From the NCBI RefSeq assembly GCF_001544615.1, contig NZ_FCNV02000011.1:124001-188000 (forward strand): 64,000 nucleotides of DNA, in the 5' to 3' direction. The notes under the pieces were generated by a model. That model made no database searches, had not been told where the DNA came from, and worked only from the letters and a program-made list of their open reading frames with translations. How positions within the stretch are numbered: position 1 is the first letter of the stretch; each line of letters begins with the position of its first letter. Below are positions 1 to 64,000 of this stretch, one piece after another. A program made the translations under genes and the position numbers. This DNA is from Caballeronia concitans (lineage in GTDB: Bacteria; Pseudomonadota; Gammaproteobacteria; Burkholderiales; Burkholderiaceae).

Positions 1-970
1 ATGGCCCCAGCCCACGTCGGTCTTGCTCGATTCGAGCTTGTCCTGTTCGGCCTGGCGCTTGCGCATCTCGAATTCGTAGAGACGCGCCTTCAGCATCTGC
101 ATGGCTTCCGCGCGGTTGCGGTGCTGCGAGCGGTCGTTCTGGCACTGCACTACGATGCCCGTCGGCGCGTGCGTGAGACGCACGGCGGAATCCGTCTTGT
201 TGATGTGCTGGCCGCCCGCGCCCGATGCGCGATACGTGTCCGTGCGAATATCCGCCGGATTGATTTCGATCTCGATGGAGTCGTCGATTTCCGGATACAC
301 GAACACCGACGAGAACGACGTATGACGCCCGCCCGACGAGTCGAACGGCGACTTGCGCACGAGGCGGTGAATGCCGGTTTCGGTGCGCAGATAGCCGTAG
401 GCGTATTCGCCTTCGACCTTGATGGTCGCGCTCTTGATGCCGGCGACGTCGCCTTCGGATTCTTCGAGCACTTCGGTCTTGAAGCCCTTGCGCTCGCAGT
501 AGCGCAGGTACTGGCGCAGCAGCATGGACGCCCAGTCGCACGCTTCGGTGCCGCCCGCGCCCGCCTGAATGTCGATGAAGCAGTTGTTCGGATCGGCCGG
601 ATTCGAGAACATCCGGCGGAACTCCATGTCTTCGACGCGCGCCTTGAGTGCATCGGCGTCCGCTTCGCAAGCGACGAGCGTGTCTTCGTCGTTTTCCTCG
701 CGCGCCATGTCGAACAGATCCTGCGCGTCGCGCAGGTCGTTGCCGAGCGCGGTGAGCGTGGTCACGACGCCGTCGAGCAGCTTCTTCTCACGGCCGAGCG
801 CCTGGGCGTTTTTCGAATCGTTCCAGACGTTCGGGTCTTCGAGTTCCTTGTTGACTTCGGCTAGACGCGCGGATTTGGCGTCGTAGTCAAAGATACCCCC
901 GTAGCTCGCCCGCGCGGCGGCGCAGGTCGGCCAGAAGGCTTTCGATCGCGTTGAGACGTTCTGCTTCCAT
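1..970 (-). CDS. prfB: Peptide chain release factor 2 (RF2), 3' end outside window, programmed +1 frameshift
   Basis: RF2 reads UGA and UAA stop codons and triggers peptide release at the ribosome. The first frame runs from ATG at 970 and encodes about 27 residues starting [13 protein letters not shown]. It ends at an in-frame TGA (887-889), after which the protein continues in the +1 frame as [18 protein letters not shown] and on. The peptidyl-tRNA hydrolysis motif GGQ is visible near 210 in the context [17 protein letters not shown], so all conserved domains except the C-terminal tail are present. The in-frame stop is the classical autoregulatory recoding site of prfB and not a lesion. The reading frame is open at base 1, so the last few dozen residues lie outside. 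recJ lies further upstream on the same strand, with one extra gene in between. Confidence 0.97.
886..900 (-). promoter_or_regulatory. prfB programmed +1 frameshift signal
   Basis: On the minus strand a Shine-Dalgarno-like GGGGG run is followed by TAT CTT TGA C. The slippery CTT codon, the UGA stop, the 3' C and the short spacing from the G-run all match the known RF2 recoding element. Low RF2 slows decoding of UGA and lets tRNA-Leu slip +1, so RF2 controls its own synthesis. Confidence 0.95.
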
Positions 971-1079
971 TGTCGATCTTCGGCTTCGTAAAAAGGTGCA
1001 ATTATAGCCGATCGACGCCTTACGCCCGCTCCCAACCGCGCACGCGGAACGCGCGCCGGTGCGAGCGGCGCGGGTCTTT

Positions 1080-1958
1080 TCAACGCGCGTTCGCCGGCGC
1101 CTCGCGCAGTGCTTCGAGCGCCGCGATGTACTTTGCGGACTCTTCGGGCGTCGCCCCGATTTTCGGGTTGCGGAAAATCTCTTCGACTTGCGGTGCACCC
1201 ACGTAAGTCCGCAATTTCGAATAGAGCGCGCTCGCGACCGCTGTTCTGCTTTGCTTGAGGCAACTCAGGCAAAGATCGATGAAATCGATGGTGAGCACCG
1301 AGCTTTGCCGGGCGTTTTGCGCGAAGAAAATCAGATCGTCGTCTTCGACGTGGCGATGCATATTGAAAACGCCATGAAATCCGAAGGTGCGCTCGCGCGG
1401 GCGGGTGAATTCGGCGGAAAACCGGTCGGCGATATGCTCGGGCGCGAAACGAATGCCGTATTCCGCTTCCAGCATCGGGCGATATGTCCGGCAGATCAGT
1501 TCATCTTCGACTTTATCCGAATGCGGCGTGAATCGTTCGTCGCTGGCGATAATCTGAAGAAGCCGTCTGGAACGCAACGTGAATCCGCCGTTCCCGACCG
1601 CCATGCCGTCATGGTGATTCGGCCAGCGCGCGCCGATGTAATCGTACGCGAGGAAATCGTCCGACCAGGCGGACGGATTGGCGACGAATCCGTCCCATTG
1701 AACGAGCAGCACCCAGGGCGTCGATATGTATTCGAGGAGTTGCCTCATGACGAAGACGCTATATTCTTCCCGGGATTTGATGCGCGGTATCAGGCCGATT
1801 CGCACATTCGCATCGATTCGTTCGTCGGTCAGGAGAATCGTATCGCCAAACAGGCAATGCCTTCTGGAAATATCGAGCGCCCGGGCGGCAAGCATGGGAT
1901 TCAGGCAGTCCACTGCGCAAAGCGTGATATTGCGCAGGTTGATCTTTTCATTATTCAT
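1080..1958 (-). CDS. DUF5672 family protein (putative glycosyltransferase-like)
   Basis: This 292-residue cytosolic protein has the features I associate with DUF5672: the block [17 protein letters not shown] near residues 79-95, then YDYIGARWP and the [11 protein letters not shown] motif near residues 122-132. These resemble glycosyltransferase-fold proteins found near surface-polysaccharide genes, but no substrate can be read from the sequence. It starts at ATG 1958 with only a weak ribosome site. It sits between recJ and prfB, which are commonly close neighbours in this group. Its base composition is visibly more AT-rich than both neighbours (roughly half GC in lines I counted by eye), which suggests acquisition. 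Function is inferred from motifs only. Confidence 0.75.
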
Positions 1959-2041
1959 CGACAGGCAAAAGCATAGGCGTCCGCAATCGCGTGATTATAT
2001 TTGCGCGGACCGCACATTCGCGACGATATTCGCGAAAATGA

Positions 2042-2069
2042 GAATTGACTGATTCGTGTCAATCAATTC
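2042..2069. repeat. Inverted repeat between recJ and the DUF5672 gene
   Basis: GAATTGA (2042-2048) is mirrored by TCAATTC (2063-2069), with further complementary bases inside. It lies in an AT-rich intergenic stretch. It has no adjacent T-run that would make it a clear intrinsic terminator, so it could be an operator or a terminator remnant. Confidence 0.4.
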
Positions 2070-2108
2070 CCGTATGCAATGCTTCTGGCCGTAGTTTCGC
2101 CGATGCAA

Positions 2109-3809
2109 CTACGCCGCGTGCTCGACGATCAATTGCACGCGCGCCACGCCATTCCACGAATCGCTGACGAGCCGGTACGCGACGGTCGCGCGCGGCGGCA
2201 GCGGATCGACGTGATTGAACCAGATCGCGTTGAAGCGCTGCCGCCCGCGCACGAGTTGCAGCTTCAGATGCTTTTCCTTGACGAGCGCCTGCGAAGCCAC
2301 GTCGAACTCGCCGGAGAACGTCGGCGCCGGAAAGCCCTGGCCCCAGACGGCGGCATCGAGCAGTTCCACGAACTGGGGCGTGAAATACGCGTCCTCCAGT
2401 TCGCCGTCGGTTTCGACGGTGCGCGCGAGGGCATCGGCGGTGAGCCATTCGCGGCCCACGCGCTCGAACGCGTCGGTGAAGCGCGCAATGTCCGCGGTGG
2501 CGAGCGTCAGGCCCGCCGCCATCGCGTGGCCGCCGAACTTGTGGATGAGGCCGGGCTCGCGCTTGCTGATCAGATCGACGGCGTCGCGCAGATGGAAGCC
2601 CGGAATCGAGCGGCCGGAGCCTTTCGAGAGCGTGCCGGCGTCGTCGGCGTGCGCGAACGTAAACGACGGCCGATGAAACCGCTCCTTCAGCCGACCCGCG
2701 ACGATGCCGATCACGCCCTGATGCCAGCCCGGATCGAAGAGCGTGAGCGTCGCGCGCTCGCCAGGCTGAAAGTTCTGCAGTTCCGCGAGCGCCTGCTGCT
2801 GCATGCCGGCTTCGATTTCGCGCCGCTCGCGATTCATCGAATCCAGTTGCTGCGCGAGTTCCCACGCGCGGCCGATGTCGTCGGTCGTCAAACATTCGAT
2901 GCCGAGCGACATGTCCGAGAGCCGTCCCGCCGCGTTCAGCCGCGGCCCCAGCGCGAAGCCGAGATCGAAGCCGGATGCCGCGCGCGCATCGCGGCCCGCC
3001 GCGCGAAAGAGCGCCGCGATGCCCGGCTGCATGCGTCCCGCGCGAATCCGCTTCAAGCCTTGCGCGACGAGAATCCGGTTGTTCGCATCGAGCTTCACGA
3101 CATCCGCGACGGTGCCGAGCGCGACGAGATCGAGCAGGCCGTCCAGACGCGGCTCCGGCGCGTTCTCGTAAGCGCCGCGACGGCGCAACTCGGCGCGCAG
3201 CGCGAGCAGCACGTAGAACATCACGCCCACGCCCGCGATGCACTTGCTCGGAAACGCGCAGCCCGGCTGGTTCGGATTGACGATCGCGCGCGCGGCGGGC
3301 AGTTCGTCGCCGGGCAGGTGATGATCGGTCACGAGCACGTCGATGCCGAGCGCATTCGCCGCCGCGACACCCTCGACGCTGGCGATGCCGTTATCGACGG
3401 TGATCAGCAGTTCGGGCAGTCCGAGCGGCGAGCGCGCGGCCAGTTCGACGATTTCCGGCGTCAGTCCGTAGCCGTATTCGAAGCGATTCGGCACCAGATA
3501 GTCGATGCTTGCGCCGAACATCCGCAAGCCGCGCACCGCGACGGCGCAGGCGGTCGCGCCGTCGCAGTCGTAATCCGCGACGACGAGCATGCGCTTCTTT
3601 GCGGCGAGCGCATCGGCGAGCACGACGGCGGCATCGTCGCAACCTTTCAGGCCGACGGGCGCGTGCAGGCGCTTGAATTCGGTCTCGATTTCGTCGGGCG
3701 ACGTGACACCGCGCGCCGCGTAGAGCCGCGCGATCACGGGATGCAGGCCGTGGCGCATCAGCGCTTCGGCGTCGGCGGGGGAGGAAGCGCGCGTAACGAT
3801 TCGCGTCAT
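2109..3809 (-). CDS. recJ: Single-stranded-DNA-specific exonuclease RecJ
   Basis: RecJ is a 5'-3' ssDNA exonuclease used in RecF-pathway recombination, mismatch repair and base excision repair. The 566-residue product is close to the 577 residues of E. coli RecJ. The DHH phosphoesterase motifs are present: DYDCDG (residues 79-84), a VDNG motif near 138-141 and TDHH (161-164). The DHHA1 part carries GSGRSIPGF and KFGGHAMAAG, and a C-terminal OB-like region follows. The start is ATG 3809. The RpfE-like gene lies 25 bases upstream on the same strand, so the two are probably co-transcribed. Confidence 0.97.
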   Translation of the reverse strand: MTRIVTRASSPADAEALMRHGLHPVIARLYAARGVTSPDEIETEFKRLHAPVGLKGCDDAAVVLADALAAKKRMLVVADYDCDGATACAVAVRGLRMFGASIDYLVPNRFEYGYGLTPEIVELAARSPLGLPELLITVDNGIASVEGVAAANALGIDVLVTDHHLPGDELPAARAIVNPNQPGCAFPSKCIAGVGVMFYVLLALRAELRRRGAYENAPEPRLDGLLDLVALGTVADVVKLDANNRILVAQGLKRIRAGRMQPGIAALFRAAGRDARAASGFDLGFALGPRLNAAGRLSDMSLGIECLTTDDIGRAWELAQQLDSMNRERREIEAGMQQQALAELQNFQPGERATLTLFDPGWHQGVIGIVAGRLKERFHRPSFTFAHADDAGTLSKGSGRSIPGFHLRDAVDLISKREPGLIHKFGGHAMAAGLTLATADIARFTDAFERVGREWLTADALARTVETDGELEDAYFTPQFVELLDAAVWGQGFPAPTFSGEFDVASQALVKEKHLKLQLVRGRQRFNAIWFNHVDPLPPRATVAYRLVSDSWNGVARVQLIVEHAA

Positions 3810-3834
3810 TCGGGGTTCGCCTTTATTCGATGCT

Positions 3835-4932
3835 TTATTCGATGAAGAGCGCCGCGATCGGCCGGCGACGCCAGAACTTGCGCAAGTCGGCGCGCGTGAC
3901 GGAGAGCGTGACCGAGCCGGTGTCGCCGCAGAGCGTGAGGCCGAAGCGCTTGAGCGAGCCGTTCGCGAGCGCGTTCAGCGCGGGCGCGAACCAGTCGTTC
4001 TCGAGCGCCTTCAGCGACGCGTTCCAGCGCGCCCAGTCCTGCTCGATGAACGGCGCGGAAAACGGATCGAGTTCGACGAGCGTGGCGCCTTCGGTGTTCT
4101 TGTCGGCCAATGCGGCGAGGCTTTCGGGCGATCGCTCCGGCGCGACGCCCGCGGCGATCGCAAGCCCGCGCGTCGCGGCGGCATCCGACATCACGCGCGC
4201 GAACGGGCTCGTCACGGGACGCATCGCGCCTTGTGCGTGCAGCCAGATGGAATTGATCGCCGGCAGTCCGCGCGACTCGCGGTCGACATTGAGCGGATGC
4301 TCGAACCACGCCATCTGCACTTCGTTCTGCAGCTTCATCCAGGCGCGCGAGCGTTCTCCGGTGCGGGCTTCGTGCGGCAGCCAGATTTCGATGTTGCGCC
4401 CCGTCGCGCGCAACGGCGATGCGCCCGCGAGCGCGCCGAGCGCCTCGCCGGACACGTACCAGCGCAGCGGCGTGGGCGCTTGCAGCACGATGCCGAGATC
4501 TTCGATGACCGGCCGCGCCGTTTCCAGCAACGCGCGCGCTTCCTCGGTACGCACGCCGAGCGTGGCGGGATCGATCAGCACGAGATGATCGTGCGCGATC
4601 CGCACGTGGACCGGCTCGATGCAGGCCCAGAGCGCATCGCCGGGCGTGCCGCCATCGGCGAGCAGCATGAAGGGAGCGAGCGGGGCGTCGTCGGCGTGAC
4701 GTTGGCCCGCGCTCGATGCGACCGCGCCGAAGCGTTGCGCGATCCAGCGTTCGTGCGGCAGCGTGCGCTGAAAGTCTTCGCCGATCACGCGCTCTTCGAG
4801 CGTGGCGCGGGCGAGCAGTTTGTCGAGCGCCGCGCTTTCCAGTCCGTGCAATGCGGTGGCGGCGTCCGCGGCCGAGGGCAGCGCGAACGGCAGCAGAAGA
4901 TGAAGGTCGGGAACGGGCATGATGGTCGGCAT
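3835..4932 (-). CDS. RpfE-like conserved protein (phosphoglycerate-mutase-like annotation in databases)
   Basis: This 365-residue soluble protein has no motif I can assign a reaction to. Its position directly upstream of recJ matches the rpfE gene of the Xanthomonas rpf cluster and its betaproteobacterial relatives, some of which are annotated as cofactor-independent phosphoglycerate mutase-like. The call rests on synteny and general resemblance. A TACAAT box (4936 to 4931 on the minus strand) overlaps the first ATG (4932). If it is the -10, the second ATG at 4920 (MPVPDLHLLL) is the more likely start and the message would have almost no leader. The gene is divergent from lolC. Confidence 0.6.
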   Translation of the reverse strand: MPTIMPVPDLHLLLPFALPSAADAATALHGLESAALDKLLARATLEERVIGEDFQRTLPHERWIAQRFGAVASSAGQRHADDAPLAPFMLLADGGTPGDALWACIEPVHVRIAHDHLVLIDPATLGVRTEEARALLETARPVIEDLGIVLQAPTPLRWYVSGEALGALAGASPLRATGRNIEIWLPHEARTGERSRAWMKLQNEVQMAWFEHPLNVDRESRGLPAINSIWLHAQGAMRPVTSPFARVMSDAAATRGLAIAAGVAPERSPESLAALADKNTEGATLVELDPFSAPFIEQDWARWNASLKALENDWFAPALNALANGSLKRFGLTLCGDTGSVTLSVTRADLRKFWRRRPIAALFIE

Positions 4933-5175
4933 TGTAGGGCAAAGCGTGGGGCTGGATCGGGCGCGCGCCGCGCGAGTTTGTCCGTCGAAATGGCCGTTCG
5001 GGAGCCGGCCGAATGGCTAACGCGCGCTGTCGGCTGTTACGGCGCATTCGTCACCTATGGCAAACTTTCGCAAATTTCGGCCATGCGTTGCATCGGCGAG
5101 ATGACCGTCAGGCCGCAACAAAGCGCAACACCAACGAGCAACACCAACGCAGCACTCGCAGAAGAAAGGATTCGC

Positions 5176-6429
5176 TTGAAACTCCCGTACGAATGGCAGA
5201 TTGGCTGGCGCTACACACGCGCCAGCAAACGCACCACAGGCAACGGCTTCATCTCCTTCATCGCGCTCGTGTCGATGGCGGGCATCGCCCTCGGCGTCGC
5301 AGCGCTGATCGTCGTGTTGTCGGTCATGAACGGCTTCCAGAAGGAAGTGCGCGACCGCATGCTGTCGGTGCTCGCGCACGTCGAGATCTTTTCGCCGACC
5401 GGCTCGATGCCCAACTGGCAACTGACCGCGCAGGAAGCGCGCCGCAATCCCGAAGTGATCGGCGCGGCGCCTTATGTCGAGGCGCAGGCGCTGCTCACGC
5501 GGCAAGGCGCGGTGAGCGGCGTCGCGCTGCGCGGCGTGGAGCCGTCGCTCGAGCCGCAAGTGTCGGATATCGGCAAGGAAATGCGCGCGGGCAAGCTCGC
5601 GGATCTCGTGCCGGGCGAATTCGGCATCGTGCTCGGCGGCGATCTGGCGACGAATCTCGGCGTGATGACCGGCGACAAGATCACGCTCGTCGCGCCCGAA
5701 GGCACCATCACGCCGGCTGGCATGATGCCGCGCCTGAAGCAGTTCACGGTCGTCGGCATCTTCGAATCGGGACACTATGAATACGACTCGACGCTCGCGC
5801 TCATTTCGATGCGCGACGCCGAAGCGCTCTTCCGCCTGCCCGCGCCGACCGGCGTGCGCCTGCGCCTGAAGGACATGCAGCGCGCGCCCGAAGTCGCGCG
5901 GCAACTGTCGCACACGCTGTCCGGCGATCTTTATATCCGCGACTGGACGCAGCAGAACAAGACGTGGTTCTCCGCCGTGCAGATCGAAAAGCGCATGATG
6001 TTCATCATCCTCACGCTGATCATCGCGGTGGCGGCGTTCAATCTGGTGTCGTCGCTCGTGATGACCGTCACCGACAAGCAAGCCGATATCGCCATTCTTC
6101 GCACGCTCGGCGCGCAGCCCGGCTCGATCATGAAGATATTCGTGGTGCAGGGCGTGACCATCGGCTTCATCGGCACGGCGCTCGGCGTCTCGCTCGGCTG
6201 CCTGATCGCGTGGAGCATTCCGTGGCTCGTGCCGATGATCGAGCATCTGCTCGGCGTGCAATTCCTGCCGCCTTCGGTTTATTTCATCAGCGAACTGCCG
6301 TCGGAACTCGTGCCGGGCGATGTCGCGAAGATCGGCGTCATTGCGTTCCTGCTTTCGTCGCTCGCCACGCTCTATCCGAGCTGGCGCGGCGCGAAGGTCC
6401 GTCCGGCGGAGGCGCTGCGCTATGAGTGA
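5176..6429 (+). CDS. lolC: Lipoprotein-releasing ABC transporter permease, LolC/LolE/LolF family
   Basis: This inner-membrane permease works with LolD to extract outer-membrane lipoproteins and hand them to LolA. The chosen start is TTG 5176 ([15 protein letters not shown]), preceded by AAGAAAGGA at 5162-5170. It gives 417 residues; E. coli LolC has 399. A membrane segment near residues 25-50 is followed by a large periplasmic domain. Three C-terminal membrane segments follow (around [28 protein letters not shown] and [16 protein letters not shown]). The end overlaps lolD by 8 bases. Only one permease gene accompanies lolD here, so it may act as a homodimeric LolF-type permease; a second permease elsewhere cannot be excluded. 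Confidence 0.93.
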
Positions 6430-7135
6430 CATGATTCCAGACAACAACATCGTGCTGCACGCAACGGCGATTTCGAAGACCTTCGTGCAGGGCGGCTTCA
6501 ATGTGCAGGTGCTCGACAACGCGCAACTCGAAGTGCGGCGCGGCGAGAAGCTCGCGATCGTCGGCGCGTCCGGCTCCGGCAAGAGCACGCTTTTGCATGT
6601 GCTCGGCGGACTCGACGAACCGAGCGCGGGCAAGGTCTCGCTGCTCGGCAAGCCTTTCACGGAGCTGAAGGAAAAGGAGCGCAACGACCTGCGCAATCGC
6701 GCGCTCGGCTTCGTGTATCAGTTCCATCATCTGCTGCCGGAATTCACCGCGCTCGATAACGTCGCGATGCCGCTGCGCATCCGCCGCATGTCCGAGGACG
6801 CCGCGCGCAAAGAGGCGATGGGCATGCTGGAGCGCGTGGGCATCGGGCATCGCGCGAAGCATCGGCCAGGCGAACTGTCGGGCGGCGAGCGGCAGCGCGT
6901 GGCGATCGCGCGGGCGCTGGTCACGCGTCCTGCGTGCGTGCTCGCCGACGAACCCACCGGCAATCTCGACGGCGGCACCGCCGATACCGTCTTCAACCTG
7001 ATGCTCGAACTGTCGCAGACGCTGGAGACGAGCTTCGTGATCGTCACGCACGATCCCGATCTCGCCGCGCGCTGCGACCGCATCATGCGTCTGCGCGACG
7101 GCGTGCTGCACGAAGAGCCGTCGGTGCCGGTCTGA
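6422..7135 (+). CDS. lolD: Lipoprotein-releasing ABC transporter ATPase LolD
   Basis: This is the cytoplasmic ATPase that powers lipoprotein release by the LolC-type permease. It has 237 residues from ATG 6422, inside the end of lolC; a second ATG at 6431 is possible. The Walker A motif is GASGSGKST (residues 48-56). The Q-loop context is [11 protein letters not shown], typical of the MacB/LolD subfamily. The signature is [15 protein letters not shown] and Walker B is [12 protein letters not shown], with the switch His in VTHDPDLA. The overlap with lolC indicates translational coupling. Confidence 0.96.
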
Positions 7136-7159
7136 ACGCTGCGGGACGCGGAGAACGCC

Positions 7160-7948
7160 ATGTGGATCGATACGCACTGTCATCTCGATGCCTCGGAGTT
7201 CGACGCGGACCGCGACGACGTCGCCCGCGCGGCGTTCGATGCGAGCGTGCGGCGTATCGTGATTCCCGGCGTCGAGCGCGCGAACTTCGATACGGTGCGC
7301 GCGCTCGCGCATCGCGTGAAAGGCGGGGCATATGCGCTCGGCATCCATCCGCTTTTCACGCCGCGCGCCACCGACGACGACCTGCGCGTGCTGCGCGACC
7401 AGATCGCCGCGAGCCTCGACGATCCGCGTTTTGTCGGCATCGGCGAAATCGGGCTGGATTATTTCGTGCCGACGCTCGACGACGCGCGTCAGCAGTTCTT
7501 CTACTACGAGCAACTGAAGCTCGCGCGCGAATTCGGTCTGCCGGTCATTTGCCACGTGCGCAAGTCGCAGGACAAGGTGCTGAAGGGCTTGCGCGTGCAC
7601 GACATTCATTGCGGCATCGCGCATGCGTTCAACGGCAGCTTCCAGCAGGCCGAGGCGTTCATCGCGCAGGGCATGCATCTCGGCTTCGGCGGCAATCTCA
7701 CTTTTGAGCGCGCGCGGCAGATCCGGCGGCTGGCGGCGGAACTTCCGCTCGATGCGATCGTGCTCGAAACCGATGCGCCCGATATCGCGCCGGCCTGGCG
7801 CTACAAGGGACGCAACACGCCGGATCAGGTCGCGGGCATCGCGAAGGTGCTGGCGGAGCTGCGCGGCATCGACGAAAACGCGCTTTCCATAGGCACAACG
7901 GCTAACGCTCACGCGGCGCTGCCCCGGCTCGCGCTCGCTTCTTCATAA
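7160..7948 (+). CDS. tatD: TatD family metal-dependent deoxyribonuclease
   Basis: This 262-residue TIM-barrel hydrolase begins MWIDTHCHLD, where the metal-binding HxH is visible. It continues with GIHP, GEIGLDYF (Glu ligand), CHVRK, IAHAFNGS and LETDAPD. The family contains 3'-5' exonucleases and endonucleases acting in DNA repair, but the exact substrate cannot be read. It lies 24 bases after lolD on the same strand, and a ComEC gene follows. The end shows no sign of truncation. Confidence 0.92.
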   Translation: MWIDTHCHLDASEFDADRDDVARAAFDASVRRIVIPGVERANFDTVRALAHRVKGGAYALGIHPLFTPRATDDDLRVLRDQIAASLDDPRFVGIGEIGLDYFVPTLDDARQQFFYYEQLKLAREFGLPVICHVRKSQDKVLKGLRVHDIHCGIAHAFNGSFQQAEAFIAQGMHLGFGGNLTFERARQIRRLAAELPLDAIVLETDAPDIAPAWRYKGRNTPDQVAGIAKVLAELRGIDENALSIGTTANAHAALPRLALASS

Positions 7949-8014
7949 TCGTCGGCAAGTTGCATTCGATTCGGATGGCTAACGTTATCCGAAGCGAATG
8001 CGTTCGTCTCGACG

Positions 8015-10558
8015 ATGGAAGAGGAAAGCGTGCGTGCGGTATTGCTGGGGTTTGCGTTGGGCGTCTGGTGGCTGCAGCAACAGGCGGATTTGCCGGGCTG
8101 GCGCGGCTGGGGAATGTGCTTCCTGATTTTCAGCGTCGCGGTCATGGCGAGGCGTCGTTTCGGCGTTCGCGTGTTCGTGCTGGCGGCGATCGTCGCGGGA
8201 TTCGCGTATGCGGCGTTGCGTGCCGAAGTGCGCTTGCAGCCGCATTTGCCGGTTGAATACGAGCAGCGCGATATCGAAATGACCGGCTTCGTGCGCGGAT
8301 TGCCGGAGCCGCAAGAGGAGGGCACGCGGTTTCTTTTCGAGGTCGAAGCGAACGGGGCGGGGCTGCGCGACTTTCCGCACATCGTCCGGCTGCTTTGGGC
8401 GCCCACCGCGCCGCTCGTTGCGCCTGCGCTTCGCGCGGGTCAGCGCTGGACGCTGACCGCGCGGCTCAAGCGCCCGCATGCCAACGCCAATTTCCTGTTG
8501 CGCGATGGCGAAGTGAGCCTCCTTGAGCAGGGCATTCGCGCGACGGGATCGGTGTCGCTCACGCGTGCGCCGCGCAGGCTTCACGCCGATGCCATCGGTC
8601 CGCGCCTTGCCATCGACCGATGGCGGGCGCATATCCGCGATCGCATCGAGACCGTGCTCGGCGATGCGCCGCATCGCGGGATCATCGTCGCGCTGGCGGT
8701 GGGCGCGCAGGCATCCGTCAGCGACGACGACTGGGCCGTCATGCGCGCGACCGGCACGAGTCATCTCGTCGCGATCTCGGGGCTTCATATCGGATTCGTC
8801 GCGGGACTGGCGGCGCTGGCTTGCGGCTTCGTGTGGCGGCGCATCGCGTGGCGCGGCTTGCCGGGGCCGCTGTGGCTCGCCACGCCGAAGGTCGCGGCGT
8901 TCGGCGCGGCATCGTTCGCGGCGGTGTATGCCGCGCTCGCCGGCTTCAATGTGCCCGCGCAGCGCACGTTGTGGATGCTGCTGGTGTTCGCCGTCGCGTA
9001 TGTCGGCGGGCGGCGGCCGGCGTCGTCGCTCGTGCTCGCGTGGGCGCTCGCGCTCGTGCTGATCGTCGATCCGTGGGCGGTGACATCGCCCGGATTCTGG
9101 CTGTCCTTCTGCGCGGTGGCGGCGATTTTGCACGCGATCGCGGCGTACGGCAGGCGGGCGTCGAAAGCGCGAGTGGATGATGACGACGATTGGCTGGCAG
9201 GCCTCGAGGCGCGCGATCCGATATTGCCGGACGAAGTCGAGAGCGTATCGAATCAAGCCGCGCGACCGATCGCTGCAACATCGAAGCGAAAACGCCTTGC
9301 ATCGGCATGGCGCCGCGCGGCTTTCAAACTGCACGCTCACATCAAATCAAGTGCCCGCGTCCAATACGCCGTCACGCTCGCACTCGCGCCGCTGACCGCT
9401 TACTGGTTCTCGCAAATCCCGCTGATCGGTCCGCTCGCCAATGCAATCGCGATCCCGTGGACGAGCTTCGTCGTCACGCCCGCGACGCTCGCCGGCCTGA
9501 TCCTTCCTGCGCCCATCGATGCGCCCGCGTTCCACTTAGCCCATGCCGCGCTTTCCGTTCTCTGCGATGCCCTCGCGCGCTTCGCCGATGCCGGCCCCGC
9601 GTGGTTCCTCTGGCATCTGCCGCAGCCGACGCCGTTCGCGCTCGTGGCCGCGCTCGCCGGAAGCGCGTGGGCGCTCGCGCCGCGCGGCTGGCCGTTGCGC
9701 TTCGCCGCGCCGCTGACCTGGCTGCCGCTGCTCGCGCCCGCACCCGCGCCGCACGTCGCTGCGCACGGCGCGTTCCGCATCACGGCGCTCGATATCGGCC
9801 AGGGTTCGGCGCTCGTCGTCGAAACGGAGAAGCACGCGCTGCTCTTCGATGCCGGCCCCGGCCCCGAATCGACGCACGCCGGCGAGCGCATCGTCGCGCC
9901 GTATCTGCTCGCGGCGGGCCTGCATTCGCTCGATGCGCTCGTCATCAGCCATTCCGATTCCGACCATTCGGGCGGCGCGCCGGCGGTGCTGCAATCGATC
10001 GGCGTGCGGCAACTGCTCGCATCGCTTCCCTCGAGCGACGGGCTCTGGTCCAACGCCGGCAAGCGCGGCAGCGACACGCTGCGCTGCGCGGCGGGCCAGC
10101 GCTGGACATGGGACAGCGTCGAATTCCGCGTGCTTTGGCCGGACGCCGGCCCGCTGACCGGCAAGCCGAATCATCAGGCGTGCGTGCTCAAGGTGACAAA
10201 CGCAGCGGGCCGCGTCGCGCTTTTCACCGCCGACATCGAAGCCGACGTCGAACGGACGCTTCTCGCGCGCGATCCATCCGCGTTGCGCGCCGATGTCCTC
10301 ATCGTTCCGCATCACGGCAGCCGCACGTCATCAACCGAGCCTTTCCTCGATTCTGTCGGGCCGCTCGCCGCGGTATTTCAGGTAGGCTATCGCAACCGTT
10401 TTCATCATCCGAACCCGACGGTGTACGCGCGCTATCGCATGCGGGGCATCGCGCTCACGCGCAGCGACGAGGACGGCGCGGCGCGCATCGACATGGGCTC
10501 GGACATCGTGCTCGAACGCTTCCGGCAAACGCACGCACGCTACTGGATGAGCCAATAA
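8015..10558 (+). CDS. comEC: DNA internalization-related competence protein ComEC/Rec2
   Basis: ComEC forms the inner-membrane channel for uptake of transforming ssDNA. The 847-residue protein has an N-terminal membrane and OB-like part (DUF4131). The polytopic competence domain contains GTSHLVAISGLHIGFVAG (about residues 245-262). A C-terminal metallo-beta-lactamase domain contains LDIGQGSALVVE, ISHSDSDHSGG and VPHHGSRTS. All zinc-binding blocks look intact, so the gene is apparently functional. A charged, low-complexity loop of about 60 residues (around DDDDDW to KSSARVQ) interrupts the competence domain. The start is ATG 8015. Confidence 0.95.
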   Translation: MEEESVRAVLLGFALGVWWLQQQADLPGWRGWGMCFLIFSVAVMARRRFGVRVFVLAAIVAGFAYAALRAEVRLQPHLPVEYEQRDIEMTGFVRGLPEPQEEGTRFLFEVEANGAGLRDFPHIVRLLWAPTAPLVAPALRAGQRWTLTARLKRPHANANFLLRDGEVSLLEQGIRATGSVSLTRAPRRLHADAIGPRLAIDRWRAHIRDRIETVLGDAPHRGIIVALAVGAQASVSDDDWAVMRATGTSHLVAISGLHIGFVAGLAALACGFVWRRIAWRGLPGPLWLATPKVAAFGAASFAAVYAALAGFNVPAQRTLWMLLVFAVAYVGGRRPASSLVLAWALALVLIVDPWAVTSPGFWLSFCAVAAILHAIAAYGRRASKARVDDDDDWLAGLEARDPILPDEVESVSNQAARPIAATSKRKRLASAWRRAAFKLHAHIKSSARVQYAVTLALAPLTAYWFSQIPLIGPLANAIAIPWTSFVVTPATLAGLILPAPIDAPAFHLAHAALSVLCDALARFADAGPAWFLWHLPQPTPFALVAALAGSAWALAPRGWPLRFAAPLTWLPLLAPAPAPHVAAHGAFRITALDIGQGSALVVETEKHALLFDAGPGPESTHAGERIVAPYLLAAGLHSLDALVISHSDSDHSGGAPAVLQSIGVRQLLASLPSSDGLWSNAGKRGSDTLRCAAGQRWTWDSVEFRVLWPDAGPLTGKPNHQACVLKVTNAAGRVALFTADIEADVERTLLARDPSALRADVLIVPHHGSRTSSTEPFLDSVGPLAAVFQVGYRNRFHHPNPTVYARYRMRGIALTRSDEDGAARIDMGSDIVLERFRQTHARYWMSQ

Positions 10559-10570
10559 AAAAGGACCCGC

Positions 10571-11386
10571 TTGAAGGACATCATCCATTTCTCGCACGCG
10601 AACGGCTTTCCGGCGTCGACGTATCGCACGGTATTCGCCGAACTCGCCGACGATTACGAGATCCGCAGCATCGAACGGTACGGCCACGACCCGCGCTTTC
10701 CCGTGACGCGCGACTGGCCCTATCTCGTCGACGAACTCATCGACGACATGAGCCGCCACCGCGAAGCAGCGGGCGGCGCGCATCCGAAAGTGTGGCTCGT
10801 CGGGCATTCGCTCGGCGGCTATCTGTCGCTGATGGCGGCGATCAAGCGCCCGCAGTGGGTGAAGGGCGTCGTCATGCTGGATTCGCCGGTCATCGCGGGC
10901 TGGCGCAGCGGCCTTCTGCGCGCGATGCAGCGAACCGGGCTCGACGAACGCCTGTCGCCCGCCGCCGCGACGAAAAAGCGGCGCACGCGCTGGGCGAGCC
11001 GCGACGAAGCGTGGCGTCATTTCCGCGCAAAACCCGCGTTCGCGCGATGGGACGAGCGGATGCTCTCGGATTACATCGACTTCGGCATGCCTTCGACGCA
11101 CGCCGACGGCACGCGCACGCTCGCCTTCGACCGGCAAGTCGAATACCTCATCTACCGCACGCTGCCGCATACGCTCGGCGCGCGGCTCGCGCATGGCGCG
11201 CCGGTGCCGGTCGGGTTCGTCGCGGGCACGCATTCCACGGAAGTGCGGCAGGTCGGACTCGCGATGACGCGGCGCATCGCGGGCGAGCACGTGGAGTGGA
11301 TCGAAGGCAGCCATCTCTTTCCGATGGAGCGGCCCATCGAGACGGCGCGCGCGGTGCGGCGGCTCATCGTCGCCATGCAGCGATGA
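10571..11386 (+). CDS. Alpha/beta hydrolase family protein
   Basis: This 271-residue cytosolic serine hydrolase starts at TTG 10571, preceded by AAAAAAGGACC at about 10557-10567. The HANGFP oxyanion-region motif appears near the N-terminus and the nucleophile elbow GHSLGG near residues 78-83. A candidate acid/His pair lies in the C-terminal part (EGSHLFPMERP). Substrate is unknown. It lies 12 bases after comEC and may share its transcript. Confidence 0.85.
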   Translation: MKDIIHFSHANGFPASTYRTVFAELADDYEIRSIERYGHDPRFPVTRDWPYLVDELIDDMSRHREAAGGAHPKVWLVGHSLGGYLSLMAAIKRPQWVKGVVMLDSPVIAGWRSGLLRAMQRTGLDERLSPAAATKKRRTRWASRDEAWRHFRAKPAFARWDERMLSDYIDFGMPSTHADGTRTLAFDRQVEYLIYRTLPHTLGARLAHGAPVPVGFVAGTHSTEVRQVGLAMTRRIAGEHVEWIEGSHLFPMERPIETARAVRRLIVAMQR

Positions 11387-11468
11387 CGCAAAACGAACCC
11401 GACGCAGCCGGTATGAATCGCGTTAAAAGAAGCGCGCGAGATGCGGGTTTCCCCCGGTCGGGCGGTAG

Positions 11469-14068
<2,600 letters not shown>

Positions 14069-14185
14069 GCAACGGGCGGGCGCCTCGCGGTCGGCGTCCG
14101 TCTTCGGAAGAACAGAACAAGAAGGGTCGCGTGAAATGAGACGCGAACCGGGCAGCCGTCAGAAGGTCTGAGCGAAGCCAAATGA

Positions 14186-15526
<1,341 letters not shown>

Positions 15527-15571
15527 AGCTTTTGCCGCTTTAGTCGATAAGGACGTTAGCTTTATTTTTTG

Positions 15572-15613
15572 GCCGCCGCCCGGCTTCGGTAATCACTGAA
15601 GCCGCCCGGCGGC
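15572..15613. repeat. Imperfect GC-rich hairpin between eno and ftsB
   Basis: Two 16-base arms (15572-15587 and 15598-15613) are complementary except for two central mismatches. No T-run follows on the plus strand, so it is not a standard intrinsic terminator. It could attenuate or stabilise the eno message. Confidence 0.4.
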
Positions 15614-15632
15614 GCTTATCTCGGCTACTCGA

Positions 15633-16097
15633 ATGCGGCTTGTAACTGTCGTTCTGGTCTTGTTGCTGGCGCTGATCCAATACCCGCTCTGGTGGGGACA
15701 CGGCGGCTGGCTGCGTGTGCACGAATTGCAGCAGCAACTCGCGCAGCAGACCGACAAGAACACGAACCTGAAACTGCGCAACGAGCGCGTGCAAGGCGAA
15801 GTGCAGGACCTGCAAGCCGGCACGGCCGCCGTCGAGGAACGCGCGCGCTATGAAATGGGCATGGTGAAGGACAGCGAGGTCTTCGTGCAGTTCGTCTCGC
15901 CCAATTCCACGGCGCCGGTCAACTCGGCGAACACGCCCGGCATGAACGGCTCGACGCGCGGACAGGTATCGGCGGCGCCGCTGCGTGTGGTGCCGAATCC
16001 GGTATCGCGTTCGAAGCAGGAACTGCGCGATCTCGATCGCAAGGCGCGCAAGGATAAAGCCCAGGAGGCGAAGAAGAAGCAGGGCGCGGCGCAGTGA
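15633..16097 (+). CDS. ftsB: Cell division protein FtsB
   Basis: FtsB is a bitopic divisome protein that joins FtsL and FtsQ to activate septal peptidoglycan synthesis. The 154-residue product has one N-terminal membrane segment (residues about 3-19, [18 protein letters not shown]). A short coiled coil follows ([27 protein letters not shown]), then the conserved [20 protein letters not shown] block. It is about 50 residues longer than E. coli FtsB because of a polar Ser/Pro and Lys-rich tail, which looks disordered. Its position after eno is the usual one. Confidence 0.93.
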
Positions 16098-16114
16098 CAT
16101 CGCCGGATAGATGC

Positions 16115-16151
16115 AAAAAAATGGCGCAGTCATCGACTGCGCCATTTTTTT
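16115..16151. terminator. Bidirectional intrinsic terminator (ftsB / lipoprotein gene)
   Basis: The stem TGGCGCAGT / ACTGCGCCA is flanked by an A-run on the left and a T-run on the right, so it can stop transcription on both strands between two convergent genes. Confidence 0.85.
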
Positions 16152-16165
16152 ATTCTGCCGGAACG

Positions 16166-16513
16166 TTACCACCCCGTTCCGAAACCGATGCCCGTTCCCC
16201 AGTAAGGGCCGCCCCAGCCGCCGCTCGAATAGCCGCCGTACACGCTGACGGGCGGCGTGTAGTAGCCCGACATCATCTTCGCATTGTTGCCGACAGTCGC
16301 CGCTTGCTGCGATTCGGCCAGCGCCTGCTTGTCGATCTGGTTGTAGCGCTCCATCTCCTGTTCGGGCGTAAGCGTCTGCTGCACATTCGTCGACGTGCTC
16401 GGCAGCCGGCTATAGATGGGCGACGGGCCGGGCGGGTCCATCACGCAGCCCGCGACGAGCAGCACAGCGGCCACGCCGGACGACAGTTTCAACAGGAACG
16501 GGACGTTTTTCAT
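16166..16513 (-). CDS. Small outer-membrane-type lipoprotein of unknown function
   Basis: The chosen start is ATG 16513 (MKNVPFLLKLSS), preceded by GGAGG; this gives 115 residues. A signal peptide ends in the lipobox LLVAGC, so the mature protein begins with lipidated Cys followed by VMDPPG. Residue +2 is Val, not Asp, consistent with outer-membrane sorting. The mature part is Gln/Ala-rich in the middle and ends in a Gly/Tyr/Trp-rich tail (GGYSSGGWGGPYWGTG). I do not recognise a family. Confidence 0.8.
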   Translation of the reverse strand: MKNVPFLLKLSSGVAAVLLVAGCVMDPPGPSPIYSRLPSTSTNVQQTLTPEQEMERYNQIDKQALAESQQAATVGNNAKMMSGYYTPPVSVYGGYSSGGWGGPYWGTGIGFGTGW

Positions 16514-16663
16514 TTGCGACCTCCAGCCGGTCGGACAACTAAACAAAGTTCCATCATAGCGCGCGGCAGCTTCTGCGAACCACGCGCGCCGGATCGTCCG
16601 TTCAGGCGATCCGGCATACGCCCGGCACGCTCGAAAGCACGCGCACTAAGGCTTCGACGGCGT

Positions 16664-17614
16664 TCAGTGCCGCTGGCCGGACGCGGGGCTTACGCCCTGT
16701 GAGAGCTCTTTTGCGACAAAAAGTTGCGCAACGTCGACCGGGTCGAACTCGTAGCGCTGATTGCAGAATTCGCAATGCACTTCGACGGCTCCGCGTTCGT
16801 CGATCACGCTGTCCACTTCCTCGCGGCCGAGCATCTTCAGCATGCCGCCGACCTTTTCGCGCGAGCACGTGCACTGGAAGCGCGCGGGCGCGGGCTCGAA
16901 GTGCTGCACGTTCTCTTGCCAGAACAGGCGGCGAAACACCGTTTCCGGTTCTTCCTTCAGCAATTCTTCCGTCGATAGCGTGCTGCCGAGATGACACACG
17001 CGCTGCCACGTATCGGCGTCGTGTTCGCCCGGATGCGGGACGATGCCGCCATCGCCCGGCAGCTTCTGCAGCAGCACGCCGACGGCGCGGTCGGTGTCGG
17101 CCGCGAGCCACATGCGCGTGTCGAGCTGCTCCGAGTGATGCATGTAATGTTCCAGCACTTCGGCCATCGACGAGAGCGGCCCATGCTCGCCCGACAGCGG
17201 CACGATGCCCTGATACGGCTGCTGGCCGGGCTTCTTGTCGGCGGGATCGAGCGTGATGACGCAGCGGCCGTGGCCGTGGCGATTCAGCAGGTCGGCGAGC
17301 GACATGTCGCTGTCGAGCTCGCCTTCCGCGCCTTCGGCGAGCTTGGCCGTCGCGCGCAGCGACAGGTTCGAGTTGCACTGTACGACCAGCATCTTCACGG
17401 GGCCATCGCCATAAATCTGCATGACGAGCGTGCCGTCGAACTTGAGGTTCGCGGACAAGAGGGCGCACGCGGCCATCATTTCGCCGAGCACGTTGCGCAC
17501 GGCGGCCGGATAAGCGCGGCGCGCGAGCACTTCCTGCCACGTGTTGCGCAGCGAGACGATTTCGCCGCGCACGGGCGCCGCGTTGAACATGAATTTCTGC
17601 AACTGGTCGTTCAC
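16664..17614 (-). CDS. hslO: Redox-regulated chaperone Hsp33
   Basis: Hsp33 is a cytosolic holdase activated by oxidation of a zinc-bound Cys cluster, and it protects proteins during oxidative stress. The 316-residue protein starts at GTG 17614 (NDQLQKFMF), preceded by AAGGA. The C-terminal redox switch is intact: CTCSREK, then CEFC about 30 residues later, giving the CxC and CxxC pairs. The gamma-carbonic anhydrase gene lies 59 bases upstream on the same strand, so they probably share a transcript. Confidence 0.96.
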   Translation of the reverse strand: MNDQLQKFMFNAAPVRGEIVSLRNTWQEVLARRAYPAAVRNVLGEMMAACALLSANLKFDGTLVMQIYGDGPVKMLVVQCNSNLSLRATAKLAEGAEGELDSDMSLADLLNRHGHGRCVITLDPADKKPGQQPYQGIVPLSGEHGPLSSMAEVLEHYMHHSEQLDTRMWLAADTDRAVGVLLQKLPGDGGIVPHPGEHDADTWQRVCHLGSTLSTEELLKEEPETVFRRLFWQENVQHFEPAPARFQCTCSREKVGGMLKMLGREEVDSVIDERGAVEVHCEFCNQRYEFDPVDVAQLFVAKELSQGVSPASGQRH

Positions 17615-17673
17615 AACTCTTCCTTGGGTTTGAAGCGGAACGTGCGACGCCGCGTCTTGCGCAGCGCCGCCGT

Positions 17674-18198
17674 TCAGCCGATGCGCACGAGCTGCGCTTT
17701 ATAGTATTCGCGCCGGTCGGCATAACTTGCCGTGGCCGCGCGCATGCGGGCGATGTCCGCTTCGCCGATCTCGCGCACCGCCTTCGCGGGCGCGCCGAGA
17801 ATCAGCGTGTTGTCGGGAAAAACCTTGCCCTCGGTGACGATCGCGCCCGCGCCAACCAGACAATTGCGGCCGATTACCGCACCATTCAAGACCACGGCCT
17901 GAATTCCGATCAGCGAGCCTTCGCCGATGGTGCAGCCGTGCAGCATCGCCTGATGGCCGACAGTGACATCGTTCGCAATCGTCAGGGGAAATCCCGGATC
18001 GGCGTGCAGCACCGCGCCTTCCTGCACGTTGCTGCCGCGCCCGACGACGATCGGCTCGTTGTCGCCGCGCAGCGCCGCGCCGAACCAGACACTCGCGTTT
18101 TCTTCAAGCGTGACCTGGCCGATGATCGTCGCGCTATCCGCGAGAAAAACGCTTTCGTGGATGGTGGGGGCGTCGTCGCCGAGTTTGTAGATTGCCAC
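17674..18198 (-). CDS. Gamma-carbonic anhydrase family protein
   Basis: This 174-residue left-handed beta-helix protein is built of hexapeptide repeats (for example ENASVWFGAALRGDNEP and GRGSNVQEGAVLHAD). The zinc-ligand histidines of the family are seen in AVLHAD and VGHQAMLHG. Members such as YrdA/CaiE/PaaY act as carbonic anhydrases or thioesterase-like proteins, and the exact activity cannot be read. It starts at GTG 18198, preceded by GAGGAG. It is divergent from the ferritin-like gene. Confidence 0.92.
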   Translation of the reverse strand: MAIYKLGDDAPTIHESVFLADSATIIGQVTLEENASVWFGAALRGDNEPIVVGRGSNVQEGAVLHADPGFPLTIANDVTVGHQAMLHGCTIGEGSLIGIQAVVLNGAVIGRNCLVGAGAIVTEGKVFPDNTLILGAPAKAVREIGEADIARMRAATASYADRREYYKAQLVRIG

Positions 18199-18395
18199 GG
18201 TGTCTCCTCAGGTTTCTCGTTCGGTCTTCGATGTGGAATGCCGGTCGCGCGGCGCTACAATGCGCGCCTCGCGCCGCCCGGATCGTCGCGCGCTTTGCGC
18301 TGTCCGCCGGGTTTAACATTTTAGCCGTTTGCGGGATTTCGCCGCCGGACGCGCCTTTTTTGTGCTTTGTTTGCTTTTTTTTCATCGACGTTGCC

Positions 18396-19250
18396 ATGCC
18401 GAACGTTTCCTCATCGCCCGATATTGATTTCGCTCCGCCGCCGCCGTGCGCCCGCCTTGCCGCGCTGATGATCCTGCGCGAGCGCGATCCGGCGTCCAAA
18501 GCGGCGCGTGCGCGTGCGTTGTACGACAGCGTGCAGGCGGGCGAATCGCGCATCGATCCGGCGCTCGCGCTGTCCGATCCCGGCGATTTGCCCGGACGCC
18601 CCGCGCGGCCGGAACTCGTGGAACCGTCGTCGCTGAAACGCCGCGGGATGCAGTCGGAAGCGGGGCGCGCGGTGCTGCTGCACGCGCTGGCGCATATCGA
18701 ATTCAACGCAATCAACCTCGCGCTCGACGCCGTCTGGCGTTTCCCGTCGATGCCCGCCGACTTCTACGTCGACTGGCTGAAGGTGGCGGCGGAAGAGGCG
18801 CATCACTTCTCGCTCCTGAGTGCGCGCCTCGCGGAGTTCGGTCACGCATACGGCGATTTCCCCGCGCACGACGGCCTCTGGGACATGGCGCAGCGCACGC
18901 GCGGCGACGTCCTCGCGCGCATGGCGCTCGTGCCGCGCACGCTCGAAGCGCGCGGTCTCGACGCCTCGCCGCCCATTCGAAAGCGGCTCGCGCAGGCGGG
19001 CGATCACGCGTCCGCCGCGATCCTCGACGTGATTCTCCGCGATGAAATCGGCCACGTGCTGATCGGCAATCGCTGGTTTCGGTTCCTGTGCGGCAACGCT
19101 TCGCTGGATCCGCACGCGACCTACGAACGTCTCGCGGAGCAATATCACGCGCCGAAGCTGCGCGGCCCGTTCAACTTCGAGGCGCGCCGCGACGCGGGTT
19201 TCGACGAAGCCGAGCTGCGCGCGCTCGCCGGACTCGACGATTCCGCCTGA
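18396..19250 (+). CDS. Ferritin-like protein, DUF455 family
   Basis: This 284-residue protein begins at ATG 18396 (MPNVSSSPDIDFAPP). It has the four-helix iron-binding pattern of DUF455: HIEFNAINLALDAVWRF, AAEEAHHFSLLSARL and RDEIGHVLIGNRWFRFLC provide ExxH-type ligand pairs. An oxygen- or metal-related role is likely, but no reaction is established for the family that I can name. A TACAAT box at 18256-18261 is a possible -10, which would give a leader of about 130 bases. The gene is divergent from the gamma-carbonic anhydrase gene. Confidence 0.85.
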   Translation: MPNVSSSPDIDFAPPPPCARLAALMILRERDPASKAARARALYDSVQAGESRIDPALALSDPGDLPGRPARPELVEPSSLKRRGMQSEAGRAVLLHALAHIEFNAINLALDAVWRFPSMPADFYVDWLKVAAEEAHHFSLLSARLAEFGHAYGDFPAHDGLWDMAQRTRGDVLARMALVPRTLEARGLDASPPIRKRLAQAGDHASAAILDVILRDEIGHVLIGNRWFRFLCGNASLDPHATYERLAEQYHAPKLRGPFNFEARRDAGFDEAELRALAGLDDSA

Positions 19251-19319
19251 CGCGTCGCCGCGATGCTAAGTCGCCGCTATACTCGAACGATCATCCTTTT
19301 TCACGATTGAGGCCGGACG

Positions 19320-20204
19320 ATGAAAGAATCGCGCTCCGAGTTCGTCGATGCGCGCAGCGTGCGGCTGCACGTGCGCCGCTGGGGTTCGCCCGACGCGCCC
19401 ATGCTCTTCATGCTGCACGGCTGGATGGACGTGGCCGCGTCGTTCCAGTTCGTCGTCGATGCGCTCGCCGGCGACTGGCAAGTGCTTGCGCCCGACGCGC
19501 GCGGCTTCGGTCTGTCGGACTGGCCCGTGGCGCAACGGGGCGGCGGGCATTACTACTTTCCCGACTATCTCGCCGATCTCGACGCGCTCCTGGATCACTA
19601 CGCGCCCGCCGGCCAGGCGAATCTCGTCGGGCACAGCATGGGCGCGAACGTGTCGATGCATTACGCAGGCGTGCGGCCGGAGCGAGTGCGGCGCGTCGTC
19701 GATCTGGAAGGCTTCGGGCTGCCGGCGGCGCGTGCTGCGCAGTCGCCGGGCACAATCGCGCGATGGCTCGACGAACTGCGCGTGCCGCCGTTCCTGCGCA
19801 GCTACGCGTCGCTCGATGAAGTCGCCGATCGGCTGATCAAGACGAATCCGCGTCTGGCGCGCTCCCGGGCGCGTTTTCTTGCGGAACACTGGTCGCGTCA
19901 GGAAGCGGACGGCGCGTTTCATCTGCTCGCCGACCCGGCACACAAGCTGCGAAGCCCAACGTTGTATCGCCTCGACGAAGTGACGGCCGTCTGGTCGCGC
20001 GTGCAGGCGAAGGTGCTGCACGTCGAGGCTGAAGCGTCGCCGACGCTCGCGCGGTTCGCCGCGGACATGCCCATCGCCGAATTCAAGGCGCGCTTCTCCG
20101 CCTTCTCCGACTGGCGCGAGGAAATCGTGAGCGGCGCGGGACACATGATCCATCACGACCAGCCCGAGCGCGTGGCTGCGTTGATCGAGTCGTTCTGCGC
20201 GTGA
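19320..20204 (+). CDS. Alpha/beta hydrolase
   Basis: This 294-residue protein has the epoxide-hydrolase/haloalkane-dehalogenase style start LHGWMDVAASF (HG oxyanion motif). DARGFGLSDWP follows, then the nucleophile elbow GHSMGAN with Ser near residue 104, and a terminal GAGHMIHHDQPE carrying the catalytic His. Substrate is unknown. No signal peptide is seen, so it is cytosolic. Confidence 0.88.
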   Translation: MKESRSEFVDARSVRLHVRRWGSPDAPMLFMLHGWMDVAASFQFVVDALAGDWQVLAPDARGFGLSDWPVAQRGGGHYYFPDYLADLDALLDHYAPAGQANLVGHSMGANVSMHYAGVRPERVRRVVDLEGFGLPAARAAQSPGTIARWLDELRVPPFLRSYASLDEVADRLIKTNPRLARSRARFLAEHWSRQEADGAFHLLADPAHKLRSPTLYRLDEVTAVWSRVQAKVLHVEAEASPTLARFAADMPIAEFKARFSAFSDWREEIVSGAGHMIHHDQPERVAALIESFCA

Positions 20205-20236
20205 ACGGGCCGGAGCGACGTTTGTCGCCCTTAAAG

Positions 20237-20249
20237 TAAAATCACGACC
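20237..20249 (+). promoter_or_regulatory. Possible -10 box giving a leaderless PHP-domain message
   Basis: TAAAAT at 20237-20242 ends seven bases before the ATG at 20250. If it is the -10 box, transcription starts at or just before the start codon. No convincing -35 is seen. Confidence 0.35.
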
Positions 20250-21095
20250 ATGAACCCGACTGCCATCAACGCCGATCTGCATTGCCATTCCACCGTATCC
20301 GACGGCCAGCTTTCGCCTGCCGACGTGGCGGCGCGCGCGCACGCGGGCGGCGTCACGGTGTGGTCGCTGACGGATCACGACCAATTGGGCGGCCAGCGGG
20401 AAGCGCGTGCGGCCGCCGAGGCGCTCGGCATGCGGTATCTGGCGGGCGTCGAGATTTCGGTGACGTGGGCGGGACGCACGGTGCATATCGTCGGGATGAA
20501 CGTCGATCCCGAGAACGAAGAGTTGCGCAACGGGCTCGCATCGACGCGCAACGGACGCGCGGCACGCGGCGTCGCGATCGGCGAAGCGCTCGCGGCGGTC
20601 GGCATTCCGAACGCCTACGAAGGCGCGCTGCGCTACACCGACGATCCCGACATGATTTCGCGCACGCACTTCGCGCGCTTTCTGGTGGACGCGGGCTATG
20701 CGCAAAGCACGTCCGACGTTTTCGCGCGCTATCTCGGCGACGGCAAGCCGGGCTTCGTCGGGCATCGCTGGGCGAAGCTCGCGGACGCCATGCGATGGAT
20801 CCGCAACGCGGGCGGCGAGCCGATCATTGCGCATCCGGGGCGCTACGATTACACGCCGGTCGAGTTCGCCGCGCTGTTCGACGAGTTCATCCAGCTGGGC
20901 GGTAAGGCCATCGAAGTCGTCACCGGCAGCCATACGCCGGACCAGTATCGCGAGTACGCAGATGTCGCGCGCAAATACGGCTTCGAGGCGTCGCGCGGCT
21001 CGGACTTTCACGCGCCGGGAGAAGGGCGCATCGATCTCGGTCAGCTTCCGCCGCTGCCGCCGGACCTGAAGCCCGTGTGGCAGCGCTGGCTGTAA
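20250..21095 (+). CDS. PHP-domain phosphoesterase, RNase AM / YciV family
   Basis: The 281-residue protein starts NADLHCHSTVSDG, carrying the HxH metal-binding motif of the PHP fold. SLTDHDQLGG, GVEISV, HIVGMNVD, IAHPGRYDYTP and RGSDFHAPGE, which supply the other metal ligands, follow. Related proteins are 5'-3' exoribonuclease RNase AM of E. coli and a Chromobacterium 3',5'-nucleotide bisphosphate phosphatase, so an RNA-processing or nucleotide-recycling role is likely. No classical ribosome site precedes the ATG. Confidence 0.88.
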   Translation: MNPTAINADLHCHSTVSDGQLSPADVAARAHAGGVTVWSLTDHDQLGGQREARAAAEALGMRYLAGVEISVTWAGRTVHIVGMNVDPENEELRNGLASTRNGRAARGVAIGEALAAVGIPNAYEGALRYTDDPDMISRTHFARFLVDAGYAQSTSDVFARYLGDGKPGFVGHRWAKLADAMRWIRNAGGEPIIAHPGRYDYTPVEFAALFDEFIQLGGKAIEVVTGSHTPDQYREYADVARKYGFEASRGSDFHAPGEGRIDLGQLPPLPPDLKPVWQRWL

Positions 21096-21196
21096 GCGCT
21101 GACTTGTAAGCGCCGGCGCGCATGCTCCTTGCGTCTCATGGCGCACGCGCGGACGCATCGAACCCGCGCACACGATCCGAACAAGAAGGCGTCGCC

Positions 21197-21826
21197 ATGT
21201 CCCAATTCTTTCGCATTCATCCGGACAATCCGCAGCCGCGGCTCATCAATCAGGCGGTGCAGATCATTCGCGACGGCGGCATCGTCGCGCTGCCGACCGA
21301 TTCGAGCTACGCGCTCGCCTGCCATCTCGACGACAAGGACGCCGTCGAGCGCTTGCGGCGCATACGCGGCATCGACGACAAGCAACTGCTGTCGCTGCTC
21401 GTGCGCGATCTGTCGGAGCTCGCCAACTTCGCCATGGTCGATAACCGGCAATACCGGCTCATCAAATCGGTGACGCCGGGGCCGTACGTGTTCGTCCTCC
21501 AGGCGACGAAAGAAGTGCCGCGCAGGCTGTCGCATCCGTCGCGCAAGACGATCGGGCTGCGCGTGCCGGATCACGCCATCACGCTGGCGCTGCTCGAGGC
21601 GCTCGGCGAACCGCTGCTCGCATCGACGCTGATCCTGCCGCCCGACACCGAGCCGCTCAACGACGCCGAGGAAATCCGCGAGCGCCTGGAAAAGCGCATC
21701 GAACTCGTGATCGATTCGGGCGCGTGTCCCGCGGAGCCGTCCACGGTGATCGATCTCTCCACGGGCGATCCGGTGCTCGTGCGCGCGGGGCGGGGCAGCC
21801 TGGAGCCGTTCGGGCTGGCGGCGTAA
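21197..21826 (+). CDS. YrdC/Sua5-fold protein, YciO family (L-threonylcarbamoyladenylate synthase-like)
   Basis: The 209-residue protein starts at ATG 21197 (MSQFFRIHPDNPQPR), preceded by AAGAAGG. It contains the YrdC-fold motifs GGIVALPTDSSYALAC, RRIRGIDDKQLLSLL (the nucleotide-binding KxR-like region), TPGPYVFVLQATKEVP and GLRVPDH. It lacks the extra C-terminal Sua5 domain. The genuine tRNA-t6A enzyme TsaC may be elsewhere. The YciO subgroup is the better match by its IHPDNPQ N-terminus, and its role is less settled. Confidence 0.88.
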   Translation: MSQFFRIHPDNPQPRLINQAVQIIRDGGIVALPTDSSYALACHLDDKDAVERLRRIRGIDDKQLLSLLVRDLSELANFAMVDNRQYRLIKSVTPGPYVFVLQATKEVPRRLSHPSRKTIGLRVPDHAITLALLEALGEPLLASTLILPPDTEPLNDAEEIRERLEKRIELVIDSGACPAEPSTVIDLSTGDPVLVRAGRGSLEPFGLAA

Positions 21827-21897
21827 GGCTACGGCCAACGGGCGAAACATCGCGAAAGGGCCGGGCGAAGCGCGCCTGATGACGGCAATCCGCTTGA

Positions 21898-21903
21898 TAC
21901 AAT
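21898..21903 (+). promoter_or_regulatory. Possible -10 box giving a leaderless site-2-protease message
   Basis: TACAAT at 21898-21903 lies eight bases before the favoured ATG at 21912. A weak -35 (CTGATG, 21876-21881) sits 16 bases upstream of it. Transcription would begin almost at the start codon. Confidence 0.4.
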
Positions 21904-21911
21904 ATCGCCCC

Positions 21912-22577
21912 ATGGATCCTTCTCTGATACAAACCATCGCGGTCTACGCGCTTCCGGTGATCTTCGCGATCACGCTGCACGAGGCCGCGCATGGCTACGC
22001 CGCGCGCCTGCTCGGCGACAACACGGCCTACGTGCTCGGCCGCGTTTCCATGAATCCGATGCGCCACATCGACCCGATCGGAACCATCGTGATTCCGATC
22101 GTGCTGTATTTCGTCACGAGCGGCGCGTTCATGTTCGGCTACGCGAAGCCCGTTCCGGTTGCTTTCGGCAACCTGCGCAATCCGCGCTGGGGCAGCTTGT
22201 GGGTCGCGGCCGCCGGTCCCGGCAGCAATTTCGTGCAGGCGCTCATCTGGGGCGTGATCGCGGTGCTGCTGGCAGCCTTCAACGTCGACGAAGCGTTTCT
22301 CACGCGCATGGCCGCGGCGGGCGTCGGCGTGAATCTCGTGCTCGGCGTGCTCAATCTGTTTCCGCTGCCGCCGCTCGACGGCGGGCGCGTGCTGATGGCG
22401 CTGTTGCCCGTACGCGCTTCGATTGCGTTCGCGAAGCTCGAACCCTACGGTTTCTTCATCGTGATGGCGCTCGTCGTGACGGGCGTGCTCACGCGCTTCT
22501 GGCTGAGCCCGCTCGTGAACGTCGGTTACGCGGCGGTATCGGCCATTCTGAATCCTTTCGCTTCATTATTTCCATAA
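21912..22577 (+). CDS. Site-2 protease family (M50) membrane metalloprotease
   Basis: The 221-residue polytopic membrane protein starts at ATG 21912 (MDPSLIQTIAVYALPV). The zinc motif HEAAHGYAAR lies in the first membrane segment, and the second ligand region NLFPLPPLDGGRV occurs near residues 145-157. About five hydrophobic segments are visible. It is of the compact group without a PDZ domain, whose substrates are mostly unknown. A further in-frame ATG at 21879 would lie upstream of the probable transcription start. trpS follows four bases later, so the two are probably co-transcribed. Confidence 0.88.
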   Translation: MDPSLIQTIAVYALPVIFAITLHEAAHGYAARLLGDNTAYVLGRVSMNPMRHIDPIGTIVIPIVLYFVTSGAFMFGYAKPVPVAFGNLRNPRWGSLWVAAAGPGSNFVQALIWGVIAVLLAAFNVDEAFLTRMAAAGVGVNLVLGVLNLFPLPPLDGGRVLMALLPVRASIAFAKLEPYGFFIVMALVVTGVLTRFWLSPLVNVGYAAVSAILNPFASLFP

Positions 22578-22581
22578 CATC

Positions 22582-23784
22582 ATGTTCCCTGACCGTATCT
22601 TCTCCGGCATGCGGCCCACCGGATCGCTGCACCTCGGCCACTATCACGGCGTGCTGAAAAACTGGGTGCGGCTGCAATCCGAATACCCGTGCTTCTTCGC
22701 GGTCGTCGACTGGCACGCGCTCACCACGCACTACGAGACGCCCGAGGTCATCGAGAAAAACGTCTGGGAAGTGCTGATCGACTGGCTGGCATCGGGCATC
22801 GACCCGGCGCAGGCGACGCTCTTCATCCAGAGCCGCGTGCCCGAGCATGCGGAACTGTCGCTTCTGCTCGGCATGGGCACGCCGCTCGGCTGGCTCGAAC
22901 GCGTGCCGACCTACAAGGAACAGATCGAGAAGCTGAAAGAAAAGGATCTCTCGACGTACGGTTTCCTCGGCTATCCGGTGCTGATGGCGGCGGACATTCT
23001 GCTGTATCGCGCGTCGCTGGTGCCGGTGGGCGAAGATCAGGTGCCGCACGTCGAAATGACGCGCGAGATCGCGCGCCGCTTCAACTATCTGTACGGCAAG
23101 GAGCCGGACTTCGAGGAGAAGGCGCTCGACGCCGCCAAGAAGCTCGGCGGCAAGCGCGCGAAGCTGTATCACGAGTTGCGCGTCGCGTATCAGCAGGAAG
23201 GCGACGCCGAAGCCCTCGAACAAGCCCGCGCGATGCTGCAGGAATCGCAGAGCCTGTCGATGAGCGATCGCGAGCGACTTTTCGGCTATCTCGAAGGCGC
23301 GCGCAAGATCATTCTCGTCGAACCGCAGGTGCTGCTGACGGAAGCGTCGCGCATGCCGGGCCTCGATGGTCAGAAGATGTCGAAGTCGTATGGCAATACC
23401 ATCGGCTTGCGCGAAGACGCCGAGACAATCACGAAGAAGGTCCGCACCATGCCGACCGACCCCGCGCGCGTGCGCCGCACCGATCCGGGCGATCCGGACA
23501 AGTGCCCGGTATGGCAACTGCATCAGGTCTATTCGGACGAAGCCACGCACGAGTGGGTGCAGAAGGGCTGCCGCAGCGCGGGCATCGGTTGCCTGGACTG
23601 CAAGCAGCCGGTGATCGAAGGCATTCTGCGCGAGCAGCAGCCGATGCTCGAACGCGCGCAGAAGTACATGGACGACCCGTCGCTGCTGCGCGCGATCGTC
23701 GCCGATGGCTGCGACAAGGCGCGCAAGTTCGCTATCGAAACGATGCGCGACGTGCGCGAGGCGATGGGCCTCTCCTACAACTGA
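22582..23784 (+). CDS. trpS: Tryptophanyl-tRNA synthetase (predicted iron-sulfur type)
   Basis: TrpRS charges tRNA-Trp. The 400-residue class I synthetase has the HIGH-like motif HLGH (about residues 16-20), GEDQVPHVEMTREIARRFN and the KMSKS loop (GQKMSKSYGN). It is longer than the 334-residue E. coli enzyme. The C-terminal half carries Cys308, Cys330, Cys337 and Cys340, a C-x21-C-x6-C-x2-C pattern. This nearly matches the C-x22-C-x6-C-x2-C motif of the [4Fe-4S] TrpRS of Thermotoga maritima, so cluster binding is inferred. The stop overlaps the ATG of the next gene (TGATG). Confidence 0.97.
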   Translation: MFPDRIFSGMRPTGSLHLGHYHGVLKNWVRLQSEYPCFFAVVDWHALTTHYETPEVIEKNVWEVLIDWLASGIDPAQATLFIQSRVPEHAELSLLLGMGTPLGWLERVPTYKEQIEKLKEKDLSTYGFLGYPVLMAADILLYRASLVPVGEDQVPHVEMTREIARRFNYLYGKEPDFEEKALDAAKKLGGKRAKLYHELRVAYQQEGDAEALEQARAMLQESQSLSMSDRERLFGYLEGARKIILVEPQVLLTEASRMPGLDGQKMSKSYGNTIGLREDAETITKKVRTMPTDPARVRRTDPGDPDKCPVWQLHQVYSDEATHEWVQKGCRSAGIGCLDCKQPVIEGILREQQPMLERAQKYMDDPSLLRAIVADGCDKARKFAIETMRDVREAMGLSYN

Positions 23785-24380
23785 TGGAAGCCGGCATTCC
23801 GAGCGCCTGGGTCACGCGCTGGGCGCATCTCATCGCGCCGGGTGCGCCGGTGCTCGATGTCGCATCGGGCAGCGGGCGGCATGCGCGCTGGCTCGCGGCG
23901 CGCGGTCATGCGGTGCTCGCCGTCGATCGCGATGCCGACGCGCTCGCGTCGATGTCCGCGTGCGAGGGCATCGAGACGCTCGCGGCGGATATCGAAGGCG
24001 CGCCGTGGCCATTGCCCGCCGATCGCGCGTTCGCGGCGGTGGTCGTCACGAACTATCTGCATCGGCCGCTGTTCGGGCATTTGATCGATGCGCTCGCGCC
24101 CGGCGGCGTGCTTATTTACGAGACGTTTGCAGTCGGAAACGAAAGCGTCGGCAAGCCTTCCAATCCAGCGTTTCTGCTCAAGGCCGGCGAGTTGTTGGAG
24201 GCGGTGCGCGGGCGTCTTCGCGTGATCGCTTACGAAGACGGTTTTCTGGAAACGCCGCGCGTCGCTTTTGTGCAGCGAATCTGCGCGATCCGCGAAGCGA
24301 CGGCGTCCGACGCGTCCGGAAATACACTCACGATTGGTAACACACCCCCGGGTCCGCCGCGTTACGATTTGGCCGGCTAA
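23784..24380 (+). CDS. Class I SAM-dependent methyltransferase
   Basis: The 198-residue protein starts at ATG 23784, sharing one base with the trpS stop. The SAM-binding motif I is VLDVASGSGRHARWLA (residues about 24-38), followed by the acidic VDRDADAL, LAADIEGAPWP and VVTNYLHRPLF. It belongs to the small TehB/YcgJ-like group, with unknown substrate. Translational coupling to trpS is probable. Confidence 0.88.
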   Translation: MEAGIPSAWVTRWAHLIAPGAPVLDVASGSGRHARWLAARGHAVLAVDRDADALASMSACEGIETLAADIEGAPWPLPADRAFAAVVVTNYLHRPLFGHLIDALAPGGVLIYETFAVGNESVGKPSNPAFLLKAGELLEAVRGRLRVIAYEDGFLETPRVAFVQRICAIREATASDASGNTLTIGNTPPGPPRYDLAG

Positions 24381-24385
24381 TCCGC

Positions 24386-24391
24386 TACAAT
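24386..24391 (+). promoter_or_regulatory. Possible -10 box of dapA promoter
   Basis: TACAAT lies 53 bases before the dapA start, just after the methyltransferase stop. A weak TTACGA (24362-24367) is 18 bases upstream of it. A small hairpin ATCGC-TTTTT-GCGAT follows at about 24399-24413. Confidence 0.35.
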
Positions 24392-24410
24392 CGCGTAATA
24401 TCGCTTTTTG

Positions 24411-24432
24411 CGATTAAATTTACGATTAAATT
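24411..24432 (+). repeat. 10-bp direct repeat upstream of dapA
   Basis: CGATTAAATT occurs at 24411-24420 and again at 24423-24432, about one helical turn apart, in an AT-rich leader directly before the dapA ATG. It could be a protein-binding site; no regulator is identifiable. Confidence 0.4.
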
Positions 24433-24443
24433 CATAGAGTTTC

Positions 24444-25373
24444 ATGACAAACGGAACTAGCAGCGGAACTAGCAGCGGTACCAGCGGCGGCATCCAGATC
24501 CGTGGCAGCATTCCTGCCATCGTCACTCCGATGCACGAGGACGGCAGTCTCGATCTGGCGGCGTTTCGAAAGCTGATCGACTGGCACGTCGAACAAGGCT
24601 CGAACGGGCTGGTCGTCGTGGGCACGAGCGGTGAATCGGCCACGCTGTCGGTCGAAGAGCACGTCCTGATGGTGCAAACCGCGGTCGAGCACACTGCGAA
24701 GCGCATTCCGATCATCGCGGGCGCAGGCGCGAATTCGACGGCGGAAGCCATCGAACTCTCGAAGCACGCGAAAGAGGTCGGCGCCGACGCCACGCTGCAA
24801 GTCGTGCCGTATTACAACAAGCCGACGCAGGAAGGCATGGTCCGCCATTTCCGCGCCATCGCGGAAGCCGTCGACTTGCCCGTGCTGCTCTATAACGTGC
24901 CGGGCCGCACCGTCGCCGACATGAGCAACGAAACCATCCTGCGTCTTGCTGACGTGCCGGGCATCATCGGCGTGAAGGAAGCGACCGGCAACATCGATCG
25001 CGCGGCGTATCTCATCAAGCACGCGCCCGCGAACTTCGCGATCCTCTCCGGCGACGATCCCACGGCCATCGCGCTGATGCTGCTGGGCGGTCACGGCAAC
25101 ATCTCGGTGACGGCGAACGTCGCGCCGAAGCAGATGAGCGAACTGTGCCGCGCCGCGCTCGCCGGCGACGCCATCACCGCCCGCCGCATCCATTTGAGTC
25201 TCCTGGAACTGCACAAGCAACTGTTCTGCGAGTCGAATCCCATTCCGGCAAAGTGGGCGCTGCAAGCGCTCGGTCGCATGGAAGGCGGCATCCGTCTGCC
25301 GCTCACGCCGCTCGATGCGCGCTATCACGACGTCGTGCGTGGCGCACTGCGCGACGCCGGGCTTCTCGCCTGA
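24444..25373 (+). CDS. dapA: 4-hydroxy-tetrahydrodipicolinate synthase
   Basis: DapA condenses pyruvate with aspartate semialdehyde, the first committed step to lysine and diaminopimelate for peptidoglycan. The 309-residue TIM-barrel protein has [23 protein letters not shown], the Tyr in [11 protein letters not shown] and the Schiff-base Lys in GVKEATGN. It is about 17 residues longer than E. coli DapA. The extra N-terminus is a tandem Thr-Ser/Gly repeat ([15 protein letters not shown]) encoded by a short DNA repeat. lysC at 47.9 kb supplies the upstream pathway step. Confidence 0.97.
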
Positions 25374-25560
25374 TCGGGCGCGGCGGCGCGAATCGCGGCT
25401 CTCGCGATGAACCGAAGAGGAACGCGCCGCTGCATATGACCGACACGAAGAGCCAACCGTCAATCGCCGTTCATTGGCCTCGATGACCCGCGCGCACCAC
25501 GCGCGGGCCCGACGCGGGGCAATGCGTTTTCAGCCGTTATCTGCAGCAAAGAAGGACCTC

Positions 25561-26703
25561 ATGAAACATTCCGCTCTTCTTACCCAAGCCAAACGCCTGA
25601 GCGTGCTGTCGCTGGGCGCCGGCGTCATCTTCTCGCTTGCGGGCTGCGAAACGCTGAACGACTGGCTCGCGCCCGATCGCGTCAACTACAAGGCGGCTGA
25701 AACCGCGCCCGCCCTCAACGTGCCGTCCGACCTCAGCGCGGCCGACATCAGCCAGCGCTACGCCGCGCCGCCGCCGATCAACACGCTCGGCGGCGCCGCC
25801 CAGCGCAACACCACGCCCGCCGGCAACCTGACGCTCGGCGTGCCGACGACGCAAGACCCGTACGGCATGCACGTCGAGAGCGACGGCGACCGCCGCTGGC
25901 TCGTCGTCGATGGCCGCACGCCGGATCAGATCTGGCCGCAATTGCAGGAATTCTGGACCGAGAACGGCTTCACGCTGAAGACCGATTCCGCGCAGACCGG
26001 CATCATGGCGACCGACTGGGCCGAGAACCGCGCGAACATTCCGGACGACTGGTTCCGCAAGAGCGTCGGCAAGCTGATCGACTTCGCGTATTCGTCGGGC
26101 ACGCGCGACATGTTCCGCACGCAGGTCGATCGCGCGTCGGACGGCTCGACGGACATTTCCGTCACGCATAGCGCGATGGAAGAAGTGCTGACGGGTCAGG
26201 ACAAGACGTCGTCGCGCTGGGAGACGCGTCCGCGCAATCCGGCGCTCGAAGCCGCGTTCCTCGCCAAGATGATGCAAAAGTTCGGTCTCACCGAAGACCA
26301 GTCGAAGCAGCTGATCGCGCAGGCGCGTCCGGCGGGCGCGAAAGTGGCGGTGGAGCAGACGGCGGGTACGTCGACGCTCGATCTCGCCGAGCCGTTCGAT
26401 CGCGCGTGGCTGCGCGTGGGCCTCGCGCTCGATCGCACCAACTTCACGGTCGACAATCGCGATCGCGAGAAGGGCATCTACTACGTGCATTATTCGGACT
26501 CCATGGCGGAGCTGAAGAAGGAAGGCCTCTTCGGCAAGCTGTTCTCGAGCAACACGCCGCGACCGACGCGCCAGTTCCTCGTGAACGTGCGTCCGAAGGC
26601 GGATGCGGTGACGCAGGTCGCCGTCGTCGATGCGAACGGCCAGCCGGACAACTCGTCCGATGCGCAGCGCATCGTGTCGTTGCTGCACGCGCAGTTGAAC
26701 TAG
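25561..26703 (+). CDS. bamC: Outer membrane protein assembly factor BamC (lipoprotein)
   Basis: BamC is a lipoprotein subunit of the BAM complex that inserts beta-barrel proteins into the outer membrane. The 380-residue product starts at ATG 25561, preceded by AAGAAGGA. Its signal peptide ends in the lipobox FSLAGC at about residue 32. A long unstructured N-terminal stretch follows (LNVPSDLSAADISQRYAAP), then two helix-grip-like domains (DGDRRWLVVDGRTPDQIWPQL and LAEPFDRAWLRVGLALDR). Its position downstream of dapA is shared with E. coli, where the gene was once called dapX/nlpB. Confidence 0.93.
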   Translation: MKHSALLTQAKRLSVLSLGAGVIFSLAGCETLNDWLAPDRVNYKAAETAPALNVPSDLSAADISQRYAAPPPINTLGGAAQRNTTPAGNLTLGVPTTQDPYGMHVESDGDRRWLVVDGRTPDQIWPQLQEFWTENGFTLKTDSAQTGIMATDWAENRANIPDDWFRKSVGKLIDFAYSSGTRDMFRTQVDRASDGSTDISVTHSAMEEVLTGQDKTSSRWETRPRNPALEAAFLAKMMQKFGLTEDQSKQLIAQARPAGAKVAVEQTAGTSTLDLAEPFDRAWLRVGLALDRTNFTVDNRDREKGIYYVHYSDSMAELKKEGLFGKLFSSNTPRPTRQFLVNVRPKADAVTQVAVVDANGQPDNSSDAQRIVSLLHAQLN

Positions 26704-26722
26704 GCGGAAGGCGCAAGCGATT

Positions 26723-27496
26723 GTGAGATTCGCCAGTCTCGGCAGCGGCAGCGAAGGCAATGCATTGCTCGTGGAAGCAACGAGCGGCGCGACCACCACG
26801 CGCGTGCTGCTCGATTGCGGTTTTTCCGCGAAGGAAGTGGAGCGTCGTCTGCTTCGCCTCGGCACGAGCGCCGAGCAGCTCGACGCCATTTTCATCACGC
26901 ATGAACACACGGACCACATCGGCAGCGCGCTGACGCTGGCGCGCAAGTGGTCCATTCCGCTGTACACGAGTTGGGGCACCGCGCAAGCCGTGGGCGCGGA
27001 CGAAGGCAAGGTCGATCTGCGCGTGCTGTGGGGCGATGAGAGCGTCGCCATCGGCAATGTCAGCGTGCTGCCCTATACCGTTCCGCACGATGCCCGCGAG
27101 CCGCTGCAATATGTCTTCTCGGACGGCGCAAAGCGTCTAGGCGTACTGACCGATGTGGGCGTGGCGACACCGCATATCACGAGCGTATTGAGCGGCTGCG
27201 ACGCGCTCGTGCTCGAATCCAATCACGATGTTGCGATGCTTGCCGCGAGCCGATACCCGGCTTCGTTGAAGGCGCGCATCGGCGGGACGCATGGGCATCT
27301 GAACAACGATGCGGCTGCCGCGATTCTCGCGTCGCTGGATCGTTCGAAGCTGCGTCATCTGGTGGCGGCGCACCTCAGTCAGCAGAACAACCTGCCGCAT
27401 CTCGCCCAGGCGGCGCTGGCGGCGGTGCTGGGCGCATCGGCGATGGATGTCGTCGTAGCGACGCAAGCGGAAGGCTTCGACTGGCTCACGCTTTGA
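26723..27496 (+). CDS. MBL-fold metallo-hydrolase, YycJ/WalJ type
   Basis: This 257-residue protein starts at GTG 26723 (RFASLGSGSEGNALLVE). It has the HxHxDH zinc motif in THEHTDHIGS, a further ligand in VPHDARE, Asp in GVLTDVG and the terminal HGHLNND/AAHLSQQNN blocks. The SLGSGSxGN start is typical of the YycJ-like group, which relates to DNA or cell-wall processes in firmicutes; its role here is unknown. It ends at a strong terminator. Confidence 0.9.
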   Translation: MRFASLGSGSEGNALLVEATSGATTTRVLLDCGFSAKEVERRLLRLGTSAEQLDAIFITHEHTDHIGSALTLARKWSIPLYTSWGTAQAVGADEGKVDLRVLWGDESVAIGNVSVLPYTVPHDAREPLQYVFSDGAKRLGVLTDVGVATPHITSVLSGCDALVLESNHDVAMLAASRYPASLKARIGGTHGHLNNDAAAAILASLDRSKLRHLVAAHLSQQNNLPHLAQAALAAVLGASAMDVVVATQAEGFDWLTL

Positions 27497-27544
27497 TCGC
27501 GCGGCGCTAAAGCGTACGCCCCACAAGTGCAAAGAAAGGAAGCA

Positions 27545-27577
27545 CAAAAAAACCGGCCCAAGAGCCGGTTTTTTTGT
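27545..27577. terminator. Bidirectional intrinsic terminator after the MBL gene
   Basis: The stem ACCGGC / GCCGGT is flanked by an A-run and a T-run of seven, so it works on both strands between two convergent genes. Confidence 0.88.
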
Positions 27578-27637
27578 TTCAGGCCGCATTGAGCGGCCTG
27601 TGCCAGGCTTGACGCGCTGGCGTAAGACCCGAAGGCC

Positions 27638-27892
27638 TTACTGGCTTGCGCCCGATGCCGGAGCAGCAGCCGAAGCAGCAGCGTCCGAAGCAGCGCCAGC
27701 AGCCGAAGCTGCGTCGCTTGCAGCGGCCGAAGCGCTCGATGCAGCCGCGTTAGCGTCCGAAGCGGCAGCAGCCGGAGCCGAAGCAGCCGACGTATCGCTT
27801 GCAGCGCTCGGAGCAGCCGTATCGCTAGACTTGTTGCATGCAGCCAGAGCAACAGCAGCCAACAGGGATGCTACGAGGAGGGATTTCTTCAT
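27638..27892 (-). CDS. Alanine/serine-rich low-complexity lipoprotein
   Basis: The favoured start is ATG 27892 (MKKSLLVASLLAAVALAAC), seven bases after an AAGGA. The upstream in-frame GTG at 27898 is too close to that site. A signal peptide with lipobox ALAAC precedes mature CNKSSDTAAP. The remaining 65 or so residues are almost only Ala, Ser, Asp, Gly and Pro in short repeats (SAASDT, AAASDAN, AAASDAAS). Such sequence is likely flexible and cell-wall or membrane associated. No function is known to me, and the repeats may vary between strains. Confidence 0.75.
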   Translation of the reverse strand: MKKSLLVASLLAAVALAACNKSSDTAAPSAASDTSAASAPAAAASDANAAASSASAAASDAASAAGAASDAAASAAAPASGASQ

Positions 27893-28158
27893 GATCACGT
27901 CCTTTTATGGTTAAAGGTAAGCAACAGCGCAAAGTACCGGTAATGTGTGCTCCAACACCGACCTGGGCCGCTGTGGAGCCTCACAATTCTTTTTGGTGTG
28001 AGACCAACTACGGCTTGGCCGGAAATTATAGGCACTTTCGTCACGACCGTCGATAAATGAGGGGACGGTACGTTGTCTTTCTCATACAAACTTTCGTATT
28101 GCGGAACAGCAAAACCGCAGTATTGTGAACGCTCTCACGCGCTTTCACGTCAAGCGTT
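27893..28158. other. 266-base intergenic region without a recognisable gene
   Basis: This stretch carries the promoter side of the lipoprotein gene and the 3' side of roxA. I see AT-rich segments but no convincing ORF, tRNA or terminator hairpin. Confidence 0.4.
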
Positions 28159-29394
28159 TCAGGCCAATGAGTCCGTATGAATCCAGCCCGCACGATACCA
28201 CTCGTGCAGCAAGGATGTCATTGCCAAATCGCCTGTAAGTGTTACAAAGCGTTTCGCCTCCAGACGCCGGGTATCGGCGAGTTCGGGCAGCCACTTTTTA
28301 GCCTTTGCGGATAACGCAGCGGCTTCGCCATTAACGAAATACGAGTGCGTGTTGTAGAGCAAAATCGTCTTTCTATCTAGCCTGATACCCGTCTTTTTCG
28401 CGCGCTCCACAAATTTTTGCTCATTTAGCGTGCGAGTCGGCGGATCGAATACCACATTCGCTTTCGGTTCGCTCAGGTAAGTGCCCAAAAACTCGGCGAT
28501 ATCCTTATCACTCCAGTCGACGTTTGCAAGGATCGCGCCAACCCGCTCGACCAGAAGCGACGGCAACGCGGCGGGCGTGTCGACGGGCGGCTGCGCAGGA
28601 TCGCGATAACGCGCGTCCGCCTTGCCCGAGGCCTTCTCGCCGGTACGTTCGGCCAGGTGATACAGGAACTGCGCCGTCAGTTCATGCGCGGACGGCGCAC
28701 GAAAGCCGATGGAGCACGTCATGCATTCGCCCTCGGCAACGCCGTCATGGGCGATATGCGGAGGCAGATAGAGCATGTCGCCCGGTTCCAGCACCCATTC
28801 CTCTTCCGCCTCGAAGTGCTGTAAAACTTTCAACGGCAAACCGGGTTTTAGCGAAAGGTCGCGCTGCGCGCCGATGCGCCAGCGGCGCTTGCCATGCACC
28901 TGCAGCAAGAACACGTCGTAAGAGTCGAAGTGCGGGCCGACGCCGCCGCCGTCCGTCGCGTAGGAGATCATGAGATCGTCGAGACGCGCGTCGGGGATAA
29001 AGCGAAAGAGATTCATCAGCGCGTGCGCGCGATCGTCATGCAGGTTCACGCCTTGCACGAGCAGCGTCCAATCACGCTTTTTCACCGATGGCAGTTCGTC
29101 GGGCGCGAACGGCCCATGCTCCAGATTCCATGTATTGCGAAAATGGGTGATGAGGCGCGATTCGGCGTCGTCGGAATCGGCGAGTTCGAAGAGTTCGTCG
29201 CGCGAAAGCGGCGCCGAGATGCCGGGCACCGCCTGACGAATCAGCAGCGGTTTTTTCTGCCAGTAGCGCCGCATGAACTGTCGCGGCGTGCGGTTGCCCA
29301 ACAAGGGCGACACTTCGTCGGGAAGCGGCGCGCGGGAAGGTAAGGAATGGTTGTTTTGAGGCAAAGGAGTAACGTCTGAGGGCTGCTGACGCAT
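28159..29394 (-). CDS. roxA: Ribosomal oxygenase RoxA/YcfD (cupin, 50S L16 arginine hydroxylase family)
   Basis: RoxA homologues are Fe(II)/2-oxoglutarate oxygenases that hydroxylate an arginine of ribosomal protein L16. The 411-residue protein has the JmjC/cupin-4 start PRQFMRRYWQKKPLLIRQA and the iron-binding HxD in VGPHFDSYDVFLLQ. LQHFEAEEEWVLEPGDMLYLPPHIAHDGVAEG supplies the distal His, and CMTCSIGFRAP follows. A C-terminal helical and winged-helix part follows. It starts at ATG 29394, with the divergent FKBP promoter box next to it. The 3' third appears less GC-rich than its neighbours. Confidence 0.92.
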   Translation of the reverse strand: MRQQPSDVTPLPQNNHSLPSRAPLPDEVSPLLGNRTPRQFMRRYWQKKPLLIRQAVPGISAPLSRDELFELADSDDAESRLITHFRNTWNLEHGPFAPDELPSVKKRDWTLLVQGVNLHDDRAHALMNLFRFIPDARLDDLMISYATDGGGVGPHFDSYDVFLLQVHGKRRWRIGAQRDLSLKPGLPLKVLQHFEAEEEWVLEPGDMLYLPPHIAHDGVAEGECMTCSIGFRAPSAHELTAQFLYHLAERTGEKASGKADARYRDPAQPPVDTPAALPSLLVERVGAILANVDWSDKDIAEFLGTYLSEPKANVVFDPPTRTLNEQKFVERAKKTGIRLDRKTILLYNTHSYFVNGEAAALSAKAKKWLPELADTRRLEAKRFVTLTGDLAMTSLLHEWYRAGWIHTDSLA

Positions 29395-29396
29395 CG

Positions 29397-29402
29397 TATA
29401 AT
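29397..29402 (+). promoter_or_regulatory. Probable -10 box of the FKBP gene
   Basis: A perfect TATAAT lies 26 bases before the FKBP ATG and three bases from the divergent roxA start codon. The two genes must therefore share a very compact control region. Confidence 0.5.
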
Positions 29403-29427
29403 CGAGGCTTGTATCTTGGAGGATTCA

Positions 29428-29982
29428 ATGAAAATTGCGAAAGACACTGTCGTTTCGGTCGCGTACAAGCTATCGGATGCGCAAGGCAATCTGATCGAGG
29501 AAAGCGACGAGCCGATGGTCTATCTGCACGGCGGCTATGATGGCACGTTCCCCAAGATCGAGGAAGCGCTGGACGGTCGCGAGCCCGGCTATGAAACGCT
29601 GATCCAGCTCGAACCGCAGGACGCGTTCGGCGAATACGATCCCGAGCTCGTGAAGATCGAAGAGCGCAGCCGTTTTCCCGAGCCGCTCGAAGTGGGCATG
29701 CAGTTCGAAGGCGCGCCCGAAGACAGCGACGACGAACTCGACACGCTCATCTACACGGTGACGGACGTCGCGGAAGACAAGGTCGTGCTCGACGGCAATC
29801 ATCCGCTCGCGGGCATGGCGCTGCGTTTCGCGTTGTCGGTGCAGGAAGTGCGCACGGCGACCGAAGACGAAATCGAGCATCAGCACGCGCATGGCGCGGA
29901 TGGCCTGCACATCGCGGATGAAGACGAAGACGACGACGATGAAGGCGAGCCGCGCACGAATTCGGGTCCGACGCTGCACTGA
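29428..29982 (+). CDS. FKBP-type peptidyl-prolyl isomerase, SlyD-like
   Basis: This 184-residue cytosolic isomerase and chaperone begins at ATG 29428 (MKIAKDTVVSVAYKLSDAQ), preceded by TTGGAGG. The FKBP fold is split by the insert-in-flap domain as in SlyD (blocks GTFPKIEEALDGREPGYETLIQLEPQDAFGEYD and LDGNHPLAGMALRFALSVQEV). The C-terminus has a His cluster (EHQHAHGADGLH) and a run of acidic residues (DEDEDDDDEGE), suggestive of metal binding but shorter than the E. coli SlyD tail. Confidence 0.93.
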   Translation: MKIAKDTVVSVAYKLSDAQGNLIEESDEPMVYLHGGYDGTFPKIEEALDGREPGYETLIQLEPQDAFGEYDPELVKIEERSRFPEPLEVGMQFEGAPEDSDDELDTLIYTVTDVAEDKVVLDGNHPLAGMALRFALSVQEVRTATEDEIEHQHAHGADGLHIADEDEDDDDEGEPRTNSGPTLH

Positions 29983-30015
29983 GCGTGCGTCGAACTTCGT
30001 GGCAGGCGGTCATTG

Positions 30016-30046
30016 AAAAAGCGCAGCGCAAGGCTGCGCTTTTTTA
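30016..30046. terminator. Bidirectional intrinsic terminator (FKBP / phosphatase-like gene)
   Basis: The stem AAGCGCAGC / GCTGCGCTT is flanked by an A-run on the left and a T-run on the right. It overlaps the stop codon (30044-30046) of the minus-strand gene. Confidence 0.85.
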
Positions 30047-31396
30047 TTGCGCGCGACCGTTCGGGTTTGCAGCGCCGCCCGGCTGCACGCTCGACGCCGG
30101 CGACGATGGCACCGGAAGGATGGGCGGCAGCGCCTGCGGTGCTGTGAGAATGGGCGGCACACCGGATGCCGGTTGCACGAGCGATGGCGCCGGCGGCAGT
30201 GCGTCGGGCAAATCGTGCCGCAACGGCGCGGCCGGCGTTGATGACGGCGCCGGGTAGTTCATCGCATTCGGAACATACGGCACGGGCGCTTCGAATTGCG
30301 GTTCGCCGAAATCGCGTCTGCGCGCGTCGTTCGGGCCGCGAGCATCGCGGATATCGCGCACATCGCGTGTATCACGCACGCGCAGGCGGAAAGGCGGACG
30401 CCATCCCGCGCCGCTCGACACTTCCAGCCATTGCGATTGCGGTTTCTTCAGCGCGAGCGCCACACGCGTCAGGTTCGTGACGATGAGGCCCTTGTCGTTG
30501 CGCAGCGGCTGATCGATATGAAAGCCGTTCGCATCGGGCGTCTCCGTTCGATGAATCACGATGACCGGTCCGCGAAACGTTTCCGCAGCCTTCACGAGAC
30601 TGCGCTTCAATTCGAGAAAGCCGTCGCGCAGCTGCGTCGAGCGGGAAAAACGCAGCCACGCGAAGCGGTCGCGCCGCTCGTAACGCGCGAAGTCGGGATC
30701 GCCCTGAAGGACGATGACGAGCGCGCGCATCCCCGAGCGACGCGCGGATTCGGCGGCATGCTCGAGCCAGAACGTCGTCGCAACGGCGCGGTCTTCGAAC
30801 TCGCCGTTGCGCCCGCCCGCGGTCAGGTAATGATTGTTCGGACCCGGCGCATTGAGGCCGATCAACGCGACGCCTTGCGCCTGCCATCGCACGATTTCGC
30901 GAAACGGCCGAAAGCGCGCGACGTCGCTCTCGCGCGAAAGCGTGAGCGGCTCCTGTCCGAGCGAATTCGCATCCGGAAAGAAGAGCTGGCGTACGAAATC
31001 GAGCCGTTCGACGGGATCGTATGCGCCGGTGTGCGCGAGGCCGCAATCGGCCCAGTCGTGCTGGCCGAGCAGCAAGACGAGCGGCGCGCGCGAGGCGTCG
31101 AGCAGATCGCGGCGCGACTGGTACACGCTATCGCGGCAAGCCTCGGCGCTGCCCTTCACGTTGCCGTCGTAGACGATGAACGCGATATCGCGATCGCGCC
31201 CGATCGCATCGAGCATCTGACGCACGGGCGCTTCGTCGGCGGGGCGGGTGAGCGCATCCGCGATGACGGCGAAAGTGAGCGTGTCGTTGTTCTGCGCGTG
31301 CGCGCCGAAGCATGCGATGCCTAGCAGCGCCGCCAGCACGGCATGCACGGCGCGTGAGGCCGCGGCCGCGAAGCGGGATCGGCTGCGCGCCACCAT
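30044..31396 (-). CDS. Secreted metallophosphoesterase-like protein
   Basis: The start is ATG 31396, four bases after the mutS stop, giving 450 residues. An N-terminal signal peptide ends near GAHAQNND. The body resembles calcineurin-like phosphoesterases in layout (FAVIADAL, FIVYDGNVKGSAE, LLLGQHDWADCG, ALIGLNAPGPNNHYL). However, the expected DxH, GDxx and GNHE metal motifs appear altered to IAD, YDGN and GQHD. Catalytic competence is therefore doubtful. The C-terminal 110 residues are Pro/Ala/Arg-rich with repeated RD dipeptides (RDTRDVRDIRDARG). Close spacing suggests co-transcription with mutS. Confidence 0.75.
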   Translation of the reverse strand: MVARSRSRFAAAASRAVHAVLAALLGIACFGAHAQNNDTLTFAVIADALTRPADEAPVRQMLDAIGRDRDIAFIVYDGNVKGSAEACRDSVYQSRRDLLDASRAPLVLLLGQHDWADCGLAHTGAYDPVERLDFVRQLFFPDANSLGQEPLTLSRESDVARFRPFREIVRWQAQGVALIGLNAPGPNNHYLTAGGRNGEFEDRAVATTFWLEHAAESARRSGMRALVIVLQGDPDFARYERRDRFAWLRFSRSTQLRDGFLELKRSLVKAAETFRGPVIVIHRTETPDANGFHIDQPLRNDKGLIVTNLTRVALALKKPQSQWLEVSSGAGWRPPFRLRVRDTRDVRDIRDARGPNDARRRDFGEPQFEAPVPYVPNAMNYPAPSSTPAAPLRHDLPDALPPAPSLVQPASGVPPILTAPQALPPILPVPSSPASSVQPGGAANPNGRAQ

Positions 31397-31400
31397 GCGC

Positions 31401-34115
31401 TCAACGTGACGAATCCGGCGCGGAGGTCGCCAGTTCATGTAGTTCGTAGAGCAGATCGAGTGCATCGCGCGGACGCAGGTCGTTCGGATCGAACGTGCGC
31501 AGCTTTTCGAGCGCGGGATGCTCCGGTGCGTCGGTCTTCGTGGCTTCGTCGGCTTCTTCGGCCGGATCTTCGAACGCGTACGGCGGACTCGCGAAGAGGT
31601 CGAACTGCGCGGTCGGCTGGCCGATGGACTGCTGCTCCAGATGCACGAGATGCTTGCGCGCCGCGCGGATGACCGCTCCCGGCACGCCCGCGAGTTGCGC
31701 GACCTGCAGGCCGTAGCTCTGATTCGCCGGCCCTTCGCTGACGGCATGCAGAAACACGATGCCGTGATCGTGCTCAACCGCCGACAAGTGCACGTTCGCC
31801 GCCTGCGGAAACTCCGAAGGCAGTTGCGTGAGCTCGAAGTAATGCGTGGCGAAAAGCGTGTAGCAGTTGTTGTGCGACAGCAGATGCCGCGCGATCGCCC
31901 ACGCGAGCGCGAGGCCATCGAACGTGGAGGTGCCGCGTCCGATTTCATCCATCAGCACGAGGCTCGATGCGGTCGCGTCGTTCAAAATGGCTGCCGCTTC
32001 GGTCATCTCGACCATGAAGGTCGAACGTCCGCCTGCGAGGTCATCCGCTGCGCCGATGCGCGTGAAAATGCGATCCAGCTTGCCGAAGCGCGCGCGCCTG
32101 GCCGGCACATAACTGCCGACATACGCCATCAGCGCGATCAGCGCCGTCTGCCGCATGAACGTGGATTTACCGCCCATGTTCGGGCCGGTGATGAGCAGCA
32201 GCTTGCGCTCGTGGCTCAGGCAGCAATCGTTCGCGATGAATTGCTCCACCTGCGCCTCGACGACCGGATGCCGTCCCTGTTCGATATCGATGCCGGCATC
32301 GGCCGCGAACTCGGGCGCGACCCAGTCGAGCGCGCGGGCGCGTTCCGCGAATGCGCCGAGCAGATCGAGCTCGGCGAGCGCGCTCGCGACTCGCTGGCAA
32401 TCCGCGATGAAGGGCAGGAGGTTTTGCAAGAGCGCATCGTAAAGCGCGCGTTCGCGGGCGAGCGCGCGTTCCTGCGCGGACAGCGCCTTGTCCTCGAACG
32501 CTTTAAGTTCCGGCGTGATATAGCGTTCGGCGTTCTTCAGCGTTTGCCGGCGACGATAGTCGTCCGGCACCTTGTCGGTCTGGCCGCGCGTGACTTCGAT
32601 ATAGAAGCCGTGCACCTTGTTGTATTCGACGCGCAGATTCGCGATGCCCGTGCGTGTCCGTTCGCGCGTTTCGAGATCGATCAGAAACTGGTCGCAGTTC
32701 TCCGAAATGTCGCGCAGTTCGTCGAGGTCGGCGTCGTAGCCGCGCGCGATCACGCCGCCGTCGCGAATCAGCGCCGCCGGCTCGGGCGCGATGGCGCTCG
32801 TGAGCAAATGCAGGCATTCGCCCGGCGGCTGCAGCGCTTCGCCGATGCGCGCGAGCGCCGCGGTTTGCGCGGGCATCGCGGCGACGAGCGCCTGGAGATC
32901 GGGCAGGGCGGCGAAGGTATCGCGCAGGCTCGACAGATCGCGCGGACGCGCCGAGAGCAGCGCGAGCCGGCCCGTAATACGCTCGATGTCGGAGATCTTG
33001 CGCAACGCGGTGCGCAGCGCGTCGAGCCCGGTGGACGACGGTGCGTCCAGCAGCGCACCGATGGCCTGCTGACGCGTCTGCGCAATCGACGCATCGCGCG
33101 GCGGATGATGCAGCCAGTGCCGCAGCAGGCGGCTGCCCATCGTCGTGCAGCACGTATCGAGCAGCGAGCACAGCGTGGGCGATTCCGTGCCGCGCAGCGT
33201 TTCGGTGAGTTCGAGATTGCGCCGCGTCGCGGGATCGAGCCCGATGTACTCCGATTCATATTCGACCTTCAGGCTGCGCACGTGACGCAACTGCTGGCCT
33301 TGCGTCGCCGCCGCGTACAGCAGCAGCGCGCCCGCCGCGCCGCATGCGCAGGTGAGTGATTCGCCGCCGAAGCCGTCGAGGCTCGCGACATCGAGCTGTT
33401 CGCGCAGGCGCGCGGTGCCGGAGCCGACATCGAAGTGCCAGGCCGGCACGCGCGTGGTCGCGGCGAGCTGCGCGACGCCGAACGTGGCGCGCATGTCCGT
33501 GACGGTATCCGCGATGAGCGTTTCCGACGGACGGATGCGCTCCAGCGCCGCCGCCACCTGCTCGGGCGCGACTTCCGCGAGCCTGAGCGCGCCGCTCGCG
33601 AGATTGAGCCACGCGAGTCCGACGTTCGTCACCACGCCGCGACGGTTATGCGCGGGGCACAGCGCGAGCAGATAGACATCGTTCTTGTCGGAGAGCAGGG
33701 CGGCGTCGGTCAGCGTGCCGGGCGTCACCACGCGCACGACCTTGCGTTCGACCGGTCCTTTCGATGTCGCCGGATCGCCGATCTGCTCGCAAATCGCCAC
33801 CGATTCGCCGAGCTTCACGAGCTTGGCCAGGTATTGCTCGCACGCATGATGCGGCACGCCCGCCATGCGGATGGGATTGCCGCCCGACGCGCCGCGCTGC
33901 GTGAGCGTGAGATCGAGCAGGCGCGCGGCTTTCTCGGCATCGTCGAAAAACAGCTCGTAAAAATCGCCCATGCGATAAAAAACGAGCGTGCCGGGATGCT
34001 CCGCCTTGATGCGAAGGTACTGCTGCATCATCGGCGTGTGGTGCGAGAAGTCCGCCGGAAGCGCGGCCGAGGCCGGGGCGGGAGAAGAGTCGGGAGTTGC
34101 CGTGTGATTGCCCAT
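31401..34115 (-). CDS. mutS: DNA mismatch repair protein MutS
   Basis: MutS recognises mismatches and recruits MutL. The 904-residue protein has the N-terminal mismatch-recognition Phe-x-Glu motif ([19 protein letters not shown]), the clamp and lever region, and Walker [28 protein letters not shown] and [12 protein letters not shown] follow in the ATPase domain. A low-complexity acidic linker precedes the C-terminal dimerisation part. It is longer than E. coli MutS (853) because of N-terminal and linker additions. No lesion is seen. Confidence 0.98.
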
Positions 34116-34241
34116 CTTGCGTGCGGTAATGGCGAATGGACCGAACGCGACGCGCGTTCAGCCGCGAATCAGCCGATAGTGCAAGAGTTTAACCTGTGCA
34201 GGTTGAGGGGCGGAGACGGCCGGAAGGGATAGGCCGAGTGC

Positions 34242-34273
34242 AAAAACGAAAGGGGCCACCCGGTGGTGGCCCC
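34242..34273 (-). terminator. Intrinsic terminator of the DUF883 gene
   Basis: The nine-base stem GGGGCCACC / GGTGGCCCC (34252-34273) is followed on the minus strand by a T-rich run. It sits 26 bases after the DUF883 stop. Confidence 0.75.
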
Positions 34274-34298
34274 GTCCTGCGGCTACAGCGCCTGCCGA

Positions 34299-34667
34299 TC
34301 AGGAGCGTCCCGCCAGGAAGCCGACGAGCAGCGCGAGGCCCGCCACCGCGCCGAGCGTGTGCCACGGCTTGTCGTGCACGAAGTCATCGGCGTAGCCTGC
34401 TGCGTCGCCGATCCGGCCGCTGATTGCCGAGCTTGCGCCGTCCATCTGCGAGCGTGCGTACTTGAGCTTCGACTGCAATTGCTTGCGCAGCTTGTCGGCG
34501 TCGATGTCCTTGGCGCCCTGGAGCGAGCTTTCCAGATCGTCGAGAAGGCTGCGCAACTGGTCGCTGGCCGAATCGACGACATCGCCCGCACCGCGCACCG
34601 CGCGCTGGCCGACGTCGGCTGCGCCATTGATCTTGCTCTCGAGCGTCGAACGTGTGAACAATCCCAT
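34299..34667 (-). CDS. DUF883 family (ElaB/YqjD-like) membrane-anchored stress protein
   Basis: This 122-residue protein starts best at ATG 34667 (MGLFTRSTLESK), seven bases after AAAGGAG; an in-frame ATG at 34673 is too close to that site. It consists of an amphipathic helical region (SDQLRSLLDDLESSLQGAKDID and RKQLQSKLKYARSQMD). The conserved DDFVHDKPWHTLGAVAGLALLVGFLAGRS tail then forms a C-terminal membrane anchor. Relatives in E. coli bind ribosomes in stationary phase; that role is inferred here. Confidence 0.88.
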   Translation of the reverse strand: MGLFTRSTLESKINGAADVGQRAVRGAGDVVDSASDQLRSLLDDLESSLQGAKDIDADKLRKQLQSKLKYARSQMDGASSAISGRIGDAAGYADDFVHDKPWHTLGAVAGLALLVGFLAGRS

Positions 34668-34878
34668 TTTCATGCTCCTTTATTGACGTGCCGAAGAATG
34701 GCGGCGCACACGCGTGATGCCCGTGCCTGTTACGCGCGCCGCCTCGTGCGCATCATGCGCCTTTCGTCCTCTTGCGTTCACTGCTGTTACGACTTCGACT
34801 CGTCCGCCATCGTTCCCTCCCTTTGTCGCGAATCGGGCGGCGCGAGGCGATGAACCGGACACCAGGCTCAAGCAAGGA
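34668..34878. other. Intergenic region between lplT and the DUF883 gene
   Basis: About 210 bases carry the promoter side of the DUF883 gene. I see no further gene and no clear terminator for lplT. Confidence 0.35.
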
Positions 34879-36177
34879 TCATTCCTCGACGAGCGCGCCG
34901 AGGTCGACTTCGCGCTCGTTGCGCGTGTGGCGGCGCATGGCGAGCGCCATCATGCCGCAGACGAAGACGCCGAATATCACGATGATCCACTGCACCGGCA
35001 CTTTCCCGGTTAAAAGCAGGGCGTAGGAGCCGAGCATGGCGAGCACGGCGAGGTTCTGGTTGAAATTCTGCACGGCGATGGAATGCCCCGCCGAAAGAAG
35101 CGTCGCGCCGCGATGCTGAAGAATGGCGTTCATCGGCACGATGAAAAAGCCCGACAATCCGCCGAGCGCGATCATCAGCGGATAGGCCATCAAGATATAC
35201 GCGGGCATGAAAAGCGAACCGACGTGCACGCCCGCGCCCGCCGGAAACAGATCCTTGTTGTAGAACGCCATCGCGACAGCCACCGCGCCGATCAGCACGC
35301 CGACCGGCAGCACCTTGAGCGACTGCCTGAGCGCGATCCACGCCGATGCCGCCGCCGCGCCCAGCGCGATGCCTACGCCCGTCACGCCCTGCAGCACCGC
35401 CGCTTTCGACAGCGAGAGCCCGAGATTCGCATCGGCCCATTTGAGCACGAGCAGTTGCAGCGTGACGGCGGCGCCCCACAGCAGCGTCGTGACCCATAGC
35501 GCGATCTGCGCGAGCTTGTCGCTCCACAGCACCTTGAAGCAGTGCGAGAAGTCGTGGACGAGGCGCGTCGGCTGCGTGAGCAGGTTCGGGTAGCGCGCGC
35601 CGGTATCGGGAATGAACACGTTGATGACGGCCGCCGACGCGTAGATCACCATCACGGCGAACATCGCGGCATGCGCGGCGCTGCTCACGAGCGGCACGTG
35701 CGCGTGCTCGACCCATCGGCCGACGACCTGGCTCACCAGCGCGCCGCCGATCACGGTGCCGAGAATCGTCGAGCCGACCGTCGCGGATTCGAGCCATGCG
35801 TTCGCGGTAATCAGCTTTTCCGCCGGCAGCAGTTCCGTGAGGATGCCGTACTTCGCGGGCGAATACGCCGCCGCGCCGAGGCCGACCACGCCGTACGCGA
35901 TCATCGGATGCACGCCCGCGATCATCAGCGCGCAGCCGCCCGCCTTGAGCGCGTTGGAGATGAACATGACGTGGCGCTTCTGCAAGGCGTCGGCGAATGC
36001 ACCGACGAAGGGCGCGAGCACCACATACGACACGGTGAAGAAGATCTGCAACAGCGGCGTGACCCACGGCGCGGAATGCACGACGGCGAGCATCGCGATG
36101 GCCGCGATCAAGAGCGCGTTATCCGCGAGCGACGAGACGAACTGCGCGGCGATGATCGTGTAGAAGCCTTTTTTCAT
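34879..36177 (-). CDS. lplT: Lysophospholipid transporter LplT (MFS)
   Basis: This 432-residue major-facilitator protein starts at ATG 36177 (MKKGFYTIIAAQFVSSLADNALLIAA). The start matches LplT, including FSSxADN. Further blocks are LAPFVGAFADALQKRHVMFISNALK, YSPAKYGILTELLP and SGFFIVPMNAILQHRG. LplT flips lysophospholipids inward for re-acylation by an acyltransferase (aas in E. coli); no such partner is adjacent here. About twelve hydrophobic segments are visible. The ribosome site is weak. Confidence 0.93.
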   Translation of the reverse strand: MKKGFYTIIAAQFVSSLADNALLIAAIAMLAVVHSAPWVTPLLQIFFTVSYVVLAPFVGAFADALQKRHVMFISNALKAGGCALMIAGVHPMIAYGVVGLGAAAYSPAKYGILTELLPAEKLITANAWLESATVGSTILGTVIGGALVSQVVGRWVEHAHVPLVSSAAHAAMFAVMVIYASAAVINVFIPDTGARYPNLLTQPTRLVHDFSHCFKVLWSDKLAQIALWVTTLLWGAAVTLQLLVLKWADANLGLSLSKAAVLQGVTGVGIALGAAAASAWIALRQSLKVLPVGVLIGAVAVAMAFYNKDLFPAGAGVHVGSLFMPAYILMAYPLMIALGGLSGFFIVPMNAILQHRGATLLSAGHSIAVQNFNQNLAVLAMLGSYALLLTGKVPVQWIIVIFGVFVCGMMALAMRRHTRNEREVDLGALVEE

Positions 36178-36389
36178 GTCGGGCTGGATGCCGGGCGCGC
36201 GGCGGGGAAGGGAAACGACTGAAACGGCGGCGGTCCTCTCGACCGGATAGCCGAAAAGCGCGCTCTGCGATGAGAGGCGACAGCGAACTGTAGCGGAGCC
36301 GGGCGTCGATTGCAGAGCACGCGCCGCGCCCGGAGGAAGAATGGGAAAAGCGAGGCGACGGTGCGCCCCGCTGTGCCACGTTCGTCGCG

Positions 36390-37193
36390 TTATTCGCCCG
36401 TCAGGCGCGTGCGCGAGTACATGTCGAGAATCTTGACCATTTGCGCGTAGACCTTCGGATTCGCCGCGACGATTTCGTTCTTGAACAGGAAATCCGATTC
36501 GCCGGTGTAATTGCCGACGAGTCCGCCTGCTTCGGTCACGATCAGGCTGCCCGCCGCCACGTCCCACGGATGAATGCCCTGCTCGAAGAAGCCGTCGAGC
36601 CGTCCGGCCGCGACGTTCGCGAGATCGAGCGCAGCCGCGCCGGGGCGGCGCAGGCCCGCGCACGACAGCGTCATTTCGCTGAAGAGGCGCGTGTAGGCGT
36701 TGAGGCCTTGGCCGTCGCGGAACGGGAAGCCCGTGCCGATGAGCGCATCCGACAAACGATCCAGCTTGCCGACGCGAATACGGCGCTCGTTCAGATACGC
36801 GCCGCGTCCGCGCGATGCGGTGAAGAGATCGTTGCGCGTCGGGTCATAGACGACGGCCTGCGTGACGACGCCCCGGTGCACGAGCGCGATGGACACGCAG
36901 TAATACGGAAAGCCGTGGATGAAGTTGGTGGTGCCGTCGAGCGGATCGATGATCCACTGATACTCGGACTCGCGCTCGTCCGCGCCGGATTCTTCGGCGA
37001 GAATCGAATGGTCGGGATAGGCGGTGTGCAGCGTCTCGATGATGGCGGCTTCGGACGCCTTGTCGACTTCCGTCACGAAGTCGTTGTGCTGCTTCTTGCT
37101 GACCAGGAGGCGATCCAGGTCGAGCGACGCGCGGTTGATGATCTGTCCGGCGCGGCGCGCGGCCTTGACAGCGATATTGAGCATCGGTTGCAT
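36390..37193 (-). CDS. suhB: Inositol-1-monophosphatase SuhB
   Basis: SuhB hydrolyses inositol phosphates and in E. coli also acts in rRNA transcription antitermination. The 267-residue length equals E. coli SuhB. It starts at ATG 37193 ([19 protein letters not shown]), preceded by AAAGGA eight bases upstream. The metal-binding blocks are [29 protein letters not shown] and [19 protein letters not shown]. The gene is divergent from trmJ, a common arrangement in this group. Confidence 0.96.
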
Positions 37194-37399
37194 GAGCGAA
37201 ATCCTTTGATCGCCACGCGCGCTATGCAATGGCGCGGGCGATGAAGTTGGCGACAACGACTATGTCGACGAAAGACGAATTGAATAAGAGCGGGGCGCTC
37301 GCAGACGGTTTCGAAAAGAAACGGTCACGGCGCGCGAACGCGCCATTTTACCCGAAGCCGGCCGTTTCCGACTGCGGCGGCGGTCCCGGTGCTTCGCGA

Positions 37400-37405
37400 T
37401 AAGAT
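37400..37405 (+). promoter_or_regulatory. Possible -10 box of trmJ
   Basis: TAAGAT lies 44 bases before the favoured TTG start and downstream of the alternative GTG at 37389. If used, it rules the GTG out. Confidence 0.3.
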
Positions 37406-37448
37406 AGCCGGTTACCCGCTTTTCCAACCCTCAAGCAGAATCCGCGCC

Positions 37449-38219
37449 TTGGAATCCAACGAACTTTCTCTTCACGCCGACGGCTTCGCGTCCACGCGCT
37501 TCGTTCTCGTCGAGCCGAGTCACCCGGGCAACGTGGGCGCGGCGGCGCGCGCGCTCAAGACGATGGGCTTCGCGCGCCTCGTGCTCGTCGCGCCGCGCGT
37601 GCCGAACGTCAAGGACGAGCCGGAAGCCGTCGCGATGGCTTCCGGCGCCGACGATGTCCTCGCTTCGGCGCAAGTCGTCGAGTCGCTCGCGGACGCGCTC
37701 GTCGGCGTGCACTGGTCCGTCGCGCTGACGGCGCGCATGCGCGAATACGGCCCGCCGCAGATGCCGCCGCGCGAGCTGGCGCAGCGCGCGCCCGCATTCG
37801 CGCGGGACGGCGACATCGCGCTCGTGTTCGGCAACGAGCGCACGGGCCTGTCCAACGCCGATGTCGAGCGATGCAGCGCGCTCGCGCATATTCCGGCCAA
37901 TCCGGCGTACAGCTCGCTGAATCTCGCGCAGGCGGTGCAGGTGCTCGCGTACGAATTGCGCCTCGCGTTTCACGAAGCCGCGCCCGAAGCGGCGGCCGTG
38001 GCATCGGCGGGGCAGAGCGCATCGAGCGATGAAATCGAAGGCATGTACGCGCATCTAGAAGAGGCGCTCGTCGCGCTCGAATTTCTCGATCCCGCCAATC
38101 CGAAGAAGTTGATGTCGCGCGTGCGGCGGCTTTTCGCGCGTTCGGGGCTGGAGCGCGAGGAAGTGAACATCCTGCGCGGCATCGCGAAGCACATTCTCCT
38201 GCGCGACAAGAAGGGCTGA
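37449..38219 (+). CDS. trmJ: tRNA (cytidine/uridine-2'-O)-methyltransferase TrmJ
   Basis: TrmJ 2'-O-methylates position 32 of tRNAs. The SPOUT-fold motifs are clear: FVLVEPSHPGNVGAAARALKTMGF, LVFGNERTGLSN and IPANPAYSSLNLAQAVQVLAYELRL, which form the knotted SAM site. The favoured start is TTG 37449 (LESNELSLHADG), giving 256 residues. GTG 37389 would add 20 residues (LRDKIAGYPLFQ) that look untranslated and contain a possible -10 box. A C-terminal helical extension follows the knot, as in E. coli TrmJ. Confidence 0.92.
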   Translation: MESNELSLHADGFASTRFVLVEPSHPGNVGAAARALKTMGFARLVLVAPRVPNVKDEPEAVAMASGADDVLASAQVVESLADALVGVHWSVALTARMREYGPPQMPPRELAQRAPAFARDGDIALVFGNERTGLSNADVERCSALAHIPANPAYSSLNLAQAVQVLAYELRLAFHEAAPEAAAVASAGQSASSDEIEGMYAHLEEALVALEFLDPANPKKLMSRVRRLFARSGLEREEVNILRGIAKHILLRDKKG

Positions 38220-38270
38220 CGCAGACCGCGCTGCCAGCGGGGGCATCGGACGCGGCGCGCGCGAGCGTCC

Positions 38271-38323
38271 TACAATCGGCGAAAAACAGCGCGCCGTCAT
38301 AAGCATTGCTTTTTTCGTGCTTA
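38271..38323 (+). promoter_or_regulatory. Probable cysE control region: -10 box and inverted repeat
   Basis: TACAAT (38271-38276) is a possible -10. Downstream, TAAGCA (38300-38305) is mirrored by TGCTTA (38318-38323), which would form a hairpin early in the leader before the ATG at 38388. No regulator can be named. Confidence 0.35.
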
Positions 38324-38387
38324 AGCGGCGGACGACACAACGCCGCGCCGATGCCGCGTCGCCCCAATCCCCGACCGAGAGTCCGAC

Positions 38388-39173
38388 ATGTTCGACCGAA
38401 TCCGCGAAGACATCGCCGCCATCCGCGAGCGCGATCCCGCCGCCCGCAGCGTCTGGGAAGTCGTGACGTGTTATCCGGGGCTGCATGCGATCGTCCTGCA
38501 CCGCTTCGCGCACGCGTGCTGGCGGCGCGGCTGGCGCTGGCTCGGGCGATTCGTGTCGCAGATGGCGCGCTTTCTGACCGGCATCGAGATTCATCCGGGC
38601 GCGACGCTCGGACGGCGCGTGTTCATCGATCACGGCATGGGCGTCGTGATCGGCGAGACGGCGGAAATCGGCGACGACTGCACGATCTATCAGGGCGTGA
38701 CGCTCGGCGGCACGTCGCTCGCGCGCGGCGCGAAGCGGCATCCGACGCTCGAGCGCGGCGTGATCGTCGGCGCGGGCGCGAAGGTGCTGGGCAGCTTTAC
38801 CGTCGGCGCGGAGGCGAAGATCGGCTCGAACGCGGTCGTCGTGAAGCCGGTGCCGGCAGGCGGCACGGCGGTGGGCAATCCGGCGCGCATCGTGATGCCC
38901 GCGGTGCCGAAGCCGAAAGTCGATGCCCGCGACGGCTTCTGCGCCTACGGCATCACGCCGAACGCGGACGATCCCGTGTCGCTCGCGATCCACGGCCTGA
39001 TCGATCACGCGTCGACGCAGTCGCAGCGCACCGATGAAATCGTCGCGGCGCTGGAGCGGCTGGGCGCGCGCGTGGAGGCGCTGCACGGCGCGGACGGCGC
39101 GGCGCTCGTCGATCTCAAGCGTCTTTGCACCGCGATGGACGGCCAGCCGCGCGACGCCGAACGCCAGCTATAA
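38388..39173 (+). CDS. cysE: Serine O-acetyltransferase
   Basis: CysE acetylates serine with acetyl-CoA, the entry to cysteine synthesis. The 261-residue protein has the N-terminal helical domain ([21 protein letters not shown]). The hexapeptide-repeat active site follows: [45 protein letters not shown] with the catalytic His/Asp. The C-terminus ends in RQL and does not end in Ile; it extends beyond the hexapeptide domain, so binding to cysteine synthase through a terminal Ile is not supported. The last 6 bases overlap lpxH on the other strand. Confidence 0.95.
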
Positions 39174-39989
39174 GGGCAACGCGCGCACGCCCCCGGCATC
39201 GACGCGCAGATAGCCGCCGCGCGGCGCGTCGATATCGAGTTCCCAATCCGGCAGCACCCAGCGCACGCCGTCGGCTTCGCGATGCATCGCCGGGCGATGC
39301 GTGTGGCCGTGGATCATCGTATGCGTGCGGCTCCTGGCGAACAGCGACGCGACGGCCTCGCGCGTCACGTCGTATTTCGGCGATGCGCCGTTCGTCCGCG
39401 CGCCTTCGCTCGTCATGCGCATGCGCTGGCCGATGGCAAGCCGCGACTTGAGCGGCAACGCGAGGAACAGCCGTTGCGCGAGCGGGTTGCGCGCGAAGCG
39501 GCGAAAACGCTGATAGCCGGGATCGGCGGTGCAGAGCGCATCGCCGTGGGCGAGCACCATGCGCGTGCCGAACGCGGTCATCGTGAACGGATCGGGCAGG
39601 GGCATCGCGCCGGCTTCCTTCATGAAACGCTTGCCCAGCAGGAAGTCGCGATTGCCGTGCATCACGTAAAGCCCGATGCCGCGCTCGGACAGCGTGTGCA
39701 TCAGCTTCGTCATGCGGCGCGCGAAGCGGCCACGCTCGTCGGTGCAGGCAGGATCGAGCACGTCGTCGCCGATCCAGAATTCGAAGAGATCGCCGAGGAC
39801 GAAAACCGAGTCGGCGTCGTTCGCCGTGACCTCGATGAAATGCTCGAACGCGGCGACCGTGTTCGGAATCGCCTCGCTCAAGTGCAGGTCCGAAATGAAA
39901 AACAGCGGGCGCGCGTCATGCGCTGCGCCCGCTGCTTCCCGTCCTGCTTCGTGCCTCGCCTCGTGGCTGAAAGGCGGCGTATCGATCAT
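39168..39989 (-). CDS. lpxH: UDP-2,3-diacylglucosamine diphosphatase LpxH
   Basis: LpxH cleaves UDP-2,3-diacylglucosamine to lipid X in lipid A synthesis at the inner membrane surface. The 273-residue protein has all calcineurin-like metal motifs: [48 protein letters not shown] and [10 protein letters not shown]. An N-terminal extension of about 25 residues ([17 protein letters not shown]) precedes the fold. It follows ppiB by 12 bases on the same strand. Confidence 0.95.
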
Positions 39990-40001
39990 GCGATGCGCGT
40001 T

Positions 40002-40493
40002 TTAGACCACCACGGCCTTTTCGATCACGACGTCGTCGACCGGCACGTCCTGATGGAAGCCCTTCGAGCCTGTCTTGACCTTCTTGATCTTCTCGACGAC
40101 ATCCATGCCTTCGACGACACGGCCGAACACGGTGTAGCCCCAGCCCTGCGGCGTCGGCGACGAGTGGTTCAGGAAGTCGTTGTCCTTCACGTTGATGAAG
40201 AACTGCGCGGTCGCCGAATGCGGATCGTTCGTGCGCGCCATCGCGATCGTGCCGTTGTCGTTCGTGAGGCCGTTGTTCGCTTCGTTGTTGATCGGCGCGT
40301 CGGTCGGCTTTTGCGTCATGCCCGGCTCGAAGCCGCCGCCCTGGATCATGAAGCCGTCGATCACGCGGTGGAACACCGTGTTGTCGTAGTGGCCCTTCTT
40401 CACGTAGTTGAGGAAGTTCTCGACCGTCTTCGGTGCTTTTTCGGCGTCGAGTTCGAGCTTGATGACGCCGTGGTTCGTATGCAGTTCGACCAT
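40002..40493 (-). CDS. ppiB: Cytoplasmic cyclophilin-type peptidyl-prolyl isomerase
   Basis: This 163-residue cyclophilin has no signal peptide and begins [16 protein letters not shown], close to E. coli PpiB (164). The active-site blocks [34 protein letters not shown] and [12 protein letters not shown] are intact. ppiA lies just upstream on the same strand and lpxH downstream. Confidence 0.95.
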
Positions 40494-40554
40494 GTGTTTT
40501 CTCCGGTGTGTTGATTGAGCGGCGCGCGAATGCCCGCCGCCTGGGATGTTCGCG

Positions 40555-41142
40555 TTACTGGGACACCACGGTTGCCGACTCGATCACGGTCGGCTTTTGC
40601 GGCACGTCGGCCATCGGGCCGCGCGTGGTGGTCGGGCTGGCTTCGATCTTCTTCACGACGTCCATCCCCGCGACGACCTTGCCGAATACCGCATAGCCGT
40701 TGCCGTCCGGGTTCGGATAGTCGAGGCCCGCATTATCGACCGTATTGATGAAGAACTGCGCCGTGGCCGAGTTCGGATCGCTCGTGCGCGCCATCGAAAT
40801 GGTGCCGGTGGCGTTCTTCAGGCCGGTGCGGCTTTCGAGCGGAATCGGCGCGCGCGTCGGCTTCTCCGCGAAGCTCGTGCTGTAGCCGCCGCCCTGGATC
40901 ATGAAGCCCGGAATCACGCGATGAAAGATCGTGCCGCTGTACTGTCCGGACTTCACGTAGGCAAGAAAGTTCTCGACGGTCTTCGGCGCCTTCTCGGGAT
41001 AAAGCTCGACGCGGATGTCGCCTTGCGAAGTCTTAATGAGCACGTTCGGATGCGCAGCCTGCGCGGGTTGCCCGGGTTGAGCAAAGGCGGGGGCGGTCGC
41101 GATCAGGGCGGCGCCGGAAAGCGCCAACATCAGCAATTTCAT
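40555..41142 (-). CDS. ppiA: Periplasmic cyclophilin-type peptidyl-prolyl isomerase
   Basis: The 195-residue product starts at ATG 41142 ([25 protein letters not shown]), with a signal peptide cleaved after AFA. The cyclophilin core follows ([52 protein letters not shown]). It is a close paralogue of the adjacent ppiB, which indicates an old tandem duplication with different targeting. Confidence 0.94.
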
Positions 41143-41260
41143 GAAGGTTCGATCCTCGGGTGATGAATGCAAAGCGTCTGGCGCGACGGCCGGGCTGCGC
41201 GTCCGCCGCCGCGTGAAGGCTACAGCTTACCGCCTGCGCGCGCCGGTTCGTGCTGAATCG

Positions 41261-42067
41261 TCACGGCTGCTGCGGATTCGGCGCGACATAGGGCGCGACA
41301 TACGGCGAAGTCGGCAGCGGTCCGCTCGGTCCGCCGAACGGCGAATAGCTGTCGGGCGAAGGCATTGTCGACGGATTCGCGCCGTTCGCGGGCGCCCATT
41401 CATCCGATGCCGCGCGCGGCGCCGATGCTGCCTGCGCGCCGGAAGCCGCGCCCGCGGCGCGTTTCTTCGGAGGCGGCGGCGTGATGATGTTCTGAATGCC
41501 CGCGAAGCGCTGGCGCGTGAGCGGGCTCGTCGAGCCGAGCGATTGCGCGCGCCGGTACGATTCGCTCGCGAGCCGCAGGTACAGGTCGCCGAGATTGTCG
41601 TAGGCGAGCGCATAGCCGGGGTTCGCCTTCACGGCCGTCTCCAGCGCGACCCGCGCGTCTTCGTAGCGGCCCTTCTTCGCATAGAGCGCGGCGAGGTTGT
41701 TGTACGGTTCGGGCAGCTCGGGGTACGCCTGCGTCAACTCGGTGAACGCGTTGATGGCTTCGTCGTCGCGATTCAGGCGCGCGAGCACGGTCGCGCGCTT
41801 GAACTTCGCCTGCACGTCGCGCGGGTTCGCGGCGATGCGCGCATCGAGTTGCGTCAACGCGCCGTTCCAGTCCTTGTTGGCGATGGACGCATCGATCTGC
41901 GGCGTGCCGTCCGCCGTCGCTGCCGCTACCTGCGCGAGCGCCGCCGTCGATGCGCCGAAGCATGCAGCCACGCCGATGACGGCGACAGCGGCGGCGCGCG
42001 AAAGCGTCGCGTGAACGGCGTTGCGGGAACGGACGATGGCCGGCAGGCGGAGAACTTGCGAAGGCAT
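41261..42067 (-). CDS. Exported tetratricopeptide-repeat protein
   Basis: The favoured start is ATG 42067 (MPSQVLRLPAIVRSR), giving 268 residues. An N-terminal hydrophobic segment (AAAVAVIGVAACFGASTAALAQ) looks like a signal peptide with cleavage after ALA. TPR units follow: NKDWNGALTQLDARIAANPRDVQAKFKRA, DEAINAFTELTQAYPELPEPYNNLAALYAKKG and YEDARVALETAVKANPGYALAYDNLGDLYLRLA. The C-terminal 90 residues are Pro/Ala-rich. It is probably a periplasmic scaffold. The frame stays open upstream to 42376, but that part overlaps the cysS promoter region and is unlikely to be translated. Confidence 0.85.
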   Translation of the reverse strand: MPSQVLRLPAIVRSRNAVHATLSRAAAVAVIGVAACFGASTAALAQVAAATADGTPQIDASIANKDWNGALTQLDARIAANPRDVQAKFKRATVLARLNRDDEAINAFTELTQAYPELPEPYNNLAALYAKKGRYEDARVALETAVKANPGYALAYDNLGDLYLRLASESYRRAQSLGSTSPLTRQRFAGIQNIITPPPPKKRAAGAASGAQAASAPRAASDEWAPANGANPSTMPSPDSYSPFGGPSGPLPTSPYVAPYVAPNPQQP

Positions 42068-42510
42068 GCGCGCTTGAGCGTGAGTCACTTGGAATCGGGT
42101 CAAGGAATGGTGCGGGAAGAGAGTTGGAGCGAAGCGCGGGAAGCGCAACGAGCGCAACGCGGAACGCGAGAGACGATGAACGGCAGGGGCTTCAGCCTGG
42201 CTCGCAGCATGACCGGCAACGCCCGTCGTGCGGCCGCTTGGAGATTTCATAGGCTCAAGTCCGAGTGTTATACTCCGACCCATTCTAACAAAAGGTCCGC
42301 CCGTTCCGCGCACGCGCCTTGCACACCATGTTTGCCCGTGGTCACGCGCTGCCGAAGCCGGACTCTCTTTTGCCACTCGTGGCCGTCTCCGTCCTGGTCG
42401 ACTGACCGTCGTGTTCGCGCTCGCGTGTGCGTCTCATCCGTTCCCGCCAGCATCGAGCATGTCACTCCGTCGACAACGCACGGTTGTTTCCGGCACACGC
42501 ACTGTCCTCT
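42068..42510. other. 443-base divergent control region between the TPR gene and cysS
   Basis: No gene is supported here. A TATACT box (42269-42274), with TTTCAT 18 bases upstream (42245-42250), is a possible cysS promoter and would give a leader of about 230 bases. I found no clear T-box-like or leader-peptide signal in that leader. Confidence 0.4.
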
Positions 42511-43908
42511 ATGAATTCGCTGCGCATCTACAACACGCTCGCGCGTGACAAGCAACCCTTCACGCCGCTTCGCCCCGGCGAGGTACGCATGTACGTCTGC
42601 GGAATGACCGTCTATGACTACTGTCACATCGGTCATGCACGCGTGATGGTCGTGTTCGATGTCGTTCAGCGATGGCTGCGCACGATCGGCTACAAGGTCA
42701 CGTACGTGCAGAACATCACGGACGTCGACGACAAGATCATTCGCCGCGCCGTCGAGAACAACGAGCCGATCAAGGCGCTCACAGGGCGCTTCATCCAGGC
42801 GATGCACGAAGACGCCGATGCGCTCGGCATCCAGCGCCCCGACCTCGAGCCGCGCGCGACCGACTTCATCCCGCAGATGCTCGGCATGATCGATGCATTG
42901 CAGGCGAACGGCTATGCGTATCACGCGAAGGACGGCGACGTGAACTACGCGGTGCGCAAGTTCGCGGGCTACGGGAAGCTCTCGGGCAAGTCGCTCGAAG
43001 ACCTGCGCGCGGGCGAGCGCGTGGCCGCCAACGATGCCAAGGAAGATCCGCTCGACTTCGTGCTGTGGAAGCATTCGAAGGAAGGCGAGCCGGCGGATTC
43101 CGGCTGGGACTCGAAGTGGGGACGCGGCCGCCCGGGATGGCATATCGAATGTTCGGCAATGGCCTGCAGTTTGCTCGGCGAACAGTTCGACATTCACGGC
43201 GGCGGTCAGGACCTGCAGTTCCCGCATCACGAGAACGAGATCGCGCAGAGCGAAGGCGCGACGGGCAAGACCTTCGTGAACTACTGGATGCACAACGGCT
43301 TCGTGCAGATCGACAGTGAAAAGATGTCGAAGTCGCTCGGCAACTTCTTCACGATCCGCGAAGTGCTGCAAAAATTCGATGCGGAAGTCGTGCGCTTCTT
43401 TATCGTACGGGCACACTATCGTTCGCCGCTGAACTACAGCGACGTGCATATCGACGATGCAAGAAACGCGTTGACTCGCCTATATACGGCGTTGAAAGAT
43501 GTCGAGCCGGACAATCAGCAACTTGACTGGAATGAGGCGAACGCGCAGCGTTTCCAGTCTGCGATGAACGACGACTTCAATACGCCGGTGGCCGTGTCCG
43601 TGCTGTTCGATCTCGCAAGCGAAGTGAACCGCACGCGCGAGCCCGCGCTCGCTCGCCAGCTCAAAGGTCTCGCGGGCGTGCTCGGGCTTCTCGGGCGCGA
43701 GCCGCGCGTGTTCCTGCAGCAGGCAGCGGGCACGGCCGCGGCGGACGGACTGTCGCCGCAGGAGATCGAAGCGAAGATCGCCGAACGCATCGCCGCCAAG
43801 CAGGCGAAGAACTATGCCGAAGCAGACCGGATTCGCGCCGCATTGCTCGAAGCCGGAATTGCGCTTGAAGACAAACCGGGTGGGTCGACCGAATGGCGCC
43901 GCGTTTGA
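42511..43908 (+). CDS. cysS: Cysteinyl-tRNA synthetase
   Basis: CysRS charges tRNA-Cys. The 465-residue class I enzyme starts at ATG 42511 ([17 protein letters not shown]). It shows the first zinc Cys and HIGH signature in [16 protein letters not shown], then [28 protein letters not shown] and [13 protein letters not shown] (KMSKS). Length is close to E. coli CysS (461). No strong ribosome site is visible before the ATG. Confidence 0.97.
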
Positions 43909-43955
43909 TCGCGAACCTTCGAACCCTCTGATCGACTCGCCAGGCAGGAGGCAAG

Positions 43956-45011
43956 ATGGCAACGGCCAGGAAGACGCCGGTCAAGCGACCCGCGTCAGGA
44001 AGCGCCGCGTCGCTCGCAACGAAGCGTGCGCGCGGGGCACAAGCGGAACCGACGACGCAGAAGACCAATGGTGGAACTCAGACGACGGCACGCAAGACCG
44101 CGCTCAAACGCGCGAACGCCACGCGGGCGGCTCAGAAGCGGACCGCGGGCGACGGCCTGAGCGGCGCGCGTCGCGGCAACGGGGAAGATGTGCCCGCTCG
44201 CGCATCGAAGGCGCGCACCGTGGAAGCGGAAGCGTTGCCGGCGAAGGGCAACGGCCGCGCCACCGCGGGCGATGCGGCGAACGCGCAGGCGCTCGTCGCC
44301 GATAAAGAGCACGGCGAAGTGGTGCGCAAGTCGCGCGTCGTCACTGCCGATGCCGAGGTGTCCGTGCAGGTCGGCGGTCTCACGCGCGAAGCCGTGCGTC
44401 CTGATTACTGGGACAAGGCGTGCGCGGATCTGATGAAGCGCGACCGCATCCTCAAGAAGCTGATCCCGAAATTCGGACAGATTCATCTCGCTAATCTCGG
44501 CGATCCGTTCTCGACGCTCGCGCGCTCCGTCGCCGGCCAGCAGATTTCGGTGAAGGCCGCGCAAGCCATCTGGGAACGCGTGAAGACCGCGTGTCCGGAA
44601 GTCGTGCCCGCGCACTTCATCAAGCTCGGGCCCGAGAAGCTGCAGGCGTGCGGATTGTCGAAGCGCAAGACCGAATACATTCTCGATCTCGCGCAGCATT
44701 TCGTATCCGGCGCGCTGCATGTGGATACCTGGGCATCGATGGACGACGAAGCCGTCATCGCCGAACTCACGCAGATTCGCGGCATCGGCCGATGGACGGC
44801 AGAGATGTTCCTCATCTTCAATCTGTCGCGCCCGGACGTTCTGCCGCTCGACGACCTCGGGCTGATCCAGGCCATCAGCGTGAATTACTTCAGCGGCGAG
44901 CCGGTCACGCGCAGCGAGGCGCGTGAAGTCGCGGCGAACTGGGAACCGTGGCGCACGGTCGCGACGTGGTACATGTGGCGCAGCCTGAACCCCATTCCCG
45001 CAGACCACTGA
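43956..45011 (+). CDS. DNA-3-methyladenine glycosylase II, AlkA-like, with basic N-terminal tail
   Basis: This helix-hairpin-helix glycosylase removes alkylated bases. In the 351-residue protein the catalytic domain begins near residue 145 (RPDYWDKACADLMKRDRILKKLI). It has SVAGQQISVKAAQAIW, the HhH motif TQIRGIGRWTAEMFLIF and the catalytic Asp in VLPLDDLGLIQ. The first 130 residues or so are Lys/Arg/Ala/Thr-rich and histone-tail-like (ARKTPVKRPASGSAA, KTALKRANATRAAQKR). They are not part of E. coli AlkA and may add DNA binding. The ATG at 43956 is preceded by GCAGGAGGC. Confidence 0.9.
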   Translation: MATARKTPVKRPASGSAASLATKRARGAQAEPTTQKTNGGTQTTARKTALKRANATRAAQKRTAGDGLSGARRGNGEDVPARASKARTVEAEALPAKGNGRATAGDAANAQALVADKEHGEVVRKSRVVTADAEVSVQVGGLTREAVRPDYWDKACADLMKRDRILKKLIPKFGQIHLANLGDPFSTLARSVAGQQISVKAAQAIWERVKTACPEVVPAHFIKLGPEKLQACGLSKRKTEYILDLAQHFVSGALHVDTWASMDDEAVIAELTQIRGIGRWTAEMFLIFNLSRPDVLPLDDLGLIQAISVNYFSGEPVTRSEAREVAANWEPWRTVATWYMWRSLNPIPADH

Positions 45012-45031
45012 TTTCGCACAACAATTGCCGG

Positions 45032-45057
45032 GCTATCGTTGATTTATAATCGATAGC
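45032..45057 (+). promoter_or_regulatory. accA control region: -10 box inside an inverted repeat
   Basis: GCTATCG (45032) and CGATAGC (ending 45057) form an inverted repeat that encloses TATAAT (45045-45050). A protein bound here would cover the promoter. No well-placed -35 is visible. A second possible -10 (TAGAAT) lies nearer the gene. Confidence 0.45.
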
Positions 45058-45137
45058 TTCCGCGCGTATTTATCAGGGACGGACGCGGTTAGAATAAACG
45101 CCCCTGCGCCCCGCCCGTTGTTCTAGGACTCGAACAC

Positions 45138-46109
45138 ATGAAGACCACGTTTCTGGATTTCGAGCAGCCGATCGCTGAACTCGAAGCGAAGATCGAAGAA
45201 CTCCGCTTCGTTCAGGACGATTCCGCTGTCGATATCTCGGAAGAAATCGAGCGGCTGTCGAAGAAAAGCCAGCAGCTCACGAAGGATCTGTACGCAAACC
45301 TGTCGCCGTGGCAGGTTTCGCAAATCGCGCGGCATCCGCAGCGTCCGTACACGCTCGACTACGTGAGCGAGCTGTTCACCGACTTCCACGAACTGCATGG
45401 TGACCGCGCTTATGCGGATGACCTCGCGATCGTCGGCGGCTTCGCGCGTTTCAACGGCCAGCCGTGCATGGTCATCGGCCATCAGAAGGGGCGCGATACC
45501 AAGGAACGCGCGCTGCGCAACTTCGGCATGCCGCGTCCGGAAGGCTATCGCAAGGCCGAGCGGCTCATGCGACTCGCCGAGAAGTTCGGCATGCCCATCT
45601 TCACGTTCGTCGATACGCCGGGCGCGTATCCGGGCATCGGCGCGGAGGAGCGCGGCCAGTCGGAAGCCATCGGGCGCAATCTCTACGTGATGGCCGAGTT
45701 GAAGACGCCGATCATCACGACGATCATCGGCGAAGGCGGTTCGGGCGGCGCGCTGGCAATCGCCGTCGCCGATACGGTCATGATGCTGCAATTTTCCACG
45801 TACTCCGTGATCTCGCCGGAAGGCTGCGCGTCGATTCTGTGGAAGAGCGCGGCGAAGGCGCCGGAAGCGGCCGAAGCGCTCGGTCTGACGGCGCATCGCC
45901 TGAAGGCGCTGGGACTCATCGACAAGATCGTGAACGAGCCACTCGGCGGCGCGCATCGCGATCCGAAGGGCATGGCCGCCATGCTGCGCCGTGCGCTCGC
46001 GGACTCGCTGCGTCAGTTCCAGGGCCTGAGCGTGCAGGAACTGCGCGATCGCCGCTTCGACAAGCTGATGGCCTACGGCAAGTTCAAGGAATCGCTGCCC
46101 GGCGCTTGA
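45138..46109 (+). CDS. accA: Acetyl-CoA carboxylase carboxyltransferase subunit alpha
   Basis: AccA with AccD transfers CO2 from biotin to acetyl-CoA, the first step of fatty acid synthesis. The 323-residue protein (E. coli 319) has the N-terminal [19 protein letters not shown] helix. GRAYADD-like HGDRAYADD and the oxyanion-hole glycine blocks [20 protein letters not shown] and [16 protein letters not shown] follow, then [14 protein letters not shown]. accD and the biotin subunits are not in the window. tilS follows 31 bases later. Confidence 0.97.
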
Positions 46110-46140
46110 GCGGGCTTTCTCTCCTTCACGATTTCTCGTG

Positions 46141-47562
46141 ATGTCCGATACCGAAACCCCGGCCAGCCGCCTCGTGCTCGAGGCGGTGCGCGCCTCGGTT
46201 TCGGACGCCGCGCTCGCATCCGACGCGCGCTTTGCCGTCGCGTTGAGCGGCGGTCTCGATTCCACCGTTCTGCTCGATGCCGCCGTGCGCTGTCTCGGCG
46301 CGGCGCGCGTCGTCGCGCTGCATGTGCACCACGGGCTGAGTCCGAACGCCGATGCGTGGGCTGCGCATTGCGCGGCGTTCGCGGCATCGCTCGCCGTGCA
46401 GTACGCGTCGCGCCATGTGGATGTGACGCGCGCGGGCGGCGAAAGCCTCGAAGCCGCCGCACGCGATGCGCGTTATCGCGCGCTCGACGAGATGTGCGAC
46501 GAGCACGGCGCGGCCGCGCTGCTGATCGCGCATCACGCCGACGATCAGGCCGAGACGGTGCTGCTGCAGTTGCTGCGCGGGGCTGGCGTCGCGGGCCTGG
46601 CGGCGATGGCGCCGCAGCGCATCGATAGCGCCACGCCGCGCCTCCGTCCGCTGCTGCGGCTCTTGCGCGCGCAACTCGAGCAATACGCGCACGAGCGCGA
46701 CCTGACCTGGATCGACGACGAATCCAACGCCGATACGCGCTATGCGCGCAACGCGCTGCGGCATGACGTCCTGCCGGTGCTCGCGGTGCATTTCCCCGGC
46801 TTTCGCGATGCGCTCGCGCGCACGGCGTCGCACGCGGCGTCGGCTCAAAGGCTGCTCGACGAACTCGCCAAGCTCGACCTGGAAACGGCGTGCGGCGACC
46901 AAGCGGGCGCGCTCGCGCTCGATGCGTTGCTCGCACTCGACGACGAACGCGCCATCAACCTGTTGCGCTACTGGATGCGCACGTGCGGCCTGCCGGCGGC
47001 ATCGAGCGCGCGGATCGCGGACATGCTGCGTCAGCTTCGGCACGCGGCGCGCGCACGCGATGGTCACGCGTTGCGCGTCGATCATGCGGGGCAGTGCTTG
47101 CGCGTGTATCGCAATGCGCTGTTCTGGGAGCACGGCGATAGCGCCGATGCGCCCGATCTCGACGACGGCGCGGCCATCGCCCGCGCGCCGAGCGAATTGC
47201 GCTGGCAAGGCGATGAGGTCTGGCGGCTGCCGCAGTGGCGCGGATCGTTCGTGTTCGAACCCGTCGATGCACCCGGCGCGGATGTGATCGCCGAAGGCTT
47301 GTTGCGCGCGGCGCCGCTCGTCGCGCGATCGCGTGGCGGCGGCGAGCGCATGCGGCTTGCCACCGATGCGCCGAGCCGCACGCTGAAGAACCTCTTTCAG
47401 GAGCGCGGCGTGCCGGCGTGGAAGCGCGACGTGCCGCTGCTCTTCATGCGCGATGCGCTGCTGTTCGTGCCGCTCATCGGCGTGAACCGCGATGTCGCGC
47501 CGGATACCGCGCATGCTCCGTTACGCCGCATCGTGTGGCGGCCGGATTTGCTGCTCGCCTGA
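46141..47562 (+). CDS. tilS: tRNA(Ile)-lysidine synthetase
   Basis: TilS modifies C34 of tRNA-Ile(CAU) to lysidine so that it reads AUA. The 473-residue protein starts at ATG 46141; a GTG lies directly before it. The PP-loop ATP motif is FAVALSGGLDSTVLLDA (about residues 33-49). HVHHGLSPNADAW, ESLEAAARDARY and IAHHADDQAETVLLQLLRG follow, then C-terminal substrate-binding domains (RTLKNLFQERGVPAWKRD). It is longer than E. coli TilS (432). Confidence 0.95.
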   Translation: MSDTETPASRLVLEAVRASVSDAALASDARFAVALSGGLDSTVLLDAAVRCLGAARVVALHVHHGLSPNADAWAAHCAAFAASLAVQYASRHVDVTRAGGESLEAAARDARYRALDEMCDEHGAAALLIAHHADDQAETVLLQLLRGAGVAGLAAMAPQRIDSATPRLRPLLRLLRAQLEQYAHERDLTWIDDESNADTRYARNALRHDVLPVLAVHFPGFRDALARTASHAASAQRLLDELAKLDLETACGDQAGALALDALLALDDERAINLLRYWMRTCGLPAASSARIADMLRQLRHAARARDGHALRVDHAGQCLRVYRNALFWEHGDSADAPDLDDGAAIARAPSELRWQGDEVWRLPQWRGSFVFEPVDAPGADVIAEGLLRAAPLVARSRGGGERMRLATDAPSRTLKNLFQERGVPAWKRDVPLLFMRDALLFVPLIGVNRDVAPDTAHAPLRRIVWRPDLLLA

Positions 47563-47895
47563 CGCGGCACCGTTGCGTCCAAGCCGGTAAAATTACGTCT
47601 GCAAGCGCACAATCTTGTAATTTCGGCCTCGATCGGGTACCGTAGCCTGCTTGCCCGCTACGCGCTTTTGCGCGGCATCTCCGTTCAAAAGACGCGAATT
47701 TCGCCTGCAAACGCGCGCCATTGCCCTTGACGTACCTCTTGAGCACACTTGCGTGAGTTTCGACCGCAAGGCGGGCATGCGGCGGCATCCCGCGTATCGT
47801 TGCTGGCTTCATCCATCCCCGAAGCCGTCGAGCGCAACGCACAGCATCTTGCATTGAGCGCGTCAGCGCGGTTTTCCCTTCTGTTCAAAACGACA
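47563..47895. other. 333-base intergenic region upstream of lysC
   Basis: No gene is supported. I looked for a lysine riboswitch and for a Lys-rich leader peptide and saw neither. Start of lysC transcription is unknown; TTGACG near 47725 has no matching -10 at normal distance. Confidence 0.35.
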
Positions 47896-49146
47896 ATGGC
47901 ACTCATCGTACACAAATACGGCGGCACTTCGATGGGCTCGGTCGAGCGCATCAAGAACGTCGCCAAGCGCGTCGCCAAATGGCACAAGGCCGGCCACAAG
48001 ATGGTCGTCGTGCCGTCGGCGATGTCCGGCGAAACCAACCGCCTGCTCGGTCTCGCGAAAGACATCACGGCGAACCCGGACCCGCGCGAACTCGACATGA
48101 TTGCCTCCACGGGCGAGCAGGTCAGCGTGGGGCTGCTCGCCATCGCGCTGCACGCCGAAGGCCTCGACGCCGTGAGTTATGCCGGCTGGCAAGTGCCGAT
48201 CAAGACGGACAGCGCGTTCACGAAGGCGCGCATCAGCGAAATCGACGGCGAGCGCGTGCTGAACGATCTCGACGCGGGCAAGGTCGTGGTCATCACGGGC
48301 TTTCAGGGCGTCGATCCGGACGGCCATATCGCCACGCTCGGACGCGGCGGCTCGGACACGTCGGCGGTCGCGATCGCGGCGGCGCTGAAGGCGGACGAAT
48401 GCCTGATCTACACGGACGTCGATGGCGTCTACACGACCGATCCGCGCGTCGTCGACGATGCGCGCCGGCTCGATCGCGTGACTTTCGAGGAAATGCTGGA
48501 AATGGCGAGCCTGGGCTCGAAGGTTCTGCAGATCCGCTCGGTGGAGTTTGCCGGCAAGTATCAGGTGAAGACGCGCGTGCTCTCCAGCCTGACCGACCCG
48601 CTGATGGCACTCGACGAAGAGATGCACTCGGGCACCCTGATTACTTTTGAAGAAGACGAGAACATGGAAAAAGCAGTGATTTCTGGCATCGCGTTCCAGC
48701 GCGACGAAGCGCGCATCGCGGTCATGGGCGTGCCCGACAAGCCGGGCGTCGCGTATCAGATTCTCGGGCCGGTGGCCGATGCGAACATCGACATCGACAT
48801 GATCATTCAGAACCAGAGCGTGAACGGCAAAACCGATTTCACGTTCACGGTCGGCCGCGGCGATTATCAGCGTGCGCTGGAAATTCTGAACGGCCAAGTG
48901 AAGGGCCACGTTCAGGCGGAAACCGTGCTGGGCGATCCGAAGGTGTCGAAGGTTTCGGTGGTGGGCGTGGGCATGCGTTCGCACGTGGGCATCGCGAGCA
49001 CCATGTTCCGCACGTTGTCGGAAGAGGGCATCAACATCCAGATGATCTCGACGTCCGAAATCAAGATTTCCGTGCTGATCGACGAGAAATACACCGAGCT
49101 GGCCGTGCGCGCGCTGCACAAGGCGTTCGAGCTGGATCGCGCTTGA
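47896..49146 (+). CDS. lysC: Aspartate kinase (aspartokinase)
   Basis: Aspartokinase phosphorylates aspartate, the shared first step to lysine, threonine, methionine and diaminopimelate. The 416-residue product starts at ATG 47896 (MALIVHKYGGTSMGS). Kinase blocks are VVVPSAMSGETNRLL, TGEQVSVGLLA, GRGGSDTSAVAIAA and YTDVDGVYTTDPR. Two ACT domains form the C-terminal regulatory part (AVMGVPDKPGVAYQIL and VVGVGMRSHVGIASTMF), so feedback inhibition is expected from family knowledge. No clear ribosome site precedes the start. It partners functionally with dapA at 24.4 kb. Confidence 0.96.
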   Translation: MALIVHKYGGTSMGSVERIKNVAKRVAKWHKAGHKMVVVPSAMSGETNRLLGLAKDITANPDPRELDMIASTGEQVSVGLLAIALHAEGLDAVSYAGWQVPIKTDSAFTKARISEIDGERVLNDLDAGKVVVITGFQGVDPDGHIATLGRGGSDTSAVAIAAALKADECLIYTDVDGVYTTDPRVVDDARRLDRVTFEEMLEMASLGSKVLQIRSVEFAGKYQVKTRVLSSLTDPLMALDEEMHSGTLITFEEDENMEKAVISGIAFQRDEARIAVMGVPDKPGVAYQILGPVADANIDIDMIIQNQSVNGKTDFTFTVGRGDYQRALEILNGQVKGHVQAETVLGDPKVSKVSVVGVGMRSHVGIASTMFRTLSEEGINIQMISTSEIKISVLIDEKYTELAVRALHKAFELDRA

Positions 49147-49219
49147 TTGCGTTTGATTGCGCTCACTGGCGGCGGGGACAATCGAAGTCGATCGATTGGA
49201 AAAAAATCGTCATGTGAAT

Positions 49220-49248
49220 TTGACCGCTGCCGGCGAACACGCTATTAT
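49220..49248 (+). promoter_or_regulatory. tRNA-Ser promoter
   Basis: TTGACC (49220-49225) and TATTAT (49243-49248) are separated by exactly 17 bases, a good sigma-70-type promoter. The predicted start near 49255 gives a short leader before the mature tRNA. Confidence 0.7.
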
Positions 49249-49256
49249 CTCGATCT

Positions 49257-49282
49257 CGTTGCACTGCACTCCCGGTGCAACG
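49257..49282 (+). other. Hairpin in the pre-tRNA-Ser leader
   Basis: CGTTGCAC (49257-49264) pairs perfectly with GTGCAACG (49275-49282). It lies at the very start of the predicted transcript and may help processing of the tRNA 5' end. Confidence 0.45.
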
Positions 49283-49291
49283 AAAAGTTTG

Positions 49292-49384
49292 GGAGACGTG
49301 GCCGAGAGGTCGAAGGCACTCCCCTGCTAAGGGAGCATCTGGCTAAAAACTGGATCGAGGGTTCGAATCCCTCCGTCTCCGCCA
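49292..49384 (+). tRNA. serX-like: tRNA-Ser (anticodon GCU)
   Basis: The 93-base gene folds as a class II tRNA. The acceptor arms are GGAGACG and CGTCTCC, the anticodon stem CTCCC/GGGAG holds loop CTGCTAA with anticodon GCT, a long variable arm is typical for serine, and the T arm is GAGGG-TTCGAAT-CCCTC. The 3' CCA is encoded. Its 3' end is the integration site of the element that follows, and it remains intact. The gene symbol is descriptive only. Confidence 0.95.
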
Positions 49385-49430
49385 GTGGTAGGAAGAGAGC
49401 CCCGCAAGTCGAAAGACTTGCGGGGCTTTT
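49371..49430 (+). repeat. Left attachment repeat (attL) at tRNA-Ser 3' end
   Basis: These 60 bases recur at 52374-52433 with one mismatch (49397 against 52400). They include the last 14 bases of the tRNA with CCA, a 13-base spacer and a whole terminator hairpin. Confidence 0.85.
49398..49430 (+). terminator. Intrinsic terminator of tRNA-Ser (element copy)
   Basis: The perfect 13-base stem AGCCCCGCAAGTC / GACTTGCGGGGCT with a GAAA loop is followed by a T-run. It is duplicated in the right repeat. Confidence 0.9.
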
Positions 49431-49785
49431 GCTTTTCTGGCCCATCATTTAGCCCATCAGCGGGCACCGTTCAGACTAGTTCTGTTGTCCTTACGACGGG
49501 AAGTCGACTGTTGGTGAAACGCTACGGCGGAATGTTCTGGCTGACTCTAGCCGGTTCTGAATTGCGTGATCCTTTACGGGCGCTTATAGGACCACTCCCA
49601 TTCTGATAGCACGGCCCCGGTAGGGGAGCGCCATTGCGGACGGTCAAAAGCTTGACCTTCTTTTGCAAATCTGGCCGCGAATGCGGGGTACGCTGAGACC
49701 CCGAAAAAGGGCGGGTAGTCCGCAACATGGAGTAGAACACTCGGCGTACTGCCCGGATTATGACCACAAACCAGACGGAGATGAC
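49431..49785. other. 355-base element sequence without a recognisable gene
   Basis: Between the left repeat and the toxin-like gene I see no ORF with family resemblance and a ribosome site. It presumably holds the promoter of the toxin-like gene or eroded element sequence. Confidence 0.35.
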
Positions 49786-50781
49786 ATGTCGTTTCCAGAA
49801 TGGGGGCATTCGTACAATGCTCTCTATGTGCCGCTGACGAGCGACTGGCAATGCTCGCTCGTGCCTGCCCGTGACGTGCAGGACGTTGATCGCGGCTGGA
49901 CACTCTCCTATGAGGAGCGTCAGAAAGCGCGCAAGGGTCGCGAAGAACAGATTGAGCAGGACCGGGGAGACTTCGACCGGCTTTTCCGGGTTGACACGAG
50001 CCGCCGCGCGGCGCGCGCCTGTAGTGACTTCAGCGCCTATGCCGCGTTTATCAGCGAACATCTGCGTATCTCGCGCCTGGCCGCGCCGGTCGATGGGGAA
50101 GGCGTGACGCGCATCCTTCGCGGCGCGGTGCGCGATGGCTCGCTCATTCCCGCTATTAACCGGGCGTGGCGGGGTAGTCGGCGGGTGAGCCGGGCCTACG
50201 CGCCGCAAAGCTGGCCGAAGCGAGCGCCGGACCCGAAGCCGACCGTCTACGGGGTCGGTAACGGCTACTTCGTACCACTTGATGCGAGCGGATACTTTAT
50301 CGACCGCACGCCCTATGTTCCGGTTGCCGCGAGCGCGAGCAATGCCGCCGGTTCAAACGGCGGGGCTGATTGGCTTGGCGCGGTCGAGGCGGCGGCGGGA
50401 GGGTTGCTTGGTGGGGGTGACGATGACTCGGACGTCAGCGACGATACGCCGGACCTTGCCGAGAGCATGGCTGACGATTCAGCCGATGGCGATGTGTCGG
50501 ACGATTCAACCCCGCTTGGCGATGCTCAGCCGTTCGACTATCAGCCTGATATGCCGGACGGCGATGAGGAACAAGTCGCGGCGCGGGGAGTTCGTATGAC
50601 GGGAAACGAGCCGGGGGGCTTCGCCATTAACCCCAATGGCCAAGACGTGGATTACTTCGATTCAGACGGCAATCTTTCGGCGCAATATCATGGAAGCCAC
50701 GGCGAACCGCACGGACACAATTTTTCTGACGGTGTGCGGGACAACACGCATCTTCCGATGTCACCGATCAACTTTGACTAG
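49786..50781 (+). CDS. Candidate polymorphic-toxin-like protein of the tRNA-Ser element
   Basis: The start is ATG 49786 (MSFPEWGHSYNALYVPL), preceded by GGAG; this gives 331 residues. No signal peptide or membrane segment is seen. The layout is modular. A charged N-terminal region (to about residue 165) is followed by a segment VYGVGNGYFVPLDASGYFIDRTPYVP, then a Gly/Ser/Asp-rich linker of about 80 residues (GGGDDDSDVSDDTPD and similar). A short C-terminal module follows, DVDYFDSDGNLSAQYHGSHG then EPHGHNFSDGVRD, ending PMSPINFD. Conserved-looking Asp/His residues in the last 50 residues recall C-terminal toxin modules of polymorphic toxins. The next gene, 24 bases on, looks like an immunity gene. 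Function is inference; I cannot name the family. Confidence 0.55.
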   Translation: MSFPEWGHSYNALYVPLTSDWQCSLVPARDVQDVDRGWTLSYEERQKARKGREEQIEQDRGDFDRLFRVDTSRRAARACSDFSAYAAFISEHLRISRLAAPVDGEGVTRILRGAVRDGSLIPAINRAWRGSRRVSRAYAPQSWPKRAPDPKPTVYGVGNGYFVPLDASGYFIDRTPYVPVAASASNAAGSNGGADWLGAVEAAAGGLLGGGDDDSDVSDDTPDLAESMADDSADGDVSDDSTPLGDAQPFDYQPDMPDGDEEQVAARGVRMTGNEPGGFAINPNGQDVDYFDSDGNLSAQYHGSHGEPHGHNFSDGVRDNTHLPMSPINFD

Positions 50782-50805
50782 GCGCGTGCAGAATAAAGGA
50801 CCCTT

Positions 50806-51270
50806 ATGAGCAACGCAAACAAGACATGGGGCTGGCATCTTGCCAAGGGTGGTAATTGGCTTGAATTGGTCCTTGGTGGATATTCTTCTTTTCACGATTC
50901 CGCCGTACGCTCACTCTGTTTGCAGAGAATCCGGCGAACTCATGAAGGGGTGAGCGGCCTTCCGTTGCCGGGAAATCGCACACGCGAATTGCTGGACCTT
51001 CGGCTGGAGGTGTTTCACAACCGGTATGGTGCACCGCCCGTTTCGGGTCATCCGGATTACATAGCGGTACTAGATTTTCTGGATATTCAAGTGTCGGATA
51101 TCGACGTGAACGGTATGGTGGAAGAAGCAACGATTATGGAAATGACGCTTGCAAAAACGCCGGAAGGTTTGATCCAACTTGACCTTACTCCAAATGTTGG
51201 CCTTGATATACGGCTAATGTGTAAGGAAGCTGTTGTTGTCGATTTGCGCCCTTACACGCGCGACGTCTAG
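50806..51270 (+). CDS. Candidate immunity protein (Imm50-like)
   Basis: This 154-residue soluble protein starts at ATG 50806 (MSNANKTWGWHLAKGGNW), preceded by AAAGGA. The block VLGGYSSFHDSAVRSLCLQR resembles the FHDAEV-type motif I recall for immunity protein family Imm50. The rest predicts as alternating beta-strands (LLDLRLEVFHNRYG, DIQVSDIDVNGM, EATIMEMTLAKT), as expected for that fold. Its size, cytosolic nature and position directly after the toxin-like gene fit a cognate immunity gene. The family assignment is from memory of the motif only. Confidence 0.55.
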   Translation: MSNANKTWGWHLAKGGNWLELVLGGYSSFHDSAVRSLCLQRIRRTHEGVSGLPLPGNRTRELLDLRLEVFHNRYGAPPVSGHPDYIAVLDFLDIQVSDIDVNGMVEEATIMEMTLAKTPEGLIQLDLTPNVGLDIRLMCKEAVVVDLRPYTRDV

Positions 51271-51293
51271 TTGCTTTCCGGCAGCAAAATTCA

Positions 51294-52232
51294 TCAATAG
51301 GCGGCTTTTTTGTGGACGGCCACCGAGTCAACCTGCCAGCCCAAATACATGCGCCGCCCTTTCTTGACGAGCGCGAGCGCCGCCGTCGAGAGCGGAACGC
51401 GGTGCGGCTCTTTTGCCTTCATCCGCTCGCACGGTACGGTCCAGATACCCGCTTTAAGGTCGAATCCGCCCCACGTCGCGCCACGTTCGCCGCCGCGCGC
51501 CGCCGTCAGACTCAGAAACATCAGGGCGGCGCGCGTGGCTTCGGCTTGCTGGAATTCAGCGACATGCTTCTTCACGAATGTGCGCACGTCGCGCACGGCA
51601 TCGCGGGCTGACGTTCCTTCTTGCCCGTCTGCTTGGGCAGGATGTGATCGACCACGCTAACGGGATTCGCTGCAATGTGGCCAAGCGCCCCAAGCCCATT
51701 GCATGACCGCGTGCACTCATTGGCGCGTGCGGGAGGCGGTTTCTTGTTTTTCGAGCCAGATGAGACGCAGCACGTCCGCGCAATCGGCGGGCTTAATCGC
51801 GTTCAGCTTCTTCGCGCCGATCTTCGGAAAGACGTACGTCTGTAGCGTGTTGATCCACTGATCGGCGTGTTTCGCGTTCTTCCAGCCCGGTTTCAGTTCC
51901 TCGTACAGTTCGCGCGCTGCCTTCTCAAAGCTGAGCGCAGCGGCGGCAGCAGCGGCGACCTCGCGTTCGCGGTTGCGCTGCTCGATAGGATCGTCCCCAG
52001 AATCGAGAATCTTGCACATGGCGAGCGCCTTCTCGCGGGAGTCCGCGATCGATGTGTTTGGATATGTGCCGAGGCCTGCATCGCGACGCTTTCCCGTTAT
52101 CGGGCTGGTGAAGCGGAACGTCCACTTATTGCCGGTCTTGGTCGGTGTGAGGAAGAGCCTCGTTACCTTGCCATCGAATACCGATTTATCGTCCGGTCGT
52201 AACGCTTTCGCTTGTTTGTCCGTCGATGCGAT
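51294..52232 (-). pseudogene. Broken P4-type tyrosine integrase
   Basis: Read on the minus strand, the integrase can be reconstructed in pieces. An N-terminal arm-binding domain (TDKQAKALRPDDKSVFDG, then GKRRDAGLGTYPNTSIADSREKAL) runs from about 52232. The core-binding domain (FEKAARELYEELKPGWKNAK) leads to a TGA at 51717-51719 where an Arg codon is expected. A one-base insertion follows, then a segment reading GHIAANPVSVVDHILPKQTG, a one-base deletion near 51597, and the catalytic start LTAARGGERGATWGGFDL with its Arg. The expected first codon reads ATC instead of ATG. The C-terminal HxxR and Tyr region is absent. The gene cannot make an active recombinase. Confidence 0.88.
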
Positions 52233-52373
52233 TTTTCAGCCGATCAGCCCTCGGCGAACGGCGGACAGTGCTGCAATAATGCAGACTCAAACGGACAAAT
52301 GCGAAAGGTAAGTTATTAAGTCAAAGGGAGATTGCGGAATTTTCCGGAACATGCTGGACCTTGTTATGTCGGT

Positions 52374-52433
52374 CTCCGTCTCCGCCAGTGGTAGGAAGAA
52401 AGCCCCGCAAGTCGAAAGACTTGCGGGGCTTTT
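52374..52433 (+). repeat. Right attachment repeat (attR) with terminator copy
   Basis: This is the second copy of the 60-base repeat. It holds the tRNA-Ser 3' end fragment with CCA and the terminator hairpin (52401-52434). The sequence beyond it should be the original chromosomal flank. Confidence 0.85.
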
Positions 52434-52537
52434 TGTTCATGGGCAAAACAGAAACGATTCGTTCTGCTTTCTTTTCGACGTGCATGCGTGAACCGCGATC
52501 TAGAAGCACGAGTAACCACCGCCCGCGCCATCGACAA

Positions 52538-52560
52538 CCGGCGGCATGGCAGCCGCCGGC
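52538..52560. repeat. GC-rich inverted repeat downstream of the M48 protease gene
   Basis: CCGGCGGC and GCCGCCGG pair around a six-base loop, about 20 bases after the stop of the minus-strand protease gene. No T-run follows, so if it terminates transcription it is not a standard intrinsic type. Confidence 0.4.
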
Positions 52561-52579
52561 CGTACCGCCGATACCGCGC

Positions 52580-53350
52580 TTACTTGCTCGAAGCAATCCG
52601 CTCTTCGATATGCTTCGCGCGCGAAGGCGACGACGGATGCGAGCTGAGCATGCTCGACTTGCCGCCATCCAGCGCCGCCAGCTTCTGGAACGCCGTCACG
52701 AGACCGGCCGGGTTGTAGCCCTTCTTCTTCTGCTGGTCGAACGAGTAATCGTCCGCGGCGCTTTCCTGCGACTGCGAGAACTGCGCGTTGATGAACTTCT
52801 CCGACAGATCGCCGAGTTGCGAAGACGACAGGCTGCCGACCACGCCGCCAGCCTGCGACGCCACCGAGCGCGCCGCCGACGTCGCATAGGCGAGCTGCAT
52901 CGCCTTCTTCGTGTGGCCGAGCGCCACGTGGCCCATCTCGTGACCGACGACGCCGCGCACTTCGTCGTCGTTCATCATGTCCATCAGGCCGCTGTAGACG
53001 CGCACGCAGCCGTTCGCCATCGCCCACGCATTGACGTCCTTCGTGATGTAGACCTTGTAGTTGACCGGCACGCCGTTGATGTTGTCGCCCAGTTGCTTCG
53101 AGATGCGGTTCAGGCGCTGCGCGTACTGGCTCGATGCCGGCGCGATCTTGCTTTCGGCGTCCATCTGCGCGCAGGACTTGTCGGAGAGCGCGCGGACGTC
53201 GCTGTCGCTGAGCGAGAACGCCTGAGTGGCCATCTGGCCCGATTGGAGCAGCGCGTCGGGATTCATATTGGCGACGCTGCCGCACGATGCGAGCGTCACC
53301 ACGGCCGCTGCGATAGCGGAAGCGCCCAATGCCAAGCGAGAGAATTTCAT
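52580..53350 (-). CDS. M48 family metalloprotease lipoprotein (LoiP/YggG-like)
   Basis: The 256-residue protein starts at ATG 53350 (MKFSRLALGASAIAAAVVTLASC), with lipobox TLASC. The zinc motif is VVGHEMGHVALGHTKKA, and the third ligand Glu is in SQSQESAADDYSFD, the usual HExxH plus ExxxD pattern. Relatives in E. coli (LoiP, BepA) act on outer-membrane proteins from the periplasm. The N-terminal 95 residues are a pro-like or helical region. It is chromosomal, just outside the right repeat of the element. Confidence 0.92.
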   Translation of the reverse strand: MKFSRLALGASAIAAAVVTLASCGSVANMNPDALLQSGQMATQAFSLSDSDVRALSDKSCAQMDAESKIAPASSQYAQRLNRISKQLGDNINGVPVNYKVYITKDVNAWAMANGCVRVYSGLMDMMNDDEVRGVVGHEMGHVALGHTKKAMQLAYATSAARSVASQAGGVVGSLSSSQLGDLSEKFINAQFSQSQESAADDYSFDQQKKKGYNPAGLVTAFQKLAALDGGKSSMLSSHPSSPSRAKHIEERIASSK

Positions 53351-53690
53351 GGTCTACCTTTGTGATCTGTTGTGATTGTCGGTCCGCAAGCGTTCGCGGA
53401 CGGGCGCAATCCTCAATGGGCGCCGCGCCGTAAGCTATCCGAAAATTCCTATTCTGCAGACGAAGGTAGATAGAAAGCCAGTCGTGATGTGAATCAGTGG
53501 CGCGTGCGAGGCGAATCAGGCGGTCGGGGGAAATTAGAAGCGGGGCGAGCTTAGCGACTTTCGGATAAATCCTTGCGTTTTCGTAAGTTCCGAGCCGGTA
53601 ATAGGACGTTACCAAGTCAAACACTCGCCGCGCCATTCTTCGCTATAGTCGGTCCGACACAACAAACAACCCATCGAGGTAAGGCATCAC
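53351..53690. other. 340-base divergent intergenic region
   Basis: It separates the M48 protease gene from the first Pro/His-rich secreted protein. A TATAGT (53644-53649) could be a -10 box for the latter. No gene is seen. Confidence 0.35.
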
Positions 53691-54050
53691 ATGAACAAGG
53701 TTTCGAAGGCTTCCGTGGCCTACGCGCTCGTCATCGGCGGTCTGACGCTGTCGGGTGCGGCGATGGCGGGAGTTTCCGTGGGCGTGAACATCGGGGTTCC
53801 CGCGCCTGTGTATGTCGCGCCGGCGCCTGTGTACGCGCCGCCTCCGCCGCCCGTCGTGTATGCGCCCGCGCCGATGTACGCGCAACCGGCCGTCGTGATC
53901 GGCTGGCACGGCGATCATTACTGGGACGGCCGCCGTTATTGGGATCGCGACGACTGGTATCGTCACAACGGACGCGGTCACGCGTACGGGCACGAGGAAC
54001 ATGGGGATCACGGGGATCACGGGGATCACGGGCGCCACGGCTGGCACTGA
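53691..54050 (+). CDS. Small secreted Pro/His-rich protein, copy 1
   Basis: The 119-residue product starts at ATG 53691, preceded by GAGGTAAGG. A signal peptide ends at SGAAMAG. The mature part begins with GVSVGVNIGVPAPVYVAPAPVYAPPPPPVVYAP, then VVIGWHGDHYWDGRRYWDRDDWY, and ends in a His/Gly/Asp repeat (HGDHGDHGDHGRHGWH) encoded by a 9-base DNA repeat. It resembles the YXWGXXG-like or PXPV-repeat exported proteins common in Burkholderiaceae; no function is known to me. The His tail could bind metal. A close paralogue follows 237 bases later. Confidence 0.82.
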   Translation: MNKVSKASVAYALVIGGLTLSGAAMAGVSVGVNIGVPAPVYVAPAPVYAPPPPPVVYAPAPMYAQPAVVIGWHGDHYWDGRRYWDRDDWYRHNGRGHAYGHEEHGDHGDHGDHGRHGWH

Positions 54051-54072
54051 GCCGCGAACGCTCCGGTCAATG

Positions 54073-54103
54073 AGAAAAAACCACCCGCGAGGGTGGTTTT
54101 TTC
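54073..54103. terminator. Intrinsic terminator after copy 1
   Basis: The stem ACCACCC / GGGTGGT with a short loop is flanked by an A-run and a T-run, 22 bases after the stop codon. Confidence 0.85.
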
Positions 54104-54287
54104 GTTTCCGGCCGCCGATTACCGCGCGTCACCCTGTTGGCCTGTGGCGACAGAATGTAACAAAAGGTAAGCTTTCCTCTGACATTACGTTCGGCGGCAA
54201 AGCAACTTACAAAGCTGAAATATCGCGTTGAAAGCTTGCCGTTATATTTTGTCGTACGCGAACAACCAGAACACGAGGACAAAACGT

Positions 54288-54656
54288 ATGAAAGCCAAAC
54301 TGACGGGGCGAATCTTCACGAGCGTATCGATTGTCACGGCATGCGCCACGACGGCCGGCCTGGCCAATGCCGCCGATGTCCACGTGGGCGTCAATATCGG
54401 CACGCCTGCGCCGGTGTATGTCGCGCCGACGCCGGTGTACGCGCCGCCTCCGCCGCCTGTCGTGTATGCGCCGCGGCCCGCGCCGATGTATGCGCAACCG
54501 GCCATCGTGATCGGTTGGCACGGCGACCGTTACTGGGACGGCCGGCGCTACTGGAGCCGCGGCGACTGGGATCGGCATCACGGTTACGGGCGCGGCCACG
54601 ACAAACACGGTCACGGCCATGGAAACGGTCACGGCAACGGCCACGGACACCACTGA
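54288..54656 (+). CDS. Small secreted Pro/His-rich protein, copy 2
   Basis: The 122-residue product starts at ATG 54288 (MKAKLTGRIFTSVSIV), preceded by a weak GAGGA, with a signal peptide ending at LANAAD. The mature part parallels copy 1 almost segment by segment: VHVGVNIGTPAPVYVAPTPVYAPPPPP, AQPAIVIGWHGDRYWDGRRYW, then a His/Gly tail (DKHGHGHGNGHGNGHGHH). Signal peptides and tails differ more than the core, so the tails evolve quickly. Its own leader and downstream hairpin suggest separate transcription. Confidence 0.82.
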   Translation: MKAKLTGRIFTSVSIVTACATTAGLANAADVHVGVNIGTPAPVYVAPTPVYAPPPPPVVYAPRPAPMYAQPAIVIGWHGDRYWDGRRYWSRGDWDRHHGYGRGHDKHGHGHGNGHGNGHGHH

Positions 54657-54659
54657 ACG

Positions 54660-54698
54660 GCAAAAGGGCCGCTTCCGAACGAAAGCAGCCCTTTTGCA
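54660..54698. terminator. Probable terminator between copy 2 and fabI
   Basis: GCAAAAGGGC at the left pairs with GCCCTTTTGC at the right over a long imperfect hairpin. The T-run is inside the stem, so efficiency is uncertain. It would serve two convergent genes. Confidence 0.55.
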
Positions 54699-54730
54699 TG
54701 AACCGGACAGTGCGGCAAATGCCGCGGGCC

Positions 54731-55522
54731 TTACTCGCCGATGCCCGCCATTCCGCCGACGACCGCGTGGAAGCCGGAATCGACGTGCACGATTTCCGCG
54801 CTCACGCCGCTCGCCAGTTCTGACAGCAGGAACGCCGCGACGTTGCCCACTTGCTCGATCGTCACGTTGCGCTTGAGCGGCGCGTTGTCTTCGACGAAAT
54901 CGAGAATCTTGCCGAAGCTCTTGATGCCGCTTGCCGCGAGCGTCTTGATCGGGCCGGCCGAAATGCCGTTCACGCGCACGCCCTTGCTTCCGAGCGATGC
55001 CGCGAGATAGCGCACGCTCGCTTCGAGCGATGCCTTCGCGAGACCCATCGTGTTGTAGTTCGGAATCGCGCGCTCGGCGCCGAGATAGCTGAGCGTGAGG
55101 AGCGACGCATTGTCGGACAGCATCGACTGCGCGGCCTTGGCGAGCGCCGGGAAGCTGTACGCGGAGATGTCATGGGCGATGCGGAAGTTCTCGCGCGTCA
55201 TGCCTTCGAGGAAGTCGCCCGCGATCGCTTCGCGCGGCGCGAAGCCGATGGAATGCACGATGCCGTCGAGCGTGCCCCAGCGTTCCTTCAGCGCGGCGAA
55301 GAGGGCGTCGATTTCCGCGTCGCTGCCCACGTCGCACGGGTAGATCATGTCGCTGCCGAACTCCGTCGCGAATTCGGTGATGCGGTCTTTGAAGCGCTCG
55401 CCGACATACGTGAACGCCAGTTCCGCGCCTTCGCGCTTGCAGGCCTGCGCGATGCCGTATGCGATCGAGCGGTTCGACAGCAAGCCCGTCAGCAGAATTC
55501 GTTTTCCAGCGAGAAAGCCCAT
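54731..55522 (-). CDS. fabI: Enoyl-[acyl-carrier-protein] reductase (NADH), FabI
   Basis: FabI reduces trans-2-enoyl-ACP in the last step of each fatty-acid elongation cycle. The 263-residue short-chain dehydrogenase starts at ATG 55522 ([25 protein letters not shown]), preceded by AAGGAG. The nucleotide-binding block is [11 protein letters not shown] and the active site Tyr-x6-Lys is in [11 protein letters not shown], with the upstream Tyr of the family in [12 protein letters not shown]. Length matches E. coli FabI (262). Confidence 0.97.
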
Positions 55523-55787
55523 GAATGCTCCTTGAGTGTCAATGTCACGCGAGGCGCGCGGCGGGTCGCCGTTCATTGCGAGTGCGCGCTTCGCGTCGGG
55601 TGCAGGGCGCATCGGTTCGGCGGGGCGGGCAGGCATCGTGCTAAGGGGCCAGCCATGCGCCGAAACCGGATGGCGTTTTGATTGGGTAGAATTCTCTCAC
55701 ATCGACACTGCGGTCCGGCCTGTCTCACGGCTTCGCACGCTGCGTTATTCATCGCGCCGGGGCCATCATTTATCTCGCAAGGAGCCT

Positions 55788-57671
55788 ATGACCGGGCTGA
55801 CGACGACCGCCACGCCGATCCCATCATCGCCCGCATGGGGCAAGTGCATGGCGCTCGCGCTCGCGGCATGGATCGCGTCGAGTTCGGGCAGTCCGGCGCA
55901 CGCGGCGCACGCCATCGCGCAGTACGGCGAGCCGAAATATCCGCCTGGCTTCAGGCACTTCGACTACGTCAATCCCGACGCCCCGCGCGACGGCACGCTC
56001 GTGCTCGCGAATCCGAACCGTCTGACGAGCTTCGACAAGTTCAATCCGTTCACGCTGCGCGGCAATCCCGCGCCGGGTCTCGGGCTGATGTTCGAAAGCC
56101 TGACGACGGGCAGTTCCGACGAAGTGGCGAGCGCGTATTGCCTGCTTGCCGACGACATCGCCGTCGCACCCGATGGCCTTTCGGCGACCTTCCACATCAA
56201 TCCGAAAGCGCGCTTCACCAATGGCGATCCCGTCACGGCCGAGGACGTCAAGTTCTCGTTCGAGACGCTGAAAAGTCCGAAGGCCGCGCCGCAGTTTTCC
56301 GTGTACTTCGGGCAGATCGCGCGCGCGGTCGTCGTGGACCGGCTGACGATCCGCTTCGAATTCAAGGTCGCAACGCGCGAAATGCCGCTGCTCGCGGGCG
56401 GCATGCCGGTGTTCTCGCGCAAGTGGGGCATGCGGGCGGACGGCACGCGCGTTCCGTTCGATCAGCTCGCGTTCGAGAAGCCGATCGCGAGCGGCGATTA
56501 CGTCATCGACAGCTTCGACAACGGCCGCACGATCACCTACAAGCGCGATCCGAACTACTGGGGCAGGTCGCTGCCGGTGCGAATCGGCACGCACAACTTC
56601 GCGCGCATCGACTACAAGCTGTACTCGGACGCCACCGCGCGGCTCGAAGCGTTCAAGGCAGGCGAGTACGACGTGCTCGTCGAGAATGTCGCGCGAAGCT
56701 GGGTGCGGCGGGACATCGGCAAGCGCTTCGACAGCGGCGAACTCATCAAGCGCGAGTTTCCGCATCACAACGGCACCGGCATGCAGGGCTTCTTCATGAA
56801 CCTGCGCAGGCCGCTCTTCAAGGACGTGCGCGTGCGGCAGGCGCTGGATCTCGCGCTCGACTTCGAGTGGCTCAACCGCCAGTTGTTCTTCAATCAGTAC
56901 AAGCGCACGGACAGTTTCTTCGTCAATACGGATCTGCAGGCGAAAGGCACGCCGAGCGAAGGCGAACTCGCCATTCTCGAGCCGCTGCGCAAGAAGCTGG
57001 ATCCCGCCGTGTTCGGCGAAATGCCGAAGCAGCCGGACACCGATCCGCCCGGTTCGCTGCGCGCCAATCTGATCAAGGCGCGCGAGTTGCTGGCGCAAGC
57101 CGGATGGACGTATCGCGATGGCGCGCTGCGTAACGCGAAGGGTCAGCCGTTCGTCTTCGAGATACTGGACGATACGGGCGGCGGGGCGTCGATGGAGCCG
57201 GTCGCCGCCGCGTTCGGGCGCAATCTGCAGAAGCTCGGCATCACGATGAACTTTCGCACCGTCGATTACGCGCTGATCCAGAAGCGCCTCGACGCGTTCG
57301 ACTTCGACATGACGAGCGTGCGTCTGCCCGACGTGCAGGTGCCCGGCACGGAGCAGGTATCGCGCTTCGCCAGCCGATACGCCGACGAGCAGGGCTCGGA
57401 CAACCTCGCGGGCGTGAAGTCGCCGGCTATCGATGCGATCCTGCAAAAGGTCGTCGGCGCGCAGACGCGCGAGCAGCTCGTGGACGCGACACACGCGCTC
57501 GATCGCGTGCTGATGCACGGTTACTACGTGGTGCCGCACTGGTACTCGGCGACGCATCGCATTGCTTATCGCAACACGCTTGGCTATCCCGCGACGCTGC
57601 CGCTCTACTACACAGCGGACGAATGGGTGCTGTCGACGTGGTGGAAGCAGCCCGCCGGCGCTTCGAAATAA
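55788..57671 (+). CDS. yejA: Peptide ABC importer substrate-binding protein, YejA type
   Basis: This is a periplasmic binding protein of the SBP_bac_5 family. The 627-residue product (E. coli YejA 604) starts at ATG 55788, preceded by AAGGAG. A signal peptide ends near SPAHAAHA. Typical blocks are HFDYVNPDAPRDGTLVLANPNRLTSFDKFNPFTLRGNP, FTNGDPVTAEDVKFSFETLK and GTGMQGFFMNLRRPLFKDVRVRQAL. It heads a four-gene yejABEF operon with very short spacers. Microcin C and antimicrobial peptides are known YejABEF substrates in other bacteria; the substrate here is not readable. Confidence 0.94.
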   Translation: MTGLTTTATPIPSSPAWGKCMALALAAWIASSSGSPAHAAHAIAQYGEPKYPPGFRHFDYVNPDAPRDGTLVLANPNRLTSFDKFNPFTLRGNPAPGLGLMFESLTTGSSDEVASAYCLLADDIAVAPDGLSATFHINPKARFTNGDPVTAEDVKFSFETLKSPKAAPQFSVYFGQIARAVVVDRLTIRFEFKVATREMPLLAGGMPVFSRKWGMRADGTRVPFDQLAFEKPIASGDYVIDSFDNGRTITYKRDPNYWGRSLPVRIGTHNFARIDYKLYSDATARLEAFKAGEYDVLVENVARSWVRRDIGKRFDSGELIKREFPHHNGTGMQGFFMNLRRPLFKDVRVRQALDLALDFEWLNRQLFFNQYKRTDSFFVNTDLQAKGTPSEGELAILEPLRKKLDPAVFGEMPKQPDTDPPGSLRANLIKARELLAQAGWTYRDGALRNAKGQPFVFEILDDTGGGASMEPVAAAFGRNLQKLGITMNFRTVDYALIQKRLDAFDFDMTSVRLPDVQVPGTEQVSRFASRYADEQGSDNLAGVKSPAIDAILQKVVGAQTREQLVDATHALDRVLMHGYYVVPHWYSATHRIAYRNTLGYPATLPLYYTADEWVLSTWWKQPAGASK

Positions 57672-57681
57672 AGGACGAGCC

Positions 57682-58731
57682 ATGTGGAGCTACATCGCCA
57701 AACGCATTCTCTTGATGATCCCGACGCTCATCGGCGTGCTCACGCTCACGTTCGTCGTGATCCAGTTCGTGCCGGGCGGCCCAGTCGAGCAGGCCGTGCA
57801 CGACTTGCGGCGCGGCAACGCGGAAGGGGGCGGGGGCGGCGCGGGCTTCGGGATGCGCGCGCATACCGGCGTCGATGCGCAGCAGATCGCGCAACTCAAG
57901 GCGCTCTACGGCTTCGACAAGCCGCCGCTCGAACGCTATCTCTCCATGCTCGGCAAGTTCGCGCGCTTCGATCTCGGCGACAGCTACTTCCGGCATCAGA
58001 GCGTGTGGTCGCTGATCGTGTCGAAGCTGCCGGTGTCGATCAGCATCGGCTTATGGACGTTCTTCATCACGTATCTGATATCGGTGCCGCTCGGCATCGC
58101 GAAGGCGGTGAAAAACGGCTCGCGTTTTGATGTCGCCACGAGTCTCATCGTGCTCATCGGTTTCGCGATTCCCGGCTTCGTGCTGGGCGTGCTTTTGCTC
58201 GTGCTGCTCGGCGGCGGATCGTTCCTGCAGCTTTTCCCGCTGCGCAACCTGACTTCCGATAACTGGGCGACGCTCTCGCTCGGCGGAAAGGTCGTCGATT
58301 ACCTTTGGCACATCACGTTGCCCGTGGTGGCGTCGGTGGTGGGCAGCTTCGCCATCGTCACGATGCTCACGAAGAACGCATTTCTCGATGAAATTCGCAA
58401 GCAGTACGTGCTGACCGCGCGCGCCAAAGGGCTTTCCGAGCGGCGCGTGCTGTGGAAGCACGTGTTCCGCAACGCGCTTTTGCCGCTGATCGTCGGCTTT
58501 CCGGCGGCATTCATCGGCGCGTTCTTCACGGGCAGCCTGCTGATCGAAACGCTCTTTTCGCTCGACGGGCTCGGCTTGCTTTCCTATGAATCCGTGGTGC
58601 GGCGCGACTATCCGGTCGTGCTCGGCACGCTGTATCTCTTCACGCTGATCGGGCTCGCGACGAAGCTCATCTCGGACCTCTGTTATGTCTGGGTCGATCC
58701 GCGCATTCAATTCGAGCAACTGGAGCGCTGA
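57682..58731 (+). CDS. yejB: Peptide ABC importer permease, YejB type
   Basis: The 349-residue inner-membrane permease starts at ATG 57682 (MWSYIAKRILLMIPTLIGVLTLTFVVIQFVPGGPVEQ), preceded by AAGGA. It has the BPD_transp_1 cytoplasmic loop in NAFLDEIRKQYVLTARAKGLSERRVLWKHVFRNALLPL. Six hydrophobic segments are visible. A pentaglycine stretch (NAEGGGGGAGFG) lies in the first periplasmic loop. It lies ten bases after yejA and two before yejE. Confidence 0.94.
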   Translation: MWSYIAKRILLMIPTLIGVLTLTFVVIQFVPGGPVEQAVHDLRRGNAEGGGGGAGFGMRAHTGVDAQQIAQLKALYGFDKPPLERYLSMLGKFARFDLGDSYFRHQSVWSLIVSKLPVSISIGLWTFFITYLISVPLGIAKAVKNGSRFDVATSLIVLIGFAIPGFVLGVLLLVLLGGGSFLQLFPLRNLTSDNWATLSLGGKVVDYLWHITLPVVASVVGSFAIVTMLTKNAFLDEIRKQYVLTARAKGLSERRVLWKHVFRNALLPLIVGFPAAFIGAFFTGSLLIETLFSLDGLGLLSYESVVRRDYPVVLGTLYLFTLIGLATKLISDLCYVWVDPRIQFEQLER

Positions 58732-58733
58732 CC

Positions 58734-59846
58734 TTGAATCGAGCCGCATCGCCGCGCCGCGCCGCGACCGCCAGCGACGCCCAGCCGCTTTCGAGCGAAG
58801 TCTCGATGACGCCCGGGCGGCGCGTGTGGCTGCGCTTCAGGCGCAATCGGCTGGGCTACTGGAGTCTCGTCGTGTTCGTCGCGGCGTTCGTCCTGAGTCT
58901 CGCGGGACCGCTGTGGTCGAACGACAAGCCGCTCGTCGTGCGGTATCAGGGGCAGCTCTATTTTCCGCTCGTGAAGACGTACGCCGAGACGACGTTCGGC
59001 GGCGACTTCCCGACGCCCGCCGATTATCTCGATCCCTTCGTGCGCGACCGCTTCAACGCGCCGGGCAACTTCGCGGTGTATCCGCCGAATCACTACTACT
59101 ACGACACGCTCAACTATTTCTCGAAGGGCTCGAATCCCGCGCCGCCATCGCGCGAAAACTGGCTCGGCACCGACGATCGCGGCCGCGACGTCTTCGCTCG
59201 GCTGCTTTACGGGTTTCGCGTGTCGGTGCTCTTCGCGCTGGTGCTGACCGCCATCGGCACGGTGCTCGGCGTGGTGGCGGGCGCGGTGCAGGGCTACTTC
59301 GGCGGAAGGACGGATATCGTCGGGCAGCGGCTCATCGAAATCTGGAGCGCGTTGCCGGAGCTTTATCTGCTCATCATCTTCGCGTCGATTTTCGAGCCGA
59401 GTCTCGTGCTGCTGATCGTGCTGTTGTCGCTGTTCGGCTGGATCGGCCTGTCGGACTACGTGCGTGCGGAATTCCTGCGCAATCGCACGCAGGACTACGT
59501 GCGCGCCGCCCGCGCGATGGGGCTCTCCAATTGGCAGATCATCTGGCGCCACGTGTTGCCCAATAGCCTGACGCCTGTGATCACGTTCCTGCCGTTTCGC
59601 ATGAGCGGCGCGATTCTCGCGCTCACGAGCCTCGATTTTCTCGGTCTGGGCGTGCCGTCGCCGACGCCATCGCTCGGCGAACTGCTCGCGCAGGGCAAGG
59701 CCAATCTCGACGCGTGGTGGATCTCGCTATCGACCTTCGGCGTGCTCGTCGCGACGCTGCTGTTGCTCACGTTCATGGGCGACGCGTTGCGCAACGCGCT
59801 CGACACGCGCATCGCGGATGCGGTGAAAGCGGGAGGCGGGCAGTGA
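58734..59846 (+). CDS. yejE: Peptide ABC importer permease, YejE type
   Basis: The 370-residue permease starts at TTG 58734 directly after the yejB stop; no better start precedes its first membrane segment (LGYWSLVVFVAAFVLSLAGPLW). The family blocks ENWLGTDDRGRDVFARLLYGFRVSVLFAL and DYVRAARAMGLSNWQIIWRHVLPNSLTPVI (the ATPase-contact loop) are clear. The end overlaps yejF by four bases (GTGA). Confidence 0.93.
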   Translation: MNRAASPRRAATASDAQPLSSEVSMTPGRRVWLRFRRNRLGYWSLVVFVAAFVLSLAGPLWSNDKPLVVRYQGQLYFPLVKTYAETTFGGDFPTPADYLDPFVRDRFNAPGNFAVYPPNHYYYDTLNYFSKGSNPAPPSRENWLGTDDRGRDVFARLLYGFRVSVLFALVLTAIGTVLGVVAGAVQGYFGGRTDIVGQRLIEIWSALPELYLLIIFASIFEPSLVLLIVLLSLFGWIGLSDYVRAEFLRNRTQDYVRAARAMGLSNWQIIWRHVLPNSLTPVITFLPFRMSGAILALTSLDFLGLGVPSPTPSLGELLAQGKANLDAWWISLSTFGVLVATLLLLTFMGDALRNALDTRIADAVKAGGGQ

Positions 59847-61441
59847 GCGAAGCCTTGTTGTCCATCGACAATCTGCGCGTGCGCTTCGGCGACACGCTCG
59901 CCGTCGACGGCGTGAGCCTCGACATCCGCGCGGGCGAACGTGTCGCGCTCGTCGGCGAATCCGGTTCGGGCAAGAGCGTGACGGCGCTGTCGATCCTGCG
60001 CCTCGTCCGCGACGCCGAAGTGACCGGCTCGATCCGTTTCGCCGGCGAGGAGTTGCTCACGAAAAGCGAACACGCGATGCGCGGCCTGCGCGGCTCCGAC
60101 ATCGCGATGATCTTCCAGGAGCCGATGACGGCGCTCAATCCGCTCTACACGGTGGGCGATCAGATCGGCGAAACGATCCAGCTTCACGACGGCGCGACGC
60201 CTCGCGAGGCGCGTGTGCGGGCGATCGCGCTGCTGGCTCGCACGGGCATCACCGAGCCGGAGCGGCGCGTGGACAGTTATCCGCATCAGCTTTCGGGCGG
60301 GCAGCGTCAGCGCGTGATGATCGCGATGGCGCTCGCGTGCCGCCCGCGTCTCCTGCTCGCTGACGAACCGACGACCGCGCTCGACGTGACCATCCGCGCG
60401 CAGATCGTCGAATTGCTGCTGGAGTTGCAGCGCGATGAAGCCGAGAAGCGCGGCATGGCGGTGCTGCTCATCACGCACGATCTGAATCTCGTGCGGCGCT
60501 TCGCCGAGCGCGTCGCGGTGATGGAAAAAGGCGTGCTCGTCGAGAGCGGCGCGGTGGACGCGCTCTTCGAGGCGCCGCAGCATCCGTACACGCAGCGCCT
60601 CTTGCAGAGCCGGCCGAAGCGCAGCGTGCTGCCGGTGCTGCCGATCGCGCCCGTGCTGCTCGATGCGAAAGACGTCCGCGTGGAATATCCGACGCGGCTT
60701 CCGGGCGTCGCTGGATGGTTCAAGCGCGGCCGCTTCAAGGCGGTCGACGACGTCACGCTGTCGGTGCGTCAGGGCGAAACGCTCGGGATCGTCGGGGAAT
60801 CGGGTTCGGGCAAGTCGACGCTCGCGATGGCGCTGCTCGGCCTGCAGCGCATTTCGCACGGCAGCGTCGAATTTCAGGGCAAGCCGCTCGACGATTTTCG
60901 CGGACGCGAAAAAACCGTGCTGCGCTCGAATTTGCAAGTCGTGTTTCAGGACCCGTTCAGCTCGCTGTCGCCGAGGCAGACCGTGGAGCGGATCGTCGGG
61001 GAAGGGCTCGCGCTGCATCGGCCGGAACTGGATGCCGCCGCCCGGCGCGCGAAAGTCATCGCCGTGTTGCGCGAAGTGGGCCTCGATCGAACCGCGCTCA
61101 CGCGCTATCCGCACGAGTTCTCCGGCGGGCAGCGCCAGCGCATTGCCATCGCGCGTGCGCTCGTGCTCGAGCCGAGTATTTTGATTCTCGACGAACCGAC
61201 GAGCGCACTCGATGTCTCAATCCAGACTCAAGTTCTGGCGCTGCTCGCCGATATACAGCGAAAGCACAACCTTGGGTACGTGTTCATTAGCCACGATCTG
61301 AAGGTGATCGGCGCCATGGCGCACCGGGTGGCGGTGATGAGAGATGGAAATGTCGTGGAAGCGGGTGACGTAGAGAAGATTTTTGCGAAACCATCCGACG
61401 AATACACACGAAAGCTGCTGGCGGCAGCCCTGAATTCCTAA
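59843..61441 (+). CDS. yejF: Peptide ABC importer double ATPase, YejF type
   Basis: The 532-residue protein (E. coli YejF 529) starts at GTG 59843 inside the yejE end. It carries two ABC domains. The first has Walker [25 protein letters not shown] and [11 protein letters not shown]; the second has [24 protein letters not shown] and [11 protein letters not shown]. Both domains keep their switch His ([10 protein letters not shown] and [10 protein letters not shown]). It powers uptake through YejB/YejE. No clear terminator follows; a T-rich region begins the next promoter. Confidence 0.95.
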
Positions 61442-61497
61442 AAATCTTTCTTTTTCGTCAATTGCGTGTGCGTGTCCATTGTATTTTTCTATTTCTT

Positions 61498-61526
61498 TTG
61501 ACAGTTAAATACTTTGTGGCTAGTAT
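61498..61526 (+). promoter_or_regulatory. Promoter of the NlpC/P60 gene
   Basis: A perfect -35 TTGACA (61498-61503) is separated by exactly 17 bases from TAGTAT (61521-61526). The flanks are T-rich, which is unusual in this GC-rich window and suits a strong promoter. The predicted leader is about 55 bases. Confidence 0.75.
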
Positions 61527-61588
61527 GCGTTCAACTTTTCGCATATCTCACTGATTTTTCAGTCTTTAATTGTAAATTCTACCGACCG

Positions 61589-62251
61589 ATGCAGCCACTA
61601 ACGTTGACTCAGACATGCGCGCGCGCGGCCGCCGGCATGTTGATCGGCCTTCTGATGACCACCACTTCCGTCGCGTTCGCCGACGAAGTCAGCAGTAACA
61701 GCCAGAATGCCGGCAACGGCAGTTTCACCTCTTCCAAAGCCATCGATGTCGCAGCCACGCCGGACACGGCGAGCGCGCCCGGCGGCGCGAAGGCGTTTCT
61801 TTCCGGCATGGCGAGCAAGGCGGGCGACGTCGTCGTCGGCGCGCTCAACATGATCGGCGTGCGTTATCGTTGGGGCGGCAACACGCCGGACTCCGGTCTC
61901 GATTGCAGCGGCTTCGTGCGTTACGTCTTCCAGGACACGCTCGGGATGACGCTGCCGCGCCGCGCCGAGGAAATGAGCCGCGTCGGCGAAAAGGTTCGCG
62001 TGTCGGACCTGAAGCCGGGCGACCTCGTCTTCTTCAACACCATGCGCCGCTCGTTCTCGCACGTGGGCATCTATATCGGGGACAACAAATTCGTGCATTC
62101 GCCGTCGACGGGCAGCACCATCCGCGTCGACGACATGGAAAGCGGCTACTGGGAACAGCGTTTCCAGGGCGCGCGCCGTATCGAGAATGCGCAGATCGGC
62201 GACGGCAGCGAATTGCGTCAGCGCGTGAGCGCAACGCTCGGCGGATACTGA
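61589..62251 (+). CDS. Secreted NlpC/P60 peptidoglycan endopeptidase
   Basis: The 220-residue protein starts at ATG 61589 (MQPLTLTQTCARAAAGMLIG), with a signal peptide ending at VAFAD. The catalytic domain has Cys in GLDCSGFVRYVFQ (about residue 113), His in SHVGIYIGDN and the third polar residue in FVHSPSTG. The DL-endopeptidase pattern RYRWGGNTPDSGLDCSG is classical. It is most likely a periplasmic murein hydrolase of the Spr/MepS type; no lipobox is present. Confidence 0.92.
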   Translation: MQPLTLTQTCARAAAGMLIGLLMTTTSVAFADEVSSNSQNAGNGSFTSSKAIDVAATPDTASAPGGAKAFLSGMASKAGDVVVGALNMIGVRYRWGGNTPDSGLDCSGFVRYVFQDTLGMTLPRRAEEMSRVGEKVRVSDLKPGDLVFFNTMRRSFSHVGIYIGDNKFVHSPSTGSTIRVDDMESGYWEQRFQGARRIENAQIGDGSELRQRVSATLGGY

Positions 62252-62270
62252 TCGCCGCTCGCGTCGGATC

Positions 62271-62310
62271 AAAAAAGCCCTGCTTCCTCGTGAACGCAGG
62301 CTTTTTTTTC
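62271..62310 (+). terminator. Intrinsic terminator after the NlpC/P60 gene
   Basis: AAAAAGCCCTGC pairs with GCAGGCTTTTT with one bulged base, and a run of eight T follows. Confidence 0.85.
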
Positions 62311-62379
62311 GCGCATGCATTTTGTCCCAAGCGCGTTTGGCGCAAGCGCGCCGCCTATGGACGCCATCGGAAAGCCTCA

Positions 62380-62408
62380 TTGCACGCGCTACTAAAAGCC
62401 GTTATAGT
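62380..62408 (+). promoter_or_regulatory. Promoter of the leuA leader
   Basis: TTGCAC (62380-62385) and TATAGT (62403-62408) are 17 bases apart. The start of transcription is predicted near 62415, which coincides with the first base of the leader ORF. Confidence 0.6.
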
Positions 62409-62414
62409 TTTCGA

Positions 62415-62501
62415 ATGAACTTTTCTTCGTTCCCCCTCTCGTCTTTCCTGGCTGGTGCGTCGCTACGCGCACTATCGCTACTAGCGCCGCTCGCGCGCTG
62501 A
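62415..62501 (+). CDS. Candidate leucine leader peptide (leuL-like)
   Basis: A 28-codon ORF starts at ATG 62415 and ends at TGA 62499-62501. The peptide is MNFSSFPLSSFLAGASL followed by RALSLLAPLAR, with seven leucines. Four of them use CTA (62463, 62472, 62478, 62481) within seven codons, a codon I did not notice in leuA itself or in neighbours that I scanned. The E. coli leuL peptide likewise clusters leucine codons of the CUA type. The ATG falls at the predicted transcription start, so the leader would be leaderless, like trpL of Sinorhizobium. No ribosome site is present. This is inference from codon content and position. Confidence 0.55.
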   Translation: MNFSSFPLSSFLAGASLRALSLLAPLAR

Positions 62502-62629
62502 TTCTTCTCGCCTCCCGTCTGCTCGTTCAAGGTTTTCGACGCCAGCGGTGGCGCGAACACCCGGATTCCGTTTTGTCGTTTCATCCCGATACTCCCGACA
62601 ATCAATAAATCTCCCCACAGGAGCCGAAC
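62502..62629 (+). promoter_or_regulatory. Candidate attenuator region upstream of leuA
   Basis: A local hairpin CGCCA/TGGCG occurs at 62540-62553, followed about 20 bases later by a T-rich stretch. An alternative pairing exists between GCGCC plus GCT in the leader ORF end (62484-62491) and the same right arm (62544-62554). Mutually exclusive pairings are what attenuation needs, but I see no textbook terminator. Confidence 0.4.
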
Positions 62630-64000
62630 ATGGCAGCAGACAAGTTGATCATCTTCGATACGACCTTGCGCGACGGCGAGCAGTCCCCCGGCGCTTCGAT
62701 GACGAAGGACGAAAAGATCCGCATCGCGAAGCAGCTTGAGCGCATGAAGGTCGACGTGATCGAAGCGGGTTTCGCCGCCAGCTCGAACGGCGACTTCGAC
62801 GCGATCCACACGATCGCATCGCTCGTGAAGGACAGCACGGTTTGCTCGCTCGCGCGCGCCAACGACAAGGACATCCAGCGCGCCGCCGATGCGCTCAAGC
62901 CCGCCAACCAGTTCCGCATCCATACGTTCATCGCCACTTCGCCGCTGCATATGGAGAAGAAGCTGCGCATGTCGCCGGAGCAGGTGTACGAACAGGCGCG
63001 GCTCGCTGTGCGTTTCGCGCGCAAGTTCACCGACGACGTCGAGTTCTCGCCGGAAGACGGCAGCCGCTCGGATATCGACTTTCTGTGCCGCGTGCTCGAA
63101 GCGGTCATCGACGAAGGCGCGCGCACGATCAACATCGCCGATACCGTGGGTTACGGCGTGCCGGAACTCTACGGCAACCTCGTGAAGACGCTGCGCGAGC
63201 GCATTCCGAATTCCGACAAGGCGATCTTCTCCGTCCACTGCCACGACGACCTCGGCATGGCCGTGGCCAACTCGCTCGCGGGCGTGCAGATCGGCGGCGC
63301 GCGTCAGGTGGAATGCACGATCAACGGCCTCGGCGAGCGCGCGGGCAATACGTCGCTCGAAGAAATCGTGATGGCGGTGAAGACGCGCAAGGATTACTTC
63401 GGTCTCGATGTCGGCATCGATACGACGCAGATCGTGCCGACTTCGAAGCTCGTGTCGCAGATCACCGGCTTCGTGGTGCAGCCGAACAAGGCGGTGGTCG
63501 GCGCGAATGCGTTCGCGCACGCGTCGGGCATCCATCAGGACGGCGTCCTGAAGGCGCGCGACACCTACGAAATCATGCGCGCGGAAGACGTGGGCTGGAG
63601 CGCGAACAAGATCGTGCTCGGCAAGCTGTCCGGCCGCAATGCGTTCAAGCAGCGTCTGGAAGAACTCGGCGTGGCGCTCGAATCCGAAGCCGACGTGAAC
63701 GCCGCGTTCGCACGCTTCAAGGATCTCGCCGACCGCAAGGCCGAAATTTTCGACGAAGACATCATGCAGATCGTCTCCGAGGAATCGGCGGAAGCGCAGG
63801 CCAAGGAACATTTCCGCTTCGTTTCGATGAAGCAGCATTCGGAAACCGGCGAGCAGCCGCAAGCGAAGGTCGTGTTCGCGGTCGAAGGCACGGAAGTGAC
63901 CGGCGAGGCGCGCGGCAACGGTCCGGTCGATGCGACGCTGCACGCGATCGAATCGAAGGTGGATAGCGGCGCCGAACTCGTGCTGTACTCGGTCAACGCG
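62630..64000 (+). CDS. leuA: 2-isopropylmalate synthase, 3' end outside window
   Basis: LeuA condenses acetyl-CoA with 2-oxoisovalerate, the first committed step to leucine, and is feedback-inhibited by leucine in the family. The start is ATG 62630 ([21 protein letters not shown]), preceded by AGGAG. Visible motifs are the metal/substrate block [28 protein letters not shown] with HxH metal ligands and [14 protein letters not shown]; the regulatory LeuA-dimer domain is partly present ([18 protein letters not shown]). 457 codons are in the window and the frame is open at the edge. A full protein of about 515 residues is expected. Confidence 0.97.

Follow-up and report, generated by a model that had tools for sequence, protein, structure and literature searches.

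A candidate leucine attenuator with a leaderless leader peptide upstream of leuA in Caballeronia concitans and related Betaproteobacteria

The stretch of DNA analysed here (the window, 64,000 nucleotides from the 6.17 Mb genome of Caballeronia concitans) ends within leuA, the gene for 2-isopropylmalate synthase, which begins at 62630, runs off the window at 64000, and matches the NCBIfam models NF002087 and TIGR00973 above their cut-offs. Among the named genomes of the collection searched, those of Caballeronia stand nearest, with 96-97% identity in LeuA. On the same, forward strand as leuA lie a promoter at 62380..62408, in which a 17-nt spacer separates the -35 box TTGCAC (62380-62385) from the -10 box TATAGT (62403-62408), and a leuL-like open reading frame (ORF) of 28 codons at 62415..62501 (MNFSSFPLSSFLAGASLRALSLLAPLAR). 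The gene upstream of the promoter we take, from its sequence, to be NlpC/P60-like. Between that gene and the promoter an inverted repeat, GCCCTGC/GCAGGC, with a T run, can be seen by eye at 62270-62308, and is probably the terminator of the NlpC/P60-like gene.

Leucine occupies seven of the 28 codons of the leader ORF, as CTC at 62436, CTG at 62448, CTA at 62463, 62472, 62478 and 62481, and CTC at 62490. The four CTA codons are codons 17, 20, 22 and 23 (62463..62483) and, given their sequence and the share of CTA among wider relatives, are the presumed control codons. The ATG at 62415 is the seventh base after the -10 box, with 6 nt between them, and the ORF closes with TGA at 62501. No Shine-Dalgarno motif precedes the window leader ATG, and the transcript is predicted to start on the A of that ATG, which would make the leader leaderless. 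A reading of this DNA from its letters alone (the sequence-only reading) had described the promoter spacing, the length of the ORF, its seven leucines and the four CTA within seven codons, and all are there in the sequence. It had also judged CTA to be very rare in this DNA; in the 35 long ORFs of the window, 37 of 1545 leucine codons are CTA (2.4%), and the binomial probability of at least four CTA among seven leucines is about 1e-5.

Results

The leader ORF is conserved as a translated frame

Conservation of the ORF and its CTA codons in close relatives had been proposed as a check, and this conservation was found. LeuA was detected in 55 of 58 genomes of the genus, and the upstream region could be read in 53 of these, L135 and L136 being the two that could not be placed. 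An intact leader is present in 50 of the 53, with three to six CTA codons and, in nearly all, a 6-nt gap to the -10 box. The frame is disrupted in L020 and L120, and the ATG is lost in L029. These genomes measure 4.2, 3.7 and 3.9 Mb, respectively, and their broken leaders may reflect loss of control in shrinking genomes; the leader of L114, another genome of 3.9 Mb, is intact.

The wider clade to which the window belongs (clade A) has Caballeronia, Paraburkholderia, Burkholderia and Trinickia as its named members. Among 88 selected members of this clade, six distinct indels fall within the leader ORF, with lengths of 3, 6, 9 and 12 nt only; indels outside it have many lengths, 1 or 2 nt being the most frequent. 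For these indel counts and the codon counts below, the three broken loci (L020, L029 and L120) were left out, L195 and L246 were removed, L085, L093 and L100 were counted with the Comamonadaceae group instead of clade A, and L028, L031, L177 and L189 were added by hand. This pattern of indels indicates selection on the leader ORF as a frame that is translated.

The leaders are also enriched in CTA. This codon makes up 377 of 623 leucine codons (60%) in the selected clade A leaders, 80 of 119 (67%) in those of Cupriavidus-like loci and 82 of 163 (50%) in those of the Comamonadaceae group; in the leuA genes themselves it accounts for 14 of 2901 (0.5%).

A strict consensus scan of the window for promoters returned none, so that the leader promoter went unlisted and support for it must come from a conserved distance between the -10 box and the ATG. 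A leader with a gap of 6-7 nt and at least one CTA was picked in 163 of 216 distinct upstream regions, but the picking score favoured CTA, a good -10 box and precisely this gap, so both the CTA and the gap counts are biased upward; the gap counts are partly circular, and the Comamonadaceae group was itself chosen on the 6-7 nt gap. Because of this preference the search was repeated without the promoter, for ATG-initiated ORFs of 14-50 codons with at least two CTA and at least four leucines, a rule in which selection on CTA remains. A qualifying ORF was present in 162 of the 216 regions. A good -10 box lay within 60 nt in 119 of these 162, and in 112 of the 119 it stood 6 or 7 nt before the ATG; the other 43 ORFs had no -10 box by the strict rule. 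A Shine-Dalgarno-like motif preceded 2 of 162 leader ORFs versus 143 of 148 leuA genes. The 216 regions include seven that belong to a second leuA copy (L137-L143), none of which has a leader, and exclude 15 of 252 loci that were not located by the LeuA motif. We conclude that the leader ORF with its promoter layout is not a chance feature.

The leader is absent, or lacks its leucine codons, in Paraburkholderia L039-L041, Pandoraea-like L043 and L201-L203, and Collimonas L045 and L048. In the Pandoraea-like loci a leaderless ORF remains at the same place but has few leucines and lacks CTA, which would fit a decayed sensor.

The leader accompanies leucine genes across the order

The specificity of this arrangement was examined in 80 named loci (563 kb, both strands), with totals unselected and with L057, which has 148 nt upstream, counted as a miss. 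Leaderless-type ORFs with at least two CTA numbered 58, spread over 58 loci with never more than one per locus; every one is on the strand of leuA and precedes leucine genes. Directly before leuA stand 51; the remaining seven (in L069, L071, L077, L082, L083, L097 and L098) lie about 1.9 kb upstream of it, and between them and leuA is a second, longer gene for 2-isopropylmalate synthase, identified from ORFs in five of the loci, from the N-terminus in L098 and separately in L077. Leaders before the inserted synthase gene can also be seen by eye in L061, L065, L066, L070 and L111, with gaps of 9-10 nt. Since the leaders precede the inserted gene, the leader goes with leucine genes and not with the upstream neighbour.

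In L065 the second synthase gene occupies 1243-2943 and is classed by NCBIfam as leuA_yeast; it has corresponding positions in L061, L066, L069, L070, L071, L077, L082, L083, L097, L098 and L111. The loci that carry it are of Variovorax, Polaromonas or Ramlibacter type, and in those other than L065 the gene was assigned by N-terminal likeness or by length. In Acidovorax-type L081 (21-88) and L087 (16-83), the Rfam ilvH RNA motif RF02993 occurs about 2.9 kb upstream of leuA.

An order-wide sample of 70 genomes, the window's own included, contained LeuA in 61. By a rule requiring an ATG 5-9 nt after a -10 box and at least five leucines with a run, again with unselected totals, 27 of 60 upstream regions held a leader, or 26 of 59 once the hit in the window-family genome L259 is set aside; the 60 include two loci with less than 200 nt upstream (L261 and L277). 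Applied to the reverse strand of the 60 regions and to 1554 control tiles, the same rule gave no hit in either set. About half of the sample has no leader by this fixed rule, and leucine-rich ORFs that fall outside it are also visible in L265 and L273. Many of the distant leaders have LLLRPAR or LLLRLAR at their end, with CTG as the main codon for leucine (106 of 199 leucine codons; CTA, 15). Thus CTA characterises the leaders of Burkholderiaceae, Comamonadaceae and groups close to them, whereas leaderless leucine leaders as such extend further. It looks like a widespread leucine sensor of Betaproteobacteria that would act by ribosome stalling.

No leader was found in eight loci (L297, L298, L305 and L308-L312); before leuA they have an ORF whose product is similar to small helix-turn-helix proteins (...DFGGPSALAEAF...AIYKWRERGS...). 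From open frames of about 600 codons, this ORF may be fused to LeuA.

Predicted RNA elements between the leader and leuA

Several elements were predicted on the transcript of the window. Hairpin P1 (GUGCG/CGCAC, 62455..62472, about -8.9 kcal/mol) lies in the ORF and spans the first CTA; hairpin P2 (62483..62499, -8.0 kcal/mol) forms at the ORF end and reaches the stop codon; a C-rich, G-poor tract follows directly after the stop (62502..62529); and P3 (62531..62561) is a local hairpin without a U-tract. From leader to leuA, an intrinsic U-tract terminator was found in 0 of 85 loci of the window clade by a first rule and in 0 of 88 by a second. Computational folding, another check that had been proposed, bore out the local hairpin, with P3 at -15.6 kcal/mol, but not the leader as a whole, whose folding in the window is unremarkable (z -0.66).

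In 42 non-redundant clade members, P1 is canonical in nearly all cells, with one slid control (0.96) almost equal, and P2 is 98% canonical, with slid controls at 0.18-0.52; the inner part of P3, at 0.96, was equalled by one slid control. Within clade A, no double changes were seen in P1, in P2, in the inner part of P3 or in either half of the leader-end/P3 pairing described below; two such cells occurred in outer P3 (only 65% canonical) and two in a helix inside the ORF. Covariation among these sequences is too thin to prove the helices. Against shuffled sequence, at most 3 of 30 shuffles equalled the best local hairpin in 21 of 25 clade A loci, hand-picked from the 88; the best hairpin was better than shuffles in 16 of 25 distant loci and 2 of 6 Oxalobacteraceae-like ones, and for Comamonadaceae every third locus was taken.

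Folding around a ribosome gave window P3 a probability of 0.86 with the ribosome at the stop codon, 0.53-0.74 with it stalled and 0.08 with no ribosome. The clade A means over 86 of the 88 loci were 0.83, 0.19-0.29 and 0.19, respectively. In this model the change runs in the direction expected of a terminator hairpin, but the hairpin's 5' arm shows no exchange of partners from the stalled to the finished state (0.71 versus 0.62). The end of the ORF had been claimed to pair with the downstream hairpin. By eye, 62484-62491 can indeed pair with 62544-62554, part of P3, but the computed probability, taken with the most favourable stall codon, is only about 0.02 in the window; it is 0.51-0.92 in 7 of 10 clade rows, with a mean of 0.38 over 86 loci.

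Beyond the clade, hairpins of at least seven pairs were found in 6 of 6 Oxalobacteraceae-like and 19 of 25 distant loci. Of these 25 hairpins 22 begin 24-47 nt after the leader stop, and none is followed by a U-tract (Oxalobacteraceae-like terminators, 0 of 6). A hairpin at the end of the ORF, with a stem of at least four pairs, occurs in 27 of 27 distant leaders, and was set aside as weak evidence, as 70% of shuffles have one. A possible pairing between a conserved CCUCC-like stretch and the Shine-Dalgarno box of leuA, looked at by eye, was not retained.

The C-rich tract is a possible loading site for Rho. With the windows of each intergenic region ranked by C minus G, the tract falls in the highest quarter in 71 of 88 clade members, in 6 of 6 Oxalobacteraceae-like loci and in 18 of the 19 distant loci long enough for the comparison. 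As a mark of the clades that lack a U-tract it failed, since it also occurs in 31 of 36 Comamonadaceae loci, where there is a U-tract terminator, and in 4 of 4 Polynucleobacter-like loci; it occurs in 0 of 24 Cupriavidus-like loci. The tract is therefore not specific, and its role as a target for Rho is one that we infer.

Some relatives carry intrinsic terminators after the same leader

In Comamonadaceae and Polynucleobacter-like loci, the leader is followed by a GC-rich hairpin and a U-tract. Two rules detected such terminators in 32 and 34 of 36 Comamonadaceae loci, in 4 and 4 of 4 Polynucleobacter-like loci, and in 14 and 3 of 24 Cupriavidus-like loci; in the last group the U-run is short, mostly GCGTTTTG, so that the rules miss some. 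By motif, the terminator arms are present in 35 of 36, 4 of 4 and 24 of 24 loci, respectively.

We folded the RNA up to the terminator loop or 3' arm with the ribosome stalled on the most favourable CTA. In this state the 5' arm of the terminator was paired upstream in 35 of 35 Comamonadaceae, 4 of 4 Polynucleobacter-like and 24 of 24 Cupriavidus-like loci; with the ribosome at the stop codon, it was so paired in 0 of 35, 0 of 4 and 7 of 24. When the upstream sequence was shuffled 100 times, the arm still paired equally well in 10-34 of the shuffles at 10 of 11 Comamonadaceae loci and in 0-25 at 8 Cupriavidus-like loci; the four Polynucleobacter-like loci (0-2) were the sole group to stand out. 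Folding of single sequences is accordingly weak evidence for a switch, and because pairing of a GC-rich arm is so common by chance in shuffles, codon constraint and comparison are the better evidence. In the leader segment that opposes the arm, the glycine codon is GGG in 32 of 32 Comamonadaceae loci (from 36, four of which lack the motif) and in 24 of 24 Cupriavidus-like loci, counts that come from related sequences and are not independent; GGG makes up 246 of 2628 glycine codons (9.4%) in leuA. Equilibrium folding of the full terminators was dropped, as the finished terminator nearly always wins.

Discussion

The sequence-only reading held that leuA is preceded by a translated, leucine-rich, leaderless leader with a rare CTA as its control codon, and comparison across relatives supports this. 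We interpret the region as a leucine attenuator with a leaderless leader, most likely ended by Rho in the window clade, and assign this interpretation a probability of about 0.8. Attenuation by leucine through a leaderless leader is, as far as comparative sequence analysis can speak, well supported.

Transcription would begin at the first base of the leader ATG, and the leaderless end so formed would be where a ribosome initiates. With ample leucine, the ribosome would pass the CTA codons, reach the stop codon and block pairing of the leader end; P3 would then form and transcription would end upstream of leuA. When charged tRNA-Leu is scarce, the ribosome would pause at the CTA codons, leader RNA in front of it would fold differently, P3 would be disfavoured, and RNA polymerase would proceed into leuA. 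We infer both the stalling and the direction of the response. For the terminating step in the window clade, our best guess is Rho, with the C-rich tract that follows the leader's stop codon as its target, given that this tract would be exposed once the ribosome leaves and that a U-tract is lacking. Salmonella corL and mgtL are Rho-dependent leader-peptide attenuators, and as in the scheme proposed here translation of the leader decides the access of Rho to downstream RNA, although the signals differ. Against Rho, a stalled ribosome would also expose the C-rich tract unless the leader end folds over it. Against a switch in the window itself stand the near-zero leader-end/P3 pairing, the considerable probability of P3 in the stalled state and its rarity without a ribosome.

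The leader could sense leucine and, in this clade, use another output than termination, namely mRNA decay or translation of leuA through the leader and P3. The lack of a U-tract throughout clade A and the Oxalobacteraceae-like loci, and after the 25 hairpins of the latter and the distant families, would suit such an output. We nevertheless consider it unlikely: P3 ends 57 nt upstream of the leuA Shine-Dalgarno sequence, an RNAalifold consensus of 29 clade members contains no pairing at that sequence, and relatives with clear terminators use termination on the same type of leader.

Less likely still is a reading in which a repressor or activator binds P3 as its DNA operator, with the leader as a separate, additional control. 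Within clade A the inverted repeat of P3 hardly varies and shows little covariation, as expected of a protein site, but it sits downstream of the promoter, and hairpins at a like place in distant families are unrelated to it in sequence, which suits RNA structure better. It seems very improbable that the small ORF arises incidentally from a promoter next to a GC-rich RNA element and that its translation is irrelevant. Its shortness and the Pandoraea-like loci, in which the leaderless ORF persists almost free of its signal, could be read in this way; the frame-preserving indels, the CTA bias and the runs of leucine found order-wide, with no match in either control, speak against it.

Attenuation of leu genes in enteric bacteria is textbook knowledge. 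Like the window leader, leuL of E. coli and Salmonella is a 28-codon leader before leuA with CTA as its control codon, the four CTA being consecutive in E. coli. The E. coli leader has a GGAG motif before its ATG, whereas the window leader has none and places its ATG at the expected transcript start. A leuL-like layout of attenuation had been claimed for the region; the leader with its leucine and CTA codons agrees with that claim, but leuL-type attenuators possess an intrinsic terminator, which the window clade lacks, and no change of partner is seen for the 5' arm of P3. As an intrinsic terminator is a defining feature of the classical attenuator, we class the region as a variant. In Salmonella, changing the leader CUA codons to CUG lowered sensitivity (Carter et al. 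1986, as summarised in PMC1183508).

For the leaderless start, the closest parallel is the rhizobial trpL. In Sinorhizobium meliloti, according to the description in PMC7298713, the leader RNA begins with the ATG of the ORF and is a small leaderless mRNA, as predicted in the window; unlike the window leader, trpL senses tryptophan, stands before trpE(G) in an alphaproteobacterium, and has a terminator between leader and gene. The actinobacterial LEU element, as outlined in PMC1262725, likewise places an ORF with leucine codons upstream of leuA. It differs in forming a pseudoknot in which the run of leucine codons pairs with the leuA Shine-Dalgarno sequence; the clade consensus, a method that cannot show pseudoknots, gives no sign of this.

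Rfam had nothing near its gathering score at the window leader and no leader hit in 25 relative loci, and no NCBIfam model matched three leader peptides. The main text of a study of B. cenocepacia transcript start sites contains no word beginning with 'leu'. The statement that no described leuA attenuator of this form was known in Burkholderiaceae agrees with the open-licence literature searched, in which we found no betaproteobacterial one; Vitreschak et al. 2004 and Lopatovskaya et al. 2010 may list betaproteobacterial leuA leaders.

For Betaproteobacteria as a whole, we tentatively suggest a history that we hold to be possible but doubtful: the leaderless leucine leader of leuA would be ancestral, the form without a U-tract (Rho, a C-rich tract and a hairpin) would be the original one, and Comamonadaceae, Cupriavidus and Polynucleobacter would later have gained U-run terminators while keeping the sensor. 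What distinguishes these leaders is the leaderless start, apparently set by the promoter, the change of control codon from CTA to CTG between families, and the retention of the sensor while the type of terminator differs. The relatives would thereby offer a natural series in which to study attenuation in the absence of a U-tract and the way in which leaderless initiation keeps up with RNA polymerase, and for non-pathogenic Burkholderiales the leader itself is a candidate leucine-responsive part.
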